Positions 1 to 64,000 of a stretch of DNA of 64,000 bases are shown piece after piece. A model generated the notes under the pieces. It saw only the letters and a list, made by a program, of their open reading frames with translations, was not told the DNA's origin and searched no databases. The DNA is taken from NCBI RefSeq assembly GCF_002160255.1, contig NZ_NFKF01000002.1, positions 62,001-126,000 of the forward strand, given 5' to 3'. The translations under genes and the position numbers were made by a program. The stretch's first letter is position 1, and every line of letters begins with the position of its first letter. The stretch is from Olsenella sp. An188. Lineage in GTDB: Bacteria > Actinomycetota > Coriobacteriia > Coriobacteriales > Atopobiaceae.

Positions 1-1071
1 GGACGCCCCGCTCACCGTCTCGGCGAAGGCGGCCGAGTTGGCGCCGTTGAGCCTGAAGCCGTGCCGCGCGATGACGCGCGCCATGTCGGCGTCGTTCTCG
101 AGGACGTCCTGGACCCGCTGGCCGGCCTCCGAGAAGGCCACGACCACGTGGTCCGAGAAGATCGTGGGCGAGGGGTAGCAGATCCTCATAGACGAGGTCA
201 CGCGGGCGGGCTCGTTCATCTGCGCCTCGAGGTACTGGCTCTCGTAGATGAGGGTGAGCGGCTGGTTCATGGGCCCCTTGGAGAGGAAGGATTCCCACGG
301 CCCCGAGGAGGACGACTGCGAGTACCCCTGGTCGAGGAAGAGGCGGGCGAGCGAGTCGGAGGCCTGCCACCGGGCGGCGTCCTCGCTCGTCACGACCGCG
401 TTGCCGTTGAGCACGTAGCTCGCGAGGCACAGGTACATGAGCGCCGAGTTCGAGGAGCGCACGTCGGTCGTGGTGACCATGACGTTTCGGCTCGAGGGGT
501 ACGCGTCCGACCCGACGAGGTCCGTCCAGCGCCTGCCCTCCGCCACGGCATCGAGGTAGGCCGCCATGTCGAGGTACCACACGCCGTCGCGCTGCTCCGC
601 GATGCCGTTCTGCGACAGGACGTCGAGGGCGGCGTCGCCCGTCGCCAGGGCGAGCGGCGAGTAGAAGGGCCGGGTGGTGGAGAGGACCGCGTCCCCGTGG
701 ACGTCGGCGAGGTGCGCGGCGGCGATCTCCGAGGAGGGGGAGGCGAAGTCCGCCTCCTCGATGCCGGGGCGCTCCGCCATGGCCCAGGAGCCCGAGGTCG
801 TGACCTGCACGTCGAGGCCGTAGCGGGCGAAGATGGCCCGGGCCTCGGGGTCGGCGAAGAGAGACTCCTTCTCCGAGCCGATGACCCCTCGGACGACGGT
901 GAGCTCCTCGGCCTGGTCGGTCGAAGGCTCGGGGGACGGAGAGCCCCCGCCCGACTCGCCGGACAGGAGCGCGATGGCGCCCGCCACCACGACCGCGGCG
1001 ACGATGAGGGCCACGCCGGCGATCAGCGTCTTGGCTCGAGCTCCCACGCCACCTCCCCCACCTGAACGCAT
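1..1071 (-). CDS. Membrane-anchored periplasmic-binding-like protein, 3' part missing
   Basis: The reading frame is open from an ATG at 1071 to the window edge, so the C-terminus is lost (at least 357 codons). Residues about 14-36 form one hydrophobic segment (KTLIAGVALIVAAVVVAG), followed by a Gly/Ser/Pro-rich linker and then a globular extracytoplasmic domain. The beginning of that domain (ELTVVRGVIGSEKESLF) and the stretch VMVTTTDVRSSNSALMYL resemble type 2 periplasmic solute-binding folds. Such membrane-tethered binding proteins are common in actinobacteria, but I cannot name a ligand. The ribosome site (GGTAAGG) is close to the ATG, so the start is not certain. There is no transporter partner within the window on this side. 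Confidence 0.6.
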   Translation of the reverse strand, partial: MRSGGGGGVGARAKTLIAGVALIVAAVVVAGAIALLSGESGGGSPSPEPSTDQAEELTVVRGVIGSEKESLFADPEARAIFARYGLDVQVTTSGSWAMAERPGIEEADFASPSSEIAAAHLADVHGDAVLSTTRPFYSPLALATGDAALDVLSQNGIAEQRDGVWYLDMAAYLDAVAEGRRWTDLVGSDAYPSSRNVMVTTTDVRSSNSALMYLCLASYVLNGNAVVTSEDAARWQASDSLARLFLDQGYSQSSSSGPWESFLSKGPMNQPLTLIYESQYLEAQMNEPARVTSSMRICYPSPTIFSDHVVVAFSEAGQRVQDVLENDADMARVIARHGFRLNGANSAAFAETVSGAS

Positions 1072-1295
1072 CCTTACCACAACGATACGTCCGGGGAGGG
1101 TGCGCGGGCGGGCGCCGGGGGCGAGCCTTGCGCGAGCATTACGCGGGCCTTACGCGAGCGTGACGCGCCCGCGCGGCCGGGCGGGGGCGTGCGGTCGCGC
1201 CTTCCATACGACGCAACCGGCCCGGCGGGCCGCCCGCGGCGATTCGACATAGTCCGCCCCAAGCGCACGGCTTCGCCCCCGATTTCGTACGTTCG

Positions 1296-1349
1296 GCGCG
1301 GGACAATGCCAGAGGCATGTCAGCGCGGGGCAATGCCAGAGGCACGTCG
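1296..1349 (+). repeat. Two tandem 27-bp repeats with a small palindrome
   Basis: The unit GCGCGGGRCAATGCCAGAGG occurs at 1296 and again at 1323, exactly 27 bp apart, each followed by CAYGTC. Each unit contains ATGCC-AGA-GGCAT or its close variant. The repeats lie in the 337-bp gap (1072-1408) between the truncated binding protein and the thiamine-transporter ATPase. Both flanking genes are on the minus strand. Nothing else recognisable was seen in this gap apart from a run of ACGCG-rich near-repeats at about 1130-1170. Confidence 0.6.
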
Positions 1350-1408
1350 GTGCGGCGCGTGCCGGGTGCGGCGAGCGCGCGCCAGCGGGGTCCCGCCCGA
1401 CGCCCCGC

Positions 1409-2209
1409 CTAGCCCAGCAGCGCCATGACCTGGCGCTTGGCGGCGAGGTACTCGTCGGTGAGCTCGAAGCTCTCGCTGGCAACGCGGTTCACGGGCACGA
1501 TGCCCGCCACATGGCTCGGCTCGCCCGCGGCAGGCGCTCCAGCGAGCACGTAGATCCGGCTCGCCATCGAGACGGCCTCGTCCACGTCGTGCGTGATGAC
1601 GAGCGCGGAGAGCCCCAGCTCGGCCGCCACGCCGACGAACCAGCGGCGCACGTCCGTGCGCGTGAGGGCGTCAAGCGCCGAGAAGGGCTCATCGAGCAGC
1701 GTCACGTCAGCGCCCATGAGATAGGTGCGCAGGAACGCCGCGCGCTGGCGCATGCCGCCGGAGAGCTCGCTCGGCCACTTGAGCTCGCAGCCCGCGAGGC
1801 CGAAGCGCTCAAAGAGCGGGGCGGCCTTCTCGCGCGCGTCGGCCCCCCTCATGCCCGCGAGCACGAGCGGCAGGCACACGTTGTCGATGATGCGGCGGCT
1901 CGGCAGCAGGAGGTCCTTCTGCAGCATGTAGCTCACGCGACCCGGCCGGCCGGTCACGTCCTCGCCATGCAGGAGGACGTGGCCGGCCACGGGGGTCGTC
2001 AGGCCGGCGAGCGCGTGCAGGATCGTGGTCTTTCCGCAGCCGGAGCGGCCCACGAGGCAGCAGACCTCACCGGGCGCCACGGTCACGTCGACGTCGCGCA
2101 CGATGACGTGCTCACCGTCCCACGAGAGGGTGAGCCCCTCGGCCGCGAGCGCGGGAGTCGCCTGCGCGCCCGCGGCCACGGGGGGCCCGTTCTTCTCGCC
2201 AGCGCCCAC
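1409..2209 (-). CDS. Thiamine-precursor ABC transporter, ATP-binding subunit (ThiZ-like)
   Basis: A 266-residue ABC ATPase. Visible motifs are Walker A GRSGCGKTT near residue 54, the Q-loop region YMLQKDLLLP, the signature LSGGMRQR, Walker B VTLLDEPFSALD and the switch His in VITHDVDEA. Closest in style to the SsuB/TauB/ThiZ group that energises uptake of nitrate, sulfonates, taurine or hydroxymethylpyrimidine. It is the last gene of a four-gene minus-strand operon behind a TPP riboswitch, which is what assigns it to thiamine-precursor uptake. It begins 2 bp after the binding-protein stop. The N-terminal 25 residues are a low-complexity extension that contains the window-wide GGCGAGAAG motif (encoding GEKN). 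Confidence 0.88.
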   Translation of the reverse strand: MGAGEKNGPPVAAGAQATPALAAEGLTLSWDGEHVIVRDVDVTVAPGEVCCLVGRSGCGKTTILHALAGLTTPVAGHVLLHGEDVTGRPGRVSYMLQKDLLLPSRRIIDNVCLPLVLAGMRGADAREKAAPLFERFGLAGCELKWPSELSGGMRQRAAFLRTYLMGADVTLLDEPFSALDALTRTDVRRWFVGVAAELGLSALVITHDVDEAVSMASRIYVLAGAPAAGEPSHVAGIVPVNRVASESFELTDEYLAAKRQVMALLG

Positions 2210-2211
2210 GC

Positions 2212-3273
2212 CTACTCCAGGAAGGAGAGGTCGTAGCCGGCGTTGACGTCAAGCTGGTTGTTCACGAGGTTGTTGTCATTCAGCCACTGGTAGAAGGCGG
2301 CCCAGCGCTCGGGGTCGATCACGCCCCAGGACTCGGCGTCGTCGATGTATTTCTCGGCGAGGTAGGACTGGCTCTGGTGGACGAGGTCGCTGTCGAGCTC
2401 GGGCACCTGGGCGCAGAGGATGTCGGCGGCCTCGTCGGGGTTCTCGACGGCAAACTCGTAGCCGCGCTTGACCGCGCGCAGGAAGGCGCGCACGGCGTCG
2501 GGGTTCTCCGCGGCGAAGTCGTCGTTAGCGGCGATGACCGGCGTGTAGTAGTCAAAGACGTCGTCCACCGAGATGAACGAGAAGTAGTTGTACGGGAAGT
2601 CCTGGACCACGGCGTTCTGGACCGCCCAGGCCTCGTAGACCCACACGGTGTCGAACATGTTGGCGCGCAGGCCGCTCACCTCGTCGTCGACCTCGTAGGG
2701 CACGAGCTCGACCTGGGACCAGTCGCCGCCGTCGGCCTCCACCACGTGCTGGACCGTGGCCTGCTCGACGGGCATGTTCCAGGTGGCGTAGGTGTGGCCC
2801 TCCATGGCGGCCGGGTGCGTGATGCCGTCCTCGGCGCGGCTCATGATGCCGGAGGTGTTGTGCTGGATGACGGCGGCCACGGCGGAGTAGGGCATCGGCT
2901 GGTCGGAGGCCAGGTTGTTGGCGATGTAGTCCTGGTAGGAGACGCCCATCTGAGCCCCGCCCGCGCCGATGAGCGCGTCGGCGCCGTCCGCGGGCGGCTG
3001 CACGATCTCGACCTCGAGGCCCTCCTCGGCGAAGTAGCCCTGGTCGAGGGCCACGTAGATGCCGGTGTGGTTGGTGTTGGGGGTGTAGTCCAGCACGAAG
3101 GAGATCTTGGTCTTGTCGCCGCTCGCGCTGCCGGAGGCGCCCTGGGCGTCACCCTGGGCGGCGTCGTCGCCGGTGGTCCCGCAGCCCGCGAGCGCCGCGG
3201 TGGCACCGGCGGCGCCGGCGACGGCGACGAACTGACGACGGCTGATGCTACGGGAGAGGTTCTTATCGCTCAT
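2212..3273 (-). CDS. Thiamine-precursor ABC transporter, substrate-binding lipoprotein (NMT1/THI5-like)
   Basis: A 353-residue exported lipoprotein. The N-terminus has a twin-arginine (SRRQFVAVAG) signal ending in a lipobox (AALAGC), so it is probably Tat-exported and lipid-anchored. The mature part opens with SFVLDYTPNTNHTGIYVALDQ, the hallmark of NMT1/THI5-like proteins that bind pyrimidine thiamine precursors such as HMP or formylaminopyrimidine. The ATG has an AGGAA ribosome site and overlaps the end of the permease gene by 11 bp, indicating translational coupling. The ligand is inferred from the family and from the TPP riboswitch upstream of the operon. Confidence 0.88.
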   Translation of the reverse strand: MSDKNLSRSISRRQFVAVAGAAGATAALAGCGTTGDDAAQGDAQGASGSASGDKTKISFVLDYTPNTNHTGIYVALDQGYFAEEGLEVEIVQPPADGADALIGAGGAQMGVSYQDYIANNLASDQPMPYSAVAAVIQHNTSGIMSRAEDGITHPAAMEGHTYATWNMPVEQATVQHVVEADGGDWSQVELVPYEVDDEVSGLRANMFDTVWVYEAWAVQNAVVQDFPYNYFSFISVDDVFDYYTPVIAANDDFAAENPDAVRAFLRAVKRGYEFAVENPDEAADILCAQVPELDSDLVHQSQSYLAEKYIDDAESWGVIDPERWAAFYQWLNDNNLVNNQLDVNAGYDLSFLE

Positions 3274-4084
3274 TGCTGTTCCTTTCTGCCCTCTTCCAGG
3301 GCATGCACGCCCGCTGGAGCAGCTCGACGAGCTTCATGAGCCCCAGCGAGAGCACGGAGATGATGATGATCGAGGCAAACATGCGGTCGTACGAGAAGGA
3401 CTTGCGCACGCGCGTCATGTAGACGCCCAGGCCCGCGTTGCCGCCGAGCCACTCGGCGATGACGGCGCCCACGATGGCGTAGGTCGCCGAGATCTTGAGG
3501 CCGCTGAAGAACTGGTCGGCCGCGGCCGGCAGCTTGGCGTACCAGAAGACCTGCCAGCGCGAGGCGTTCATCGTGCGCATGAGGTCCACGACGTCCGGGT
3601 CGACCGAGCGGAAGCCCGAGGCGAGCGACACCGTGATCGGGAAGAACGTCGAGACCACCACGAGCACGACCTTGGGCAGCGCGCCGTAGCCGAGCCACAG
3701 CACCAGAAGCGGCGCTATGGCGATGGTGGGGATGGTCTGCGATATGGTCATGAGCGGCTCGAAGGCCAGGTAGAAGGCCTCGAAGCGGTCCATGAGCACG
3801 GCAAAGACGAACCCCAGCGCAACGCCGGCGGCAAGGCCGACCGCCGCCTCGGCGAGCGTGGTCAGCGAGTGGCTGGCGAGAAGCGCGGCGTCCTCGGCGA
3901 GCGCGGCTACCACCTGCACCGGCGTCGGCAGCAGGAAGTTGGGCACCACCCCGAGGTCGACGACGGCCTCCCACGCCACGAGCAGCGCGACGACCGCCGC
4001 GAGCGGCATCAGGACGCGCCGGGCGCGCGTGGGCGCCTGGGCGCGGGCGGGGCCGGAGGCAGGTCTGGGCTTGGGCGCGGGCAT
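3263..4084 (-). CDS. Thiamine-precursor ABC transporter, permease subunit (ThiX-like)
   Basis: A 273-residue binding-protein-dependent permease. It has a proline/arginine-rich cytoplasmic N-tail and then about six membrane spans, with the coupling-loop region LPAAADQFFSGLKISATYAI typical of the SsuC/TauC/ThiX group. It sits between the thiamine-binding-domain gene (3-bp gap) and the binding lipoprotein (overlap), so all four genes are co-transcribed on the minus strand. Specificity is inferred from the riboswitch and partner proteins rather than from the permease itself. Confidence 0.87.
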   Translation of the reverse strand: MPAPKPRPASGPARAQAPTRARRVLMPLAAVVALLVAWEAVVDLGVVPNFLLPTPVQVVAALAEDAALLASHSLTTLAEAAVGLAAGVALGFVFAVLMDRFEAFYLAFEPLMTISQTIPTIAIAPLLVLWLGYGALPKVVLVVVSTFFPITVSLASGFRSVDPDVVDLMRTMNASRWQVFWYAKLPAAADQFFSGLKISATYAIVGAVIAEWLGGNAGLGVYMTRVRKSFSYDRMFASIIIISVLSLGLMKLVELLQRACMPWKRAERNSNER

Positions 4085-4087
4085 GGG

Positions 4088-4429
4088 CTAGGCCGCCGCG
4101 TCCGCGCGCTTCTCGGCAAACTCCGGGTCGCCGGGGTGGTACTTGCCGATCTTGCGGTCCGTGGACATGACGTCGCCGTCGGGGCGGAAGTTGATCTTGG
4201 CGTAGGTCATCATGTGCTTGCACCCCGCCTTGGCGCCCACGAGCTGGCAGTTCTTGAGGATCTCCATGCAGGTCTCGTAGTCGCCCTCGATGGCCGTCTC
4301 GAACGGCCCCACGAAGTAGTCGACCCCCGTGGAGTCGATGTAGGCGATGACGGCATCCACCGCGTCGCACGTGGCGTCGTCGGTGGTGGCGTCCATGGGC
4401 AGGAACTGAATCGCAACCGAGCAGTTCAC
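4088..4429 (-). CDS. Thiamine-binding (MTH1187/YkoF-like) small protein
   Basis: A small protein of 113 residues if started at the GTG at 4429. The GTG is preceded at good distance by AGGAGGGAGGGG and gives the N-terminus (M)NCSVAIQFLPM, which is how this family normally begins. An upstream ATG at 4459 would add 10 residues but has no such ribosome site. Family members (Thiamine_BP, MTH1187/YkoF) are cytosolic ferredoxin-fold proteins that bind thiamine or its precursor. Later segments VDYFVGPFETAIEGDYE and MTYAKINFRPDGD fit. First gene of the riboswitch-controlled operon. Confidence 0.8.
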   Translation of the reverse strand: MNCSVAIQFLPMDATTDDATCDAVDAVIAYIDSTGVDYFVGPFETAIEGDYETCMEILKNCQLVGAKAGCKHMMTYAKINFRPDGDVMSTDRKIGKYHPGDPEFAEKRADAAA

Positions 4430-4491
4430 GCGCCCCTCCCTCCTGGGTGCGCTGGGCACCCCGTCTTCCGTAGGTGCCCCGCGGGCGCGTG

Positions 4492-4606
4492 GCTTGTCCC
4501 TACGCCGGCATTACCCGGATCAGGTTACGGGTCAGGGCCGCCCGACCACCCTCGGTCTCCTGGGCCCAATCTCAGCCGGCGTGCGCCAGCCCCCCTCTGT
4601 CGGTGA
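4492..4606 (-). promoter_or_regulatory. TPP (thi-box) riboswitch
   Basis: Read on the minus strand, the conserved thi-box elements occur in order: GGGGGCTGGC then GGCTGAGATTGGG (pyrimidine-sensing side), a variable GGTGGTCGG arm, then ACCTGATCCGGGTAATGCCG and GGCGTAGGGA. These are the invariant TPP-aptamer segments. It lies about 60 nt before the thiamine-binding-protein start. Between them is a hairpin with arms GGGCACC and GGTGCCC (4454-4479) just ahead of the ribosome site. There is no T-run, so control may be at translation. A TACACT -10-like box on the minus strand near 4612 could start the transcript. Confidence 0.95.
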
Positions 4607-4698
4607 GTAGTGTAGCACTCCGGTGGGCTCCGGGGGCGGGTGCGAGCCGTCCCGGCGCGTCAGGGGGCCGGCGCGCGGATGGGAGGCCCGGGCCGGCG

Positions 4699-4782
4699 CG
4701 TGCCACAAAACGACGCCGATTGGGTGTTTGGGCCTCGACGCGTGCCAGAAAACGACGCCGATTGGGTGTTTGGGCCTCGACG
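4699..4782 (+). repeat. Tandem 42-bp direct repeat
   Basis: Two head-to-tail 42-bp copies (4699-4740 and 4741-4782) differ at one base. Each starts CGTGCCACAAAACGACG (or CAGAAAACG) and ends TTTGGGCCTCGACG. The central CGCCGATTGGGTGTTTG resembles the inverted-repeat ends of the adjacent element at 4804-4985, suggesting common descent. It lies in an 800-bp gene-free gap between the TPP riboswitch and the flavoenzyme gene. Confidence 0.8.
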
Positions 4783-4803
4783 CGCTCCGCAGGTGCCGCC
4801 CCG

Positions 4804-4985
4804 TGCCACAAACCACGTGCGGTTGGGTGGCATGTTTGATGCGCAAGACGGGCCGTGGCCCTTCTCGCCAGAAAAAACGCAGGTGGCGAGAAGAACCTCG
4901 GGGTCACGGGACCCCCTGCCGCCCCGTTTTTGCGGGCGAGCATCAAACATGCCACCCAATCGCGCGGGGTTTTGGCGGCGCGCGG
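4804..4985. repeat. Small inverted-repeat-bounded element (MITE-like), copy 1
   Basis: The left end at 4804-4842 carries GGTTGGGTGGCATGTTTGAT. The right end, read on the other strand from 4978 to 4941, carries CGATTGGGTGGCATGTTTGATG. They form imperfect terminal inverted repeats of about 35 bp. The roughly 100-bp interior has an inverted pair of the window-wide 9-mer (CTTCTCGCC at 4861, GGCGAGAAG at 4885) and no plausible coding region. A second element with the same end sequence lies at 34219-34420. Target duplications could not be identified. Confidence 0.6.
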
Positions 4986-5125
4986 GACCCGGGAGGTCCG
5001 CGGGTTTGACGGTGCGCGGGGTTTTGGCGGCGCGCGGGTTTGGCGGTCCGCGGGCTTGGCGGTGCGCGGAGCTGCGAAGGTGCGCGGGGCCTGAGCGGCG
5101 CGCGGGGCCGTGAAGCCGCGCGGGA
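4961..5125 (+). repeat. GC-rich minisatellite, about 16-18 bp period
   Basis: About nine or ten degenerate head-to-tail units of the form CGCGGGTTTGGCGGTG, for example CGCGGGTTTGACGGTG, CGCGGGTTTGGCGGTC and CGCGGGCTTGGCGGTG. Drift increases towards the right end. The array begins inside the right arm of the preceding element, whose AACCCCGCG end may have seeded it. No gene is credible across it; the long open frames here are artefacts of the repeat. Confidence 0.65.
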
Positions 5126-5203
5126 CACCCTCCGGCCCGCGTGCCAGGGCTCGACGCACGCTCGCCGAAGACGGCATGGCGGCACGCCGCGAGCGGAGAA
5201 GAA

Positions 5204-5220
5204 TTTGAATATCGTTCAAA
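5204..5220. promoter_or_regulatory. Candidate operator TTTGAA-N5-TTCAAA
   Basis: A 17-bp perfect inverted repeat with 6-bp arms (TTTGAA and TTCAAA) and a 5-bp spacer, in an AT-rich island within GC-rich DNA. It sits 10 bp before the ribosome-binding site of the OYE-family gene. Its size and symmetry fit a TetR/MarR-type dimer site. No regulator gene is adjacent, so the binding protein is unknown. Confidence 0.4.
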
Positions 5221-5240
5221 ACTCGCAGAAGGAGGTTCGC

Positions 5241-7223
5241 ATGCCCGAGAAGTTCCCGGCGCTCAACAGCCCGTTTTCCATCGGCAAGGTGACCATCAAG
5301 AACCGGTTCGTGATGGCGCCGGTCACCACGGGCACCTACCTCAACCCCGACGGGTCCTTCTCGCCGTCGGGCATCGAGTACTTCGTCCGCCGCGCGCAGG
5401 GCGGCATGGGCCTGCTCCAGACCGGAGCGCTCAACACCGACTCCGAGGTCGACCCCTACTCCGCGCTCGGCGGGACCTTCCGCACCGCGCCCGACGCGTT
5501 TCTCGCCACCTCCGACGCCATGCTCACGCGCACCCGCGCCTACGGGGCGCGGTTCTTCGTGCAGCTGACGCTCGGGCTGGGCCGCAACTACCCCGGCCTC
5601 GGCGGGCCGTCCGAGAACCCGGTCTTCGGCGCGCCGGACCAGGTCTCCCCCGAGCTCACCGTCGACCAGATCCACCGCAAGGTCGAGCAGCTCGTCGAGG
5701 CCGCGGCGATAGCCCAGAGGGCGGGCTTCGACGGCGTGGAGGTGCACTCGATCCACTGGGGTTACCTGCTCGACCAGTTTGCCTCCTCGCTCACCAACCG
5801 CCGCACGGACGAGTACGGCGGCAGCCTCGAGAACCGCCTGCGCGTCTCCCGCGAGATCTGCGAGGGCATCAAGCAGACCTGCGGCGAGGACTTCCCCGTC
5901 ACCATGCGCCTGGGCCTCAAGTCCTACGCCAAGGGCTTCATGCAGGCGAGCTTCGACGGCTCCGACGAGGCCTACCGCACCCTCGAGGAGGGCGTGCGCA
6001 TCTGCCAGCTGCTCGAGGCCGCGGGCTACGACGCGCTCGACGTGGACACCGGGACCTACGACTCGTTCTACTACGCGTGCCCGCCCATGTACCTGCCGCG
6101 CGGCTACATGGCCGAGCTCGCCGAGCGCGCCAAGGAGGCCGTGGAGGTCCCGATCATCGTGGGCTCGCGCATGGGCGACGTGCGCCTTGACGAGAAGGGC
6201 ATCGAGGAGGGCAGGTTCGACGCGGTGGCCATCGGCCGGCCGATGTTCGCGGACCCGGACCTCCCGCGCAAGGTCGAGGCCGGCAGGCCCGAGAAGATCC
6301 GCCCGTGCATCGCCTGCAACCAGGGCTGCCTGGGGCGCCTCTTCGCGCAGCTACCCGTGGGCTGCGCGGTCAACCCGGAGGTCGGCCGCGACCCGAGCTA
6401 CGCCGTGACGGCGGCGCCGCTCAAGAGGCGCGTCGTGGTGGTCGGCGGCAGCGTGGCCGGCATGGAGGCCGCGCGCACGGCGCGGATGCGCGGGCACGAC
6501 GTGACGCTGCTCGAGAGGACCGACGAGCTCGGCGGGCACCTCGTTACGGGCGGCGCCCACGACTTCAAGGTCGAGGTGCGCGAGCTCAACGCCTGGTACC
6601 AAGGCGAGCTCGCGGACCTCGGGGTGGACGTGCGCACGGGCTGCGAGGCCACGCCCGAGCTCGTCGACTCGCTCGAGCCCGACGCCGTGGTGCTCGCCAC
6701 GGGCTCGGCTGCCGTGACGCCCCCGATCGAGGGCGCCGACCACCCCAAGTGCGTGGGCTGCGTCGAGGCGCTGCGCGACGAGAGCCGCCTCGGCCAGAGG
6801 GTCGTGGTCGTGGGCGGCGGCCTCGTGGGCTGCGAGCTGGCGCTCGACCTCGTCAACAAGGGCCGCGACGTGTAGATCGTCGAGGCGCTGCCCGACATCC
6901 TGTCGAGCGGGATCGCCGTCCCGCTGCCCAACGCCATGTACCTGCGCGACGCCTTCGCCTACCACGGCACGCCCGTCCACACGCTCACCCGCATCGCCGC
7001 GGTGACCGACGAGGGCGCGGTGGTCGAGGACGCCACGACCGGCGAGCGGCGCACGATCGCGGCCGACTCCGTGGTGATCGCGGTGGGCTTTGCCCCGGTG
7101 CCCTCCATGGCCGAGGAGCTCAGGGGCCGCGGCTACGGCGTCTTCGAGGTGGGCGACGGCCGCCAGGTGGGCAACATCATGACCTCGATCTGGGACGCCT
7201 ACGAGGTGGCGCACACGCTCTAG
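5241..7223 (+). pseudogene. OYE-family NADH:flavin/2,4-dienoyl-CoA-reductase-like oxidoreductase, interrupted by an in-frame TAG
   Basis: ATG at 5241 has a strong AGAAGGAGG site. Residues 1-360 form the FMN-binding Old Yellow Enzyme barrel (RFVMAPVTTGTYLNPDG; HSIHWGYLLDQFASSLTNRR). A 4Fe-4S motif follows (CIACNQGCLGR, then Cys in VGCAVNPE), then an FAD-binding GGSVAGMEAA fold and a second dinucleotide fold GGGLVGCELA. Directly after GRDV comes TAG (6873-6875, codon 545). The same frame then continues without further stops as IVEALPDILSSGIAVPLPN to a TAG at 7223. The intact product would be 660 residues, normal for this family. TAG differs from Ser TCG by one base. Either a recent nonsense mutation or a sequencing error; without readthrough the NADH domain is truncated. 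Confidence 0.85.
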
Positions 7224-7280
7224 GCGCGCACCCGCCGGGCGAGAAGAACCAGCGGCGGGGGCTCCGCGCGGGCCCCCGCC

Positions 7281-7739
7281 CTACGGGCGGACCTCCAGCC
7301 CGAGCTCGGCGGCCAGGACTCGCGCGGCCTCGCCGGCGGCCAGCGCGCAGAAGCGCTGGCACTGGGCGCGCCGCTCGGGGCTCCCCCACTCCATGCCGCG
7401 CGTGAGCGCGCGGCAGCAGGTGACGTGCTTGCCGGTGCCGTCGCGGAAGGCGTCGTGCAGCTCGGCAACGAGCGGCTTGGCGCGGCCCTTGTCGCCGGTC
7501 ATGAGGCCGATGAAGGCCACGCCGCCGCCCAGCGCCCCGCACACGCAGCCGGAGCCTCCGATGCCGCGGCCCATGCCGGCGCCCGCCGCCACCGCGAGCT
7601 CGCGCGGGAAGTCCGGGCGGAAGGCGTCCCACAGCGCCGCGATCACCGACTCGCCGCAGTTCATGTGCGCGTCGCCCTGCCTGCCGTTGAACTCGCTCGC
7701 CGCGGCGGCCACCGCGGACACGCTCACGCTCTCGTTCAT
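7281..7739 (-). CDS. C_GCAxxG_C_C family redox-type protein
   Basis: A 152-residue cytosolic protein. The start at 7739 was chosen because GAGGGGAGACGCG precedes it; longer in-frame starts have none. Conserved cysteines are visible: NCGESVIAAL near the N-terminus, GSGCVCGALGGGVAFIG in the middle, then HVTCCRALTRG and CQRF towards the end. This is the pattern that names the C_GCAxxG_C_C family, often found beside oxidoreductases and metal or redox proteins. Its activity is not established. It converges with the broken flavoenzyme gene; a GGCGAGAAGAACC motif lies between them at 7238. Confidence 0.8.
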   Translation of the reverse strand: MNESVSVSAVAAAASEFNGRQGDAHMNCGESVIAALWDAFRPDFPRELAVAAGAGMGRGIGGSGCVCGALGGGVAFIGLMTGDKGRAKPLVAELHDAFRDGTGKHVTCCRALTRGMEWGSPERRAQCQRFCALAAGEAARVLAAELGLEVRP

Positions 7740-7902
7740 CGCGTCTCCCCTCGCTTCGCTGACCTCGCCATCATAGGCGATTGACGGGCCGGAGGCCGCG
7801 CGGCGCCCGCGCCTGTCGCGCCGCGACGCCAAAATGGGTCGCAACCCCACGCGCCCGCCGCGCTACCCTAGTGTCCTCAGACCCAACGAGAAGGACCTCC
7901 CC

Positions 7903-8886
7903 ATGAAGATCTTCGCCTATGCCCTGCGCCCCTATGACGAGCTCGGCTACCTCGACGCGCTCAGCCGCGAGCTCGGCTTTGGCTACGACTGGACGCCCGA
8001 CTACCCCACCCTGGACAACGCCCATCTCGCCGCGGGCGCCGACATGCTCTCCATCATCACCAACCCGATGACGCCCGAGCTGCTTGGCACCTACCGCGAC
8101 CTCGGCGTCCGCGGCATCGCCACGCGCTCGATCGGCTACGACCACATCGACCTCGACGCCGCCCGAAGCCTGGGGATCCGCGTGGCCCACGCCGCCTACC
8201 CGCCCGAGGGCGTGGCCAACTACGCGATCATGCTCATGATGATGGCCCTGCGCAAGGTCAAGCTCGTGCTCGCGCAGGCCGCCGTCCAGGACTTCAGCCT
8301 GGCCGGCAAGCTCGGCCGCGACATCTCCGGCTGCACCGTGGGCGTGGTGGGCACCGGCCGCATCGGCGCCACCGTCGTGCGCCACCTGCGGGGCTTTGGC
8401 TGCCGCGTCCTGGCCTTCGATCCCTGCCCGCGCGACGACCTCGCCGGGCTCGCCACCTACGTCACGCTCGACGAACTTCTCGCCAGCTCTGACGTCGTCA
8501 CGCTCCACGCGCCGGGCCTGCCCGAGAACCACCACATGATCGGCGCCGCCGAGCTCGCGCGCGCAAAGCGCGGCGTGGTCCTCGTCAACGCGGGGCGCGG
8601 CACCCTCGTGGACACGGCGGCCCTCGTCGACGCGCTCGAGTCCGGCCAGGTGGGGGCGGCCGCGCTCGACACCATCGAGAACGAGTCCAACCTCTACTAC
8701 CTCGACCGCAGCCGCGACGTCCTGCCCAACCGCGACCGGGCGGTCCTCTCGGCGATGCCCAACGTCATAGTCTCGCCGCACATGGCGTTCTACACCGGCG
8801 AGGACGTCGAGGGCATGGTCCGCGGCTCCACGAGCGCGCTTCTCGCCTTCGCCGCGGGCGAGGAGACGCCCTACGAGGTTCGCTAG
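7903..8886 (+). CDS. D-2-hydroxyacid (D-lactate-type) dehydrogenase
   Basis: A 327-residue NAD-dependent dehydrogenase starting at ATG 7903 (AAGGACC upstream). Signs are the N-terminal catalytic domain with RSIGYDHIDLDAA, the nucleotide-binding loop VVGTGRIGATVV near residue 148, NAGRGTLVDTAAL with the substrate-binding Arg region, the catalytic Glu in DTIENESN, and the catalytic His in SPHMAFYT. It most resembles D-lactate dehydrogenase (pyruvate to D-lactate with NADH), a fermentation end step in this kind of anaerobe. VanH-like and other hydroxyacid specificities cannot be excluded. Confidence 0.85.
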   Translation: MKIFAYALRPYDELGYLDALSRELGFGYDWTPDYPTLDNAHLAAGADMLSIITNPMTPELLGTYRDLGVRGIATRSIGYDHIDLDAARSLGIRVAHAAYPPEGVANYAIMLMMMALRKVKLVLAQAAVQDFSLAGKLGRDISGCTVGVVGTGRIGATVVRHLRGFGCRVLAFDPCPRDDLAGLATYVTLDELLASSDVVTLHAPGLPENHHMIGAAELARAKRGVVLVNAGRGTLVDTAALVDALESGQVGAAALDTIENESNLYYLDRSRDVLPNRDRAVLSAMPNVIVSPHMAFYTGEDVEGMVRGSTSALLAFAAGEETPYEVR

Positions 8887-8911
8887 GCGCAGGGCGAGGA
8901 AGGGAGGTCCC

Positions 8912-9508
8912 GTGACAGGAAGGACGCACGTGGCGGCGGGCGTCGCCGTGGCGCTCCTCGCTGCCGGCCCCGCGGCCGGGCTCCCCGCGCTCGCGCTCGC
9001 CGCCGGAGGCGGGGCCGTCGGGGCGACCATCCCCGACCTCGACGTGCGCGACCCGGCCCACCCGCACCGAGATTGCCTCGCGCGCGTCGCCTCGGCGGCC
9101 CTGCTCGTCGCCGGGCTCGCGGCCGACGCCGCTTCCGGCGGAACGCTCCTTCGTGCGGCCTCGTCGGCCGGGGCCGCCCCGCTCGCGCTCGGCGCGCTCG
9201 GCCTCGCGGGCCTCCTCTGCGCCACGCGCCTCTCGTCGCACCGAGCCTTCTCGCACTCTCTCCTCGCGCTCGCCGGCTACGCCGCGGCCACCCATCTCCT
9301 GGCCGCCCCGCTCGCGCTGCCCGTGGCGCTCGGCTTTGCCTCGCACCTCGCGCTCGACGCGCTCAACCACCGCGCGGTGCGCCTGCTCTGGCCGCTGCGC
9401 GGAGGCGTTGCCCTCGGGCTGTGCCGCACGGGCGGCGTCGTGGACTCGTGCGTGCTCGTCGCCGCGCTCGCGGCGGCGGGCGGGGCGCTCTGGCGCGCGC
9501 TCGCGTGA
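8912..9508 (+). CDS. Membrane-bound metal-dependent hydrolase (YdjM/DUF457 family)
   Basis: A 198-residue, Ala/Leu-rich membrane protein started at a GTG with GGGAGG upstream. The opening GRTHVAAGVAVALL, the HRAFSHSLLALAG segment and SHLALDALNHRAVRLLWPL give the spaced histidines and aspartates typical of YdjM-like integral-membrane hydrolases. Four to five hydrophobic spans. The substrate is unknown for this family in actinobacteria. It lies 25 bp after the dehydrogenase on the same strand and may be co-transcribed. Confidence 0.75.
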   Translation: MTGRTHVAAGVAVALLAAGPAAGLPALALAAGGGAVGATIPDLDVRDPAHPHRDCLARVASAALLVAGLAADAASGGTLLRAASSAGAAPLALGALGLAGLLCATRLSSHRAFSHSLLALAGYAAATHLLAAPLALPVALGFASHLALDALNHRAVRLLWPLRGGVALGLCRTGGVVDSCVLVAALAAAGGALWRALA

Positions 9509-9526
9509 CGGGGGCGCCGCGCGGCG

Positions 9527-10078
9527 CTACGCGTCCTCGGGCTTCTCGGACTTCTCGGGCTTCTCGGCCTTGTCCGCGGCGTCCCTGACGACCGGGGCGC
9601 GACGGCTGCGCTGCTCGATCTCCTCGGCGGTGAGGACGTCCTCGATACGCAGGTTGACGCCGGCCACCTCGAGGCCCGTCATGCCCGTGACCTGCTTCAC
9701 CACGGCGCGCTTGACGTCCTCGAAGACCTGCGGCGCGTACGCCCCGTACTCGATGAGCACGGAGATGTTCACGCGCACGGCGCTCTCCGGCGTCACCTCG
9801 ACGGTGACGCCCTTGGTGGAGTCGCTCGCGCCGAAGGCGTCCTGCACGCGGTTGAACCAGCTGCCCTTCATGCCCACCACGCCGGGCACCTCGCGCATGG
9901 CGATGGCCACGATCTTCTCGATCACGCCGTTGGAGAAGGTCAGCGAGTCCTCGGAGTCCACGTCCTCGTCGTCGGTGACGGCCTCGATGTCCTGGCCCGC
10001 CGCGCTCGGGGCAAGCTCGGTCCCGGCGTCCTCGTCGGGCTCGACGTCCTGGCGGGACCTGCTCTCGTCTGTGCTCAT
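9527..10078 (-). CDS. Asp23/Gls24 family envelope stress protein
   Basis: A 183-residue soluble protein. An acidic, disordered N-terminus is followed by the Asp23 domain: LTFSNGVIEKIVAIAMREVPGV, then VEVTPESAVRVNISVLIEYG and a conserved end TGLEVAGVNLRIEDVL. The C-tail repeats KPEKSEKPE. In firmicutes, Asp23 is held at the membrane by AmaP and accumulates under alkaline stress. Here it is the third gene of the set amaP-DUF2273-asp23, which matches that arrangement. It is followed by the convergent hydrolase gene. Confidence 0.85.
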   Translation of the reverse strand: MSTDESRSRQDVEPDEDAGTELAPSAAGQDIEAVTDDEDVDSEDSLTFSNGVIEKIVAIAMREVPGVVGMKGSWFNRVQDAFGASDSTKGVTVEVTPESAVRVNISVLIEYGAYAPQVFEDVKRAVVKQVTGMTGLEVAGVNLRIEDVLTAEEIEQRSRRAPVVRDAADKAEKPEKSEKPEDA

Positions 10079-10118
10079 GTCTGCTCCTCGATGTCAGGGC
10101 GCCGAGACGCCGCAGTTG

Positions 10119-10478
10119 CTACTGGTTGCCGCGCGAGAAGAGCCGACGCAGCGCGTTCACGATCTTGGGGTCCCCGTCCGCGAGCTGGCCCACGGCCACG
10201 CCCGCCACCACGAGGACCGCGATCACGATGGTGTACCACGGCCCGATCGCGATGAGCACGAGCGCGGCGAGAAGCCCCACGAGCCCGCCCCAGAAGGCGT
10301 TCTCGTTGCCGGGGAAGGTCCGGCTCACCCATGCCGTGACGGCGCCGATCCCGCGCGCACGGGACTCCTCGCGTCCCTCGGGCGCGGAGCCGGGTGTCGC
10401 GTCCGGGGCGGCCTGGCGCTCGTCCCTCTCGCCCTGCTCGACCTCGACCTTGGGCCGGCGGTCCTTCTCGTCAGCCAT
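10119..10478 (-). CDS. DUF2273 small membrane protein
   Basis: 119 residues: a charged N-terminal half (KDRRPKVEVEQGERDE), then a compact membrane region with two spans (GLVGLLAALVLIAIGPW and IVIAVLVVAGVAVGQLADG) and a short basic tail. DUF2273 proteins are routinely encoded between AmaP and Asp23-type genes, as here; the start lies 2 bp from the end of amaP. Presumably part of the membrane platform for Asp23. No enzymatic role is known. Confidence 0.8.
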   Translation of the reverse strand: MADEKDRRPKVEVEQGERDERQAAPDATPGSAPEGREESRARGIGAVTAWVSRTFPGNENAFWGGLVGLLAALVLIAIGPWYTIVIAVLVVAGVAVGQLADGDPKIVNALRRLFSRGNQ

Positions 10479-10479
10479 C

Positions 10480-11133
10480 TCACGCCTCCCTCTCGGCGTC
10501 GCGGGCAGGTCCCATGGACACCGTGATCTCGCTCGTCGAGTCCGGGGTCGCGGGGGCGACCTGCCCGGCCTCGGGTGCGGCCTGCCCGGCCTCGTCCTCC
10601 TGCGCGGAGGCGAGCGTCACGGACTCGGGCTCCACGAACTCCAGGCTCACGTCCTCGACCTTGTCGCCGCACACCGCGGCGAGGCCGTCGATCAGCTCCT
10701 CGTGCAGCTCGGCGCCCTTGGCCACCACGTCGACCGTCTCGTGCGGGAGCACGCGGACGTGCACGCGCACGTGCCCGCGCGCCTTGGCGTCGACGCGGAC
10801 GCGCGCGGCAGCGCAGGTCCCGTCCGCCTCGACGATGTGGGAGGCCTGGGCGGCGATGGCATCACGCGTGACCGAGATCACGCCGCCGTCCACCGTGGCG
10901 ATCTCGACGGTGCGCACCGTGCGCCGCGAGAAGAGCGCGCGCAGGAGCAGCACGAGCAGGCCGAAGGCGCTTATCGCCAGGCACGCGACAACCGCGAGCG
11001 AGTACTCCCCCACGGCGAAGAGCGCCGAGGCGGCCGAGGTCCACGGCCCGTACCAGGTGAGCGCGAGGGCTGCGAGCGCGGCGAGGTCCGCCAGCACGAA
11101 GACGATCGCGCACAGGCGCTTGAACACACTCAT
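10480..11133 (-). CDS. amaP: AmaP-like alkaline-shock membrane anchor
   Basis: 217 residues from ATG 11133 (GGGAG upstream); an in-frame extension to 11223 lacks a ribosome site. The N-terminal CAIVFVLADLAALAALAL and VVACLAISAFGLLVLLL form a hairpin of two membrane helices. The cytoplasmic part has RTVEIATVDGGVISVTRDAI and VRVDAKARGHVRVHVRVLPHE, the degenerate Asp23-like domain of AmaP. A negatively charged, Ala/Pro-rich tail follows. In the family it anchors Asp23 to the membrane; gene order supports that. Confidence 0.8.
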   Translation of the reverse strand: MSVFKRLCAIVFVLADLAALAALALTWYGPWTSAASALFAVGEYSLAVVACLAISAFGLLVLLLRALFSRRTVRTVEIATVDGGVISVTRDAIAAQASHIVEADGTCAAARVRVDAKARGHVRVHVRVLPHETVDVVAKGAELHEELIDGLAAVCGDKVEDVSLEFVEPESVTLASAQEDEAGQAAPEAGQVAPATPDSTSEITVSMGPARDAEREA

Positions 11134-11170
11134 CGAAGATCTCCCATCAGCCGAAGTCTGACAGCTGCCC

Positions 11171-12592
11171 CTAGGATACCCCTTGCCCCGGACGGACGTC
11201 TCGCGGGGCCGGAGAGTCCGCACGCTCTCCCGAGGCGCGCCGGCGGCCCGGGCGCCGGACCGCGAGACGCGCGAAGGCGAGCCCGAGCACGGCCGAGCTC
11301 ACGGAGGCGAGCAGGATCGCGCACTTGGCGGCCACCGCGTCGGCGGGGTCAGCGAAGGCCAGCCCCGTGATGAGGATCGACATGGTGAAGCCCACGCCTC
11401 CCAGGAGGCCCACGGCCACGACCTGGGGCCAGTCCATGCCGCGCGGCAGGCGCGCGAAGCCCAGGCGCACGAGCAGGACCGTCACCAGGACGATGCCGAG
11501 CGGCTTGCCCACCACGGCGCCGAGGTAGACGCCGTGGGCGACCGGGCTCGTGAGCAGGGAGCCGAGGTTCTCGCCCACGAGGTGGAGCTCGGCGTTCACG
11601 AAGGCGAAGAGCGGCAGCACGCCGAAGTTCACGGCCACCGAGACGTAGCGCTCCATGCGCTGCAGCGGCGGCGTGACGTGGTGCATCACGCGCTCGACGC
11701 GCCACGCCCCCTCGGTGAAGTCGTGCTGGCCGAGCACGTGGTGGGCGTCGTCATAGGTGTCGTCGAGGTCGTGGGCGCGCCGCTCGAGCCAGCCCCCGAG
11801 CTCGCCGAGGCGCACGTCGGAGCGGCTCGGCAGCGCGAAGGCGAGGATGACGCCGGCGAGCGTGGCGTGGATGCCCGAGTTGAACAGGCACGCCCACAGC
11901 ACGAGCCCCACCACGACGTAGGGGGCGAGCGAGTAGACGCGGGCGCGGGCGAGCGCCGCGAGGGCGCCCGTGCAGGCGAGGGCGGCGAGGCACCAGCCGA
12001 GCTGGGGGACCTGCCCGTAGAAGAGCGCGATGACCACGATGGCGAGGATGTCGTCGGCGATGGCGAGGGTCTGGAAGAAGACCTTCGTTGAGGGGGAGAT
12101 GCGGTCCCCCAGAAGCGACACCACCCCGAGCGCGAAGGCGATGTCGGTGGCAATGGGCACCGCCCAGCCGCGCGCCGTGGGCGCGCCGAGGTTGAGCGCC
12201 AGGTAGATGAGCGCCGGCACGCACACCCCGCCCACCGCGGCGAGCATGGGCAGCATGGCCTGGCGCGGGCGGCGCAGCTGGCCGACCGTCATCTCGTACT
12301 TGAGCTCGATGCCCACGAGCAGGAAGAAGACGGCCATGAGGAAGTCGTTGACGAACTGCTCCACCGTGAGCGAGACCGTGAGCGGCCCCGCCCCCAGCTC
12401 GAGCGGCTGGGAGAGCAGCCACTCCGTCCCCTCGTAGAGCGGCGTGTTGGCCACCACCAGGGCGAGAAGGGCCGCGCCCACCATGACCGCAGCGGCGACC
12501 GTCGAGCTGCCCGTCACCGAGCGCAGCGCGCCGCGGCGCTCGAGGCGGCGCACGACCGCGGGCTCCCCGTAGATGCTGCCCACGCGCCTCAC
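11171..12592 (-). CDS. nhaA: NhaA-type Na+/H+ antiporter
   Basis: A 473-residue, 11-12-span membrane protein. Family landmarks are VEQFVNDFLMAVFFLLVGIELK, VPIATDIAFALGVVSLLG with the TDIAFA helix, KVFFQTLAIADDILAIVVIALFY carrying the paired Asp transport site, and GIVLVTVLLVRLG. NhaA exports Na+ in exchange for protons and contributes to alkaline and salt tolerance, in keeping with the neighbouring Asp23/AmaP genes. The GTG start overlaps the stop of the DUF1836 gene (GTGA), so the two are translationally coupled. The loop between the two halves (about 290-330) is longer than in E. coli NhaA. Confidence 0.9.
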   Translation of the reverse strand: MRRVGSIYGEPAVVRRLERRGALRSVTGSSTVAAAVMVGAALLALVVANTPLYEGTEWLLSQPLELGAGPLTVSLTVEQFVNDFLMAVFFLLVGIELKYEMTVGQLRRPRQAMLPMLAAVGGVCVPALIYLALNLGAPTARGWAVPIATDIAFALGVVSLLGDRISPSTKVFFQTLAIADDILAIVVIALFYGQVPQLGWCLAALACTGALAALARARVYSLAPYVVVGLVLWACLFNSGIHATLAGVILAFALPSRSDVRLGELGGWLERRAHDLDDTYDDAHHVLGQHDFTEGAWRVERVMHHVTPPLQRMERYVSVAVNFGVLPLFAFVNAELHLVGENLGSLLTSPVAHGVYLGAVVGKPLGIVLVTVLLVRLGFARLPRGMDWPQVVAVGLLGGVGFTMSILITGLAFADPADAVAAKCAILLASVSSAVLGLAFARLAVRRPGRRRASGERADSPAPRDVRPGQGVS

Positions 12593-13221
12593 TCCCCGCC
12601 CGCGCCGAGCAGCAGGGCCTGCTCGACGGCGACCTTGGCGGCCAGCGCGTCCATCGCGGCCTGGATGAGCCGCGCGAGCTCGGGCGCCGCCGGCTCTCCG
12701 GATGCGTCGACGAGCGTGAGCGGGCGCGCGTCCCCGGCCGCGCCGTTCTTCTCGCCGGCCGCGCCGTCCCCCTCGCCGGGCGCGTCTGGCGAGAAGCGCG
12801 CCGCGAGGGCGCGCTCGAGGGCGGCGCAGGAGTCGTCGTAGAGCGCCTCGAGGTCGAGCCCCGAGTCCCAGATCTGCCCTGCGAGCTGCGAGACCTGCGC
12901 GATCGAGAACACGCGCTTGAGCGCGCAGACAAACAGCAGCGACGCCACGTGGCGGCGCGTGTAGCGCTTGCGGCGCGGCGCCGGGATCACTCCCTGCTTG
13001 ACGTAGTTGTTGACCATCGACCCGGTGACGGGGGTCTCCCCGGGCACCTGCATGAACTCGAGCTCCTGGCTGACGAGCGTGATGAGCTGGTCCAGGTAGA
13101 GCTCGATGCGCGGCATCTCGCGGATGCGCGAGAGGTGCACCGTCGACATGCGCTCGGCGAGCTCGCGAAGGTCCTCGGCGGAGACGGGGCGGACCTGGGC
13201 GACGCGGTTCTTCTCGGCCAT
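12589..13221 (-). CDS. DUF1836 putative DNA-binding regulator
   Basis: 210 residues. The central segment IELYLDQLITLVSQELEF, then TGSMVNNYVKQGVIPAPRRKRYTRRHVASLLF, is a MerR-like winged helix seen in DUF1836 proteins, which recur in anaerobic firmicutes and Coriobacteria. The C-terminal third is Ala-rich with GEGDGAAGEKNGAAG containing the window-wide motif. It is divergent from degV across 128 bp and overlaps nhaA, so it is a candidate regulator of nhaA or of itself. Function is otherwise unknown. Confidence 0.75.
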   Translation of the reverse strand: MAEKNRVAQVRPVSAEDLRELAERMSTVHLSRIREMPRIELYLDQLITLVSQELEFMQVPGETPVTGSMVNNYVKQGVIPAPRRKRYTRRHVASLLFVCALKRVFSIAQVSQLAGQIWDSGLDLEALYDDSCAALERALAARFSPDAPGEGDGAAGEKNGAAGDARPLTLVDASGEPAAPELARLIQAAMDALAAKVAVEQALLLGAGGE

Positions 13222-13274
13222 GTTCCTCCTGTGAAATGCGACCGAATACCGAAATCCATGTTATCTAGTATTCA

Positions 13275-13299
13275 AGACTACGTGAGAGCACTATAGTCT
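13275..13299. promoter_or_regulatory. degV/DUF1836 divergent promoter with inverted repeat
   Basis: The AT-rich divergent intergenic DNA contains the inverted repeat AGACTA (13275-13280) and TAGTCT (13294-13299). A TATAGT -10-like box overlaps the right arm on the plus strand. The symmetry suggests an operator for the divergently encoded DUF1836 protein; this is inference from position only. Confidence 0.35.
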
Positions 13300-13349
13300 G
13301 AACCCAATGATACCGCCGACACGCGACGTCATGTCACGAGGGGGAAGCC

Positions 13350-14222
13350 ATGAGCGAGCAGCGCATCGCCGTCATCACCGACACCGGAACCGACACGCCC
13401 GAGGCGTTCGTCGCCGCCCACGACGTGCGCGTGGTGCCGCTGCGCATCAACTACTCCGACGGCTCCACGTTCGAGTCGGGCGTGGACATCACGCCCGAGC
13501 AGCTCGTGGGCCGCTTTGCCGAGGAGGTGCCGAGCACCTCGCTGCCCTCGCCGCTCAGGATCCAGGAGACCTTCGAGGGCGCCCGGCGCGACGGCTACGA
13601 CGGCGCGGTCTTCGTCGCCATCTCCTCGGGGCTCTCGGCAACCTACGAGACCGTGAGCATGGTCGCGCGCCAGATGGAGGCCGACGGCTTCCCCGTCGTG
13701 GTGGTCGACACCAAGAGCATCGGCGTGGCGGCCGGTCTCGTCGTGATGGAGGCCGTGCGCCAGATCGAGGCGGGCATGCCGCTCTCCTCGCTCGGCAGCG
13801 TCCTCGAGGGCGTGGCGAGAAGGACCCGCGTGTTCTTCTCGGTGCAGAGCCTCGACTTCCTGCACAAGGGCGGCCGCATCGGCGACGCCGAGTACCGCCT
13901 GGGCAGCGTGCTCAGGATCAAGCCGGTCTTCACCTGCGACGAGGCGGGCAAGTACGTGGTCGCCAAGAAGGCGCGCGGCTGGAAGCGCGCCCTCGACGAG
14001 GAGGTGCGCCTGGCCGTGGAGGCGGCGCGCGCCCACGACCGGGTGCGCCTCGCCATCTGCAGCTACGAGGACGAGGGCATCTTCGAGCGGCTCGAGGAGC
14101 AGCTGCGCCGCGAGGTGGGTGCGGTGAGCGAGGTCGTCGAGGTGCTGCGCTCCGGCATCTCCGCCGACCTGCTCGTGCACACCGGGCCGAGCCTGGCCGG
14201 CGTCGCCGTTATGGGCTGCTAG
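13350..14222 (+). CDS. DegV family fatty-acid-binding protein
   Basis: A 290-residue cytosolic protein, ATG 13350 behind AGGGGGAAGCC. DegV landmarks are the N-terminal ITDTGTDTPEAF, TSLPSPLRIQETFE, FVAISSGLSATYETV, VDTKSIGVAAGLV and FLHKGGRIG, with a C-terminal HTGPSLAGVAVMGC. DegV/FakB proteins bind long-chain fatty acids and can hand them to the FakA kinase for phospholipid synthesis. No fakA is in the window. At VARRT the motif GGCGAGAAGGACC forces the rare codons AGA-AGG. Confidence 0.88.
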   Translation: MSEQRIAVITDTGTDTPEAFVAAHDVRVVPLRINYSDGSTFESGVDITPEQLVGRFAEEVPSTSLPSPLRIQETFEGARRDGYDGAVFVAISSGLSATYETVSMVARQMEADGFPVVVVDTKSIGVAAGLVVMEAVRQIEAGMPLSSLGSVLEGVARRTRVFFSVQSLDFLHKGGRIGDAEYRLGSVLRIKPVFTCDEAGKYVVAKKARGWKRALDEEVRLAVEAARAHDRVRLAICSYEDEGIFERLEEQLRREVGAVSEVVEVLRSGISADLLVHTGPSLAGVAVMGC

Positions 14223-14258
14223 GGGCGGCGCGTTTGAGCCCGCGCCCGGGCGCGGGCG

Positions 14259-14960
14259 CTACAGCTTCTCCACCATGCGGGCCACGATCTTGGCGCAGTG
14301 GTGCGCGGCGGCGCGCTCGAAGGCGGCGTAGTCGCCGGTCTGGCCCTCGGTGCCGGGCTTGTCGGAGATCGCGCGCACCACGACGAAGGGCACGCCGTTG
14401 AGCGTGGCCGCCTGGGCGATTGCCGCGCCCTCCATCTCGCAGCACAGGCCGCCGAAGGTCTCCACGATGCGACGGCGGTCCCCCTCCGCGGAGATGAACT
14501 GGTCGCCGGAGGCCACGCGGCCCGGCAGCGCGCGGACCTCGGGCGCCACCTCAGCCGCCGCAGCGAGCGCCGCCTCGCGCAGGCCGGCGTCGGCCACGAA
14601 CTCCGGGCGCTCCCGGCCGGGGATGAGCCCGGGCGCATAGCCGAGCGGGCCCACGGTAAAGTCGTGCTGCACGCAGTCGGTGGCCACCACGAGGTCGCCG
14701 ATATCGAGCGCGCCGGCATCCAGCGAGCCGGCGATGCCGGTGTTGATAAGGTGCGTGCAGCCAAAGCGGTCGCAGAGCACCTGCGCGCAGATGCCGGCGT
14801 TGACCTTGCCGATCCCGCACTTCACGACCACCACGTCCTTCTCGCCGAGCCGGCCGGAGAAGAAGTCCATGCCGGCCACGGCCTGCGCCTGCGCGCCCGC
14901 GAGCCGCCCGCGCAGCAGCTCGACCTCCACGTCCATCGCGCCGATGATGCCGATCTTCAT
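14259..14960 (-). CDS. mtnN: 5'-methylthioadenosine/S-adenosylhomocysteine nucleosidase
   Basis: 233 residues from the ATG at 14960 (GGGAGGAACATC upstream). MKIGIIGAMDVEVELL at the N-terminus, the central TGIAGSLD, and CEMEGAAIAQAATLNGVPFVVVRAISD with the catalytic Asp near the end are diagnostic of MTA/SAH nucleosidase (Pfs). It cleaves adenine from SAH and MTA. Its product S-ribosylhomocysteine is the substrate of LuxS, encoded just upstream on the same strand. The two are separated by an array of 61-bp hairpin repeats. Confidence 0.93.
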   Translation of the reverse strand: MKIGIIGAMDVEVELLRGRLAGAQAQAVAGMDFFSGRLGEKDVVVVKCGIGKVNAGICAQVLCDRFGCTHLINTGIAGSLDAGALDIGDLVVATDCVQHDFTVGPLGYAPGLIPGRERPEFVADAGLREAALAAAAEVAPEVRALPGRVASGDQFISAEGDRRRIVETFGGLCCEMEGAAIAQAATLNGVPFVVVRAISDKPGTEGQTGDYAAFERAAAHHCAKIVARMVEKL

Positions 14961-14974
14961 GATGTTCCTCCCTT

Positions 14975-15120
14975 GGTGCGGCTTCCGGACGCTTTGGGCC
15001 CCCAAACCGTCCACAACCTGCACGCTTTCGTAATAGGTGCGGCTTCCGGACGTTTTCTACCCGAAAACCGTCCGGAACCTGCTCGTCTCTTGGTTAGGTG
15101 CGCCTTCCGGACGCTCTTCT
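14975..15120 (+). repeat. Tandem 61-bp hairpin repeats, locus 1
   Basis: Units begin at 14975, 15036 and 15097, exactly 61 bp apart. The first two are full length, each GGTGCGGCTTCCGGACG followed by a loop and CGTCCNNAACCTGC. The third is cut off by a GGCGAGAAG hairpin. Unit 2 folds as TTCCGGACG against CGTCCGGAA with an inner TTTTC/GAAAA stem. A similar pair with the same 61-bp spacing occurs at 63545-63658 in the opposite orientation. The array fills the luxS-mtnN gap up to 5 bp before the mtnN ribosome site. Confidence 0.75.
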
Positions 15121-15134
15121 CGCCCGGCGAGAAG
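15116..15134 (-). terminator. Hairpin of two facing uptake-like motifs after luxS
   Basis: CTTCTCGCC (15116-15124) and GGCGAGAAG (15126-15134) form a perfect 9-bp stem with a one-base centre, 11 bp downstream of the luxS stop. No T-run follows. Inverted pairs of genome signal motifs acting as terminators are well known for DNA uptake sequences in Neisseria and Haemophilus; that role here is inferred. Confidence 0.4.
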
Positions 15135-15144
15135 CGCCGGCAGC

Positions 15145-15639
15145 CTACGCCTCGTCGGTCGGGTACGTCAGGTGCGCCTCGTCGATGTCCGCCAGCGTGT
15201 CCGCCACGTAGCGGCGGGCCCACCAGCGCGCCATCGCGAGGTCGGAGTCGTGCCAGTTGCCGCAGTCGCGCGGCGCGGCGCCGGGGACCTCGCCCTCGAA
15301 GTCGCGGACGAACTCGAAGCAGGCGCGCACGAGCGGCGCAACCTCCGCGGACGTTCGCTCGCCCCAGACCAGCAGGTAGAAGCCCGTGCGGCAGCCCATC
15401 GGGCCGAAGTAGAGCACCTGGTCGCGCCACGCGGGGTCGTTGCGCAGGTAGGTGGCGCCCAGGTGCTCGATGGCGTGGACGGCCGCGGTGTCCATGACCG
15501 GCTCGCGGTTGGGCGCGGTCACGCGCAGGTCAAAGGTGGTGACGACGGAGCCCGTGGCCGGGTCGCGGTCCACGCGGCTCACGTAGACGCCCGGCTCGAG
15601 CGCGAGGTGGTTGACGGTGAAGCTGGCGATCTTGTCCAT
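15145..15639 (-). CDS. luxS: S-ribosylhomocysteine lyase (AI-2 synthase)
   Basis: 164 residues. The zinc-binding HAIEH, PMGCRTGFYLLVWG, and CGNWHDSDLAMARWWARRY towards the C-terminus match LuxS, as does the opening KIASFTVNHLALEPGVYVSR. It converts S-ribosylhomocysteine to homocysteine and DPD, the precursor of autoinducer 2. ATG 15639 follows GGGAGGCCCC. With mtnN it makes the complete two-step SAH recycling route. A TACACT box on the minus strand near 15674 could be the -10. Confidence 0.95.
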   Translation of the reverse strand: MDKIASFTVNHLALEPGVYVSRVDRDPATGSVVTTFDLRVTAPNREPVMDTAAVHAIEHLGATYLRNDPAWRDQVLYFGPMGCRTGFYLLVWGERTSAEVAPLVRACFEFVRDFEGEVPGAAPRDCGNWHDSDLAMARWWARRYVADTLADIDEAHLTYPTDEA

Positions 15640-15772
15640 GGGGCCTCCCCAGGTCGCGGGTTCTTCTCGCCGTTTAGTGTAGCCGGTCGGGCGCTGGCGA
15701 GAAAAACATGGGACAAACTGGAGGCGGCCCCGTGTCCTAGGTGAGGGCCCGAGAGAGACGAGAGGGGCGGCG

Positions 15773-16282
15773 ATGGTGCGACGGGTGGTGAGAGACGACG
15801 CGTTCCTGCGGCGCGCGATGCGCGACCACGGAGCGGTGGTGCTGCGGCTGGCGCTTGCGCAGACCGGCTCGCGGGCGGACGCGGAGGACGTCTACCAGGA
15901 CGTCTTCGTGGCGCTCGCGTGCTGCGAGACGGACTTCGCCGATGACGACCACCTGCGGGCGTGGCTGCTGCGCTCCACCACGAACCGCTGCCACGACCTC
16001 GCGCGCTCCTGGTGGCACAGGCACGCGCAGTCGTTTGACGCGCTCGCGCTCGAGGTCGCGCAGGACGATTCGGATGAGGGGACAGCCATTGCCCCCGCAG
16101 AGCTCTGGGCCGCGGTCCAGCGCCTGCCGGAGCGCTACCGGGCCGTCGTCCACCTGCGCTACGTTGAGCAGCTGCCGGCGGACAAGATCGCCGCGGCGTG
16201 CGGCATCAGCGAGTCGGCCGTGCGCACGCGCCTCTCGCGCGCGACTCGGAAGCTGAGAACCTACCTGGGAGGTACAAGATGA
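15773..16282 (+). CDS. ECF-type RNA polymerase sigma factor
   Basis: 169 residues with both ECF regions: sigma-2 (RLALAQTGSRADAEDVYQDVFVAL and LRAWLLRSTTNRCHDLARS) and sigma-4 (RLPERYRAVVHLRYVEQLPADKIAAA, then ISESAVRTRLSRATRKLR). A short acidic linker separates them. The stop codon overlaps the start of the next gene (ATGA), the usual sign of a sigma/anti-sigma pair. It probably directs its own operon, but no obvious ECF promoter was identified upstream. Confidence 0.9.
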   Translation: MVRRVVRDDAFLRRAMRDHGAVVLRLALAQTGSRADAEDVYQDVFVALACCETDFADDDHLRAWLLRSTTNRCHDLARSWWHRHAQSFDALALEVAQDDSDEGTAIAPAELWAAVQRLPERYRAVVHLRYVEQLPADKIAAACGISESAVRTRLSRATRKLRTYLGGTR

Positions 16283-17511
16283 GCGAGAAGAACCTGGAGC
16301 AGATGGACCGCCTCTTTGCGGGGGTCGAGCCCACCGACGAGCTCAACGGTAGGGTCATCTCCCGCGTGCACGAGCTGAGGGCCGCCCAGGAGGCCGGGGC
16401 GGCGACGGGCGGGCCGTTCGTGACGCGCCGCGTGGCGCTTGCGGGGGCGGCGGGATGCGCCGTGATGGCGGGGCTGGCGCTGGGGCTGCCGGCGCTTCTC
16501 AGCCCGACGTCGGACGACAACTCCTTTGGGCTTGCCATCGCGCGGGCGACCGAGGACGAGGGTGCCGTCGCCGTGACCTCGGGGCCGGACGGTCTCATGC
16601 CCTACGAGAACGACACGCGACCGTCCTTTCACCTCAAGCTCAACCTCGGCGCAACGGGCGCGGGCATCGGCTCGGTCACGTACCGCGTGGAGGGAAGCCC
16701 CGTCCTAACCATAGAGAACCCGAGCGTGCACGATCCCCAGACGGAGTATCCGGCGGTGACGCTGGCGCAGGGCTCCGTCCAGCCCGTCTACGAGAGCTAT
16801 GACTCCGGCAACCCAGAAGTCGGGCGGGGGCAGACCCACGACATGTTCGTCATAAACGCATGCGACTCCATCACCGTGGACTACGCGCAACGCGAGGGCA
16901 CGAGCGACTACCAGCCCACCGAAGACGTCTCGAACTTCATCGGCGTGGATGGAGGGGACGGCATCTGGGAGAGCGATCCCACGCTCCAGCTCATGAAGGC
17001 GTGGCTCGACGCCGTCGTGCTCCCCATCCCCGGCACCGAGGACGGTCCGGCCGAGGGAGAGACGGTCGAGGAGTTCCGCGAGCGCGCACGGGCCCTCGCC
17101 GCCGAGGTCATGCCCGAGCGAGAGGCTCTCCACCAGGCGTATCTCGACTCCTTCAATGCCATCGCCGCGGACGACGCCACGTTCTACGCGTGGCTGCGCG
17201 ACATCTACGTCACGGGCTTCGAGCTGGCGGCCAGCCAGCTCGCCGAGGCGCGCCTCGTGGCGGAGGTGACGTTTGCCGACGGCTCCACGACCACGTGCGC
17301 CTACCGCATCGCGCTGGCGGACGGCTACGAGCAGACGCTCGCCGACCGCTTTGACGCGCTCTGCGAGCTCGACGGCAACGCAGGCGTCGAGCGGGCGCGC
17401 AGCGAACGGCTCCCGTGGACCGACCTGCCCACCCCCACCGACGAGCAGGCGGCGGCCGACCCGCGCCTGTCCGCGCCGATCTTCGTGATCGAGGACGTCA
17501 CGGGGGCGTAG
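16279..17511 (+). CDS. Membrane-anchored putative anti-sigma factor with large extracytoplasmic domain
   Basis: 410 residues, ATG 16279 overlapping the sigma stop. A short cytosolic N-terminus (LEQMDRLFAGVEPTDELNGRVISRV) resembles anti-sigma leader segments. One membrane span (RVALAGAAGCAVMAGLALGL) follows at about residues 53-72, then over 330 extracytoplasmic residues with SVTYRVEGSPVLTIENPS and an Ala/Glu-rich helical segment. There is no classical zinc-binding anti-sigma motif, so the role rests on coupling to the sigma gene. The start codon region carries the GCGAGAAGAACC motif. The TAG stop lies inside the first 61-bp repeat of the following array. Confidence 0.65.
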   Translation: MSEKNLEQMDRLFAGVEPTDELNGRVISRVHELRAAQEAGAATGGPFVTRRVALAGAAGCAVMAGLALGLPALLSPTSDDNSFGLAIARATEDEGAVAVTSGPDGLMPYENDTRPSFHLKLNLGATGAGIGSVTYRVEGSPVLTIENPSVHDPQTEYPAVTLAQGSVQPVYESYDSGNPEVGRGQTHDMFVINACDSITVDYAQREGTSDYQPTEDVSNFIGVDGGDGIWESDPTLQLMKAWLDAVVLPIPGTEDGPAEGETVEEFRERARALAAEVMPEREALHQAYLDSFNAIAADDATFYAWLRDIYVTGFELAASQLAEARLVAEVTFADGSTTTCAYRIALADGYEQTLADRFDALCELDGNAGVERARSERLPWTDLPTPTDEQAAADPRLSAPIFVIEDVTGA

Positions 17512-17620
17512 GCGCAAAGCGACACCTTGGGCGAGAAAAACGTCGCCGCGTGCCTACTTTGCGGAACCGTAGGCGCACGGCGACACTTTGGGCCGCAAGA
17601 CTGTCGGTTGGCTCCTACAC
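17508..17620 (+). repeat. Tandem 61-bp hairpin repeats, locus 2
   Basis: GTAGGCGCAAAGCGACAC at 17508 and GTAGGCGCACGGCGACAC at 17569 begin two units 61 bp apart. Each folds as an outer GTAGGC/GCCTAC-like stem and an inner GCGAC/GTCGC stem. The sequence differs from the GGTGCGG units at 14975 and 63545, yet the period and nested-hairpin design are the same. The array starts at the anti-sigma stop codon and ends at the convergent mscS stop. Confidence 0.65.
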
Positions 17621-17621
17621 C

Positions 17622-18389
17622 CTACAGCGCGTTTGCCAGCCAGTCGCGGCCGGTGAGCGCGCGGACCACCGCGTCCTGGGCAGCCGAGAAGATCACGCCG
17701 GGCAGCACGTGGATCTGGACCTCGCCCTGGGCGCCGTAGGCCGTGAAGGCCGTGAAGATCACGCCGGTCTCGAAGGCCGGGTCGAGCTGGCCCTCCAGGA
17801 CGCGCAAGACGACGTCGCGGACCTCGGCCTCGACAGCGTCGAGGTCGGCGCCCGGCACCACCACCAGAGGCACCGTGCAGCACCCGACCGTCCAGTCCGT
17901 CACGTGAGTGAGCGCCGTGGAGCTGAGCACGGAGTTGGGGATCACCTGCACCGCGCCGCCGCGCGTGCGCACCGTGGTGGAGCGCCAGCTGACGTCGGTC
18001 ACCTCGCCGGTCACGCCGGCCACGGTCACCTGGTCGCCGGGCTGGACGGCCTTGCTGAGCATGATGCTGATGCCGCTCACGAGGTTGGAGATCGTGTCCT
18101 GCATGCCCAGGGAGACGGCCAGCGACACCACGCCGAGCCCGGTGATGATGGCGTCGGGCTTGAAGCCGAAGACGGGCTCGACCACGCTGAGCAGCGCGAG
18201 CGCCCAGATGAGCACGCGCACGATGTTGATGAAGATGGAGGCGCTCGGCAGGCTCGAGGCGTCCAGCGCGCGGCGCATCAGGCGTACCACCACGCGCTGG
18301 ACCACCAGGGCTGCCACGACGGCCACGGCCAGCATGACCGCCTTGCCCACGAGCGCCCCGACGCTTACCTGAAGCCCGAAGATGTCCAT
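17622..18389 (-). CDS. MscS-type small-conductance mechanosensitive channel
   Basis: 255 residues. Two N-terminal spans (VGKAVMLAVAVVAALVVQ and IVRVLIWALALLSVVEPVFG) precede the pore helix AIITGLGVVSLAVSLGMQDTISNLVSGI. The cytoplasmic beta domain follows, with QPGDQVTVAGVTGEVTDVSWRSTTVRTRGG and VIPNSVLSS, the most conserved MscS stretch. It opens under membrane tension to release solutes. ATG 18389 has AAGAGGACGG upstream. It is 9 bp from the end of pcrA on the same strand. Confidence 0.92.
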   Translation of the reverse strand: MDIFGLQVSVGALVGKAVMLAVAVVAALVVQRVVVRLMRRALDASSLPSASIFINIVRVLIWALALLSVVEPVFGFKPDAIITGLGVVSLAVSLGMQDTISNLVSGISIMLSKAVQPGDQVTVAGVTGEVTDVSWRSTTVRTRGGAVQVIPNSVLSSTALTHVTDWTVGCCTVPLVVVPGADLDAVEAEVRDVVLRVLEGQLDPAFETGVIFTAFTAYGAQGEVQIHVLPGVIFSAAQDAVVRALTGRDWLANAL

Positions 18390-18398
18390 GCCGTCCTC

Positions 18399-20897
18399 TT
18401 ATCCCTCGATCTTCACGATGGGCGCGAAGCCCTTGAGCAGCTTCTTCGTCTTGCCCGTCCGCGTGAAGCGGACCTCGATCGTGTCGACGGAGGCGGCGAT
18501 CACCACGCCCGGGCCAAAGGTCTTGTGCGAGACCTGGTCACCCGGCGAGAAGGACGCGGCGGCACGGGCGGCGTCGGGACGGGGCCCGGCCGGCGCGACG
18601 CGCGGCGCCGCGGTGGGGCGAGAAGAACCTCCCGTCGAGCGCGTGCGCGACCCGAAGACGTTGCCCCCGTAGACCTCGGAGCCGCGCCCGCTGCCGAAGG
18701 TGCCGTGGCGGTCGCCGCGCTTCTCCCAGCCAACCCCGGCAAAGCCCGAGGAGCCCACGCCCACGCGCTGCACGTCGGCGGCCGGAATCTCGTTCAGGAA
18801 GCGGCTCGGCGGGTTGGCCTGCACGGAGCCGAAGGTGCGACGCGTGGTGGCGTGCGTGAGGTAGAGCTTCTTGCGGGCGCGCGTGATCGCCACGTAGGCC
18901 AGGCGACGCTCCTCCTCCACCGCGGACGGGTCGCCCTCGTAGGAGGTGTGCGGGAAGATGCCCTCCTCCATGCCGGCCACGAAGACCACCGGAAACTCCA
19001 GGCCCTTGGCCGAGTGAATCGTCATCATCGTCACCGCGTGCGTCTGCCCCGCAAGCGCGTCGAGGTCGGACCTCAGCGCCAGCCACTCGATGAGCGCCGG
19101 CAGCTTCTCCGACGCCACCGGCGGCCTAAACGCCGACGGGCCCGGGGAGACGTTCCCGACGGGCTCAGCGCTCGCTTCGCTCGCTCGCTGCGCGAAGTCG
19201 CCCGCTGGGAACGTCTCCCCGGGCCCTCCAGCATCGAGCGCCCCGGCGCGGCGCAGCTGCTCCAGGCTCTCGAGCGTCTCCACGGCGTCGTGCGTCTCGT
19301 CGAACTCGGCCGCGACGCCCATGAACTCCTTGATGTTCTCGATGCGGCCGTCCGCCTCCACGCTGTGCTCGGCCTCGAGCGCGCGGATGAGGCCGGAGCG
19401 GTCCACGATGGCGTCCACCACGTCGGCAAGCTCGCCGGTGAAGTGGCGCCCCGCCTCGATCGCGCCCGTGAACTCCGCGAGCGCCGAGCGCACCTTGGCG
19501 CCCAGAAGCCCGCTCTCGGCCACCGCCATCTCGCACGCCGAGAAGAACGAGATGCCCTCGTCGGCCGCGAGCTGGCGGATCTTGTTGATCGAGGTGGTGC
19601 CAATGCCGCGGCGCGGCGTGTTGACCACGCGCAGGGCCGCCACGTCGTCGTCCGGGTTCACCACGAGCTTGAGGTAGGCCATCACGTCGCGGACCTCGGC
19701 GCGGTCGAAGAAGCGCGTGCCGCCCACGATCTTGTACGGCACGCCCGCGCGCAGGAACATGTCCTCGAGGATGCGCGACTGCGCGTTGGTGCGGTAGAAG
19801 ACGGCCATGTCGTCGTAGCTCGTGCCGCCGTCGTGGAGCTTCTCGATCTCCGAGCCGATCCAGCGGCCCTCGTCGCGCTCGTCGGAGGCCTGGAACACGC
19901 GAATCTTCTCGCCGTCTCCGGCGTCGGTGAACAGGCGCTTGGGCTTGCGGCGCGCGTTGTTTGCAACCACGGCATTGGCGGCGGCCAGGATGTGGCCGGT
20001 GCTGCGGTAGTTCTGCTCGAGGCGCACCACGCGGGCGTCGGGGTAGTCCTTCTCGAAGTCGAGGATGTTCTGGATGTCCGCGCCACGCCAGCTGTAGATG
20101 GACTGGTCGTCGTCGCCCACGACCATGAGGTTGCGGTAGCGCGCGGCCAGAAGGTTGGTGATCGCGTACTGGACGTGGTTGGTGTCCTGGTACTCGTCCA
20201 CGCTGATCTGGCGGAAGCGGTCCTGGTAGCGCTCCAGGACCTCGGGGTGGCGGCTCAGCAGCTCGAAGGTCTTGACGAGAAGGTCGTCGAAGTCCAGGGC
20301 GTTCGCCTTGGCGAGGCGCGTGTCCAGCGCGCGGTACACCCGCCCCGCGGCCCGGTCGGCCGGGTTGGACGAGCTCTCCAGCTCCTCGGGGCCCACGAGC
20401 GCGTTCTTGGCCGCGGAGATCTTGGCGCGCACGCTGTTGAGCGGGAACTGCTTGGAGTCGATGTCCAGGTCCGCCATGATGCTCTTGACCAGGCGGCGCG
20501 AGTCGTCGTCGTCGTAGATCGTGAAGTTGGGGCGGTACCCGGCGAGCTCCGGGTCCTCGCGCAGCATGCGCACGCACATGGCGTGGAACGTGCAGACCCA
20601 CATGCCGCGCGTGCCGCCCGGCAGCAGGGCCTCGAGGCGCTCGCGCATCTCGGCGGCGGCCTTGTTGGTGAAGGTGATGGCGAGCACCTGCCACGGGCGT
20701 ACGCCCTCGTCAGCGATCATGTGGGCGATGCGGTACGTGAGCACGCGCGTCTTGCCCGACCCAGCGCCCGCGAGCACCAGGAGCGGCCCGCGGGTGCACT
20801 CGGCCGCCTCGCGCTGTGCGGGGTTGAGCCCGGCGAGGTCGATGGTCGGGGCGGCGGACGCGGCGCCGGCAAAGAGGGTCTGCTGGTCGTAGGTCAT
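18399..20897 (-). CDS. pcrA: ATP-dependent DNA helicase PcrA/UvrD, with in-frame palindromic insertion
   Basis: 832 residues, superfamily 1A helicase. Visible motifs: Q-motif LNPAQREAAECTRGP, Walker A AGAGSGKTRVLTYRI, ITFTNKAAAEMRERL, Walker B-type ISVDEYQDTN, GDDDQSIYSWRGAD, LEQNYRSTGHIL, MTIHSAKGLEFPVVF and AYVAITRARKKLYL. It unwinds DNA in repair and replication-fork maintenance. The C-terminal TGKTKKLLKGFAPIVKIEG is the PcrA-type RNA-polymerase-interaction (Tudor) region. Residues about 557-587 (GPGETFPAGDFAQRASEASA...), in the 2B/linker region before MTIHSAKG, are encoded by an 89-bp palindromic element and look like an insertion. Confidence 0.93.
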   Translation of the reverse strand: MTYDQQTLFAGAASAAPTIDLAGLNPAQREAAECTRGPLLVLAGAGSGKTRVLTYRIAHMIADEGVRPWQVLAITFTNKAAAEMRERLEALLPGGTRGMWVCTFHAMCVRMLREDPELAGYRPNFTIYDDDDSRRLVKSIMADLDIDSKQFPLNSVRAKISAAKNALVGPEELESSSNPADRAAGRVYRALDTRLAKANALDFDDLLVKTFELLSRHPEVLERYQDRFRQISVDEYQDTNHVQYAITNLLAARYRNLMVVGDDDQSIYSWRGADIQNILDFEKDYPDARVVRLEQNYRSTGHILAAANAVVANNARRKPKRLFTDAGDGEKIRVFQASDERDEGRWIGSEIEKLHDGGTSYDDMAVFYRTNAQSRILEDMFLRAGVPYKIVGGTRFFDRAEVRDVMAYLKLVVNPDDDVAALRVVNTPRRGIGTTSINKIRQLAADEGISFFSACEMAVAESGLLGAKVRSALAEFTGAIEAGRHFTGELADVVDAIVDRSGLIRALEAEHSVEADGRIENIKEFMGVAAEFDETHDAVETLESLEQLRRAGALDAGGPGETFPAGDFAQRASEASAEPVGNVSPGPSAFRPPVASEKLPALIEWLALRSDLDALAGQTHAVTMMTIHSAKGLEFPVVFVAGMEEGIFPHTSYEGDPSAVEEERRLAYVAITRARKKLYLTHATTRRTFGSVQANPPSRFLNEIPAADVQRVGVGSSGFAGVGWEKRGDRHGTFGSGRGSEVYGGNVFGSRTRSTGGSSRPTAAPRVAPAGPRPDAARAAASFSPGDQVSHKTFGPGVVIAASVDTIEVRFTRTGKTKKLLKGFAPIVKIEG
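19138..19226. repeat. Palindromic element inside pcrA
   Basis: Perfect 20-bp arms GGGCCCGGGGAGACGTTCCC (19138-19157) and its exact complement (19207-19226) enclose a 49-bp core. The core contains CGCTCGCTTCGCTCG and GCGAAGTCGC. Read on the minus strand it includes GCGACTTCGC and GCGAAGCGAGC, related to the cores at 57794-57819 and 59329-59364. It lies in frame within the helicase gene and adds about 30 residues, comparable in principle to Rickettsia palindromic elements. Confidence 0.85.
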
Positions 20898-20944
20898 GTG
20901 ACTCCCAGGTTCTTCTCGGCAGAACTTGTGCCATACGAGTGTAG

Positions 20945-20974
20945 CCGCACGACCGGACAGAAATGCTCGTGCGG
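20945..20974 (-). terminator. Hairpin between the MarR gene and pcrA
   Basis: CCGCACGA (20945-20952) pairs perfectly with TCGTGCGG (20967-20974). It lies between the MarR-gene stop (21060) and the pcrA start (20897), both on the minus strand. Just after it on the minus strand is TACACT (20943-20938), a plausible -10 box for pcrA. No T-run follows the stem, so it is a weak terminator candidate. Confidence 0.35.
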
Positions 20975-21059
20975 AAAGAAGAACACAAGGGGCCGGGCGG
21001 AGGGCGCCGTCGGGCGGGCTATGGCCGTCGCCTGCCCGTCACGCCGGCTGCGCGCGGCG

Positions 21060-21512
21060 CTACTTCCCCTCGTCGGAGTCGCCGATGGTGATGTCCTTGT
21101 CGTAGGTGAGACTGTAGGCGACCTCAAGGCCTCGGAGCAGCTCGCGGGCATCGTGCTCGCCCATCTTCTGCAGCGTCGCGGCCAGGCTCGAGACGCCGCT
21201 CGAGCTGTGGTCGTGCGCGCGGCTGTGACCCTTCTCGGTGCAGTAGACGATCACGCGGCGCCGGTCCTGCTCGTCGGGGACGCGACGAACGTAGCCCTTG
21301 GCCTCGAGCGAGTCCAAGATCCGCGTCATGCGCGGGCGCGTGTAGCCGAGCCTCTCGGCCAGGTCGGACGGGTTCATCCCGCCGTCCTGACGAGAGAGGT
21401 ACTCCAGAACCGGGTCCTCCCCCATCGACATGCCGTACGCCGTGCCAATCGAGCCCTTGGCAACGCCCCTCGAGTACATGATGAGCTTTTTCGCTGCGTC
21501 CTCGTAGTCCAT
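21060..21512 (-). CDS. MarR family transcriptional regulator
   Basis: 150 residues if begun at the ATG at 21512 (MDYEDAAKKLIMYSRG). The longer frame to 21614 would run through a palindromic operator, so it is rejected. The winged helix is clear: GGMNPSDLAERLGYTRPRMTRILDSLEAKGYVRRVPDEQDRRRVIVYCTEKG in outline, with the DEQDRRR wing typical of MarR. It is the last gene after the PTS/isomerase/HAD run. Its likely operator recurs upstream of the PTS genes, so it probably regulates sugar uptake and itself. Confidence 0.85.
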   Translation of the reverse strand: MDYEDAAKKLIMYSRGVAKGSIGTAYGMSMGEDPVLEYLSRQDGGMNPSDLAERLGYTRPRMTRILDSLEAKGYVRRVPDEQDRRRVIVYCTEKGHSRAHDHSSSGVSSLAATLQKMGEHDARELLRGLEVAYSLTYDKDITIGDSDEGK

Positions 21513-21580
21513 CGCCGCGCGACTCGTCCTTTCCAGCGAGCTCGCGGGGTTCCAGCCCCCCGCCCCGACATCCGACAGAA

Positions 21581-21594
21581 TGCTAATGGTAGCA
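21581..21594. promoter_or_regulatory. MarR operator TGCTA-ATGG-TAGCA
   Basis: A perfect 5-bp inverted repeat with a 4-bp centre in an AT-rich patch, 69 bp before the chosen MarR start. The overlapping string TAATGGTAGCAAC (21584-21596) recurs as TAACGGTAGCAAC at 27708-27720 upstream of the PTS operon, with similar AT-rich flanks. That shared sequence suggests one regulator acts at both places. Confidence 0.6.
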
Positions 21595-21666
21595 ACATTT
21601 TGCGCGCCGTCCACAGCGTCACCCCCCGAGCATCACCGGAAAAACTTCTCTCGATGCGGCGCCGCC

Positions 21667-22512
21667 TCAGCCAAGAAGCGAGAAGATCGTCCCGGCAAAG
21701 CCGTCATGGTCGTTGTCGAGCGCCGTCACGTGCGCGGCCGCGGCGCGCACCTCGGCGGGAGCGTTGGCCATCGCCCAGCTCTGCGGGACGGCCCTGAGCA
21801 TGTCGACGTCGTTTCCCCCGTCGCCGAACGCCGCAGCGTCTCGCTGCGAGATGCCGAGGTGCTCGCAGACCGCGCGAACCCCCCTGGTCTTGCTCGCCTC
21901 CCCGCTCATCACCTCGCACAGGGTCGCCGACGAGCGCACCACCGCAAGCGAGGGAAAGGCCGCCCCCACCTCGCGCTCGGCGCGCGCGATGGCGTCGGGC
22001 TCGCCCACGAGCAGGAACTTGTGAAGCCCGCGCTCCGAGAAGTGGTCCTCGAGCCTGCCCTCGACCGACCGCACGCCCACGATTCGCTCCTCGCGGACGA
22101 CGCGGGGGTCGCTGCGGTCCGACGTCACCCAGCTGTGGTAGCCGTAGGCCATGCAGCACACGTCGGGCGCGTCGCAGGCGACGTAGTCGCGCACCTCGAG
22201 CGCGCAGCCGAGCGCGATGGGGCAGCTCAGCAGCTCGGCGCCTGCGGAGTCGAGCACGTATGCGCCGCTGTAGCACACCACCGGGCCGGGACGGCCCAGC
22301 TGCGCCTGGATTTCCGAGAGCGCCTCGGGCATGCGCGCCGACACGAGCACGAGCGGCACGCCGCGCTCGGCGAGCGCGCGGGCGGCTGCGGCGGTGCGCG
22401 GCGTCACGCGGTGCGAGCCGTCGAGCAGCGTCCCGTCCACGTCGGTGAACACGGCCGACGGCAGGCCGCGCACGTCCTTCTCGCTCTCCGTCAAGATGCG
22501 CTCCATCTCCAT
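21667..22512 (-). CDS. Cof-type HAD-superfamily phosphatase
   Basis: 281 residues. The start at 22512 overlaps the stop of the isomerase gene (TGATG), so the genes are coupled. HAD motif 1 is VFTDVDGTLLDGSHRV, motif 2 LVSARMPEALSEI, motif 3 around SKTRGVRAV, and motif 4 FGDGGNDVDMLRAV. The C2-type cap between (SGAYVLDSAGAELL) is that of the Cof/YbiV group, which dephosphorylate sugar phosphates and cofactors. Its position in the PTS operon suggests a sugar-phosphate substrate. Confidence 0.87.
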   Translation of the reverse strand: MEMERILTESEKDVRGLPSAVFTDVDGTLLDGSHRVTPRTAAAARALAERGVPLVLVSARMPEALSEIQAQLGRPGPVVCYSGAYVLDSAGAELLSCPIALGCALEVRDYVACDAPDVCCMAYGYHSWVTSDRSDPRVVREERIVGVRSVEGRLEDHFSERGLHKFLLVGEPDAIARAEREVGAAFPSLAVVRSSATLCEVMSGEASKTRGVRAVCEHLGISQRDAAAFGDGGNDVDMLRAVPQSWAMANAPAEVRAAAAHVTALDNDHDGFAGTIFSLLG

Positions 22513-24266
22513 CACCCCTCCGTCCCGCGCACGTGCGCCCGGACGAGCACGGCATCCGATCCGCCGACGTTTTCCACCGTGAAGCGCCCGGTCGCGGCGG
22601 GTGCGACGAAGGTCTCCACGCGGTGCACCGCCATGGGCTCGAAGGCCCCCGCGGGGCTCCCCACGACCACCTCGTCGCCCGCGACCAGGTTGAGCACGCT
22701 CACCGTGCCGCGCGTGTCGAGAAGGACGCGCGCGCCGGGCCCGATCGTGTAGCGGCGCGTCTCGAGCGGCTCGAGCTCGTGCAGGCCCGTGCGCTCCACC
22801 CGCGCCGCGCCGCACGGCTCGTCTACCTCGCGCGCCCGGCCGACCAGGTTGCGCCGCACCCACCCCTCGTCGCGGTCCCAGCGGATGACCCGCCCGCCGT
22901 GCTCCAGGTGCACCGGGCGCGGGCGGCCGTCCAGGCCCGTGCGTCCCCAGTCCCAGAGCTTGAACGTGAAGATGTAGGGCGTGGCGCTCACCTCGAGCAC
23001 CATGGTCCCCGCGCCGGAGCAGTGCACGGTGCCGGCGGGGATGAGGAAGTGGTCGTGGGGCCGCGCGGGGAGGCGGTTCACGTAGCGCTCCGCGTCAAAG
23101 GGCTCGCCGCCCGCATTCGCCCGCTCGAGGGCCGCCATCATCTCCCCGGGGTCGACGCCCTCCCTCAGCCCGAGGTAGACGCAGGCACCCTGCTCGGCGT
23201 CAAGGACGTAGTAGCTCTCGTCCTGGGTGTAGGCCATGCCGAAGGCGCGCCTGATGTAGTCGGTCGTGGGGTGGACCTGCAGGCTCAGGTTCTGCCCTCC
23301 CATGGTGTCCAGCAGGTCAAAGCGAATGGGGAACTCCGCCCCGTAGCGCGCGTAGACCCCCTCGCCCAGCAGGGGAAGGGGGCGCAGGAGCGTGAGGTCC
23401 ATCGCCGGCACGCGCACCACCGCGTTGTCAAAGGCCAGGGCCAGCGCGTTCTCCTCGGGCACGCCGTCGAACGACCACGCGTAGTTGGGCGCCCCGTCGG
23501 GCAGGTCGAACCTCTCGCGCATCCACTGCCCTCCCCAGACGCCCGGGTCAAAGTAGGGCACCGTGCGAAACGGTCGGCTCGACGCCACGTCCAGGGCCTC
23601 GGCCAGCGCAGGCCCCGCGACGGCGCGCGGCGACCCGGCGTCGATGGTGTCCACGACAAAGTCAGCCCGGCCGAGCAGACGCGCCTTGTGGCGGTCCGCG
23701 AGGCGCCACTCCACGAAGTAGCCGCGCTTGAACTTGCGCAGCGGGTCGTCCCCGCCGTTGTCGCAGCGGTAGTTGGGCATTCCCGCGCGGTAGCGAAGCT
23801 GGATCTCCCAGCGCGTCACGTCGCAGTAGACGAGCACGTCTCCCGGGTGCACGAGCGCCGCGCCAAACCCGCACACGACGACGAGCCCGCGCGCCCCTCC
23901 CACACGCTCGCGCGCCGAGGCGAGCGATCCGGCGTCCATGAAGTCCTCGAGCTCGCCGAAGCACATGCGCCCGAAGACGCGGTCGTCGGTGAGGAAGGGC
24001 TCCATGCGCCGCGTGAGCTCATCGGGCTCGGGAAAGAGCTCGCGGGTGTCGACGAGGACCTCGGGCCGCAGGCGCGCGAGCGCCTCCAGGACCTCGTCGT
24101 CGCGGACCCCCGGATAGGAGTCGCACGCCACGACCACGCGGTCCGCGCCCGATAGGCGAAGCGCACCCACGCGCCGCGCGAGCGCGCCCACGAGCGCCTC
24201 GTAGCCGAGAAGGACCTCGTGCCCCGGGACCCTCAGCGTTGGGAACCTGTCGTAGCGCCCGGCCAC
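22512..24266 (-). CDS. Class I mannose-6-phosphate isomerase-like protein with extra N-terminal domain
   Basis: 584 residues, longer than the 300-400 usual for ManA. The C-terminal 330 residues contain the cupin metal site: GGQNLSLQVHPTTDYI and later LIPAGTVHCSGAGTMVLEVSATPY, with the lysine-bearing FKLWDWGRTGLDG. That predicts mannose-6-phosphate to fructose-6-phosphate isomerisation. The first 230 residues (VVVACDSYPGVRDDEVLEALARL; VVVCGFGAALVHPGDVLVYCDV) look like a separate nucleotide- or sugar-kinase-like alpha/beta domain that I cannot identify. It follows the PTS genes, fitting PTS-delivered mannose-6-phosphate. Confidence 0.8.
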   Translation of the reverse strand: MAGRYDRFPTLRVPGHEVLLGYEALVGALARRVGALRLSGADRVVVACDSYPGVRDDEVLEALARLRPEVLVDTRELFPEPDELTRRMEPFLTDDRVFGRMCFGELEDFMDAGSLASARERVGGARGLVVVCGFGAALVHPGDVLVYCDVTRWEIQLRYRAGMPNYRCDNGGDDPLRKFKRGYFVEWRLADRHKARLLGRADFVVDTIDAGSPRAVAGPALAEALDVASSRPFRTVPYFDPGVWGGQWMRERFDLPDGAPNYAWSFDGVPEENALALAFDNAVVRVPAMDLTLLRPLPLLGEGVYARYGAEFPIRFDLLDTMGGQNLSLQVHPTTDYIRRAFGMAYTQDESYYVLDAEQGACVYLGLREGVDPGEMMAALERANAGGEPFDAERYVNRLPARPHDHFLIPAGTVHCSGAGTMVLEVSATPYIFTFKLWDWGRTGLDGRPRPVHLEHGGRVIRWDRDEGWVRRNLVGRAREVDEPCGAARVERTGLHELEPLETRRYTIGPGARVLLDTRGTVSVLNLVAGDEVVVGSPAGAFEPMAVHRVETFVAPAATGRFTVENVGGSDAVLVRAHVRGTEG

Positions 24267-24272
24267 CGTCCC

Positions 24273-24611
24273 CTACCTCCCCTCGCCCTTCTTCGCGCCC
24301 TCGCCGTCGCCCCGCGCGTCGAGGTTCACGCCGGCGGCGTCAAGGATCGCCCTCACGTTGCGCTTGGCGTTGGTGGTCCCCACCTTGAGGACGACCGAGA
24401 TCGCGGCGCCTACGGCGAGCAGCGCCACCCCGAGCGCGCCAAACCCCGCGCCGCCACCGCCGTAGAAGCCCCAGTACCCCACGATGAAGCCCAGGGCGAG
24501 CAGCGAGTAGCCGATGCGCAGCCACACGTTCAGCCGCTGGATGGCATCGGTCTGGAGCTTGGCCTCGCGAACGAGGTCCGCGCGGGTCCAGCCTGAGGTG
24601 TCAAGAGCCAT
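24273..24611 (-). CDS. Small two-span membrane protein of unknown function
   Basis: 112 residues. A soluble helical N-terminus (TRADLVREAKLQTDAIQRLN) precedes two spans (IGYSLLALGFIVGYWGFYGG and GALGVALLAVGAAISVVLKVG) and a charged tail ending KKGEGR. It lies between the IID gene and the isomerase gene, co-oriented and closely spaced (AGGACAGACC before ATG). It may assist the transporter, but I recognise no family with a known function. Confidence 0.55.
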   Translation of the reverse strand: MALDTSGWTRADLVREAKLQTDAIQRLNVWLRIGYSLLALGFIVGYWGFYGGGGAGFGALGVALLAVGAAISVVLKVGTTNAKRNVRAILDAAGVNLDARGDGEGAKKGEGR

Positions 24612-24705
24612 GGTCTGTCCTCTCTAAGGCAGGTAGCCCGGGCCGCGCAGGGGAGATGGCGGCCCGGGCAGAAGGAGGTATTCGAGTGGTTCGGTACGGA
24701 CGTGA

Positions 24706-25560
24706 CTAGGCGGTCGGGGCCGCGATCGTGGCGGCGCCGAAGAAGCCCACGGCGGCGCCGAGCAGGGCGATCACGAGCAGGATGAGCATCGTGACGATGG
24801 GGCTCACCTTCTTCTTGGTCATGAGCCACCAGCACAGGATGGTGAAGCCGAGCGGCAGCAGCTTGGGGTAGATGCCGTCGAGCGTGCCCTGGAGCGTGCC
24901 GCCGCCGGGCAGGGAGAGCGAGGTGGTGATGGAGACCCACGTCGCGCAGACGGCGCCGATGACCATGGTGCCGATCATGACGATGGAGTCGCGAAGCGCG
25001 GTGGCGTTGGGTCCGACGAGCGCCTCGACGGCGGCGCCGCCCAGGTCGTAGCCGCGGTAGTAGGCCAGGCGCATGCCAAAGTAGGCGAGCAGGTTCCACA
25101 CCACGATGTAGAAGATCGCACCGAGCGGGCTTCCGCCCTCGGAGAGGCCCATGGCGATGCCGAGCAGGATCGGGATGAGCGTTCCGACGATCAGCGAGTC
25201 TCCGATGCCGGCCAGCGGTCCCATGAGGCCGGCGCGAATGCCGTTGATGGTCTCGTCGTCGATCGCCTCGCCGTTGGCGCGCGCCTCCTCGAGGCCGACG
25301 GTCACGCCGACGATCATGGCGCCGATCTGCGGCTCGGTGTTGAAGAAGGCGGAGTACGTGGTGAGCGCGCGCTGCTGATCCTCCTTCTTGTCGTAGAGGT
25401 CCTCGACGATCGGCAGCATGGAGACCAGGTAGCCGAAGGTCTGCATGTGCTCCTGCGAGAAGCACGTGAGGTTGCCGTAGTACCAGTTGCGGAAGGACTT
25501 GGCAAGCGCCCTCTTGGAGACCTTCCTGCCGCCCTTGGCGGTGACGGTGTTCTCAGCCAT
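24706..25560 (-). CDS. PTS mannose-family transporter subunit IID
   Basis: 284 residues. The N-terminal FRNWYYGNLTCFSQEHMQTFGYL is characteristic of EIID of the mannose/fructose/sorbose family, followed by TEPQIGAMIVGVTVGLEEARA and GLMGPLAGIGDSLIVGTLIPILLG. Together with IIC it forms the sugar channel in the membrane. Its ATG overlaps the IIC stop by one base (TAATG). Confidence 0.93.
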   Translation of the reverse strand: MAENTVTAKGGRKVSKRALAKSFRNWYYGNLTCFSQEHMQTFGYLVSMLPIVEDLYDKKEDQQRALTTYSAFFNTEPQIGAMIVGVTVGLEEARANGEAIDDETINGIRAGLMGPLAGIGDSLIVGTLIPILLGIAMGLSEGGSPLGAIFYIVVWNLLAYFGMRLAYYRGYDLGGAAVEALVGPNATALRDSIVMIGTMVIGAVCATWVSITTSLSLPGGGTLQGTLDGIYPKLLPLGFTILCWWLMTKKKVSPIVTMLILLVIALLGAAVGFFGAATIAAPTA

Positions 25561-26417
25561 TAGATGTCCTCCTCTTCCTCGTCGTCGGCGGCGGTGAGCT
25601 CACCGGAGGCAGCGGCCGCGACGGGACGGTTCTTGAGCGTGGAGATCTGGAAGTTGATGAGCGCAAAGAAGCAGGCGATGGCGGAGCAGGCGATGAGGTT
25701 GCAGCCCATGACGGCGGCGAGCGTGAAGCCGAAGAAGAACGTCAGGAAGTCGGTGGGCTTGGAGATGACCTGCTTGAGAAGGATCGCGATACCGACGCAG
25801 GGAAGCAGCGAGCCCAGCGCAAAGAGGGTCTTCATGGGCAGGCCGTCCATGGGCAGGCTGTTCATGATGAAGCTCACCATGTCCTGGCCAAAGTAGACGA
25901 TGACGAACGTAGGGATGAAGGAGCAGACGATGTGGGAGATCCAGGGAAGGACCATGTCCACGAGATAGAGCTTGTGGGTGTCGCCCTTCTCGAGCCACTT
26001 CCAGCCCATGCCCTGCCAGGCGAGGTTGATCGTGGCGGTGCCGTAGAACAGGATGGCGCCCAGGGTGCCGCAGGTGGCACCGAGGGTCGTGGCCAGGGCG
26101 GCGGCGTCGGCGCTGCTCGGGTCGAGGCCCTGTGCCTTGACGGCCATCATGGCCAGCGGGATGCCGATGTAGCAGGCCGCTCGGACGTCCGCGGAGACGG
26201 TGCCGCCCGGGGTGACGAGCGCGATGTAGACCACCTGGATGGCCATGCCCACGATGATGCCGAGGGTCATGTCGCCGAGGATGATGCCGACGACGAGACC
26301 GGCGACGAGCGGGCGCCCGAGCGTGTAGTTGCCGATGGACGTGCCGCCGAGGCCGGGCATCGACGCCAGGCAGGCGAACAGGCCGAGCAGCGCCGCCTGG
26401 AACACATTGATTACCAT
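25560..26417 (-). CDS. PTS mannose-family transporter subunit IIC
   Basis: 285 residues from ATG 26417 (AAAGGTGG upstream); a GTG 9 bp further out is less well placed. INVFQAALLGLFACLASMPG, GRPLVAGLVVGIILGDMTLG and VYIALVTPGGTVSADVRAA are typical EIIC segments of the mannose class, with about eight spans and an acidic tail (ADDEEEEDI). Carries the main substrate path with IID. Confidence 0.93.
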   Translation of the reverse strand: MVINVFQAALLGLFACLASMPGLGGTSIGNYTLGRPLVAGLVVGIILGDMTLGIIVGMAIQVVYIALVTPGGTVSADVRAACYIGIPLAMMAVKAQGLDPSSADAAALATTLGATCGTLGAILFYGTATINLAWQGMGWKWLEKGDTHKLYLVDMVLPWISHIVCSFIPTFVIVYFGQDMVSFIMNSLPMDGLPMKTLFALGSLLPCVGIAILLKQVISKPTDFLTFFFGFTLAAVMGCNLIACSAIACFFALINFQISTLKNRPVAAAASGELTAADDEEEEDI

Positions 26418-26571
26418 ACGTACCACCTTTCCGTGAGTGGTGCCCCATGGGGGTTGCCCCCAGGGGACTCTTGCTTGCCAGACGCGACGGCTCCCGGGTC
26501 TGCCGTCGCAGAAGCAACGTGGGTGGCCTGACGGATGGGCAGGGCCCGCCCGTCAGGCGCGGGTCCGATCC

Positions 26572-27069
26572 CTAGAAGCCAAACTGGCCGCGGAACTTGT
26601 CCCAGGTTCCCGTCTCCTTGTCGGGGATCAGGCGGAAGTCGACGACATAGCCCTTCTTGGAGATCGCCTCGAGAGCCTCCGCCTCCTCCTGGGTGATGGA
26701 CTGGTTGTTGCCGATCTTGGTGGTGCCGGGACGGTCGTTGCAGGGGCCGACGATGACGGTCTTGACGTCGTCCGGCACAAAGCCAAAGTTCACGAGGATC
26801 TCGGCCATGTCGACGGGGTTCTTGGTGATGAGGAAGTAGCGGGTCTTCGAGTCGCGGACGGTCTGGGCCTTCTCCTTGAAGTGCTCCATTGTCCAGACGA
26901 AGGTCTTCTTGTCGGGAGCCGCGCTCTTGTAGGCGCTCTTGAGCACGGGGTTGGACGCCGCGGCGTCGTTCACGGCAATGATGCCGTCGCAGGGATACTC
27001 GAGCGCCCAGCGGGTGACGGTCTGACCGTGGATCATGCGGTCGTCGATGCGAACAAACGAAACAGCCAT
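26572..27069 (-). CDS. PTS mannose-family transporter subunit IIB
   Basis: 165 residues from ATG 27069 behind GAGGAGAAG. FVRIDDRMIHGQTVTRWA carries the phosphorylated histidine of mannose-class EIIB (IDDRMIHGQ). It receives phosphate from IIA and passes it to the incoming sugar. The 155-bp gap to IIC holds a GGGGCAACCCCCATGGGGC inverted cluster near 26440 and the IIC leader; the genes still appear to be one operon. Confidence 0.93.
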   Translation of the reverse strand: MAVSFVRIDDRMIHGQTVTRWALEYPCDGIIAVNDAAASNPVLKSAYKSAAPDKKTFVWTMEHFKEKAQTVRDSKTRYFLITKNPVDMAEILVNFGFVPDDVKTVIVGPCNDRPGTTKIGNNQSITQEEAEALEAISKKGYVVDFRLIPDKETGTWDKFRGQFGF

Positions 27070-27140
27070 GTTCTTCTCCTCTCGTCGGAGTGCTTGTCTT
27101 TCGGCGGGCGCACCCGCCGTCCGTGCCGTGCGAAGCGGTC

Positions 27141-27575
27141 CTAGAGGTCCTCGTCGTCGTCCTCGGCGGAGCCAAGGTCGAGGGCCATCTCGCTCATCGC
27201 CGCCTGCCCCTCCGAGAGCATCGAAGAGCACAGGGCGTCCTCGTCTGCGGACTGCAGGTCCATCGCCGCCGTGAGCGCCATCGGCAGGCTCGCGCCACCG
27301 AAGGCGCGGGCGCAGGCAAGAAGGCCGTGCGCTGCGAGGGTGTTGAGCGCGTTGGTGAGCGGGGACCCGCCGATGATGTCGCCGAGGACGAGCACGCGGT
27401 CGTCGGACGTGATCGGCGAGATGACGCCCTCGAGCTCGGAGACGTACTCGTCGGCGCCCTCGCCGTCGCGCAGGCTGCAGCTCAGGATGTCGTCCCGCTT
27501 TCCCACGAGCATGTCGAGCACGCTGTGCAGGCCGGGCGCAAAGGTTCCGTGACTGACCAGGAGCAGATACCGCAT
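27141..27575 (-). CDS. PTS mannose-family transporter subunit IIA
   Basis: 144 residues. RYLLLVSHGTFAPGLHSVLDML has the active His of mannose-class EIIA near residue 9. VLVLGDIIGGSPLTNALNTL and an acidic C-tail complete the domain. It is the first gene of the operon; AGGAAGGAATC precedes the ATG at 27575. It takes phosphate from HPr and passes it to IIB. Confidence 0.92.
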   Translation of the reverse strand: MRYLLLVSHGTFAPGLHSVLDMLVGKRDDILSCSLRDGEGADEYVSELEGVISPITSDDRVLVLGDIIGGSPLTNALNTLAAHGLLACARAFGGASLPMALTAAMDLQSADEDALCSSMLSEGQAAMSEMALDLGSAEDDDEDL

Positions 27576-27643
27576 GATTCCTTCCTTCCCGTGGCGCGCG
27601 TCGCGGCATGGGGCGACGCGCTGTCAGAGGTTTTCGCTGAAAC

Positions 27644-27728
27644 TGATTGTCTTTATTAACTATTAACGACACAATCAGATGGTTGTCAGCGGTAACTATT
27701 CTTCGGTTAACGGTAGCAACTATTCTTT
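27644..27728 (-). promoter_or_regulatory. PTS operon promoter with multiple operator-like repeats
   Basis: An unusually AT-rich stretch upstream of IIA. TGATTGT (27644-27650) and ACAATCA (27671-27677) form a wide inverted repeat. AACTATTCTT occurs at 27694 and 27718, and AACTATT also at 27658 and 27952. TAACGGTAGCAAC (27708-27720) matches the MarR-gene operator at 21584. On the minus strand CTGACA near 27686 and TAATAG near 27664 make a reasonable -35/-10 pair. It is likely the control region of the PTS-MarR gene set. Confidence 0.55.
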
Positions 27729-27842
27729 TTGACAGCTATTTCGAGTGGCAATAATCAGCGAGAAGCGCTCTCGACCTGCACCTTTTCTCGGCCGTGGCAC
27801 CCGAGCGGCCGCCCTGGGCGAGAAAAACGGTGCGGCAAGCGG

Positions 27843-27955
27843 ACGACGGGGCCGCCGTCGGGCGGGCGCGGCCACCGCGGGCGGGCGCGGCCCCCTTTGG
27901 TCGGATGCGGCTCCTCGGGCGGGCACGGCCACCTCGTTCGGGCGCGCGATTAACT
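27843..27955 (+). repeat. Degenerate GC-rich tandem repeat upstream of the PTS operon
   Basis: About five degenerate units of CGGGCGGGCGCGGCCACC type at roughly 18-20 bp spacing. They fill part of the 646-bp gene-free region 27576-28221. The remainder (27960-28221) holds a CGCTCGCTTCGCTGG string near 28031 resembling the pcrA palindrome core, and a GCGAGAAGAACCC motif at 28190. No convincing gene is present on either strand. Confidence 0.45.
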
Positions 27956-28221
27956 ATTCTCTCGCGTTGCGAAATGCCGCACCGGCGCGCATAGAAGTGC
28001 GCGCGGGTTTTGCCCCGGGATGCTCTCAGCCGCTCGCTTCGCTGGAGGATGCATAGGAACTCTCTGCCGTTGCAGATTCTCCCGTCTCGCCGCACAGGAA
28101 TCGCCGCCCGTATGAGCCCCGCGGCCGACATGCCGACGCGTCCGGGGGCCTCCCTCGGCCGCAGCGCCCATACAAGCGGGATTTGCCAAGCGAGAAGAAC
28201 CCGATCCCCGCACCGGCGCCC

Positions 28222-29247
28222 CTACGCCCAGCGCCCCAGAAAGCCCAGCACGCCGTCCCAGTAGCGGCCCGGGTCGGCAAAGACGGAGCAGCAGTGGCCG
28301 GCGCCCGGAAAGAGGTGCAGCTCGTGTCCCGTCCCCGCGCCCGCGAGCTCGCGGGCCATGGAGGGCGGCACCACGCGGTCGAGCTCGCCGTGAAGCAGCA
28401 GGACCGGCACGCGCGAGCGGGCGATCGCCTCCACCGGGCGCGCGAGGCGCAGGTCGTAGCCGCCGGGCGAGCGCAGGAGGCGGCGGCGCGCCACGTCGAG
28501 CAGCGGGTGCGCCGCGACGGGGGGCGTGCCGAGCGAGCCGGACTCCGCCACGTTCTCCGCGACGCGCCAGAAGTCGGAGTACCCCGAGTCCGCGACGCAG
28601 GCGAAGACCTGCGGCGGCAGGTCCTTCTCGCCGCAGGCCATGAGGCACGACGCCGCCCCCATCGAGATGCCCATGAGCGCCACGCGCGCGCCCTCCCCCG
28701 CCCGGCCCACGACCCAGCGGGCCCACGCCACGAGGTCCCGGCGGTCGAGCCAGCCGCACCCGACCCAGTCGCCCCCGCTCGCGCCGTGCGCGCGAAGGTC
28801 GCAGAAGAGCAGGTTGTACCCGGCCTCGGCGAAGCGTCGGGCGTAGGTGAGGCCTGCGCGCCAGTTGTCGTGGAAGCCGTGCACGAAGACGAGCCAGCGC
28901 GGGGAGTCCGGGCGGCACGCGAGCACGTGCCCGGCGAGGCGGGTCCCGTCGTCCGAGGTCGCAAAGACGTCCTCGACGGCGGTCGGCAGCCCGTGGAGCC
29001 AGCGCCAGGTGCGGTCGGCCTCCTCGGCGCGGTCCCACTCGATGAGCTCGCCCTCGTGCGCGGAGAGCCCCGGCGACATCTCGCGCACGCGCGCGTCGCC
29101 GCCCCCGCCCAGGTAAGGGCCCAGCTCCTCGGAGCCGAGGTCTCGCTGCGGGCCGAGCACCGCCGGCAGCAGCCTGCCCACGACCACGGTGGCCCCCAGG
29201 CCCGCGCACGCGCGCGCCAGTGCCCGAAGACCGCTCTTGTCGCCCAT
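28222..29247 (-). CDS. Alpha/beta hydrolase with N-terminal membrane segment
   Basis: 341 residues. A hydrophobic N-terminus (GLGATVVVGRLLPAVLG) could anchor it. The hydrolase core shows WLVFVHGFHDNWRAGLTYA, CDLRAHGASGGDWVG, the nucleophile elbow MGISMGAASCL, the acid in LLHGELDRVVPP and the His in FPGAGHCCS. This is the pattern of YqkD/YfhR-like serine hydrolases, of unknown substrate. It begins at 29247 with AAGGAGCGCAC upstream and is followed by 646 bp without genes. Confidence 0.82.
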   Translation of the reverse strand: MGDKSGLRALARACAGLGATVVVGRLLPAVLGPQRDLGSEELGPYLGGGGDARVREMSPGLSAHEGELIEWDRAEEADRTWRWLHGLPTAVEDVFATSDDGTRLAGHVLACRPDSPRWLVFVHGFHDNWRAGLTYARRFAEAGYNLLFCDLRAHGASGGDWVGCGWLDRRDLVAWARWVVGRAGEGARVALMGISMGAASCLMACGEKDLPPQVFACVADSGYSDFWRVAENVAESGSLGTPPVAAHPLLDVARRRLLRSPGGYDLRLARPVEAIARSRVPVLLLHGELDRVVPPSMARELAGAGTGHELHLFPGAGHCCSVFADPGRYWDGVLGFLGRWA

Positions 29248-29274
29248 GTGCGCTCCTTCCGCGTCGACCGCGAC

Positions 29275-29721
29275 CTACAGCGCGGCGAGCAGCGCCTCGC
29301 AGCCGGCGAGCACGTCGCGCCACGTGGCCTCGAAGTCCCCGGTGTACCAGGGGTCGGCCACGTCTCCCGGGCGCCCAGTCCAGTCGAGCAGGCGGCTCAC
29401 CTTGCCGTCCGGGTCCCCCCGCAGGATGCGCGAGAGGCCCCAGGCGTTCTCCGCGTCCATGTAGACGATGTGGTCCCAGTCGCCGTACTCGTCGCGGCGG
29501 ACCTGGCGGGCACGGTGGCTGCCCACCGGCACGCCCTTCTCGCGCAGCTTGGCCACGGTGCCGTGGTGCGGAGGGTTGCCGAGCTCCTCGGAGCTGGTCG
29601 CCGCCGAGTCTATGACGAACTCGTCGGCGCGGCCGGCGCGGCGCACGAGATCGGCCATCACGAACTGGGCCATCGTCGAGCGGCAGATGTTGCCGTGGCA
29701 TACGAACAGGATGCGGGGCAT
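29275..29721 (-). CDS. Low-molecular-weight protein tyrosine phosphatase
   Basis: 148 residues. The P-loop FVCHGNICRSTMAQF at the N-terminus supplies the catalytic Cys and Arg (C-x5-R-S). DPWYTGDFEATWRDV near the C-terminus carries the general-acid Asp. Cytosolic phosphatases of this family often act on tyrosine kinases of capsule synthesis or on phosphoarginine. The ATG lies only a few bases after the carboxypeptidase gene stop (29723), so the two are co-expressed. Confidence 0.92.
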   Translation of the reverse strand: MPRILFVCHGNICRSTMAQFVMADLVRRAGRADEFVIDSAATSSEELGNPPHHGTVAKLREKGVPVGSHRARQVRRDEYGDWDHIVYMDAENAWGLSRILRGDPDGKVSRLLDWTGRPGDVADPWYTGDFEATWRDVLAGCEALLAAL

Positions 29722-29722
29722 G

Positions 29723-31183
29723 CTACCTCCTGCGGTGCCGGCCGCGGCGCTCGTCGGGCATGCTGAGGCGCTGGGAGCGCACGCCGGGCGCCACGGAGCG
29801 GCGCTGCCCCACGGCCATCTCGTAGTGCGGCCTCCCGCCCCGGCGCCGCAGCAGGCTCGACGTCACGCCGATCGCCACAAAGACGAGCACGACGCAGGCC
29901 ACCGCGATCGCCGCGTGCACCGGGTCGGAGAGCCACCACATCACGAAGGCGGGGATCGACAGGCCCATCGCGCGCGCCGCGACAACGCCCACGCTGCCGA
30001 GCTCGCGCCCGTCCAGGGAGACCGCGACGGTGCCGAGCGCATCCCCCTGCTCGAGCGGCGCCTGGAAGGAGTCCGTGCCCTCCTCGGTGCCCTCCCAGGC
30101 GGGGACGAGCGTGAGGTCGGCGAGCGTGGTCCCGCGCGGGACCGTGGCCACGACCGCGCCCGCGGACTGCGCGTCGACGGCCTCGCCGTCAGTCGAGAGC
30201 GTCACGTCGGCGGCGAGCAGCACGTCGCCGGCGCTCACGACCTCGCCGTACTCCCACGCCCCGAAGCCCCAGTCGAGCATCGTGCGCATGTCGTAGAAGT
30301 TCTCGGTCACGCCGGAGGCGTCGGCGGCGTCGGACGCGCCGAGCACCACGCCCACGAGGCTCATCCCGTCCTTCTCGGCGCCCACCACGAGGCACTTCCC
30401 GGCGTCGCCGGTGTAGCCGGTCTTGCCGGCCGTGACCACGCCGTCCATGTAGACCGGGCTCTCGGGGTCGACGAGCAGGTCGGTGGTGCGCAGCGTGCGT
30501 GCAGGGTTGCCGCTCGTCGCGGGGAGGTCCCAGGTGGCCGACCCCGCGATCTCGACGAACTCCGGGTGCTCGGCGGCGGCCGAGAAGATCGTGGCAAGGT
30601 CGCGCGCCGTGGTGTAGTGGGCGTCGTCGGGCAGGCCGCAGGGGTTGGCGAAGTGCGTGCCCGTGCACCCCAGCTCGGCCGCCTTCTCGTTCATCATGGC
30701 CACGAAGCTCTGCCAGTCGCCGGCGACGTAGCGCGCGAGCACGTAGGACGCGTCGTTGCCCGAGGGCAGCAGCAGGCAGGCGAGAAGGTCGCGCACGCTG
30801 AGCGTCTCGCCGGCGACGAGGCCCGCCACCGAGCTGTCGGCGGTGACCTCGTCGAAGTCGGACGCCTCGACCGTGACCTGGTCGTCGAGGTCGGCGTTCT
30901 CGAGCACCACGAGCGCGGTCATGACCTTGGTCGTGGAGGCCGGCTCGCGCTGCTCGTCCGCGTTCTTCTCGAGAAGGACCGTACCGGTGACGGGGTCTAC
31001 CAGAAACGCGGCGGGGCTGGAGAGCTCGGGGGGCACGCTCGCCGAGTAGGAGGCGTCCGCCGCGGCGGAGCCGTCGTCGGCGAGCGCCGCGACCGGCGTC
31101 GCCAGCGTCAGGGCGCCGCCGGCGAGCAACGCGGCGAGCGCGAGCGAGGCGAGCAGGGGACGGGCCGTCACCGTTCTTCTCAT
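29723..31183 (-). CDS. D-alanyl-D-alanine carboxypeptidase (PBP5/DacF family)
   Basis: 486 residues from ATG 31183. Signal peptide LASLALAALLAGGALTLATPVAALA; then the three penicillin-binding motifs REPASTTKVMTALV (SxxK), LPSGNDASYV (SxN) and VTAGKTGYTGDAG (KTG). A beta-rich C-terminal domain follows, then a membrane anchor (AIAVACVVLVFVAIGVTSSLL) and a very basic tail rich in Arg. It trims terminal D-Ala from peptidoglycan stem peptides. The neighbouring uppP gene adds a second cell-wall function. Confidence 0.92.
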   Translation of the reverse strand: MRRTVTARPLLASLALAALLAGGALTLATPVAALADDGSAAADASYSASVPPELSSPAAFLVDPVTGTVLLEKNADEQREPASTTKVMTALVVLENADLDDQVTVEASDFDEVTADSSVAGLVAGETLSVRDLLACLLLPSGNDASYVLARYVAGDWQSFVAMMNEKAAELGCTGTHFANPCGLPDDAHYTTARDLATIFSAAAEHPEFVEIAGSATWDLPATSGNPARTLRTTDLLVDPESPVYMDGVVTAGKTGYTGDAGKCLVVGAEKDGMSLVGVVLGASDAADASGVTENFYDMRTMLDWGFGAWEYGEVVSAGDVLLAADVTLSTDGEAVDAQSAGAVVATVPRGTTLADLTLVPAWEGTEEGTDSFQAPLEQGDALGTVAVSLDGRELGSVGVVAARAMGLSIPAFVMWWLSDPVHAAIAVACVVLVFVAIGVTSSLLRRRGGRPHYEMAVGQRRSVAPGVRSQRLSMPDERRGRHRRR

Positions 31184-31194
31184 GTCGATGCCCC

Positions 31195-32136
31195 CTAGTT
31201 GAGCGCGAACCAGACGATGACCGCGACGCCGAGCACGATGCGGTACCAGCCGAACGGCTTGAAGTCGTGACGGCGCACGAAGTCCATCAGGAAGCGTATC
31301 ACCACGAGCGAGACGACGAAGGCGACCACGCAGCCCACGCCCAGGATCGCCGCCTCCACGCCCGTGAGCGCGTTGCCCGCGAGGAAGAACTTGACGAGGC
31401 GCAGGGCGCTCGCGCCGAACATCACGGGGATGGCGAGGAAGAAGGTGAACTCGGCCACGGCGGTGCGCGAGCAGCCCAGCAGCAGGCCGCCGATGATCGT
31501 GGAGCCGGAGCGCGAGGTGCCCGGCACCATGGAGAGCACCTGGAAGGCGCCGATGCCGATGGCCGTCTTCCAGTCGAGCTCCTCGAGGGTCTTGACGCGC
31601 GCGCCGGCGTCGGCGAGCTCGGAGCGGGTGGGCGGCTCGGCCGGAGAGGCCATGGCGAAGTGCTTGCCGCCCTTCTGGGAGGTGCGCGGCGCGTCGACGG
31701 CAACCACGCTCTCGACGCGGCGCTCGCGCACGGTCTCGATCGCGATGAAGGCGACGCCGTAGACGATCAGCGCGGCGGCGATGACGAACGGGCTGCCGAG
31801 GTTCTCCTCCATCCAGTCGTTGAGCGGGATGCCGATCACGGCGGCCGGCAGGCACGCCACGATCGTCTTGGCCCACAGCGTCCAGGTGGCGCGCTTCTCG
31901 GCCGCGCTCTTGCTCGGCGAGAAGGGGTTCAGCTGGTGGAAGAACATCACGCACACGGCGAGAATGGCGCCGAGCTGGATCACCACGAGGAACATGTTCC
32001 AGAAGTCATCCGACACGTCCATCGTGAGGAACTGGTTGAGCAGCAGCATGTGCCCGGTCGACGAGATGGGCAGCCACTCGGTGATCCCCTCGACCACACC
32101 AAAGACCGCCGCCTTGACGAGCTCGACTACGTCCAC
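31195..32136 (-). CDS. uppP: Undecaprenyl-diphosphate phosphatase
   Basis: 313 residues. EGITEWLPISSTGHMLL and MVPGTSRSGSTIIGGLLLG are the two hallmark motifs of UppP/BacA, which recycles the lipid carrier of peptidoglycan synthesis and gives bacitracin tolerance. About eight spans. A cytoplasmic insert around residues 150-185 (SQKGGKHFAMASPAEPPTRSEL) is longer than in E. coli UppP. Confidence 0.94.
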   Translation of the reverse strand: MDVVELVKAAVFGVVEGITEWLPISSTGHMLLLNQFLTMDVSDDFWNMFLVVIQLGAILAVCVMFFHQLNPFSPSKSAAEKRATWTLWAKTIVACLPAAVIGIPLNDWMEENLGSPFVIAAALIVYGVAFIAIETVRERRVESVVAVDAPRTSQKGGKHFAMASPAEPPTRSELADAGARVKTLEELDWKTAIGIGAFQVLSMVPGTSRSGSTIIGGLLLGCSRTAVAEFTFFLAIPVMFGASALRLVKFFLAGNALTGVEAAILGVGCVVAFVVSLVVIRFLMDFVRRHDFKPFGWYRIVLGVAVIVWFALN

Positions 32137-32335
32137 GAGACCTTCCTCCCCCTCGAGTTGCCGCAGGCCGTCATATCATCGCGCGGCGGCGCGGCGCGCG
32201 GGCGCGCGAGGCCCTCTCCCCCACCGAAAAACTACGCCGTTTGGCGAGAAGTCCGCCGGGCGGGCGGCGCTTGGGGCATAAGAGAGCCAACCCGCGGCGC
32301 AGGCCGGCACGCGGACCAACGTGAAGGGAGTTCCC

Positions 32336-32797
32336 ATGGCCGAAACCACAACCTCCTACCAAGACCTCGGCTACGACAAGATCTTCGTCTCCCTCGACGG
32401 CTCGGACGAGCAGGGCAAGGTGCTCGACCGCGCGATCGTCATGGCCGCCAACGACAACGCCGAGCTCTACATCGGCCACGTCATCGACTCCACCGCGCTC
32501 GAGGCGGCGGGCACCTACCCGGTCGACATCGTCCCCACGCTCGAGCGGACCTTCCGGGAGTCCATCGCGGACAGGGTGGCGGACGCCGAGGCCGACCCGG
32601 ACATCCCCAAGGTCGAGGTGCTCGTGCGCGCCGGGCGGATCCGCGAGACCCTCAAGGACGAGATGCTCGACGTCATCGAGCCCGACCTCGTGATCTGCGG
32701 CGCCCGCGGGCTCTCCTCCATCAAGTACGCCATCCTCGGCTCCATCTCCACGTTCCTCACGCGCAACACCGACTGCGACACGCTCATCATCAAGTAG
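32336..32797 (+). CDS. Universal stress protein (UspA family)
   Basis: 153 residues, ATG 32336 with GAAGGGAG upstream. KIFVSLDGSDEQGKVLDRAIVMA and the C-terminal VICGARGLSSIKYAILGSISTFL with TDCDTLIIK fit the Usp fold. The ATP-binding G-x2-G-x9-G-S pattern is only partly visible (GARGLSSIKYAILGSIS). Single-domain cytosolic protein. It is monocistronic and followed by 277 bp holding a GGCGAGAAGAACC motif at 32874. Confidence 0.88.
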   Translation: MAETTTSYQDLGYDKIFVSLDGSDEQGKVLDRAIVMAANDNAELYIGHVIDSTALEAAGTYPVDIVPTLERTFRESIADRVADAEADPDIPKVEVLVRAGRIRETLKDEMLDVIEPDLVICGARGLSSIKYAILGSISTFLTRNTDCDTLIIK

Positions 32798-33074
32798 CGC
32801 GCCCGCGGCCCGGGCATCCCGGCTGCGGGACCCCGGCACCCGCCCCGGAGACGGCGCGCGCGGCGAGAAGAACCACGCGCCCGGCGCCGCCCCCCGCCCC
32901 GCCCTGACCCCCGCAGGGCGGGGCGAGTCGTGAAGAAGCCATGAGAGCGGCCGCCGGGTCGTAAAATGGTGACCTGCGTTTCTCTGAAGCCCGCCCGAGC
33001 GGGAAGCCCGACCCCGGAGGCCCTCGATCCTTACGCCAACGACACACACCGCTCGGCGCGTCGCCGCCGCGGCC

Positions 33075-34112
33075 GTGACCGCGACGCTTCTCGCCGCCAT
33101 CTGCCCCGCCCTCGCCACGCCGACCGTCGCCCGCGCGGACGACTCCCTGACGGAGCTCCAGGGCGTCCAGGCCCAGGTCGCGGAGGCCACCGCGAGCTAC
33201 GACGAGGCCTCCGCCCGCGTGGCGGAGCTCGAGGAGCAGATCCAGGCCAACGAGCAGCGCGTCGCCGAGATCGAGGCGCAGCTCCCCGGGGCCCGCGAGC
33301 AGGCCGCGGACTCCATGCGCACCCTCTACAAGATGCAGCAGGGCTCCGGCGGCCTCGTCGAGATGCTGCTCTCCGCCGAGGACTTCTACGACCTGCTCAC
33401 CACGATCCAGTACCTCGACGTCATCCAGTCGCACAGCAGCGACGCTGTCGAGGAGCTCGTCGCGCTCTCCGAGGAGCTCGAGCAGACGCGCGACTCCCTC
33501 GACGTCCAGATGACCCAGGCCGAGCAGGAGCGCCAGGCCGCGGCCGACGCCCTCGCGACGGCGCAGGCGGCGCGCGCCAGCCTACAGGCCCAGCTCGAGG
33601 CCCAGGCGGCGGCCGAGGAGGCCGAGCGCCAGGCGGCCCTCGAGGCGGCCGAGCAGGACGCCGGCCAGAGCTTCGAGACCGAGTCCGGCAACCAGGCCGA
33701 GGTCCAGGTCCCCGAGAGCCCCGACCCCGGCACCGTCGACCCCGGCGACGACCGGGACGCCTTCGTCGCCGAGTGGGGCGCGCGCATCGACGCCTACCTC
33801 GCCGGCTCCCCGCTCGCCGGCCAGGGCACGACCTTCGCCGAGGCGGCGTGGGAGTACGGCTGCGACCCGCGCTTCTCCCCCGCCATCGCCATGGTCGAGA
33901 GCTCGCTCGGCCGCAACTGCTTCCTCCCGCACAACGCCTGGGGCTGGGGCTCCTCGAGCTGGGACAGCTGGGAGGAGGCCATCTGGGACCACGTCCGCGG
34001 CCTCGCCACCATCTACGGCGGCCAGCTCACCTACGCCGGGGCCCAGATGTACTGCCCGCCCAACGCGGACCACTGGTACACGAGCGTCCTCGCCAACATG
34101 GAGCGCATCTAG
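33075..34112 (+). CDS. Secreted coiled-coil protein with lysozyme-like C-terminal domain
   Basis: 345 residues from the GTG at 33075. The frame stays open upstream, giving TARRVAAAAV before it, a better signal-peptide start. There a GGAGG (33016-33020) stands 6 bp before an in-phase ATC (33027), so a non-standard AUC start adding 16 residues is possible. After the signal (cleaved near TVARA-DD) comes a long coiled coil (VAELEEQIQANEQRVAEIEA; EQTRDSLDVQMTQAEQERQ). An acidic linker leads to a lysozyme/SLT-like fold: PAIAMVESSLGRNCFLPHN with a candidate catalytic Glu, then GWGSSSWDSWEEAIWD. Likely peptidoglycan remodelling. Confidence 0.75.
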   Translation: MTATLLAAICPALATPTVARADDSLTELQGVQAQVAEATASYDEASARVAELEEQIQANEQRVAEIEAQLPGAREQAADSMRTLYKMQQGSGGLVEMLLSAEDFYDLLTTIQYLDVIQSHSSDAVEELVALSEELEQTRDSLDVQMTQAEQERQAAADALATAQAARASLQAQLEAQAAAEEAERQAALEAAEQDAGQSFETESGNQAEVQVPESPDPGTVDPGDDRDAFVAEWGARIDAYLAGSPLAGQGTTFAEAAWEYGCDPRFSPAIAMVESSLGRNCFLPHNAWGWGSSSWDSWEEAIWDHVRGLATIYGGQLTYAGAQMYCPPNADHWYTSVLANMERI

Positions 34113-34218
34113 CCGCGCGCCTGCTTCGCGCGCCAGTCCGACCTGGCGCGTCCCGCCCGGCGCAAACCCCGCCCGACCCGGCATCTCCCACCCCGGTGCG
34201 CCGGCACCCGGCGCCTAG

Positions 34219-34420
34219 GCGCAAAATCCCCGCGATTGGGCGGGATGTTTGATATCGATGCCTCAAACGCGGGGCTCGCGGGCCCTCGCGAGCGTTCTTC
34301 TCGACGCATCGTCCCGGCTTTTCCGAGGTAGACGCCCCTCCCGAGGCGCTCGTCTGGCAGCAGCCCCCGGCCCAACATCAAGGATGCCGCCCAATCGCAC
34401 GCGGTTTCGGACAAATCGGC
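34219..34420. repeat. Small inverted-repeat-bounded element (MITE-like), copy 2
   Basis: The left end at 34219-34254 contains CGCGATTGGGCGGGATGTTTGAT. The right end read on the minus strand (34420-34375) contains GCGATTGGGCGGCATCCTTGAT. These are the same end sequences as the element at 4804-4985. The interior of about 110 bp has facing GGCTCGCGGGCC and GAGGCGCTCG strings and no gene. It sits in the 414-bp gap after the lysozyme-like gene. Confidence 0.55.
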
Positions 34421-34526
34421 CGCTCTCCCGAGCGCGACCGAGCGCAAACGCACAATCGCGGGCGTTTCTTGGCAGCCGCGCCCGTTGGCAGCCGCGCCCG
34501 GTGGCGGCCGGGCGCGCCCTCGCCCC

Positions 34527-35453
34527 CTACGCCGTGAGGTACACCATCGCGATGATGAGCGCAAAGCCGACGACCTCCGCCGGCGAGAAGGACGTGCCGA
34601 GCCACGCCACCGTGGCGATCGTCGCCGTGACCGGCTCGATCGTGCCGAGCAGGCTCGCGCGCATGGAGCCGGCGTCCTTCACGCCCTGCAGGTAGAGCGC
34701 GTAGGCGCCGAAGGTCCCGACGACCACGCACCCCGCGAGCACCGCGACCGCCACGCCGTCGAGCGCCGGCATGTGCTCCCAGGGGCGATAGACCGCCGCC
34801 AGGATGAGCCCGGACACGAGAAACGCCAGGCCGTTGACCGTGAAGTTGCCCCAGCGCGCCATCGGGGCCGCGGGCAGAATCGAGAGGCACGCGGCCGCGG
34901 CGGCGCAGGCGAGCCCCCAGGCCAGCCCCTCGGCCGGCAGGCTCAGCTGCGCCGGGTTGCCCCCCGTGGCGACGAGGTAGGTGCCCGCGAGCGCGAGCGC
35001 CACGCCGAGCGCCTCGCGGCGGCGCGGCCGGCGGCGCATCTTCACGCACACGTAGCCCATCACGAGCACCATGCCGAGGCTCTGCATGATCGTGGCCGTT
35101 GCCGAGTTGGTCCAGTCGATCGCCTCGAGGTAGGCGACCTGCGAGAACAGGATGGCCCCCAGGCTCACGCCGAGGATGGCGAGAAGGTCGCGCGGGCTTC
35201 TCCACACGCCGGCAAGCTGCTCGCGCCCGCGCGCCGTCACCGCGGCGGCCGCCAGGAACAGCCAGCACGCCGTGAGCTCGCGCACGCAGACGAGCCAGAG
35301 GGGGTCGATCGCGTAGGTGTCCATGAGCCACTTCGAGACGGTGCCGTTGAGGCCCCAGAACGTGCCCCCCACGAGCGTCGCCACGATGCCGCGGCGCACG
35401 CGCCGCCGCCGCTCGAGGTCCTTCTCGCCCAGCTCCTTTTTCCCGGCCGCCAC
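34527..35453 (-). CDS. DMT-superfamily (EamA) transporter
   Basis: 308 residues if begun at the GTG at 35453, which follows AAAGGGGG at correct spacing; an in-frame ATG at 35495 is less likely. Ten hydrophobic helices form two EamA repeats, for example GGTFWGLNGTVSKWLMDTY and SQVAYLEAIDWTNSATATIM in the first and AYALYLQGVKDAGSMRASLL in the second. Members export metabolites or amino acids; the substrate is unknown. Confidence 0.85.
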   Translation of the reverse strand: MAAGKKELGEKDLERRRRVRRGIVATLVGGTFWGLNGTVSKWLMDTYAIDPLWLVCVRELTACWLFLAAAAVTARGREQLAGVWRSPRDLLAILGVSLGAILFSQVAYLEAIDWTNSATATIMQSLGMVLVMGYVCVKMRRRPRRREALGVALALAGTYLVATGGNPAQLSLPAEGLAWGLACAAAAACLSILPAAPMARWGNFTVNGLAFLVSGLILAAVYRPWEHMPALDGVAVAVLAGCVVVGTFGAYALYLQGVKDAGSMRASLLGTIEPVTATIATVAWLGTSFSPAEVVGFALIIAMVYLTA

Positions 35454-35635
35454 CGCGGTCCCCCTTTCTCGGCTTTGCCCGCGATAGCCTAGCACGCCGC
35501 GGCCCCTCCCAAGGCGCGCGCACGGAATTTGGCCCCACGGCGCCGCACAGGGCCCGAAGCGGGCGAGAAGAACCTCGATGCCGGGGGCTGGCGTGGGGTA
35601 TCCTCCACTCTATAAACAACGTTCAGGGAGGAACC

Positions 35636-38587
35636 ATGCCAAGCACCGATCCCGCCGCCCCGGCCGAGAAGAGCCGCTTCGCCGCGCCCGACCCCGCGCT
35701 CGCCGCGCTCACCCGCCACGCCGGCTTCACCGTCACGCGCGTCGAGCCGCTGCCGGAGATCTCGGGCCAGGCCTACGTCATGCGCCACGACGCCACCGGG
35801 GCGCATGCCCTGTGGCTGGCCTGCGCGGACGTGAACCGCGCCTTCGCCATCAGCTTCAGGACGCCGCCCGCCGACGACACGGGCGTCTTCCACATCCTGG
35901 AGCACTCGGTGCTGTGCGGCTCCGAGCGCTACCCGGTCAAGGAGCCCTTCGTCAACCTGCTCAAGACGAGCATGCAGACGTTCCTCAACGCCATGACCTT
36001 CCCCGACAAGACCATGTACCCGGTGGCCTCCACCAACGTGGCCGACCTCGAGAACCTCATGGGCGTCTACCTCGACGCAGTGCTGCACCCGGCCATCTAC
36101 GAGCGGGAGCGCATCTTCGAGCAGGAGGGCTGGCACCTCGAGGCGGACGACGAGGGCCGCCTCTCCTACAACGGCGTCGTCTTCAACGAGATGAAGGGCG
36201 CCCTCTCCGACCCGGACGACGTGCTCTACCAGGAGCTCAGCCGCGCCCTCTTCCCCGACACCGCCTACGGCCACGAGTCCGGCGGCAACCCGCGCGCCAT
36301 CCCCACCCTCACCTACGAGGCCTTCCTGGACTCCCACGCGCGCCACTACGCGCTCTCCAACAGCTACGTCGTGCTCTACGGCGACCTGGACATAGACCGC
36401 GAGCTCGCCTTCGTGGACGAGCGCTTCCGCGGGGCGACCGATCGCGGGGCCGGCGCGCCCAACCCGCTCGCGCTGCAGGCCCCCGTGCGCCCCGCGCGCG
36501 TGGAGGTGCCCATGGCCACGGCGCCCTCCAACTCAGAGATCGGCCTCTCCTACGTGCTGGGCACCGCCGCGGACCGCACGCGCGTGCTCGCCGTGGACGT
36601 CCTTCTCGACGCGCTGTGCGGCTCCAACGAGGCCCCGCTCAAGCGGCGCGTGCTCGACGCGGGCCTGGCCGACGACTTCTCCGCGATGCTCGTGGACGGC
36701 GTGCTCCAGCCGCAGGCGATGTTCGTGCTGCGCGGCCTGCGCCCCGGCGCCGGAGAGAAGTTCCGCGCGCTCGTGGAGTCCGCCTGCGCCGAGCTCGCCG
36801 AGGGCGGCATCGGGCGCGACAAGCTCGAGGCCGCGCTCTCCCAGGCGGAGTTCAACCTGCGCGAGGGCGACTGGGGCGGCTACCCCGACGGCGTGGCGCT
36901 GGCCATCACGGCGATGTCGAGCTGGCTCTACGACGACGAGCGCCCGCTCGACTACCTGCGCTACGAGGACGCCCTGGCCGAGCTCAAGGCGGGTCTTGAC
37001 GAGGGGCTCTTCGAGCGGCTCCTGCGCGAGCTCGTCTGCGAGAGCGCGCACTGCGCCGAGGTGGAGATCGTGCCCGTCGAGGGGGGCAGCTCCGCCGAGG
37101 AGGCGGCCGAGCTCGAGGCGCTCCGGGCGACCATGGGCGAGAAGGACCTCGAGACCGTGCGCGCCGAGGTGGCGGCCCTGCGCGCCGAGCAGGAGGCCCC
37201 GGACTCCCCCGAGGCGCTCGCCACGCTGCCGCGCCTCACGCTGGGCGACGTGGAGGCCCCCGCGGCCGAGCCCGCCCCGGCCGACGTGGACGCGCCGCTG
37301 CCCTGCATAGCCCACGAGCTGGACACCCACGGCATCGACTACGTCTACCACTACTTCGACCTGCGCCGCCTGGGCTTCTGCGACCTCCCCTACGTGGGCG
37401 TGCTCACCGACCTGCTGGGGCGGCTGGACACCGCGCGCCACACGGCCTCCGAGCTCGACACCCTCATCGAGTCCAGCCTCGGGTCCCTGGACTTCTTCTG
37501 CGAGACCTACACCCGCGACGCCGACCTCTCCTTCGCCGCGCCCACGCTCGTGGTGGGCGCCTCGGCGCTGGCCGAGAAGGTCGAGGCGCTCGCCACGCTG
37601 CCGTCCGAGGTCTGGGGCGAGACGAGCTTCTCAGACCTCGACCGCATCCGCGACGTCCTCACGCAGCGCAAGGTGGGCCTCGAGCAGTACTTCGTGGGCT
37701 CCGGGCACACCGCGGCGGCCGCGCGCGCCAACGCGTACTTCTCGTCCGCGGCCGTGGTGGCGGGCGCGATGTCGGGGCTCGACTACTACCTGTTCCTGCG
37801 CGAGCTGCTGGACGGCTGGGACGAGCGCGCGGCCGAGCTGCCGGGGCGCCTGGCTGGCCTCGCGCGACGCGTCTTCACGGCCGACGAGGTCGTCGTGAGC
37901 TTCACCGGCGCGGCCGCCGACCGCGCGCGGTTCTGGGAGGCCGGAGGCACGCTCGGGCTCCCGTCCGGCGCGGACGCGGCGCACCGCCTGGCCGTCCCCG
38001 CGCCCGCGGTGCGCGACGAGGCCTTCGTCATCCCCTCCGACGTGTGCTACGTGGTGCGCGCCCTCGGGACGAGCGCGGCCGACGCCGGCACGCCCGGCTG
38101 CTGGCAGGTGGCCTCGCGCGCCCTCTCCTTTGACTACCTCTGGAACGAGGTCCGCGTGAAGGGCGGCGCCTACGGCTGCGGGTTCCGCCACACGCGCGAG
38201 GGGCTGAGCGCGCTGTGGTCCTACCGCGACCCGTCCGTGGACGCCACGCTCGCGCGCTACGACGGCGCGGCGGCGTGGCTCGCCGCCTGGGAGCCGGACG
38301 AGGATGAGCTCGAGGGCTACGTGGTCTCGACGGTGGCCGCCCACGACGCGCCGGTCAAGCCGCGCGCGCTGGCGCGCCGCCAGGACGTGGCGCGCTTCGG
38401 CGGGCGCGAGGGCGGCTGGCGAGACGAGCTGCGCGCCCAGGAGCTCGCCACGACCGCCGCCGACGTGCGCGCCCTCGCGGCCGCGCTCGCAGACCCGGCC
38501 GCCGAGCGCGCCGTCTGCGTCTTCGGGGGCCGCGCGGCCGTCGAGGCGAGCGGCGTTGCCTTTGGCTCCGTGACCGAGCTCTGCTGA
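35636..38587 (+). CDS. M16C metallopeptidase (presequence-protease/Cym1-like)
   Basis: 983 residues, ATG 35636 behind GGGAGGAACC. The inverted zinc motif HILEHSVLCGSERYPVKEPF (HxxEH) lies near residue 85, with the distal Glu in GVVFNEMKGALSDPDD. AMTFPDKTMYPVASTN and VRVKGGAYGCGFRHTREG are typical of the large single-chain M16C peptidases, which degrade free peptides inside a clamshell. Its TGA overlaps the start of the histidine-kinase gene (TGATG), an odd partner for a two-component system. Confidence 0.92.
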   Translation: MPSTDPAAPAEKSRFAAPDPALAALTRHAGFTVTRVEPLPEISGQAYVMRHDATGAHALWLACADVNRAFAISFRTPPADDTGVFHILEHSVLCGSERYPVKEPFVNLLKTSMQTFLNAMTFPDKTMYPVASTNVADLENLMGVYLDAVLHPAIYERERIFEQEGWHLEADDEGRLSYNGVVFNEMKGALSDPDDVLYQELSRALFPDTAYGHESGGNPRAIPTLTYEAFLDSHARHYALSNSYVVLYGDLDIDRELAFVDERFRGATDRGAGAPNPLALQAPVRPARVEVPMATAPSNSEIGLSYVLGTAADRTRVLAVDVLLDALCGSNEAPLKRRVLDAGLADDFSAMLVDGVLQPQAMFVLRGLRPGAGEKFRALVESACAELAEGGIGRDKLEAALSQAEFNLREGDWGGYPDGVALAITAMSSWLYDDERPLDYLRYEDALAELKAGLDEGLFERLLRELVCESAHCAEVEIVPVEGGSSAEEAAELEALRATMGEKDLETVRAEVAALRAEQEAPDSPEALATLPRLTLGDVEAPAAEPAPADVDAPLPCIAHELDTHGIDYVYHYFDLRRLGFCDLPYVGVLTDLLGRLDTARHTASELDTLIESSLGSLDFFCETYTRDADLSFAAPTLVVGASALAEKVEALATLPSEVWGETSFSDLDRIRDVLTQRKVGLEQYFVGSGHTAAAARANAYFSSAAVVAGAMSGLDYYLFLRELLDGWDERAAELPGRLAGLARRVFTADEVVVSFTGAAADRARFWEAGGTLGLPSGADAAHRLAVPAPAVRDEAFVIPSDVCYVVRALGTSAADAGTPGCWQVASRALSFDYLWNEVRVKGGAYGCGFRHTREGLSALWSYRDPSVDATLARYDGAAAWLAAWEPDEDELEGYVVSTVAAHDAPVKPRALARRQDVARFGGREGGWRDELRAQELATTAADVRALAAALADPAAERAVCVFGGRAAVEASGVAFGSVTELC

Positions 38588-40107
38588 TGGGCGCGGCGTC
38601 GCGCGCGGGCGGGAGGGCCCTCGTCTCGCTCGCCGCCACCTGCGCCCTCGTGGCGCTGGCCACGCTCGCGGGCACCCTCATGAGGACGGCGGGGCTGCAG
38701 GACGCCGCCGTCGTCATCACCTACGTGCTCGCGGTCATCGGCGTGGCGCTCGTGGCCGAGGGAGGGCTGTGGTGCCTCGTCGCGGCCGCCGCCTCGGTCG
38801 TCGCCTACAACTTCTTCTTCGCCGCGCCCACGCTCTCGCTCGCGGCGCTCGACCCGGCGATGCCGGGCACCTTCGCCGTGATGTTCGTCGTGGCCCTCGT
38901 CGCCGGCTACCTCGCGAGCCGGCTGCGCTCGCGGGCGCGCGAGGCCGAGGAGGAGCGCCGCCGCACCCAGGCGCTGCTCGAGCTCTCCCGCGCGCTCCAG
39001 GGCCGCGCGGGGGCCGCGTCCGTCGTGGACGCGCTCGCGGGCGCCACCGCGCACCTCCTGCGACGCGCCCTCGTCTGGTACCCGGCAGCCGGCGAGAAGG
39101 ACCTCGGGGCGGCGCGCCCCTACCCGCTCGCCCCCGGGGAGAGCGTGGTCGAGGAGCGCGGCGTCGCGGCCCGCACGCTCGTCAACCGCGCCCCGTGCGG
39201 GGCGGCGACGGGCGCCTTCGGCTCGGCAGTCGGCCTCTACGTCCCGGTCGGCGGCGAGGTCGTCCACGGGGTCGCCGGCATCGTGCCCGCCGCAGGGCTC
39301 GCCCCCGAGGAGGTCGAGCTCTGGCGCTCGGCCTGCGCGCTCGCCGCCCTCGCGCTCGACCGCATCTCGGCAATCGCCGAGCGCGAGGAGGCCGCCGTGC
39401 GCGAGCGCGACGAGCGCACCCGCTCCGACCTGCTGCGCTCCATCTCCCACGACCTGCGGACCCCGCTCACCTCGATATCCGGCAACGCCGACGTCCTTCT
39501 CGCCGCGGGCGAATCCCTCGACCCGGAGCGCCGCCGGGAGCTGCTGCGCACCGTGCGCGACGACGCCCGCTGGCTGCGCGCCACGGTGGAGAACCTGCTC
39601 ACCGTGACGCGGCTCGAGGAGGGCGGGGTGCGTCCGCAGGCGGACTGCGAGCTCGTGGACGACCTCGTGGAGGAGGCGCTCGCCCACGTCGCGGCCGACG
39701 ACGGGCACGCCGTCACGTTCGAGCGCGACGAGGAGGCGCTTCTCGTCCACGCGGACCCCGCGCTCGTGGTCCAGGCGCTCGTGAACCTCGTCAACAACGC
39801 GGTGGCGCACACGCCCCGCGGCACGCACGTCACCGTCAGCGCGCGTCGCGAGGGCGCCCGCGTGGGCGTCTCGGTTGCAGACGACGGACCCGGCATCGCG
39901 GACGCCGAGAAGGGCCGCGTCTTCGACGCCTTCCACACGAGCGGCGGCGTCCTCGCGGACGGGACCCGCAGCGTGGGCCTCGGGCTCTCGGTCGTCCGCG
40001 CCGTCGCGCGCGCCCACGGCGGATCCGTCACCCTGTCCGACGCCGTCCCGCACGGCTGCGTCATCACGCTCTGGCTTCTCGCCGAGGAGGTACCCGATGT
40101 CTGCTGA
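38587..40107 (+). CDS. KdpD-like sensor histidine kinase lacking the N-terminal KdpD and Usp domains
   Basis: 506 residues versus about 900 for full KdpD. It begins directly with the four-span DUF4118 membrane domain (SLAATCALVALATLAGTLM; AEGGLWCLVAAAASVVAYNFFFAAPTL; FAVMFVVALVAGYLASRL). A GAF-like segment follows, then the kinase core with the phosphorylated His in RSISHDLRTPLTSISG near residue 288, the N box LVNLVNNAVAHTPRG and the G boxes VADDGPGIADAE and GLGLSVVRAVARAHGG. The regulatory sensor of the KdpFABC K+ pump normally has the missing N-terminal part. It overlaps the response-regulator gene by 11 bp. Confidence 0.9.
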   Translation: MGAASRAGGRALVSLAATCALVALATLAGTLMRTAGLQDAAVVITYVLAVIGVALVAEGGLWCLVAAAASVVAYNFFFAAPTLSLAALDPAMPGTFAVMFVVALVAGYLASRLRSRAREAEEERRRTQALLELSRALQGRAGAASVVDALAGATAHLLRRALVWYPAAGEKDLGAARPYPLAPGESVVEERGVAARTLVNRAPCGAATGAFGSAVGLYVPVGGEVVHGVAGIVPAAGLAPEEVELWRSACALAALALDRISAIAEREEAAVRERDERTRSDLLRSISHDLRTPLTSISGNADVLLAAGESLDPERRRELLRTVRDDARWLRATVENLLTVTRLEEGGVRPQADCELVDDLVEEALAHVAADDGHAVTFERDEEALLVHADPALVVQALVNLVNNAVAHTPRGTHVTVSARREGARVGVSVADDGPGIADAEKGRVFDAFHTSGGVLADGTRSVGLGLSVVRAVARAHGGSVTLSDAVPHGCVITLWLLAEEVPDVC

Positions 40108-40822
40108 GCCCCGCGCCGAGGGCGGCGCGCCGCTCATCCTCGTGGTCGAGGACGACGCCGCGATCGCAAGCCTCATCTCCACCGCGCTCGAGACCCGCGG
40201 GTGGGTCCCGCTCGTCGCCGGCACGGCCGCGACGGCCATCGCGCTTGCCGCGGAGCGCTCGCCGCAGGTCATCCTGCTCGACCTCGGCCTGCCCGACGCT
40301 GACGGCATCGAGGTCGTGCGTCGCGTGCGGACCTGGTCGGAGGGGCTGCCGATCATCGTGGTCTCCGCGCGCGGGGAGGACGCCGACAAGATAGGAGCGC
40401 TCGACGCCGGGGCCGACGACTACCTCGTCAAGCCCTTCTCGGTGGGGGAGCTCCTCGCGCGGGTGCGCGTCGCGCTGAGGCGCGCGGGACACGAGGGTGC
40501 CGAGGCGCGCGAGGGCGGGGCCGTGCTCTCCAACGGCGCGCTCGAGCTCGACTTCGCCGCGCGCGTCGCGAGGGCGGGCGGCGAGGAGCTGCGGCTCACG
40601 CCGCTCGAGTGGCGGGTGCTCGCGCTGCTCGCCAAAAACGTCGACCGGGTCCTCACCCACCAGTACCTGCTCGAGCACGCCTGGGGGACGGGCCAGGTCG
40701 GCGACCTCGCGTCGCTGCGCGTGATCATGGCGTCGCTGCGCCGCAAGCTCGAGCGCGCCGGCGCGGCCGGGCTCATCCAGACGCACGTGGGCGTGGGCTA
40801 CCGCATGCTCCGGGCCGAGTAG
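40097..40822 (+). CDS. KdpE/OmpR-type response regulator
   Basis: 241 residues from ATG 40097 (GAGGAGGTACCC). The receiver domain has LILVVEDDAAIASLI, the phosphorylated Asp in VILLDLGLPDADGIEV near residue 62, and VKPFSVGELLARVRVAL. The winged helix includes LRLTPLEWRVLALLAKN and GVGYRMLRAE at the end, as in KdpE. Its targets are probably the divergence-free region 40823-41257 and the cation ATPase after it. Confidence 0.92.
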   Translation: MSAEPRAEGGAPLILVVEDDAAIASLISTALETRGWVPLVAGTAATAIALAAERSPQVILLDLGLPDADGIEVVRRVRTWSEGLPIIVVSARGEDADKIGALDAGADDYLVKPFSVGELLARVRVALRRAGHEGAEAREGGAVLSNGALELDFAARVARAGGEELRLTPLEWRVLALLAKNVDRVLTHQYLLEHAWGTGQVGDLASLRVIMASLRRKLERAGAAGLIQTHVGVGYRMLRAE

Positions 40823-40831
40823 CCGCGCCGA

Positions 40832-40937
40832 GGTTCTTCTCGCCCGGCGCGTTCTTCTCGCCGCCGCTGCCGCACAATTCCGGAATTGTGCGGAGAACGC
40901 GTCGCACGACGCGGATTTCTTAAGCGCGAGAAGAACC
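40832..40937. repeat. Cluster of three uptake-like motifs
   Basis: GGTTCTTCTCGCC at 40832-40844, GTTCTTCTCGCC at 40851-40862 and GCGAGAAGAACC at 40926-40937. This is the densest cluster of the GGCGAGAAGAACC motif in the window, placed right after the response-regulator stop. The first two face the opposite way to the third. Confidence 0.7.
40870..40893. promoter_or_regulatory. Perfect 24-bp palindrome
   Basis: CCGCACAATTCC joined to its exact complement, centre between 40881 and 40882. A second palindrome with the same inner 20 bp follows 104 bp downstream. Both lie between the response-regulator gene and the cation-ATPase gene. They could be high-affinity operators or cruciform/terminator sites. 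Confidence 0.6.
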
Positions 40938-40971
40938 CCAACAGGCGATTTGCGGCCCCCACACGCCCGGA

Positions 40972-40999
40972 CGGCGCACAATTCCGGAATTGTGCGCCG
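40972..40999. promoter_or_regulatory. Perfect 28-bp palindrome
   Basis: CGGCGCACAATTCC joined to its exact complement, centre between 40985 and 40986. It shares GCACAATTCCGGAATTGTGC with the palindrome at 40870. The outer bases differ between the two copies but stay self-complementary in each (CC/GG versus CGGC/GCCG). Confidence 0.6.
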
Positions 41000-41101
41000 C
41001 GGGGGGCACGGGGCAGTGGGTGCGCCGCGGGGACACCGGCGCCGCGGGGGACACCGGCGCCGGCACCACAAGCTCTCGCCCACCCCTCGCAACCTGCGGC
41101 G

Positions 41102-41151
41102 TTAATACCGTCTTTATGCCATGATACCCCCTATTAACTGCATCTTTATGC
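41102..41151 (+). promoter_or_regulatory. Direct-repeat site upstream of the cation ATPase
   Basis: TTAATACCGTCTTTATGC (41102-41119) and TTAACTGCATCTTTATGC (41134-41151) match at 14 of 18 positions and are 32 bp apart, three helical turns. They lie in the only AT-rich part of the 435-bp gap before the ATPase. Direct repeats on one face of the helix suit OmpR/KdpE-type regulators, so binding by the adjacent KdpE-like protein is likely but unproven. Confidence 0.5.
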
Positions 41152-41257
41152 TCGCACTGTGACAAATCGACCACATGCCGCCGCGTGGGGCACCAGCCTC
41201 GCGGGACGCTCTACCCTAACCGCGTACGGATAAACCGCGACGGAAGGGAGGCCCGCG

Positions 41258-44104
41258 TTGGAGGACGCGACCCAGGCGACGCAAGTCGCCGTTCAGCGGC
41301 TCACCGCCGACTCGGTCTTCTCGGCTCTCGGCAGCGCGCCCGGCGGCCTCACCCAGGCCGAGGCGCAGGCGCGCCAGGCCGCTCAGGGCAAGAACCTCAT
41401 CACCACGGAGAAGAAGGGCTCGCCCGTGCTGGCCTTCCTCTCCAACTTCACGCACCTCATGGCCTGCCTGCTCTGGGCGGCCGGCATCATCGCCTTCGTG
41501 GCGGGGCTGCCCGAGCTCGGCGTGGCCGTCTGGCTCGTGAACGTCATCAACGGCTGCTTCAGCTTCTGGCAGGAGTACCGCGCCGGCAAGGCGACCGACG
41601 CCCTCAAGAAGATGCTGCCGTCCTACGCGAGCGTCATCCGCGACGGCCAGGAGCAGCGGATCTTGGCCGAGGACCTCGTCCCCGGCGACGTCATGGTGCT
41701 CGCCGAGGGCGACAAGATCTCCGCCGACGCGCGCGTGGTGCGCGCCTCCGACCTGCAGGTCAACCAGTCCACGCTCACCGGCGAGTCCAACCCCGTCCGC
41801 AAGACCGCCGACGCCGTGCTCGAGGAGGACCTCACGCAGGCCGAGACGCCCAACCTCGTCTTTGCGGGAACCTCGGTCTCGGAGGGCAACGGCCGCGCCG
41901 TGGTCACGCGCATCGGCATGGACACGGAGTTCGGCAAGATCGCCCACCTCACGCAGAACATGGAGGAGTCCGAGAGCCCGCTGCAGCGCCAGCTCAACCG
42001 CACGACCAAGCAGATCACGATCTTTGCCGGCTGCATGGGCCTGCTCTTCTTCCTGCTCGACACCCTCTTCGTAGGCAGCGGCTTCGCGGCGGCGTTCATC
42101 TTCTCGCTCGGCATGGTGGTGGCCTTCATCCCCGAGGGCCTGCTGCCCACGGTGACGCTGTCGCTGGCCATGGCCGTGCAGCGCATGAGCAAGCGCAACG
42201 CCCTGGTCAAGAAGCTCAACTCCGTGGAGACCCTCGGCTCGACCTCGGTCATCTGCACGGACAAGACGGGCACCCTCACGCAGAACGAGATGACCGTCAA
42301 CCACCTCTGGACCGTCAGCCACGAGTACGACCTCACCGGCGTGGGCTACTCGCCCGAGGGGTCGGTTCGCCTCGGCGAGAAGGACGTCGAGGCCGCGGAT
42401 GACGACGACCTGCGCATGCTCGTCATAGGCGGGGCGCTGTGCTCCAACGCCCGCCTCGTCGAGCCCGAGGAGCCGGGCGGGCGCTACACCGTGCTCGGCG
42501 ACCCCACCGAGGCCTGCCTGCTCGTCTCCGCCCAGAAGGCCGGCGTCGACCCCGCGGCGCAGGAGGCCGCCTGGCCGCGCGTGCGCGAGCTACCCTTCGA
42601 GAGCCGCCGCAAGCGCATGACGACGATCCACCAGCTCCCCGAGAGCGTCGACGGCGCGCGTCGCGTGGCCTTCGTCAAGGGCGCCCCGGGCGAGGTCGTG
42701 GCCCTCTCGACGCGCGTGCGCGTGGACGGCGAGGTGGTGCCCATGACCGCGGGGCTGCGCGAGAAGATCATGTCCGCCAACGACGCCTACGCGGCCGACG
42801 GCCTGCGCGTGCTCGCCGTGGCCTACCGCCCCATCAGGCCCGACGACGACACGATCCCGCGCTCCATGAGCGACTACGACCCGGACAACGTCGAGCGCGA
42901 CCTCACGTTCGTGGGGCTCCAGGTCATGCAGGACCCGCCGCGTCCCGAGGTGGCGGCGGCCGTGGCGGAGTGCCGCCGCGCCGGCATCCGCGTCATCATG
43001 ATCACCGGGGACTACGGCCTCACCGCCGTTTCGATCGCGCGCAAGATCGGCATCGTGCAGGGCGCCCACCCCAGGGTCTTCTCGGGCGTGGAGCTCGAGC
43101 GCACGAGCGACGAGGAGCTCAAGGAGGCGCTCGCCGGCGAGGTGGTCTTCGCGCGCATGGCCCCCGAACAGAAGCTGCGCGTGGTCGAGAACCTCCAGCA
43201 GATGGGCGAGATCGTCGCCGTCACCGGCGACGGCGTGAACGACTCCCCCGCCCTCAAGAAGGCCGACATCGGCGTGGCGATGGGCATAACGGGCACCGAC
43301 GTGGCCAAGGAGGCTGCCGACATGGTGCTCACCGACGACAACTTCGCCTCGATCGTCAACGCCATCGAGGAGGGGCGCGCGGTCTACGCCAACATCCGCA
43401 AGTTCATGCTCTACATCCTGAACTCCAACATGCCCGAGGCCGTGCCCTCCGCCGTCTACCTGTTCTCGGGCGGGGCCGTGCCGCTGCCGCTCACCACGAT
43501 GCAGATCCTGACGATCGACCTGGGCACGGACATGCTTCCGGCGCTCGGCCTGGGCTGCGAGGCCCCCGAGGACGACGTCATGGACCGCCCGCCGCGCGAC
43601 CCCTCCGAGCCGCTGCTCACCGGGCGCGTCATGCGCAAGGCCTTCCTCTGGTACGGCCTCATGGGCGCCGTCGTCTCCATGGCGGCGTACCTCTTCGCCC
43701 AGCTCGAGGGCGGCTGGCTGCCGGGGGCGGAGATGTTCGGCGTGGGCGCCGACCTCGACCCGGTCTACGTCCGCGCGACCACGATGTGCCTCGCCGCCAT
43801 CGTCTTCGCCCAGATCGGGCAGGTGCTCAACTGCCGCACCGAGACCGCCTCGGTCTTCTCGCGCGGGCTCCTCTCGAACCGCCAGATCAACGTCGGCATC
43901 GTCTTCGAGGTTATCCTCATAGTGTTCATCACGATCTTCCCGCCGTTCCAGGCCGTCTTCCACACGAGCCCGCTCGGGGTCCTGGACTACGCCTTCCTCT
44001 GCTGCCTGCCGCCGCTCGTGCTCGCGGTCGAGGAGGCCCGCAAGGCCGTGTTTCGCCACGTCAGGAGGCGCCGCGCCGAGCGCGCGGGCGCCGAGGAGAG
44101 GTAG
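41258..44104 (+). CDS. P-type cation ATPase with Na,K-ATPase (P2C)-like signatures
   Basis: 948 residues, TTG start behind GGAAGGGAGG. Actuator-domain NQSTLTGESNPV, phosphorylation site CTDKTGTLTQNEMTVN near residue 335, and VTGDGVNDSPALKKADIGVAMG. Transport helices read IPEGLLPTVTLSLAM (M4), LNSNMPEAVPSAVYLF (M5) and IDLGTDMLPALGLGCE (M6). PEGLL, SNxPE and IDLGTDM are features of Na,K/H,K-ATPases rather than of SERCA-type Ca pumps (PEGLP, NLVTDGLPA). I therefore infer K+ or Na+/K+ transport. No beta-subunit gene is nearby. KdpDE-like and RCK-protein neighbours support monovalent-cation homeostasis. Confidence 0.85.
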   Translation: MEDATQATQVAVQRLTADSVFSALGSAPGGLTQAEAQARQAAQGKNLITTEKKGSPVLAFLSNFTHLMACLLWAAGIIAFVAGLPELGVAVWLVNVINGCFSFWQEYRAGKATDALKKMLPSYASVIRDGQEQRILAEDLVPGDVMVLAEGDKISADARVVRASDLQVNQSTLTGESNPVRKTADAVLEEDLTQAETPNLVFAGTSVSEGNGRAVVTRIGMDTEFGKIAHLTQNMEESESPLQRQLNRTTKQITIFAGCMGLLFFLLDTLFVGSGFAAAFIFSLGMVVAFIPEGLLPTVTLSLAMAVQRMSKRNALVKKLNSVETLGSTSVICTDKTGTLTQNEMTVNHLWTVSHEYDLTGVGYSPEGSVRLGEKDVEAADDDDLRMLVIGGALCSNARLVEPEEPGGRYTVLGDPTEACLLVSAQKAGVDPAAQEAAWPRVRELPFESRRKRMTTIHQLPESVDGARRVAFVKGAPGEVVALSTRVRVDGEVVPMTAGLREKIMSANDAYAADGLRVLAVAYRPIRPDDDTIPRSMSDYDPDNVERDLTFVGLQVMQDPPRPEVAAAVAECRRAGIRVIMITGDYGLTAVSIARKIGIVQGAHPRVFSGVELERTSDEELKEALAGEVVFARMAPEQKLRVVENLQQMGEIVAVTGDGVNDSPALKKADIGVAMGITGTDVAKEAADMVLTDDNFASIVNAIEEGRAVYANIRKFMLYILNSNMPEAVPSAVYLFSGGAVPLPLTTMQILTIDLGTDMLPALGLGCEAPEDDVMDRPPRDPSEPLLTGRVMRKAFLWYGLMGAVVSMAAYLFAQLEGGWLPGAEMFGVGADLDPVYVRATTMCLAAIVFAQIGQVLNCRTETASVFSRGLLSNRQINVGIVFEVILIVFITIFPPFQAVFHTSPLGVLDYAFLCCLPPLVLAVEEARKAVFRHVRRRRAERAGAEER

Positions 44105-44110
44105 GTAGCC

Positions 44111-44764
44111 ATGAACGTCATCGTAGTCGGGGCCGGCCACATGGGCCGCGGCCTGGCCGAGCGGCTCTGCCGCCAGGGCCACGACGTGACCGTCATCGAC
44201 CGCAACCCCGAGAAGCTCGAGGGGCTCGACGAGTCCTTCACCGGCAGGCGCGTGCAGGGCGTGGGGTTTGACCGCGACCTTCTCGCCCGCGCCGGGATAG
44301 CCCGGGCGAGCGCGCTCGTCGCCTGCACCTCGACCGACGAGGCCAACATCGTGATCGCGCGCGTCGCCCGCGGCACCTACCGCGTGCCCCGCGTCATCGC
44401 GCGCCTCTACGACATCTCGAAGGCCGAGGCCTACCGCCGCCTGGGCATCCAGACCATCTCCACCACCGACTGGGGCATCCGCCACGCCTGCGAGCTGCTC
44501 ACCTACCAGGAGCTGGACACCGTCCTCGAGGTGGGCTCCGGCGACGTCCAGCTCGTGCGCACCGACGTGCCCGCGCCGCTCGAGGGGCGCCCCGTCCGCG
44601 AGGTGAGCGCCCTCGGCGAGGTGCAGGTCATGGCGATCTCGCGCAACAACGAGACCTTCATCCCCACCCTGGGCACGCTCCTGGAGCACGGCGACGTGGT
44701 CTACGCCGCGGTCGCCTCGAGCGCCTCGGGGAAGTTCGCGTACATGCTCGGCCAGAGCGAGTAG
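44111..44764 (+). CDS. TrkA/KtrA-type RCK protein 1
   Basis: 217 residues, 6 bp after the ATPase stop with GAGAGGTAGCC before ATG. The NAD-binding RCK_N fold opens VIVVGAGHMGRGLAERLCRQ with an acid at the end of strand 2 (VIDRNPEK). An RCK_C-type domain follows (PLEGRPVREVSALGEVQVMAISR). Such proteins gate TrkH/KtrB K+ channels in response to nucleotides. No TrkH or KtrB gene is in the window, so the partner is elsewhere or is the ATPase next door. Confidence 0.88.
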   Translation: MNVIVVGAGHMGRGLAERLCRQGHDVTVIDRNPEKLEGLDESFTGRRVQGVGFDRDLLARAGIARASALVACTSTDEANIVIARVARGTYRVPRVIARLYDISKAEAYRRLGIQTISTTDWGIRHACELLTYQELDTVLEVGSGDVQLVRTDVPAPLEGRPVREVSALGEVQVMAISRNNETFIPTLGTLLEHGDVVYAAVASSASGKFAYMLGQSE

Positions 44765-44773
44765 GAGGCCACC

Positions 44774-45433
44774 ATGGACATTCTCATCGTCGGCGGCGGG
44801 AAGACGGGCAGCTACCTCGCCACGCTGCTCGCGGAGGACGGCTACCGCCTCCGCATCATCGAGATCCGCAAGGACCTCGTCTGTGGCCTGCGCGCCCAGT
44901 TCGGCGAGAAGGACGTCATCCTCGGCAACGGCGCCGACCCCCTCACCCTCGAGCGCGCCGGGGTCTGGCACGCCGACGTCGTGGTGGCGGCCACGGGATC
45001 GGACGAGGTGAACCTCGTGGTCTCGACGCTCGCCAAGATGGAGTACAACGTGGGCCGCGTGGTCGCGCGCGTCAACGACCCCGTCAACGCCTGGATGTTC
45101 AACGAGGGCATGGGCGTCGACGTGGGCATCAACCAGGCCGACATCCTCGCGCGCTCCGTCCAGGAGGGCCTCGACCTCAAGGACGTGTTCACGATCTTGC
45201 GCCTCGGCAAGGACGACCACGCCGTCGTGCGCGTGGAGGTGCGCAGCGGCTCGCGCGTCGTGGGCGAGGCCCTGCGCGACGTCGAGCTGCCCGGGGAGAC
45301 CATCCTCGTGGCCATCGACCGCGACGGCGACATCATCGTCCCCAAGGGCGACACGCGCTTTGCCGCCGGCGACAAGATCATCGCGTTCACGGACAGCGAG
45401 GGGCGCACGCGCCTGCACCGCGCCTTCGCCTAG
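44774..45433 (+). CDS. TrkA/KtrA-type RCK protein 2
   Basis: 219 residues, 9 bp after the first RCK gene. ILIVGGGKTGSYLATLLAEDG and IIEIRKDL form the nucleotide-binding start; LVVAATGSDEVNLVVSTLAK follows, then an RCK_C segment (VVGEALRDVELPGETILVAI). It is clearly a paralogue of its neighbour, though diverged. Two different RCK subunits in tandem are often found with Trk systems, where they form a heteromeric gating ring. Confidence 0.88.
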   Translation: MDILIVGGGKTGSYLATLLAEDGYRLRIIEIRKDLVCGLRAQFGEKDVILGNGADPLTLERAGVWHADVVVAATGSDEVNLVVSTLAKMEYNVGRVVARVNDPVNAWMFNEGMGVDVGINQADILARSVQEGLDLKDVFTILRLGKDDHAVVRVEVRSGSRVVGEALRDVELPGETILVAIDRDGDIIVPKGDTRFAAGDKIIAFTDSEGRTRLHRAFA

Positions 45434-45478
45434 GTCGTCCCCCGGCCCCCGGCCCTCGCGGGCCGGGGCGCGGCGACG

Positions 45479-46099
45479 CTAGACGAGCAGCTCCTCGAGC
45501 GCGAGCTTGGGCACGTGGTGGGTCCAGGCGCCGGTGAGCGCGTCGCGCTCGCGCCAGTAGGCGAGACCGTGGGAGGTGTCGGCAGGCTCCAGCACCACGG
45601 TCTCGTCCGCGGCGGGCCAGCCCAGGGCGAGAATGACGAGCGGCTCGAGCTCGTCGGCGCGCGCCTCCAGGCCGATCGCCTCCATGAGGTGCGCGTCGAA
45701 GCTCGCCACCATGCAGCAGCCGAGGCCCGCGGCGCGCGCCGCGAGAGCCAGCGTCTGGGCCGCGATGCCCGCGTCCTGGTTGCGGATGGCGCTCTTGCGC
45801 GCGCCCGCGGGCCCGAGCACGCTCACGTAGGCAGTGGGCCGCGCGCCCTCCTCGGGGCCGTCCCAGTCCGCCAGCAGGCCCGCCCAGCGGTGGTGCGAGA
45901 GGACCGCGGCCACCTCGCCCGGCTCCGTGCTCAGGTGAAAGCGCAGCGTCTGGGTGTTGTTGCCCGTGGGCGCCAGGCGCGCCACGCCCACGAGCGCCTC
46001 CAGCAGCTCGCGCGGCACCGGCCGCGCCTCGTCGAAGCGCCGGTACGTCCGCGACGCCGCCACCAGCTCCCGCAGTCGCGCAAACTCGATTGTGTCCAT
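45479..46099 (-). CDS. Nitroreductase-family flavoprotein
   Basis: 206 residues from ATG 46099 (AAGGGAGCGAGC). RTYRRFDEARPVPRELLEALV and RLAPTGNNTQTLRFHLS are the FMN-binding opening of the family; AGIAAQTLALAARAAGLGCCMV and LVILALGWPAADETV complete it. It probably reduces nitro- or quinone-like compounds with NAD(P)H; physiological substrate unknown. Convergent with the RCK gene. Confidence 0.88.
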   Translation of the reverse strand: MDTIEFARLRELVAASRTYRRFDEARPVPRELLEALVGVARLAPTGNNTQTLRFHLSTEPGEVAAVLSHHRWAGLLADWDGPEEGARPTAYVSVLGPAGARKSAIRNQDAGIAAQTLALAARAAGLGCCMVASFDAHLMEAIGLEARADELEPLVILALGWPAADETVVLEPADTSHGLAYWRERDALTGAWTHHVPKLALEELLV

Positions 46100-46123
46100 G
46101 CTCGCTCCCTTCACCGCTGCCGC

Positions 46124-46966
46124 CTACCGCGCCGCCCCCCAAAGCGGGGCGTCGATCAGCCCCAGGCGCACGCAGGCGTTCCAGATGCCGTCGTCGTCCA
46201 CGTGGTCGGTCACGTAGGTCGCCGCGACGCGGGCCTCGGGGTTGCCGTTGCCCATGGCCACCGAGGTGCCCACCACGCCGAACATGTCCACGTCGTTGCC
46301 GCCGTCGCCAAAGGCCACGCACTCGCGCGGGTCCAGCCCCAACGCGTCCATCACCAGGCGCACGCCCACGTCCTTGCCGCCGGCGTCGGGGATGACGTCG
46401 ACGAACAGGTCGCTCCAGCGCGTGATCTTGCAGTGGCTCGTCTCGTCCAGGATCACGTGCTCGCTGCCCGGGGCGAGAAACGCGTTGAGCTGGTAGACCT
46501 CGTGGTCAAGGGCCTGCGCGACGTCGGCGGTCTCGTAGTGGTTGTGCGCGAGCTCGGCCAGGGCGCGCACGCGCTCGTCGATCCTGTTCACGTACATGCG
46601 CTCGCGCTCCATGAACAGGCAGGTGTAGAGCCCGCCCTGGACCTGGCGAACCGTCGTGGCCACGTCGTCGGGGTCGAGCGGGTTGGAGTGGATCGTCTTC
46701 CCGCCCACCTCGACGAGCTGGCCGTTGAAGGTGACGAGGGCGCCAAAGCCCGTGAGGTCCACGAGGTCGAGCAGGTAGCTCGTGCGCCCCGTGGCAAGGA
46801 TCGGCATGACGCCCGCCTCGGCGAGCCGCGCGATCGCCTCGCGCGTGGAGGCCGGCTCGGTGCCGAGCCTGTGGCTGAGCATCGTGCCGTCCACGTCGAA
46901 GAAGGCGGCCCGCACGCGCGCGGGCGTCTTCCAGGGGCCGTCCGTCACCAGGTTCTTCTCGCTCAA
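46124..46966 (-). CDS. Cof-type HAD-superfamily phosphatase
   Basis: 280 residues from a TTG at 46966 preceded by GAGGAGGAGC. AAFFDVDGTMLSHRLG, ILATGRTSYLLDLV and VAFGDGGNDVDMFGVVG are HAD motifs 1, 2 and 4, with the Cof-type cap between. The first codons (SEKNL) contain the GCGAGAAGAACC motif. Substrate unknown; probably a phosphosugar. Confidence 0.87.
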   Translation of the reverse strand: MSEKNLVTDGPWKTPARVRAAFFDVDGTMLSHRLGTEPASTREAIARLAEAGVMPILATGRTSYLLDLVDLTGFGALVTFNGQLVEVGGKTIHSNPLDPDDVATTVRQVQGGLYTCLFMERERMYVNRIDERVRALAELAHNHYETADVAQALDHEVYQLNAFLAPGSEHVILDETSHCKITRWSDLFVDVIPDAGGKDVGVRLVMDALGLDPRECVAFGDGGNDVDMFGVVGTSVAMGNGNPEARVAATYVTDHVDDDGIWNACVRLGLIDAPLWGAAR

Positions 46967-46984
46967 AGCTCCTCCTCAGGCGAA

Positions 46985-47005
46985 GCAAAGGGACAGTCCC
47001 TTTGC
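46985..47005. repeat. GGGAC-N-GTCCC hairpin, copy 1
   Basis: GCAAAGGGAC-A-GTCCCTTTGC is a perfect palindrome around a single A. It is followed by CGTCA-TT-TGACG and by GGGGC-C-GCCCC near 47030. A close relative lies at 51542-51564 after the toxin gene. It sits between the aminotransferase and HAD genes on the minus strand and may act as a terminator, although REP-like repeats of this type occur widely. Confidence 0.55.
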
Positions 47006-47047
47006 GTCATTTGACGATTGACGATACGAAGGGGCCGCCCCCTCGCG

Positions 47048-48208
47048 TCACATGCCCGCCGCGGCGATCGCGGCCACGGCCTCGCGCAGCCGCTCTGGCG
47101 GCATGACGAGCGCCATGCGCACGAAGCCCTCGCCCGAGGGGCCGAAGCTCGCGCCCGGCGTCACGATCACGCCCGAGCGCTCCATGAGCTCGAGCGCAAA
47201 GGCCACCGAGTCGGTGCGCCCGCCCGGGATGCGCGCCCAGACGAACATCGAGCCGTGGGCGTTGGGGCGCTCCCAGCCCGCCTCCACGAGCGCGTCGCAC
47301 AGGGCGTCGCGGCGCTCCTGGTAGAGCAGGCGCTGGCGCTCCACCGCCTCGCGCGGGCCGGTGAGCGCGGCCACCGCGGCGGCCTGCTCGGGGTAGAACA
47401 TGCCGAAGTCGATCTGCGAGCGCAGCTTCCGCGCCGCCGCCACCACGTCCGGGCGGCCCACCAGAAAGGAGAGGCGCGCGCCCGTGACGTTGAAGGACTT
47501 GGAGAGCGAGAGGAACTCCACGCCCACCTCGAGCGCGCCCGGGTAGGCCAGGAAGCTGCCGCCCCTCTCGCCGTCGAAGACGATGTCGGAGTAGGCGTTG
47601 TCGTGGATAACGACGAGGTCGTGCTCGCGCGCGAAGGCGATGACCTCCTCGTAGACCTCCGGCGTGCCCACCGAGCCCACGGGGTTGGCCGGCAGCGAGA
47701 CGATGAGGTAGCGCGCCGCGTCCGCCACGTCGGCCGGGACGTCGGCCAGGTGCGGCAGGAAGCCGTGCTCGGCCGTGAGCCGGTAGTAGGCCGGGCGCGC
47801 GCCGGCGAGCAGCGTGGCGTTCTGAAACACGGGGTAGCACGGGTCGGGCACCAGGGCTACGTCGCCGGGGTCACTCAGAGCGGCGCACACGTGCACGAGG
47901 CCCTCCTGCGTGCCGCGGCAGCTCATCACCATGTCCGGCGTGATGCCGCCCACCCCGTAGCGGTCCTCGTAGTAGGAGCACACGGCGGCGAGAAGCTCGT
48001 CGGTGTCGTGCAGGGAGTAGCGCCAGTTGGCCGGGTCGGCCGCGCTCTGGCGCAGGGCCTCGACCACGTGCGCGGGGGGCTCGAAGTCCGGCGTGCCCAC
48101 CGAGAGGTCGAAGACGCGCCGGCCGGCCGCCTCGAGCTCGCGGCGGCGCGCCCCCAGCGCCGCGAACACCTCGTCGCCAAACAGGTCAAGACGCTGAGAG
48201 AACTCCAT
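47048..48208 (-). CDS. Class I/II pyridoxal-phosphate aminotransferase
   Basis: 386 residues from ATG 48208 (AAGGGGCGACC). LSVGTPDFEPPAHVVEAL, SCRGTQEGLVHVCAALSDPG, VSLPANPVGSVGTPEVY, HDNAYSDIVFDG and the PLP lysine in LSLSKSFNVTGARLSFLVG are all visible. The fold is that of aspartate/LL-diaminopimelate-type aminotransferases; exact substrates cannot be read from sequence. It is divergent from nrdD across a 337-bp regulatory region. Confidence 0.88.
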   Translation of the reverse strand: MEFSQRLDLFGDEVFAALGARRRELEAAGRRVFDLSVGTPDFEPPAHVVEALRQSAADPANWRYSLHDTDELLAAVCSYYEDRYGVGGITPDMVMSCRGTQEGLVHVCAALSDPGDVALVPDPCYPVFQNATLLAGARPAYYRLTAEHGFLPHLADVPADVADAARYLIVSLPANPVGSVGTPEVYEEVIAFAREHDLVVIHDNAYSDIVFDGERGGSFLAYPGALEVGVEFLSLSKSFNVTGARLSFLVGRPDVVAAARKLRSQIDFGMFYPEQAAAVAALTGPREAVERQRLLYQERRDALCDALVEAGWERPNAHGSMFVWARIPGGRTDSVAFALELMERSGVIVTPGASFGPSGEGFVRMALVMPPERLREAVAAIAAAGM

Positions 48209-48422
48209 GGTCGCCCCTTCTCGCCGCATCGTTTCCCCGACAACTCTATCCCAACGCGCGGCGCGAGGGGCGCGGCGGCCCTCGCCGCCACCCGCGCGCC
48301 CGCCCGCGCCGCTCGCGGAAGCGCCCATGGACCCCCCACAAGAATTTGGGGAAATGCTTTTTGGAGACGCATTTTCCCTACCTGCGCGGACATGGGTTAT
48401 CTACAGCACATCATCCGATTGT

Positions 48423-48470
48423 TTACAATATCTAGTGTTTTTCTCGGCCCTAGACCACTACTAGTTGTGC
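48423..48470. promoter_or_regulatory. Tandem NrdR boxes upstream of nrdD
   Basis: TTACAATATCTAGTGT (48423-48438) fits the NrdR consensus acaCwAtATaTwgtgt closely. A weaker second box, CCACTACTAGTTGTGC, starts 32 bp later (48455-48470), the three-turn spacing typical of NrdR sites. They lie 75-120 bp before the nrdD ATG in an AT-rich stretch. A separate hairpin with arms GGGGAAATGC and GCATTTTCCC sits at 48348-48378. No nrdR gene is in the window. Confidence 0.75.
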
Positions 48471-48545
48471 CATAGTAGTTCCCACGCACAAGCTAACGAG
48501 CGGGCGCGCCCACAGCGGCGCGCCCTTTCAGCGAAAGGGCAGGCC

Positions 48546-50768
48546 ATGAAGATCATCAAGCGCAACGGCTCCGAGGTAACCTTCGACATCTCCAAGATCG
48601 AGAACGCCATCCGGGCCGCCAACGCCGAGGTGCCCGCCTCCGAGCGCCTCACCGAGCGCGAGGTCAAGTTCGCCTCCCTGAACGTCACCGACGAGTGCAT
48701 GGAGGCCGGCCACACCGTCACCGTCGAGGAGGTCCAGGACCTCGTCGAGGACCAGCTCATGGCGCTCGACCACTTCGAGGTGGCCCGCAAGTACATCATC
48801 TACCGCTACGTGCAGAACCAGAAGCGCCACAAGAACACGACCGACGACAAGATCCTCGCGCTCATCGAGTGCAACAACGAGGAGGTCAAGCAGGAGAACT
48901 CCAACAAGAACCCCACGGTCGTCTCCGTCCAGCGCGACTACATGGCCGGCGAGGTCTCCAAGGACCTCACCATGCGCGAGCTGCTCCCCGCCGACATCGT
49001 GGAGGCCCACAACGAGGGCATCATCCACTTCCACGACTCGGACTACTTCGCGCAGCACATGCACAACTGCGACCTCATCAACCTCGAGGACATGCTGCAG
49101 AACGGCACGGTGATCTCCGGCACGCTCATCGAGCGCCCGCACAGCTTCTCCACCGCCTGCAACATCGCCACGCAGATCATCGCCCAGGTGGCCTCCTGCC
49201 AGTACGGCGGCCAGTCCATCTCCCTCACGCACCTCGCGCCCTTCGTGGACGTCTCCCGCAAGAAGATCCGCCGCCAGGTCGAGGCCGAGATGGAGGCCAT
49301 CGACGCGCACCCCGGCCAGGACAAGATCGACCAGATCGTCGAGAGGCGCCTGCGCGAGGAGGTCGCCCGCGGCGTGCAGACCATCCAGTACCAGGTCGTC
49401 ACGCTCATGACCACCAACGGCCAGGCCCCGTTCATCACCGTCTTCATGTACCTCAACGAGGCCAAGAACGAGCAGGAGAAGGCCGACCTGGCCCTGTGCA
49501 TCGAGGAGATGCTCAAGCAGCGCTACCAGGGCGTCAAGAACGAGGAGGGCGTCTGGATCACCCCCGCCTTCCCGAAGCTCATCTACGTGCTCGAGGAGGA
49601 CAACGTCGAGGAGGGCTCCCCCTACTTCTACCTCACCAAGCTCGCGGCCAAGTGCACCGCCAAGCGCATGGTGCCCGACTACATCTCCGAGAAGAAGATG
49701 CGCGAGTACAAGCTCTCCAAGGGCGAGACCGAGGGCAACGGCGACTGCTACACCTGCATGGGCTGCCGCTCCTTCCTCACCCCCGACCGCTCCGGCAACG
49801 GCTTTGACAACGTGGCCAAGGCCCTGAACTACGAGCCCGGCAAGCCCAAGTACTACGGCCGCTTCAACCAGGGCGTCGTGACGATCAACCTCGTGGACGT
49901 GGCGCTCTCCGCCCACCGCGACATGGACGAGTTCTGGAAGATCTTCGACGAGCGCCTGGAGCTCTGCCACCGCGCCCTGCGCTGCCGCCACGAGCGCCTG
50001 CTCGGGACCACCTCCGACGCCGCGCCGATCCTCTGGCAGTACGGCGCCCTCGCGCGCCTCGACAAGGGCGAGAAGATCGACAAGCTCCTCTACGGGGGCT
50101 ACTCCACCATCTCCCTGGGCTACGCGGGCCTCTACGAGTGCGTCAAGGCCATGACGGGCCACAGCCACACCGACGCCGAGGCAACGCCCTTCGCCCTGGC
50201 CGTCATGCAGCGCATGAACGACAAGTGCGCGGAGTGGAAGGCCGCCGAGAACATCGACTACTCGCTCTACGGCACGCCGCTCGAGTCCACCACCTACAAG
50301 TTCGCCAAGTGCCTGCAGCGCCGCTTTGGCATCATCCCCGGCATCACGGACAAGGGCTACATCACCAACAGCTACCACGTCCACGTGACCGAGGAGATCG
50401 ACGCCTTCACCAAGCTGCGCTTTGAGTCCGAGTTTCAGCGCCTCTCCCCCGGCGGGGCCATCTCCTACGTCGAGGTGCCCAACATGCAGGACAACCTCGA
50501 GGCCGTCATCTCCGTCATGCGCTACATCTACGACCACATCATGTACGCCGAGCTCAACACCAAGAGCGACTACTGCCAGGTCTGCGGCTACGACGGCGAG
50601 ATCCAGATCGTGGAGGACGACGGCAAGCTCGTCTGGGAGTGCCCGCACTGCCACAACCGCGACCAGTCCAAGATGAACGTGGCGAGAAGGACCTGCGGCT
50701 ACATCGGCACCCAGTTCTGGAACCAGGGCCGCACCGAGGAGATCCGCGACCGCGTGCTGCACCTGTAG
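48546..50768 (+). CDS. nrdD: Anaerobic ribonucleoside-triphosphate reductase
   Basis: 740 residues from ATG 48546. An N-terminal ATP-cone (IIKRNGSEVTFDISKIENAI) gives allosteric control. The catalytic barrel has IIHFHDSDYFAQHMHNCDLI and TCMGCRSFLTPDRSG. The C-terminus has a Cys4 zinc site (CQVCGYDG and CPHCHNRD) and the glycyl-radical motif RRTCGYIGTQFWNQGR with Gly near 718. It makes dNTPs without oxygen. The NrdG activase is encoded downstream, but a toxin-antitoxin pair separates them. In the VARRTC codons the window-wide motif uses AGA-AGG. Confidence 0.96.
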   Translation: MKIIKRNGSEVTFDISKIENAIRAANAEVPASERLTEREVKFASLNVTDECMEAGHTVTVEEVQDLVEDQLMALDHFEVARKYIIYRYVQNQKRHKNTTDDKILALIECNNEEVKQENSNKNPTVVSVQRDYMAGEVSKDLTMRELLPADIVEAHNEGIIHFHDSDYFAQHMHNCDLINLEDMLQNGTVISGTLIERPHSFSTACNIATQIIAQVASCQYGGQSISLTHLAPFVDVSRKKIRRQVEAEMEAIDAHPGQDKIDQIVERRLREEVARGVQTIQYQVVTLMTTNGQAPFITVFMYLNEAKNEQEKADLALCIEEMLKQRYQGVKNEEGVWITPAFPKLIYVLEEDNVEEGSPYFYLTKLAAKCTAKRMVPDYISEKKMREYKLSKGETEGNGDCYTCMGCRSFLTPDRSGNGFDNVAKALNYEPGKPKYYGRFNQGVVTINLVDVALSAHRDMDEFWKIFDERLELCHRALRCRHERLLGTTSDAAPILWQYGALARLDKGEKIDKLLYGGYSTISLGYAGLYECVKAMTGHSHTDAEATPFALAVMQRMNDKCAEWKAAENIDYSLYGTPLESTTYKFAKCLQRRFGIIPGITDKGYITNSYHVHVTEEIDAFTKLRFESEFQRLSPGGAISYVEVPNMQDNLEAVISVMRYIYDHIMYAELNTKSDYCQVCGYDGEIQIVEDDGKLVWECPHCHNRDQSKMNVARRTCGYIGTQFWNQGRTEEIRDRVLHL

Positions 50769-50776
50769 GATTCGGG

Positions 50777-50855
50777 GCGGGACCGGGGGTAAGGCCCCGT
50801 GCTCAAACAGCTTGCTGCGCAAGAACTGCGCGCGGGACCTTACCCCCGGTCCCGC
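50777..50855. repeat. Palindromic element A (conserved core, private arms) after nrdD
   Basis: Perfect 18-bp arms GCGGGACCGGGGGTAAGG (50777-50794) and complement (50838-50855) enclose a 43-bp core. The core begins CCCCGTGCTCAAACAGC, contains a CTTGC-TGC-GCAAG hairpin and ends CTGCGCGCGGGA. Nearly the same core occurs at 57615-57659 and 59140-59184 with different arms. There is no T-run after it, so it is not a standard terminator. It starts 9 bp after the nrdD stop. Confidence 0.85.
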
Positions 50856-50984
50856 GCGCACTGCTATCGGGGCAGCACGCGGGCGCGCCTCAGCGCACCC
50901 CTCACGGTTCTTCTCGGTGGACTTGATTGGACTGATATAATGGACTGAATATGGTATCTGATTTGGTGCTTGATTGGGGAATCG

Positions 50985-51275
50985 ATGACGCCCATATACT
51001 CTTCGGCGGCACTTAAGACGCGGCAGCGCGAGGTCAAGGACGCGGCGCGCGAGAACGTGGTGCACATCACCGAGAACGGCAACGCCGCCTTTGTCCTCAT
51101 GAGCGAGGAGCTCTTCGAGCGCAAGCTCAGGGAGGCGGCCGAGGAGGCGGCCTACGAGGAGCGCATGCGCGCCTGCCTGCTCAACGGCGAGGACGACTTT
51201 GCGCACGGTCGCTACGTCGAGGGCGTTGACGCGTTTGACCGCGCGCTGGCAGAAAGGCTGGCCGCTCGTGGCTAG
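50985..51275 (+). CDS. Phd/YefM-type antitoxin
   Basis: 96 residues from ATG 50985 (GGGGAATCG before it). TPIYSSAALKTRQREVKDAARENVVHITENGNAAFVLMSEELFE is the DNA-binding Phd-type fold in outline, with a charged C-terminal half (RKLREAAEEAAYEERMRAC) suited to grip the toxin. A perfect TATAAT at 50936-50941 lies within repeated TGGACTGA boxes, as expected for an autoregulated promoter. The local DNA is much richer in A/T than its surroundings. Confidence 0.8.
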   Translation: MTPIYSSAALKTRQREVKDAARENVVHITENGNAAFVLMSEELFERKLREAAEEAAYEERMRACLLNGEDDFAHGRYVEGVDAFDRALAERLAARG

Positions 51276-51537
51276 GCTCCTCTTCTCCAATCAGTTCCTG
51301 GACGACGCCGCAACGATCTGGTCCCCTCGCGTCAACGAGCACCTCCATGGCGTGCTGCGCATGATTGAGCGGTTCCCCGAGAGCGGGTCGGCCTGCCGGC
51401 GCGCCTCCATCACAGACCAGTTTGGACCGGGCGTTCGCACGTGCGCGATCAGCCCGTTCGACCTCGTCTACCGATACGACCGGGAGAGTGATACGGTCTA
51501 TCTCTACGGCCTCGTCAACCAGAAAAGGGCAAGATGA
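51268..51537 (+). CDS. RelE/ParE-superfamily toxin
   Basis: 89 residues from a GTG at 51268 that overlaps the antitoxin end by 8 bp. LLFSNQFLDDAATIWSPRVNEHL and the C-terminal FDLVYRYDRESDTVYLYGLV follow the ParE/RelE small beta-sheet fold. Toxins of this class cleave ribosome-bound mRNA or block gyrase; which applies cannot be told. The pair sits between nrdD and nrdG. Confidence 0.75.
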   Translation: MARLLFSNQFLDDAATIWSPRVNEHLHGVLRMIERFPESGSACRRASITDQFGPGVRTCAISPFDLVYRYDRESDTVYLYGLVNQKRAR

Positions 51538-51541
51538 ACCT

Positions 51542-51564
51542 GGCAGAGGGACCGTCCCCTTGCC
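51542..51564. repeat. GGGAC-N-GTCCC hairpin, copy 2
   Basis: GGCAGAGGGAC-C-GTCCCCTTGCC, an imperfect palindrome with the same layout as the hairpin at 46985 (GCA-NN-GGGAC-N-GTCCC-NN-TGC). It lies 4 bp after the toxin stop and 13 bp before the nrdG start. It may end toxin transcription or be a REP-like repeat at the edge of an inserted module. Confidence 0.5.
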
Positions 51565-51577
51565 AACGGGAGCGAAT

Positions 51578-52138
51578 ATGAACTACGCGAACATCAAGTA
51601 CTGCGACATCGCCAACGGGGTGGGCGTGCGGACCACGCTGTTTGTCTCTGGGTGCCGGCTGGGGTGCCCGGGCTGCTTCAACGAGGAGGCCTGGAGCTTC
51701 GAGGCCGGCGAGCCCTTCACGGACGCCGTCGCCGAGAAGGTCATGGACTCGCTCGACACGCCCTACGTCGACGGGCTCACCATCCTCGGCGGCGAGCCGA
51801 TGGAGCCGGAGAACCAGGCCGGGCTCGTCGGCTTCCTGGAGGCGGTGCGCGAGCGCTTCGGCCAGACCAAGAGCATCTGGCTCTTCTCGGGACACACGTG
51901 GGATCAGCTGCGACCCGGCGGAGCGTGGAACCTCGGCGACGTCACGGACCGCATCCTCGACACGCTCGACGTGCTCGTGGACGGCCCCTTCGTCCAGGCC
52001 AGGCACGACATCACGCTGCGCTTCCGCGGCTCGTCCAACCAGCGGCTCATCGACGTGCCCGCCACGCTCGAGGCTCCCGGGGACGAGGTCGTCTGGTGGC
52101 GCGACGACCCGGTCTTCTCCACGCACACGATGGACTAG
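51578..52138 (+). CDS. nrdG: Anaerobic ribonucleotide reductase-activating radical-SAM protein
   Basis: 186 residues from ATG 51578 (AACGGGAGCG). VSGCRLGCPGCFNEEAW holds the radical-SAM C-x3-C-x2-C cluster, and GLTILGGEPMEPENQAGL the SAM-binding GGE. It abstracts hydrogen from the NrdD glycine. It usually follows nrdD directly; here 809 bp of palindrome, antitoxin and toxin intervene. Confidence 0.94.
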   Translation: MNYANIKYCDIANGVGVRTTLFVSGCRLGCPGCFNEEAWSFEAGEPFTDAVAEKVMDSLDTPYVDGLTILGGEPMEPENQAGLVGFLEAVRERFGQTKSIWLFSGHTWDQLRPGGAWNLGDVTDRILDTLDVLVDGPFVQARHDITLRFRGSSNQRLIDVPATLEAPGDEVVWWRDDPVFSTHTMD

Positions 52139-52320
52139 CCACACCGCCCACAGGTGGCCGCCCGCAGGCTCGATCCCTCCGCCTGCGGATACGTTCTCAA
52201 ACTTTCATAGAACCGCCATCCGCCGAGCGCGCCACGAAGATTCGTGGAAGACAACGGTAAGACAGCCGTTCTCGCGAGCTGATAGCCTCCTTCGCACGTC
52301 GACTAGCGAAGGAGGAAGAC

Positions 52321-53022
52321 ATGGGCATGCACTGGAACGCGGGCGGGGACGTGGTGACGGCGGCGGTCGTCCCTTACTCCCACATGGACGAGGAGGACTC
52401 CGGCCTCTTCTACGACACGATGAACGCGCTGCTCGTCTACGCCAACCGACGCCTGCGCGTGGTCCGCGAGGACGAGCTCAGGGAGCGGCCCGGGGCGCCG
52501 CACATGCTCTACGAGCACGGGGGGCAGGTCGCGGAGGCCCTCTGGCGCCACCGCTCGCTCGTGGACGACTTCGTGCTCGAGAACCCCGCGGGCCTCGACG
52601 AGGAGCACCTCGCGTGCGCGCGGCCCTGGCGCCACGCGCTGCGCGACACCTTCACCTGCGTGGGCGCGAACGCGGACGCCGCCGCCTACATGAACCGCGA
52701 CGCCGTCTTCGTCGTGGGGGCCATGCAGGACGACGCCGACGCGCACGTGCACGCCATACCCTCGCTCATGCTCCTCACCCTGCTTCCGTTCAAGGGGGGC
52801 ATCGTGACCGACGGCAAGACGCTGCACATCTCGCAGAGCCCGGCCTCCTGGGCGGTGCCCCTCATGGCGCAGCGTGCGCGCGAGCTCGCCGGGAGCCGCC
52901 TCGTGTCCACGGCAGGCCAGCTGCTCGACTACGTCCGCCGCACGGAGGACGGGGGCAGCCGCGTGAACCGCCGCATCCAGAGGGCGGTCGACCGGGGCTT
53001 CGCGGACGGCACGCTGCTGTAG
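52321..53022 (+). CDS. Hypothetical protein
   Basis: 233 residues, ATG 52321 with a strong AAGGAGGAAGAC site. No family recognised. It is soluble and acidic in the N-terminal half (SHMDEEDSGLFYDTMNALLVYA) with a hydrophobic centre (HAIPSLMLLTLLPFKGG) and a basic C-terminus (RVNRRIQRAVDRGF). Codon use resembles its neighbours, so it looks like a resident gene. Its stop is 10 bp from the IS481-type target duplication. Confidence 0.6.
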   Translation: MGMHWNAGGDVVTAAVVPYSHMDEEDSGLFYDTMNALLVYANRRLRVVREDELRERPGAPHMLYEHGGQVAEALWRHRSLVDDFVLENPAGLDEEHLACARPWRHALRDTFTCVGANADAAAYMNRDAVFVVGAMQDDADAHVHAIPSLMLLTLLPFKGGIVTDGKTLHISQSPASWAVPLMAQRARELAGSRLVSTAGQLLDYVRRTEDGGSRVNRRIQRAVDRGFADGTLL

Positions 53023-53033
53023 GGCGCGCGACG

Positions 53034-54017
53034 CTAGCTGTTGTGTGCCAATAGGTTGTTTACGCCGACGATGCGCGACATGGGCGGCAGGCCCCCGCAC
53101 GCGCTGTGCGGACGGCTCCAATTGTAGTGCTCGAGGTAGGCCGGGAGGGCGTCCGCCCTCTCGGCCTCGCCGTCCCACGCCCGCCCGTACTGCCACTCCT
53201 GCGCGAGCGTCCGGTTCATGCGCTCGACCTTGCCGTTCTGCCACGGGCTGTACGGCCTGGTGTATATGTGGCGTACGCCCTCGGCGGCGAGCAGGGCGTT
53301 GAGCTCGCGGCTGCGGTACCCCGGCCCGTTGTCCGTCATGACCCGCTCGACCGCGACCCCGAGGCCGGCGAAGAAGGCAAGGCACCGTGCCATGAACGCC
53401 GAGCAGGTGCCCCTGCGCTCGTCGGGGAGGAGCTCGGCGTAGGCCACACGGGAGAAGTCGTCGACCGCGACGTGCAGGCAGGCCGCGCGCCGCCCGCCGG
53501 AGCCCCTGCCGTGGTCGAGCTCCGAGGCGCCGCGCGCCCTCCACCCGCCGCCGTCGGGGATGCGGGCGACCTTCTTCACGTCCACGTGGAGGAGCTCGCC
53601 GGGCCTCTCGCGCTCGTAGCGCACGGGCGTGACGGGCCCGCGGCGACGGGCCTCGCCCGTGACGCGGTCGACGTCGGCGAGCCTCGGAAGCCCCCTCCTC
53701 GCGACGATCCGCGCGCACGTCCTCGCCGGCACGCCCGTCACGGCGGCGAGCGCGAGCGGGGGGAGGAGCATGGACGAGCGCGCCTCGCAGACCGCCTCCT
53801 CGACCTCGGGAGGGGTGGACCTGGCGAGCCTGCGCGGCCTGCTCGGCCGGTCGGACAGCGGCTCGCCGCGCCGCGCGCGGGAGAGCCACTTGCTCGCGGT
53901 CTGCCTGCTCACGCCCATCTGGCGGGCGACGGCGGACACGCGCTCGCCCCCGGCGACCCGGGAGGCGAGCAGCTCCCGCCCCCTGGGCGTGAGCCTTGCG
54001 TTAGGATGCTGTGACAT
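53034..54017 (-). CDS. IS481-family transposase
   Basis: 327 residues from ATG 54017. An N-terminal helix-turn-helix (VSAVARQMGVSRQTASKWLSRA) is followed by the DDE integrase core: LLHVDVKKVARIPDGGG, VDDFSRVAYAELLPDE, RVMTDNGPGYRSRELNALL and SPWQNGKVERMNRTLAQEW with the final Glu. The arrangement is that of IS481 transposases. It appears intact. The TAG stop falls in the flanking target duplication rather than in the element. Confidence 0.93.
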   Translation of the reverse strand: MSQHPNARLTPRGRELLASRVAGGERVSAVARQMGVSRQTASKWLSRARRGEPLSDRPSRPRRLARSTPPEVEEAVCEARSSMLLPPLALAAVTGVPARTCARIVARRGLPRLADVDRVTGEARRRGPVTPVRYERERPGELLHVDVKKVARIPDGGGWRARGASELDHGRGSGGRRAACLHVAVDDFSRVAYAELLPDERRGTCSAFMARCLAFFAGLGVAVERVMTDNGPGYRSRELNALLAAEGVRHIYTRPYSPWQNGKVERMNRTLAQEWQYGRAWDGEAERADALPAYLEHYNWSRPHSACGGLPPMSRIVGVNNLLAHNS

Positions 54018-54118
54018 GGGAGGGCTCCCCTCGGCTGCAGATCTAGGCAATCCACAGCATGCGGGAGCCCTCCCTGTTTGTCACCCTCGGGGCGTAAACA
54101 ACGTCTTGGCACTGAACA
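53039..54118 (-). mobile_element. IS481-type insertion sequence, 1080 bp
   Basis: Ends are terminal inverted repeats of about 30 bp: TGTTGTGTGCCAATAGG at 53039 and, on the other strand from 54118, TGTTCAGTGCCAAGACG, both running on into GTTGTTTACGCC. The element is flanked by GCTAGC at 53033-53038 and 54119-54124, a 6-bp target duplication that is itself a palindrome. The target lay at the stop codon of a degraded PHP-type gene. Confidence 0.9.
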
Positions 54119-54119
54119 G

Positions 54120-54310
54120 CTAGCGCAGGCGCCTCTCCGCCGAGAAGAGCGCGGCCACGCGCTCCCCCGCCTCGTCCGGCGTGACGAACCGCTCGCCCAC
54201 CGAGGCCGGGGAGCCGTAGCGCCCGTGGTAGTCCGACCCGCCGGTCACGAACAGGCCGAACTCCCCGGCCACCTCAAGGGCGCGCGGAATCTGACCGAAC
54301 GAGGACGAAG
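54120..54310 (-). pseudogene. Remnant of a PHP-domain phosphoesterase (C-terminus only)
   Basis: On the minus strand the last about 60 codons read SFGQIPRALEVAGEFG, LFVTGGSDYHGRYGSPAS and VGERFVTPDEAGERVAALF before a TAG. TGGSDYHG is the metal-binding end of PHP-type phosphoesterases (TrpH/RNase AM-like). Upstream of about 54310 the frame no longer resembles the family and no start exists. The IS element abuts its stop codon. Confidence 0.7.
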
Positions 54311-54359
54311 CCCTTACGTCCCTTACACGACGCCGGCGGGAGGCCGAGGGCGGGAGGGC

Positions 54360-54560
54360 CTAGTCCTCGATGTGGCGGATGCTCGAGATTGCCCAGGTCA
54401 GGGCCGCGAGCGCAATCATCGCTGCGCCGGCGCCCACGAACCACGCCGGGGCGCCCACGGCATCGGAGAAGAGCGCGGAGACGGCGAGGCCCGCCACACG
54501 AGGGCGAGCGCGGGACCCCACGGGCGCCGCCCCCGGGCGCGCCTCTCCCGTCGGACATGC
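54360..54560 (-). pseudogene. Remnant of an MFS transporter C-terminus
   Basis: The minus-strand frame ending at TAG 54360 reads VAGLAVSALFSDAVGAPAWF and VGAGAAMIALAALTWAISS, then SIRHIED. This is the last membrane helix and tail of a major-facilitator exporter. Before VAGLAVS the frame gives only Arg/Gly/Pro-rich nonsense, and the ATG-started frame near 54558 is shifted relative to it. With the PHP fragment it marks a decaying block beside the IS element. Confidence 0.55.
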
Positions 54561-54567
54561 CGGCCCC

Positions 54568-55776
54568 CTACGCGTTGAAGACGTGCTCGTCCAGGCGGCG
54601 GAAGGCCTCCTGGACGCGCGAGAGCGGCAGCGCGAGGTTCACGCGGACGTGGCACGGACCGTGGAAGGCGCGGCCGTCCTGCCAGTAGACGCCCACGCGG
54701 TGACCGGCGCGCTGCAGCTCGTCGATGCCCACGCCGTGCTTCTCGCACCACTCTGAGCAGTCGAGGAAGAGCATGTAGGTGCCCTGCGGGCGGTACACGC
54801 CCACGCCCGGCAGACGCTCGGCGATGAAGTCGCAGGCCCAGTCCACGTTTCCGGCGATCACCTGGTTGAGCTCGTCGGCCCACAGCTGGCCCTCCGGCCC
54901 GTACGCGCCGATCAGCGCGTGCTGAGAGAGGACGTTCATGTGGTTGTAGTGGGTCTTCTTGCCCTTGGTGTCCACGCGGTCGCGCAGGTAATCGCTGTAG
55001 ATCACGTGGTAGCTGCCCACGAGGCCGGCGAGGTTGAAGGTCTTGCTCGGCGCGTAGAGCGCGATGGTGCGCTCGCGGGCGTCGGCCGAGACGGACTGCG
55101 TGGGGACGTGCGTCACGCCGGGGCGCACGATGTCGGACCAGATCTCGTCCGAGACGACCACGCAGTCGTGGGCGCGGCAGATCTCCATGGCGCGCTCGAC
55201 CTCCCAACGCTCCCACACGCGGCCGCAGGGGTTGTGCGGCGAGCAGAAAATCACGGCGTGGATGCGCTCCTGCTCGATGCGGCGCTCCATGTCCTCGAAG
55301 TCCATGCGCCAGACGCCGTCCTCGTCGCGCACGAGCGGCGAGTGCACGATTCTGAAGCCGTTGTCCTCGAGCGCGTGCGTGAAGCCCACGTAGGTGGGGC
55401 TGTGCACGAGCACGGGGTCGCCGGGAGCCGCAAAGGACGTGAGCGCGGAGACCACGCCGCCGAGCACGCCGTTCTCGTAGCCGATGTGGCGCGGCTCGAG
55501 GTCGCCCACGCCCTTGCGGATGCGGTGCCAGTCGATGATGGCCTGGTAGTACGCGTCGGACGGCTCGAAGTAGCCGAAGGTCGGGTACTCGAGGCGCTCC
55601 TCGATGGCGCGCTTGATAGAGGGCGCCACGGGGAAGTTCATGTCTGCCACCCACATGGGGATGGCGTCAAAGCCCTCCTCCGGCGCCGGGTAGCCCGAGC
55701 CCGGCTTGCCGATGGCGTCCACGGCAAGCGCGTCGTGCCCGCGCCGGTCGAGGATGGTGGTGAAGTCATAGGTCAT
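54568..55776 (-). CDS. MalY/PatB-type C-S lyase (cystathionine beta-lyase-like aminotransferase)
   Basis: 402 residues from ATG 55776 (GAAGGAGTTCCC). Family marks are DAIPMWVADMNFPVAPSIKRAI, YPTFGYFEPSDAYYQAIIDWHR, FCSPHNPCGRVWERWEV, VVSDEIWSDIV and the PLP Lys in YAPSKTFNLAGLVGSY. MalY/PatB enzymes split C-S bonds of cystathionine or cysteine conjugates, yielding thiols, ammonia and pyruvate. Upstream of it lies the leu operon on the same strand, with a 160-bp gap. Confidence 0.9.
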   Translation of the reverse strand: MTYDFTTILDRRGHDALAVDAIGKPGSGYPAPEEGFDAIPMWVADMNFPVAPSIKRAIEERLEYPTFGYFEPSDAYYQAIIDWHRIRKGVGDLEPRHIGYENGVLGGVVSALTSFAAPGDPVLVHSPTYVGFTHALEDNGFRIVHSPLVRDEDGVWRMDFEDMERRIEQERIHAVIFCSPHNPCGRVWERWEVERAMEICRAHDCVVVSDEIWSDIVRPGVTHVPTQSVSADARERTIALYAPSKTFNLAGLVGSYHVIYSDYLRDRVDTKGKKTHYNHMNVLSQHALIGAYGPEGQLWADELNQVIAGNVDWACDFIAERLPGVGVYRPQGTYMLFLDCSEWCEKHGVGIDELQRAGHRVGVYWQDGRAFHGPCHVRVNLALPLSRVQEAFRRLDEHVFNA

Positions 55777-55935
55777 GGGAACTCCTTCGTTGATGTGCCT
55801 CCCGCTAGGATACCCGGTGCCGCAAAAGCCCGTCAGTCCGGACAAAGGACGGGGCGCCGCTGTGCAAGGGGGCGGGGCCGGTGCATCCACCGGCCCCGCC
55901 GCACACATCGGTCAAAATGCCCCGCACCGAGCGCC

Positions 55936-57066
55936 CTACCCGAGCGCCTCCACGATCTTGTCACCCATGGCGGAGGTGCCGAGGACGCGATCGGCCGGCG
56001 TGGCATCGTCGGCGATGTCGACCGTGCGCCAGCCCCCGTCGAGCACGCGCGTGACCGCGGCGGCCAGCTCGTCGGCGGCCTCGTCCATGCCAAAGCTGTA
56101 GCGCAGCATGAGCTCCACCGAGAGGATCTGGGCGATGGGGTTGGCGATCCCCTGCCCCGCGATGTCCGGCGCCGACCCGTGGCTCGGCTCGTAGAGCGCC
56201 GTGCCGTCGCCCAGGCTCGCGGAGGCGAGCATGCCAAGCGAGCCCGTGAGCATGGAGGCCTCGTCGGAAAGGATGTCGCCGAAGGTGTTCTCGGTCACCA
56301 GGACGTCGAACTGCGCCGGCCGCGCGATGAGCTGCATGGCCGCGTTGTCCACGTACATGTCCTCGAGCGTGACGTCCGGGTACTCGGCGGCGATGCGGTG
56401 CGCCACCTCGCGCCACATGCGGGAGGTGTCGAGCACGTTGGCCTTGTCCACCGAGTGCACCACGCCCCGGCGGCGGCGCGCCGCGTCGAAGGCCCAGCGC
56501 ACCACGCGGTCGACCTCGTACTCGCTGTACTCCAGCACGTCGCGCGCGTACTCGCCGCGCGTGCCGCCCGGGCCCGCGCCCTCCACGCCCATCGTGCGCT
56601 CGTGCCCGCCAAAGTAGAGGCCGCCCGTGAGCTCGCGCACGATGATGAGGTCGACACCGCTGAGCACCTCGGGCTTGAGCGTCGAGGCGCCGATCAGCGC
56701 GTCGAACATGCGCACCGGGCGCAGGTTGAGGTAGAGGCCCAGCTGTTTGCGGATGGCGAGAAGCCCCTGCTCGGGCCGCACGGCACCAACGCGCGTGTCG
56801 GTCCACTTGGGCCCGCCCACCGCGGCGAGAAGAACCGCGTCCGCCGCGCGCGCCGCGCTCAGGGTGGCCTCCGGCAAGGCGGAGACCGGGCCGCCCGCCT
56901 CGGACGTGGCGTCGATGGCCGCACCGCCGATGAGCTGGTCCTCGCAGACGAACTCGACGTCGTGGCGCGCGCCCACGGCCGCGAGGACCTTCTTGGCCTC
57001 GGCGATGATCTCCGGGCCGATGCCGTCTCCCGGCAGGGTGCAGATGCGATAGGTCTTGGCCGCCAT
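55936..57066 (-). CDS. leuB: 3-isopropylmalate dehydrogenase
   Basis: 376 residues. [92 protein letters not shown] in outline, and [19 protein letters not shown] are hallmark LeuB segments. It oxidises and decarboxylates 3-isopropylmalate with NAD+ in leucine synthesis. Last gene of leuA-leuC-leuD-leuB, starting 2 bp after leuD. Confidence 0.95.
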
Positions 57067-57068
57067 GG

Positions 57069-57575
57069 TTAGTTGTCGCCCTTCTCGGCCATGACGCGCT
57101 TGGTGCGCGCGACGAGGCCGCCGTCGTTGATGATCTCCTGGATGAACGGCGGGAACGGCTGCGCGTGGAAGACGGCGCCCGTGGTCTCGTCCGTGATGGT
57201 GCCGGTGTCCGCGTCGACGGAGACCACGTCACCCTCGGAGATGGCGTCGGCGGCCTCCGGGCACTCGAGGATGGGCAGGCCCATGTTGATCGAGTTGCGG
57301 TAGAAGATGCGCGCGAAGCTCTTGGCTATGACGCAGGAGACGCCGGCGGCCTTGATGGCCACGGGCGCGTGCTCGCGCGAGGAGCCGCAGCCGAAGTTCT
57401 CGTCCGCCACGACGATGTCGCCGGGCTGCACGCGCGTGGTGAACGTGGTGTCGAGGTCCTCGAAGCAGTGGCGCGCGAGCTCCGCCGGGTCCGAGGTGTT
57501 GAGGTAGCGCGCCGGGATGATGACGTCGGTGTCGATGTCTCGCCCGTAACGGAAGACCGTTCCCCTGAACTGCAT
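57069..57575 (-). CDS. leuD: 3-isopropylmalate dehydratase, small subunit
   Basis: 168 residues, ATG 57575 behind [32 protein letters not shown] and [44 protein letters not shown] in outline are diagnostic of the short LeuD of the archaeal/clostridial type. It forms the swivelling small subunit with LeuC. A palindromic element lies 26 bp upstream in the leuC-leuD gap. Confidence 0.95.
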
Positions 57576-57600
57576 GGCTTTCCTTTCTTGTCAGGTGCCC

Positions 57601-57673
57601 GGGTCGTGGGACATGCCCCGTGCTCAAACAGCTTGCTGCGCAACAACTGCGCGCGGGGTATGTCCCACGACCC
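57601..57673. repeat. Palindromic element B (conserved core, private arms) between leuC and leuD
   Basis: Perfect 14-bp arms GGGTCGTGGGACAT (57601-57614) and complement (57660-57673). The core GCCCCGTGCTCAAACAGC, CTTGC-TGC-GCAA, CTGCGCGCGGGGT matches elements A and C almost base for base, while the arms share nothing with theirs. It lies just before the leuD ribosome site. Confidence 0.85.
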
Positions 57674-57771
57674 CCGCGAAGACGTGCAGAAAACAAAGGC
57701 GGTAAGAGGGCACGCCGAGCCGGACCGCCGTCGCGGGCCGCCCCGCCCTGCCCCGCCGCCGCTACGGAGCC

Positions 57772-57840
57772 GGCGACCGGGGCCCTTCTCGCCCAGCGAC
57801 TTTTGCGAAGCAACGAGCTGGCGAGAAGGGCCCGGTCGCC
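57772..57840. repeat. Palindromic element D with facing uptake-like motifs, after leuC
   Basis: Arms 57772-57793 and 57820-57840 (GGCGACCGGG, GCCCTTCTCGCC and complement) pair over 21 bp with a one-base bulge. The inner parts of the arms are CTTCTCGCC and GGCGAGAAG. The core CAGCGACTTTTGCGAAGC then AACGAGCT resembles those of element E and the pcrA palindrome. It begins 10 bp after the leuC stop. Confidence 0.8.
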
Positions 57841-57849
57841 CGGCCCTCG

Positions 57850-59106
57850 TTACAGGTCGCTCGGCAGGGCGATGTGGCCCGCGACGGCCGAGGCGGCCGC
57901 GACGGCGGGACTCGCCAGGTAGACCTCGGAGGTGGGGTCGCCCATGCGGCCGACGAAGTTGCGGTTGGTGGTCGAGACGCACTTCTCGCCCGCCGCGAGG
58001 ATGCCCATGTAGCCGCCCAGGCACGGCCCGCACGTGGGCGTGGACACCACGCAGTGCGCGTTCACGAAGATGTCCATCAGGCCCTCGTGGACGCACTCGA
58101 GCCAGACGCCCTGCGTGGCGGGGATGACGATGCAGCGCACGCCGTCGGCCACGGTGCGGCCGCAGAGCACCTCGGCGGCCGCGCGCATGTCCTCGATGCG
58201 GCCGTTGGTGCAGCTGCCGATCACGACCTGGTCGATCTTGATGTGGCGGCTCTCGGTCACGGGGTGGGTGTTGCTCGGCAGGTGCGGCCAGGAGACGCAG
58301 GGCACGATGTCGGCCGCGTCGATGTGGATGACCTGCTTGTAGCGGGCGTCGGCGTCCGGGTGGTACTCCACGAAGGCTCGCTGGGTGCGGCGACTCACGT
58401 ACTCGCGGCACTTGTCGTCCACCTCGAAGAGGCCCGCCTTGCCGCCGGCCTCGATGGCCATGTTGGCGATGGTGAGGCGGCCCTCCACGGAGAGCGCCTC
58501 GATCGTGGAGCCCGCGAACTCCATCGCGCAGTAGAGCGCGCCGTCCACGCCGATCTTGCCGATCACGTGGAGGATGACGTCCTTTGCGCTGGCGCCCTCG
58601 GGCAGCTCGCCGTCGACGACGATGCGGATGGTCTCGGGCACCTTGAACCAGGCGCGGCCGGTGGCCATGCCCACGCCCGCGTCGGTCGAGCCCACGCCGG
58701 TGGAGAACGCTCCGATGCCGCCGTAGGTGCAGGTGTGCGAGTCCGCGCCGATCACGAGGTCGCCGGGCACCACGATGCCGCGCTCGGGCAGGAGCGCGTG
58801 CTCGATGCCCATGCACCCCTGCTCGAAGTAGTGCGTGATCTGGTGCTCGTGGGCAAAGTCGCGCGTGACCTTGGTCTGCTCGGCGCTCTTGATGTCCTTG
58901 TTGGGCGCGTAGTGGTCCGGCACGAGGCAGATCTTGTCGCGGTCGAAGACGCCGGCGCCGATCTCGCGCACCGTCTTGATGGCGATGGGCGCCGTGATGT
59001 CGTTTGCGAGCACGAGGTCCAGGTCACACTCCACGAGCTGCCCCGGGACGACCTCCTCCAGCCCCGCGTGCGCCGCGAGGATCTTCTCCGCCATGGTCTG
59101 GCCCAT
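57850..59106 (-). CDS. leuC: 3-isopropylmalate dehydratase, large subunit
   Basis: 418 residues from ATG 59106 (AAGGAGAGAC). MAEKILAAHAGLEEVVPGQL, VPDHYAPNKDIKSAEQ, VIGADSHTCTYGGIGAFSTGVGSTD in outline, IGSCTNGRIEDMRAAAEVL and CGPCLGGYMGILAAGE supply the aconitase-like 4Fe-4S cysteines. It isomerises 2- to 3-isopropylmalate. Gaps of 274 bp (to leuD) and 287 bp (from leuA) are filled with palindromic elements. Confidence 0.95.
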   Translation of the reverse strand: MGQTMAEKILAAHAGLEEVVPGQLVECDLDLVLANDITAPIAIKTVREIGAGVFDRDKICLVPDHYAPNKDIKSAEQTKVTRDFAHEHQITHYFEQGCMGIEHALLPERGIVVPGDLVIGADSHTCTYGGIGAFSTGVGSTDAGVGMATGRAWFKVPETIRIVVDGELPEGASAKDVILHVIGKIGVDGALYCAMEFAGSTIEALSVEGRLTIANMAIEAGGKAGLFEVDDKCREYVSRRTQRAFVEYHPDADARYKQVIHIDAADIVPCVSWPHLPSNTHPVTESRHIKIDQVVIGSCTNGRIEDMRAAAEVLCGRTVADGVRCIVIPATQGVWLECVHEGLMDIFVNAHCVVSTPTCGPCLGGYMGILAAGEKCVSTTNRNFVGRMGDPTSEVYLASPAVAAASAVAGHIALPSDL

Positions 59107-59123
59107 GTCTCTCCTTCCGATGA

Positions 59124-59200
59124 GCTGGCGGGAGGTTGTCCCCGTGCTCAAACAGCTTTGCTTCGCAAAGAACTGCGCGCGGGAACAACCTCCCGCCAGC
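59124..59200. repeat. Palindromic element C (conserved core, private arms) upstream of leuC
   Basis: Perfect 16-bp arms GCTGGCGGGAGGTTGT (59124-59139) and complement (59185-59200). Core CCCCGTGCTCAAACAGC, then CTTTGC-TTC-GCAAAG, then AACTGCGCGCGGGA. The inner hairpin is one base pair longer than in A and B with both sides changed together, showing that pairing is preserved. It lies 18 bp before the leuC ATG. Confidence 0.85.
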
Positions 59201-59311
59201 GGCAGCTCGATACAGCTTTCTACAACGTAAGACTTGCTTCCAACACTTCCGGTAAGAGCCAAGCGACAAGGACGTGAACGCCCGTCGCGGCAACGTCAGT
59301 GTAGGCCGTTC

Positions 59312-59381
59312 GGGGCGAGGTTTTTCTCGCCCAGCGACTTCTGAGCGTAGCGAAGTGAGCTGGGGAGAAATACCTCGCCCC
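59312..59381. repeat. Palindromic element E, after leuA
   Basis: Arms 59312-59328 (GGGGCGAGGTTTTTCTC) and 59365-59381 pair with one mismatch. The core GCCCAGCGACTTCTGAGC, then GTAGCGAAGTGAGCTGGG is related to element D and to the pcrA palindrome. It lies 13 bp after the leuA stop. The leuA-leuC gap contains nothing else recognisable. Confidence 0.75.
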
Positions 59382-59393
59382 CGCCCGACCGGA

Positions 59394-60929
59394 CTACCTT
59401 CCTTCCTTCGAGCGCGTGGTCTGGATCATGCGGTTGATGGCGTTCACGTACGCCTTCGCGCTCGACACGATGATGTCGTTGTCCGCGCCGCGTCCGGTGT
59501 AGACGCGCCCGTCGTCGGCCGTGATGCGCACCGTGACCTCGCCGATCGCGTCGATGCCGCGGGTGATGGCCTTGACGGAGAACTCCGCGAGGTCGCCGTG
59601 GACCGCCACGACCTTGTCGATGGCCTGGTAGGCGGCGTCGACGGGGCCGGTGCCCGTGGCGGCCACCACGTGCTTGACGCCGAGCTCGTCGGTGATGGTG
59701 GCCGTGGCGGTGGGGATGAGCGGGTCGCCGCAGCTCACCTGCAGCGCGTCCAGGGTGTAGACGGCCGCAACGTCACGCTGGCGCTCCTGGACCATGGACT
59801 CGAGGTCCTCGTCGTAGACCTCCTTCTTCTGGTCGGCGATCTCCAGGAAGCGCTCGTAGAGCTGGTCGAACTCGGCGTCCTCGAAGGTGTAGCCGAGCTC
59901 GGCCAGGCGGTGGCGCAGCGCGGCGTGGCCGCTGCGGGCCGAGAGGATGATCTCGGAGCCGGCCGCGCCCACGTCGGCGGGGTCGATGATCTCGTAGGTG
60001 TTGCGGGCCTTGAGCACGCCGTCCTGGTGGATGCCGGAGCTGTGCGCGAAGGCGTTGGCGCCCACGATGGCCTTGTTGGCCTGCACGCTCATGCCCGTGA
60101 TGCGGCTGACGAGGTGACTCGCGCGCGTGAGCTCGGTGGTCACGATGTCGGTGTGGGCGTCCAGCTCCTCGCCGTGCATCCTGATGGCCATGACGACCTC
60201 CTCGAGCGCGGTGTTGCCGGCGCGCTCGCCCAGGCCGTTGATGGTGCACTCGATCTGGCGGGCGCCGTTCTTCACGCCCTGCAGCGCGAGCGCCGTGGCC
60301 ATGCCCAGGTCGTTGTGGGTGTGCACCGAGATGATCACGTTCTCGATGCCGATGACGTTGTCGCTAAGGCTCTTGATGCGCGCGCCGAAGGCCTCCGGCA
60401 TGGAGTAGCCCGTGGTGTCGGGGATGTTGACCACGGTTGCGCCCGCGTCCACGGCGGCCTGGATCACGCGGATGAGGAAGTCCTGGTCGGAGCGGCCGGC
60501 GTCCTCGGCGTAGAACTCGACGTCCTCCACGTACTTCTTGGCGTAGGAGACGCAGTGGCGGGCGCGCTCGATGCACTCCTCCTCGCTGATGCGCAGCTTG
60601 TCGCGCAGGTGGCTCGGCGAGACGCCCAGGCCCGTGTGGATGCGCGGGCGCTTTGCGCAGGCCAGCGCCTCCGCCGCGCGGTCGATGTCCTTGTCCACGG
60701 CGCGCGTGAGGCCGCAGACCACGCAGGAGTCCCCGGCCAGCCGGCCGATCTCCTGCACCGAGCGGAAGTCGCCCGGGCTGGAGATGGGAAATCCCGCCTC
60801 GATCACGTCGACGCCCATGCGGATGAGCTGCTGGGCCACCACGAGCTTCTCCTCGGTGTTCATGGAGGCGCCCGGCGACTGCTCGCCGTCGCGCAGCGTG
60901 GTGTCAAAGATGTGGATCTTCCTGGTCAT
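59394..60929 (-). CDS. leuA: 2-isopropylmalate synthase
   Basis: 511 residues from ATG 60929 (GAAAGGCACGCAC). [75 protein letters not shown] and [10 protein letters not shown] are textbook LeuA. The C-terminal regulatory domain ([36 protein letters not shown]) is present, so leucine feedback is expected. It condenses acetyl-CoA with 2-ketoisovalerate. A leader peptide and attenuator precede it. Confidence 0.96.
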
Positions 60930-60984
60930 GTGCGTGCCTTTCTCGTCTGGGCGGGGCCGTCGCGGCCCCTCTGGGAGTCCGCAG

Positions 60985-61020
60985 AAAAAAGTGCCCCGCC
61001 CCCTGGGGAGGCGGCGGCAC
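60985..61020 (-). terminator. leu operon attenuator (intrinsic terminator)
   Basis: On the minus strand GTGCCGCCGCCTCCCC pairs with GGGGGCGGGGCAC (small bulge) and is followed at once by TTTTTT (A-run 60985-60990 on the plus strand). It lies 31 bp after the leader-peptide stop and 56 bp before leuA. A second hairpin (GGGGCCG-CGA-CGGCCCC, about 60952-60969) follows. This is the normal layout for leucine-sensing transcription attenuation. Confidence 0.8.
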
Positions 61021-61051
61021 GGACGCGCGCGCAAGGGCGTGCGGGATGGCC

Positions 61052-61144
61052 CTAGCGCGCGCTGGCTAGCGAGAGTAGGCCGAGAGCGAGAAGGTCGAGC
61101 ACGTACCCGGAAAAACTAGCGTCTGCCATCTGGCGCCCTGCCAT
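61052..61144 (-). CDS. leuL: leu leader peptide
   Basis: A 30-codon open frame from ATG 61144, preceded by GGGAGG at 6-bp spacing. Its second half reads [14 protein letters not shown]: eight leucine codons within 14 residues. It sits upstream of an intrinsic terminator and of leuA. Ribosome stalling at these codons when leucine is scarce would let transcription pass the terminator. The peptide itself needs no function. The leucine codons are mixed (CTC, CTT, CTA), and CTA and CTT are rare elsewhere in the window, which should sharpen stalling. Confidence 0.8.
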
Positions 61145-61363
61145 GCCCAACCTCCCTCGTCTCACGCGCCCCCGACGGGCGCAGCTTGAGCGCAGTTTGG
61201 CACAGTTGGCGCCCCGCGCGCGGAACGGTATCTGGCCGGAAACAATCGAATCCACAGACGGTCTCGGGCGCCGCGCGGACGGCGCGGCCGGGCCGAGCGG
61301 ACAGACGACGGTCCCCGCGGCGGCTAGAATGGGGCGAGAAGAACCTCGATGACGGGAGACCCC

Positions 61364-62185
61364 ATGATCCGCCTCATCGCAAGCGACCTCGACGAGACCC
61401 TGCTCGACTCCAACCACCGCATCTGCGAGCGCAACCGGCGCGCCGTCGCCGCCGCGCGCGAGCTCGGCGTGCGCTTCGTCCCGTGCACCGGCCGCCCTGG
61501 CGACTCCGTGGCCGGCGACCTCGAGGTCCTCGGGCTCGCAGGACGTCGCGGCGAGTACGTGATCTCCTTCAACGGCGGCGTCATCACCGAGAACTGCGGC
61601 GGGCCCGCGCTGCGCACGGCCCGTCTCGACCACGCGCACGCCGACGCGCTCTACCGGCGCGGAACGGCCCTCGGCCTGTGCGTCCACGTCTACACGCTCG
61701 ACACCGTGTGGGTCGCGAACTACGTGGACGCGGAGCGCGCCCACATCGAGGGCCGCATGAACATCCGCGAGACCTCCGCGCCCACGCTCGACTTCCTCGC
61801 CGGGGACACCGTGGTCAAGGTGCTCTACATGAGCCTCGACATGGCCGAGCTGCGCCGCGTGGCCGCCGACCTCGCCGCCGAGGGCCTCACGGACGGCCTC
61901 GACGTGGCCTACTCCTCCAACCGCTACCTCGAGTTCAACGCGCCGGGCGTCAACAAGGGCGCCGGCCTCATGGAGCTCGCCGCGCGGCTCGGCATCGCGC
62001 GCGAGGAGGTCATGGCCATAGGGGACAACTCCAACGACGTGCCCATGCTACGCGCGGCCGGGATCGGCGTGGCGGTGGCCAACGCGAGCGAGGAGGCCCG
62101 CGCCGCCGCGGGCTACGTCTGCGAGGCGGACAACGACGCCGGCGGGGTCGCCGAGGCCATCGAGCGCTTCGTGCTCGGCGCGTAG
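61364..62185 (+). CDS. Cof-type HAD-superfamily phosphatase
   Basis: 273 residues from ATG 61364 (GGGAGACCCC); an ATG at 61349 is poorly placed. MIRLIASDLDETLLDSNHRI, FVPCTGRPGDSVAGDLE, NKGAGLMELAARLG and MAIGDNSNDVPMLRAAGIG are HAD motifs 1, 2, 3 and 4. A TAGAAT -10-like box lies at 61324 and a GGCGAGAAGAACC motif just before the start. Third such phosphatase in the window. Substrate unknown. Confidence 0.88.
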   Translation: MIRLIASDLDETLLDSNHRICERNRRAVAAARELGVRFVPCTGRPGDSVAGDLEVLGLAGRRGEYVISFNGGVITENCGGPALRTARLDHAHADALYRRGTALGLCVHVYTLDTVWVANYVDAERAHIEGRMNIRETSAPTLDFLAGDTVVKVLYMSLDMAELRRVAADLAAEGLTDGLDVAYSSNRYLEFNAPGVNKGAGLMELAARLGIAREEVMAIGDNSNDVPMLRAAGIGVAVANASEEARAAAGYVCEADNDAGGVAEAIERFVLGA

Positions 62186-62267
62186 GGCGCCGCCGGGGAC
62201 GGGGGTCGGCCCGCCGCCGCACCGTGATACGATGGTCCCACGAGCCGAGCACAGGGCGGTGATTCCC

Positions 62268-62609
62268 ATGCAGGAGGGCGTTTTGCGACAGGTGGGCGCG
62301 GACCTCGTCGGGACGGCGGGCTCTCTTGCCCTTGCCCTCCTCGTTGGCACCGGGGCCCCGTGGGGCCTCGAGGTCGTCGCCGTCCCGCTGCTCGGGATGG
62401 CCCTCATGTACTGCTTCCGCCGCTTCGCGGCCCGTCAGGCGGCCACGCTGCACGGCGCGCTCGCCCAGAGCTTCCTGGGCTTCTACCTCGTGCACGTGAC
62501 GGGAAGCCTCGCGGGGACGGAGGCGGCGCTTCTCGCAGGCGCCCTCTTCTGCCTGGGCGTCGCCGCCTTCCGGGCGTGGGCGGGGCGCCCCGCCCGCAGG
62601 TCGTCCTGA
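62268..62609 (+). CDS. Small membrane protein of unknown function
   Basis: 113 residues if begun at ATG 62268; an in-frame ATG at 62232 overlaps the likely TACGAT -10 box and is less probable. Three or four hydrophobic segments (TAGSLALALLVGTGAPWG; VVAVPLLGMALMYCF; GTEAALLAGALFCLGVAAF). The motif CTTCTCGCA is within the last segment. No family recognised. Convergent with nudC. Confidence 0.5.
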   Translation: MQEGVLRQVGADLVGTAGSLALALLVGTGAPWGLEVVAVPLLGMALMYCFRRFAARQAATLHGALAQSFLGFYLVHVTGSLAGTEAALLAGALFCLGVAAFRAWAGRPARRSS

Positions 62610-62617
62610 CGACCGGC

Positions 62618-63517
62618 CTACTCCCAGGCGGCGCGGCCCATCGTGCGGAAGCGCTCGATCATCTCGCCGGTGAGGCTCGCGCGGTCGCCCACGCGCTCGA
62701 GCGGCATCTCGGAGCGCGTGAACCAGCGCGCCTCCTTGAGCTCGGAGTGGTCCACGGCCAGCTCGGACGACCCGTCCACCTCGCACCAGAAGCCGACCAT
62801 GAGGGTGTCGGTGAAGCTCCACGGCTGGCTCTTGTAGAAGCGCAGGTTCTTGACGGAGAGCCCCACCTCCTCCATCACCTCGCGGCGCACGGTGTCCTCG
62901 AGCGGCTCGCCGATCTCGGTGAAGCCGGCCACGAGCGCCCAGAGCGCGGTGGTGCGGCCGGCGTAGCGCGTGAGCACCACGGCGTCGTCGGCGGGGTCGT
63001 CGCCCAGCCGCACGACGGCGCAGATGACGCCCGGGCAGATCTTGGGGTAGACGATCCGCGCGCACTCCGGGCACACGATCTCGCGGCTCGCCGGCGCGAG
63101 CTCGGTCGGCGCGCCGCAGCGGCCGCAGTAGCGGTTCTCGCGGTACCAGCGGTCCAGCTGGGATGCGGTGGCGGCGGCAAAGAGCAGGTGCGCGGGCTCG
63201 GCGCGGCGCAGCCAGTTGACGGACTCGTAGGCAAAGCCGGCCGGCGCGGCCACGCGCTCGTCGAGCGCCAGGAAGAAGCGCTCCTCCCCCAGCGAGAAGA
63301 GATAGGTCGCCTGCGTGGGGCGCCGGGCGTAGTCCGCCGCGCGGGGCAGCTCGATGACCTCGCCGGAGTCCCCCGCGTCGGCGTCGGTGCCGCCCACGTG
63401 GGTCACGCGCGTGAGGCACCCCCCGGCAAAGAAGTGCAGCAGGTAGTCGGAGTCGGCCGGCTCGTTCGGCTCGAAGTGGTTGTCGAAGGCGTGTCCCGCA
63501 CCAAGGTCCTGGATCAT
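62618..63517 (-). CDS. nudC: NADH pyrophosphatase (Nudix)
   Basis: 299 residues from ATG 63517 (AAGGGGACGGA). The zinc ribbon ENRYCGRCGAPTELAPAS and VCPECARIVYPKICPGVI is followed by the Nudix box GFTEIGEPLEDTVRREVMEEVG with the SQPWSF motif that marks the NudC group. It hydrolyses NADH or removes NAD caps from RNA. Upstream are 61-bp hairpin repeats. Confidence 0.93.
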   Translation of the reverse strand: MIQDLGAGHAFDNHFEPNEPADSDYLLHFFAGGCLTRVTHVGGTDADAGDSGEVIELPRAADYARRPTQATYLFSLGEERFFLALDERVAAPAGFAYESVNWLRRAEPAHLLFAAATASQLDRWYRENRYCGRCGAPTELAPASREIVCPECARIVYPKICPGVICAVVRLGDDPADDAVVLTRYAGRTTALWALVAGFTEIGEPLEDTVRREVMEEVGLSVKNLRFYKSQPWSFTDTLMVGFWCEVDGSSELAVDHSELKEARWFTRSEMPLERVGDRASLTGEMIERFRTMGRAAWE

Positions 63518-63544
63518 TCCGTCCCCTTTTCGTCCGCGTCCCCC

Positions 63545-63658
63545 GCGGCGCGCGAGTTCCGGACGCTTTCGCCCGCCAAACCGTCCGCAAGCCGCACGCG
63601 CCACCAGCACGTGCAGGTTACGGACGCTCCAGCCCGTCAGAGCGTCCGGAAGCCGCAC
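63545..63658 (-). repeat. Tandem 61-bp hairpin repeats, locus 3
   Basis: On the minus strand GTGCGGCTTCCGGACGC begins at 63658 and GTGCGGCTTGCGGACGG at 63597, 61 bp apart, each with the paired GCGTCCG-NAAC side. The sequence matches the units at 14975-15096, but relative to the neighbouring genes the orientation is reversed. The first unit forms the last codons of the DMT transporter gene, and a TTCTTCTCGCC motif abuts it at 63660. Confidence 0.7.
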
Positions 63659-64000
63659 GTTCTTCTCGCCTGCCGGCCCGGCCGCTCAAGAGCTCGCTCA
63701 CGAGCACCGCGACGAAGATCGTCCCAAAGCCCACGGCGATCCTCGGCGTCACGAGCTCGTCGTAGAAGAGCACGCTCGCCACGACGGCAAAGACGCTCTC
63801 GAGCGACAGCAGCAGCGACGCCTGCGCCGGCGGCACGTGCGCCTGGCCGAGGTTCTGCAGCACCATGCACACGCACGAGGAGAGCAGCACGAGGTAGGCG
63901 AGCGAGGCCCACACGTCCGGGCTCGCAAAGACCTCGGGCGCCGGGGGCCGCTCGAGGACGAGCGCCGTGCCAAAGGCCACGAGCGCGCTGACCGCGAGCT
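63618..64000 (-). CDS. DMT-superfamily (EamA) transporter, 5' part missing
   Basis: Only the last 127 codons are in the window; the frame is open to the edge. VWASLAYLVLLSSCVCMVLQNLGQAHV in outline, PPAQASLLLSLESVFAVVASVLFYDE and IAVGFGTIFVAVLVSELL are the second EamA repeat. The C-terminal residues (SGRSDGLERP) are encoded by a 61-bp hairpin repeat, so the natural stop was probably overrun by it. Confidence 0.8.
   Translation of the reverse strand, partial: LAVSALVAFGTALVLERPPAPEVFASPDVWASLAYLVLLSSCVCMVLQNLGQAHVPPAQASLLLSLESVFAVVASVLFYDELVTPRIAVGFGTIFVAVLVSELLSGRAGRREERAASGRSDGLERP

Follow-up and report, generated by a model that had tools for sequence, protein, structure and literature searches.

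A probable K+-homeostasis operon of Olsenella in which a KdpD/KdpE-like pair controls a Na,K-ATPase-like pump instead of KdpFABC

Five genes at positions 38587-45433 of the window (the whole 64,000-nucleotide stretch of Olsenella sp. An188 DNA analyzed here) encode a short KdpD-like kinase, a KdpE-like regulator, a P-type ATPase, and two RCK (TrkA-like) proteins. They probably constitute a K+-homeostasis operon whose KdpD/KdpE pair has a P2C (Na,K-ATPase-like) pump as its target in place of KdpFABC, a reading for which there are no transport or expression data. KdpDE has most likely switched from kdpFABC to a pump-RCK operon, because the ATPase groups with P2C pumps, KdpA and TrkH are missing, the ATPase-RCK-RCK triad is conserved, the kinase is akin to KdpD, and a predicted KdpE-type operator precedes the pump gene. 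The P2C grouping, triad conservation, KdpD kinship, and operator match, as well as the gene content and the conservation of the cation ligands, are supported by computation.

All five open reading frames were confirmed on the forward strand, in the order and with the RCK spacing given by a first-pass annotation of this DNA. The 506-residue histidine kinase (38587-40107) comprises a DUF4118 membrane domain, HisKA, and HATPase_c, while a domain search found no KdpD (serine kinase) or Usp domain. This bears out the earlier description of a shortened kinase that keeps the membrane and catalytic parts of KdpD, and since the N-terminal KdpD and Usp domains are absent, we refer to it as KdpD-derived rather than as a full KdpD. 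The start of the OmpR-type response regulator (40097-40822) overlaps the end of the kinase gene. The ATPase gene (41258-44104, 948 residues) begins with a TTG codon behind GGAAGGGAGG (41242-41251), read from the sequence as its likely ribosome-binding site. It is followed after 6 bp by RCK1 (44111-44764) and after a further 9-bp gap by RCK2 (44774-45433), each consisting of TrkA_N and TrkA_C.

The kinase covers positions 403-888 of the 895 in the NCBIfam KdpD model, at 200 bits and below the cut-off of 1123. Its best solved relative is KdpD 6lgq, and its membrane part also matches KdpD 2ksf. In the kinase tree, it clusters with full-length KdpDs encoded in genuine kdp operons (88/99, not starred), and the kinase of another locus, L055, is the sister of a full KdpD, L275 (100/100). 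For the regulator, KdpE was the best NCBIfam model (202.5 bits, under the cut-off of 325), and the protein is 58% identical to the regulator adjoining kdpABC in genome G241, in line with its earlier designation as KdpE-like. More broadly, when the 118 strongest DUF4118 sites from 246 genomes were considered, 82 had kdpA, a P2C pump, or TrkH no more than 5 kb away.

A predicted tandem operator, absent from the first-pass annotation, was observed upstream of the ATPase gene at 41102-41151. The first copy, TTAAT-N6-TTTATGC (41102-41119, forward strand), has half-sites 11 bp apart; the second, TTAAC-N6-TTTATGC (41134-41151, forward strand), lies 32 bp from the first, and both are sequence matches. 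The layout is the same as that of the Escherichia coli KdpE site, TTTATA-5 bp-TTTACA. The KdpE site reported for Mycobacterium smegmatis, also an actinobacterium, is unlike that of E. coli (PMC5401905). The search motif was trained only on eight kdpFABC promoters of another family, f2. With this motif, the sites at the ATPase promoter ranked first and second in the 64-kb window, and the operator scored 19.0, versus a peak of 14.9 among 4933 random window stretches. The motif recovered the kdp promoters of G241 and G195 (26.4 and 30.9, respectively) and missed those of G010 and G097. Of the 20 P2C loci that were scored and have the kinase-regulator pair upstream, 16 outscored all 18 scored loci without it; no operator was found by this motif at L055, which has the pair. 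The exact box occurs just twice in the genome, both times before the ATPase gene. A chance repeat was considered and rejected, as a loose pattern gave three matches in the window against 0.02 expected. From these sequence matches, and without binding data, we predict that a KdpE-type operator stands at the ATPase promoter. The locus thus has in common with KdpFABC and its KdpD/KdpE pair a DUF4118 kinase, a KdpE-like regulator, a putative KdpE-type tandem operator, and a presumed low-K+ role; it differs in that kdpA is absent from the genome, the P2C pump is the presumed target, and the kinase has no KdpD/Usp part.

The genome, which is 99.94% complete, was searched as a whole for other K+ systems, and no match to KdpA or to the TrkH/KtrB family was obtained. 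As far as these families go, the absence of kdpFABC and trkH claimed from the window alone extends to the genome, where the kdpABC operon that would have refuted the proposal did not appear; a kdp operon elsewhere is excluded for want of KdpA, and the RCK pair has no TrkH/KtrB to act with. One Kup gene is present elsewhere, so the pump need not be the sole K+ uptake system. The only other TrkA_N match is weak and falls in a 641-residue frame whose sequence looks unlike an RCK protein and more like a molybdenum-hydroxylase/XdhC-type maturation protein; it was not counted as an RCK pair.

Both RCK genes follow the ATPase gene in 50 of the 51 orthologue-bearing genomes of the class, the contig of the remaining genome ending too early. 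The triad was also found in some Bacillota, and the ATPase and RCK trees match. The kinase-regulator pair, in contrast, lies directly upstream of the pump in just 20 of the 51 genomes, with none seen there in 31. Neither KdpA nor TrkH is encoded in 37/51 P2C genomes; over the class, P2C and KdpA were not significantly exclusive (7/51 versus 46/195; p 0.18). Two separate RCK proteins are likewise found in the split TrkA systems, Thermotoga TM1088A/B (3l4b) and mycobacterial CeoB/CeoC, and TM1088B is the best match and closest solved relative of RCK2. Unlike in those systems, the pair in the window sits behind a P-type ATPase, in a genome without TrkH/KtrB. A P-type ATPase gene name (pacL) does occur alongside trk genes in one putative K+-transport locus (PMC7082836), although trkB is present there.

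It remains a serious possibility, though not one we favor, that the RCK pair is merely co-transcribed with the pump and serves Kup or a K+ channel or transporter outside those screened. The screen left out ion channels and APC-type K+ transporters, the RCK-pump link rests on no interaction data, and in M. tuberculosis a K+ uptake system, CeoB/CeoC (PMC12136442), is made up of two TrkA proteins (PMC13163235). The constancy of the pair behind the pump in the class and in Bacillota, the matching trees, and the many P2C genomes devoid of KdpA and TrkH argue against it.

The assignment of the ATPase to P2C, inferred earlier from motifs, was then set against phylogeny. The motifs PEGLL, SNxPE, and IDLGTDM were all recovered in the translation: PEGLL of M4 (42131-42145) carries the cation ligand E293, SNMPE of M5 (43424-43438) aligns S723, N724, and E727, and IDLGTD of M6 (43514-43531), which reads on as IDLGTDM, aligns D754, T757, and D758. 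Together with Y719, Q852, and E884, these residues form a set of ten ligands in M4, M5, M6, M8, and M9 that is invariant in 16/16 aligned rows and equals that of Na,K-ATPase; D926 of the Na,K-ATPase-type set is not kept, being Q, E, or N in near relatives. In the trees, the ATPase falls together with Na,K-ATPase alpha3, whereas SERCA, LMCA1, and the P2A-like pumps of the class itself lie elsewhere (support, 0.999; SH-aLRT in a second tree, 100), so the placement among Ca2+-ATPases that would have refuted the proposal did not appear. In AU tests, whose groups were defined only once the tree was known, a union of the window clade with SERCA and LMCA1 was rejected (p-AU 0.00017), as was placement of Na,K-ATPase with P2A (p-AU 0.025). 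Putting the window clade and P2A together on one side could not be rejected (p 0.31); this test does not separate the two or inform on membership, and its arrangement also fits the window clade as the first P2C branch. The best PDB chains were those of Na,K-ATPase (Z 38.7, versus 37.0 for LMCA1). The best NCBIfam model was that of a PMR1-type Ca pump (640 bits), followed by the IIC model (620 bits), both below cut-off; no NCBIfam model reached its specific cut-off, TIGR01106 included (620 bits versus 946). Since L154, L182, and L188, named P2C pumps of archaeal type or from bacteria, also fall below the latter, it seems to be drawn for animal-type pumps. The window pump shares its tree position, M4-M6 and M8-M9 ligands, and fold with Na,K-ATPase, H,K-ATPase, and uncharacterised archaeal P2C pumps; it differs from them in being bacterial and in sharing its operon with a KdpD/E-like pair and two RCK proteins.

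These ligands also bear on the ions moved. The KdpE-controlled pump could mainly export Na+ (or H+) and take up little K+ or none, such that KdpE would answer salt or turgor and the pump relieve Na+ stress. The Na,K-type Na+ sites are indeed kept, and membrane pyrophosphatases beside the P2C-RCK loci L041, L150, and L187, as well as V-ATPase subunit I genes near L154 and L182, hint at ion-gradient islands. We nevertheless consider this unlikely, given that the Na,K-type K+ ligands are kept too and that P2C loci in other lineages neighbor kdpABC (G241 and G097) and TrkH/TrkA (L156). Two of the three pyrophosphatases read GNTTKA and one GNTTAA, letters that we take to mark the K+-dependence type; as the mix indicates no uniform type, a K+-dependent Na+-pyrophosphatase was dropped as typical neighbor. 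A Ca2+-pump (P2A) identity for the ATPase, which its top-scoring PMR1-type model would suggest, is very improbable and was rejected on the evidence of the trees, the AU test, and the ligands, with D754 replacing Asn and Q852 replacing Glu of SERCA and separate P2A-like pumps encoded in the same genome.

In the proposed K+-homeostasis operon, the KdpD-derived kinase would sense low K+ or osmotic stress, the signal being inferred, and phosphorylate the KdpE-like regulator, which would bind the tandem operator and switch on ATPase-RCK1-RCK2. The single-polypeptide pump would then exchange cations at its Na,K-ATPase-type sites, most likely expelling Na+ and importing K+; the ions, their direction, and the exchange activity itself are likewise inferred and not shown. 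As the genome has no TrkH/KtrB for RCK proteins, RCK1/RCK2, a split TrkA, most likely inform the pump of the c-di-AMP or nucleotide (NAD(H), ATP/ADP) state, again an inferred action. Only tentatively do we suggest that the split TrkA gates the Na,K-ATPase-type pump directly, with transcription under the KdpD/KdpE moved over from kdpFABC; this would make the operon a one-polypeptide Kdp replacement, with its pump-RCK-RCK core in many Actinomycetota and some Bacillota, and the pump the first RCK-regulated P-type ATPase.

A KdpDE, P2C pump, and RCK arrangement was not found described in titles and abstracts of the open-access literature searched, subscription papers being mostly outside that scope. 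A 2023 review poses the role of P2C pumps in archaea as a question, the archaeal gene products being uncharacterised (PMC10654040). Here, the promoter, regulator, and neighbors tie a bacterial P2C pump to K+ regulation, and its role is therefore directly testable. Silberberg and others based their KdpD survey on species in which a Kdp pump is annotated (PMC11018627); the locus points to KdpDE working without KdpFABC, in a class outside that survey. The same source gives KdpB as the substrate of the KdpD serine-kinase domain, so we infer that loss of this domain would be expected once KdpB is gone. Taken together, the usual emergency K+ pump, Kdp, appears to be lost from this actinobacterium, whose former Kdp switch has apparently been reconnected to a relative of animal Na,K-ATPase that shares an operon with two K+-regulator proteins.

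The window corresponds to G000:C9:62001-126000 in the source genome. The cluster (38587-45433 of the window) comprises five codirectional genes on the forward strand, encoding a 506-residue kinase (38587-40107), an overlapping regulator (40097-40822) and, after a 435-bp gap, a 948-residue P-type ATPase (41258-44104), followed at spacings of 6 bp and 9 bp by two TrkA-like proteins, RCK1 (44111-44764) and RCK2 (44774-45433). Immediately upstream, the stop codon of an M16C-type peptidase gene overlaps the kinase ATG (TGATG, 38585-38589), an arrangement that by sequence suggests translational coupling. In line with the first-pass annotation, which had reported no kdpFABC or trkH, neither KdpA nor TrkH/KtrB was found in the whole genome (2.14 Mb, 99.94% complete), which encodes one copy of Kup. 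TrkA_N domains were detected in RCK1, RCK2 and, barely above the cut-off, in a 641-residue frame, which was rejected as a further RCK protein because its sequence does not read RCK-like. A diadenylate cyclase is encoded in the genome, so c-di-AMP is inferred to be a possible RCK ligand.

Among relatives of solved structure, Na,K-ATPase alpha chains matched the ATPase best (535 bits), ahead of the Ca pumps LMCA1 (492 bits) and SERCA (at most 476 bits). The P2C (Na,K/H,K-ATPase type) rather than P2A (Ca pump) identity proposed in the first-pass annotation, with phylogeny as its check, was supported: a FastTree phylogeny of 100 rows united Na,K-ATPase alpha3 with the window pump and its relatives in one clade (0.999), leaving SERCA, LMCA1 and the P2A-like pumps of the class outside it, and an IQ-TREE mixture-model analysis of 48 selected rows recovered the same split (SH-aLRT 100). 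The AU test rejected topologies that force the window clade to join SERCA and LMCA1 (p-AU 0.00017) or Na,K-ATPase to join P2A (p-AU 0.025). It did not reject a topology in which the window clade shares one side with all P2A rows (p-AU 0.31); unrooted, this is equivalent to the window clade being the first branch of P2C. All three groups were defined only after the tree had been seen. The cation ligands of the ATPase equal those of Na,K-ATPase at E327, Y771, S775, N776, E779, D804, T807, D808, Q923 and E954 (pig alpha1 numbering), and these residues were invariant in 16/16 rows, unlike the D926 position of the same numbering, which was variable. Counting against the P2C assignment, the top NCBIfam model was a PMR1-type Ca pump (640 bits, versus 620 for type IIC); both fell below their own cut-offs. 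The closest structural match to an AlphaFold model of the ATPase (mean pLDDT, 78.3) was Na,K-ATPase in the E1.3Na state (Z, 38.7; rmsd, 6.9; 899 residues), but LMCA1 followed so closely (Z, 37.0; rmsd, 7.5; 838 residues) that the fold alone is not decisive.

Within the bacterial P2C diversity, Na,K-ATPase alpha3 itself paired with an alphaproteobacterial pump (locus L198, 5001-7598; SH-aLRT 99). A P2C-like subgroup carries GTE instead of GTD in M6 and AHxxPE instead of SNxPE in M5 (loci L150, 5019-7772; L152, L158, L160, L162, L165-L167, L173, L174, L186 and L187); judging from these motifs, its ion preference likely differs. In genomes G247 and G291, a pump of this subgroup lies close to a GTD-type pump.

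Orthologues of the ATPase (at least 834 bits; next matches at most 628) were found in 51 of 246 genomes of the class. Conservation of the cluster held for ATPase-RCK1-RCK2, with RCK1 and RCK2 matches downstream in 50/51 (G183 among them; some of the RCK2 matches are partial in coverage). The sole exception was locus L048, whose contig stops inside the ATPase. The kinase-regulator pair lies directly upstream in only 20/51 (G183 included) and not in the other 31. In the wider phylum, where 210/396 genomes gave a match, 40 of the matching loci were selected, some of them P2A by motif; an RCK protein adjoins the pump in 19 of these 40. Among the matches listed, a sample of 80 named loci held at least five with RCK beside the pump: Bacillus marasmi (L188, also with a DUF4118 kinase and a regulator gene, 4109-4807, that is frameshifted in the available record), Collinsella tanakaei (L190), and one MAG each from Erysipelotrichaceae, Clostridia and Nitriliruptoraceae, the last on a contig that ends within RCK1. 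Trees of the ATPase, RCK1 and RCK2 (the latter two on 21 and 18 chosen rows) contained the same grouping of Coriobacteriales, locus L039 and Bacillota (support 100, 96/99 and 100/99, respectively), as expected if the three genes move together. Membrane pyrophosphatase genes occur near pump-RCK-RCK in three loci (L150, 13262-15340; L187, 422-2461; L041, 11442-13616), and in L156 (941-6614) TrkH and several TrkA genes immediately precede it. Across the class, TrkH was rarer with the pump (8/51 versus 109/195 other genomes; P value, 2e-7, uncorrected for descent), whereas KdpA showed no significant difference (7/51 versus 46/195; P value, 0.18); 37/51 pump genomes had neither.

The domain search found DUF4118, HisKA and HATPase_c in the kinase and no KdpD or Usp domain, confirming the shortened form described earlier. 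The best NCBIfam models were KdpD for the kinase (200 bits; cut-off, 1123) and KdpE for the regulator (202.5 bits; cut-off, 325). In a tree of 19 chosen rows, pump-linked short kinases clustered with full-length KdpDs that belong to genuine kdp operons within the same order (88/99, a node without a star), the pump-linked short kinase of locus L055 was sister to a full KdpD (100/100), and those short kinases of families f7, f10 and f11 that adjoin kdpABC or TrkH formed a separate clade (100/100); the short form thus appears to have arisen more than once. In genome G241, the pump, RCK1 and RCK2 are followed by kdp genes on the same strand, and in G097 a short KdpD-KdpE pair and two other genes separate pump-RCK-RCK from kdpA. 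G010 and G097 encode the KdpD-N/Usp part as a protein of its own, an arrangement also described in PMC11018627. In the kdp loci L272 (9006-10130) and L269 (16134-17270), KdpD-N/Usp is encoded separately from the short DUF4118 kinase. Among DUF4118 sites in the class, 82 of the 118 strongest lie within 5 kb of kdpA (44), a P2C pump (21) or TrkH (18), with one site counted twice, indicating that the domain travels with three kinds of K+ transporter. A 282-residue DUF4118 protein without kinase domains adjoins TrkH in L273 (3550-4395), and similar short frames occur near TrkH in G012, G033, G167 and G210.

The regulator-ATPase gap contains two 18-bp direct repeats (41102-41119 and 41134-41151), 32 bp apart, each consisting of two T-rich half-sites spaced 11 bp. 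Their layout is identical to that of the E. coli KdpE site (TTTATA-5 bp-TTTACA; PMC3264566); the M. smegmatis site is reported to be unlike the E. coli one (PMC5401905). The exact box, a pattern derived from this site itself, occurs twice in the genome, both times upstream of the ATPase, and the next-best sites carry two mismatches. Where the kinase-regulator pair is present (19 class loci plus B. marasmi), a loose pattern was found in 14/20 upstream regions, against 0/18 on the forward strand where the pair is absent; G183, L081 (insufficient sequence) and the more distant L041-L053 were excluded. An independent motif was trained solely on eight kdpFABC promoters of family f2. Over both window strands, its best two matches were 41113 and 41134, followed by 27652 and 41102, and its maximum was 19.0 at the ATPase promoter versus 14.9 in random window stretches (n=4933). 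At kdp promoters it scored 26.4 (G241) and 30.9 (G195), and across 12 more from family f3 it ranged from 10.6 to 30.0 (at least 20.8 in 11/12), but it gave only 6.5 in G010 and -4.8 in G097, whose kdp loci carry a short KdpD. Sixteen of 20 pump promoters with the pair outscored the best of 18 without it (P value, 1.8e-6, not a true probability since the rows are related); L055, which has the pair, was a clear miss. The match at 27652-27667 lies near a frame resembling a PTS component. The gap also holds two identical 22-bp palindromes, CGCACAATTCCGGAATTGTGCG (40871-40892 and 40975-40996), whose 20-bp core has no further copy in the window.

Searches of the open-access literature returned no description of a P2C pump driven by KdpDE or of RCK associated with P2C. 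Archaeal P2C pumps are in print yet uncharacterised (PMC10654040), a trkB-trk-pacL locus is described in S. mutans (PMC7082836), and CeoB/CeoC is a mycobacterial K+ uptake system (PMC12136442). In the favoured mechanism, the short kinase would sense in the manner of KdpD, and the KdpE-type regulator would bind at 41102-41151 and induce pump-RCK-RCK, steps for which homology and the putative operator are the basis; the pump would then exchange Na+ and K+, and the RCK proteins would tune it, with both the ions and the RCK action being inferences. In E. coli, the KdpD serine-kinase domain acts on KdpB (PMC11018627); the absence of this domain from the window kinase is in keeping with KdpFABC having been lost.
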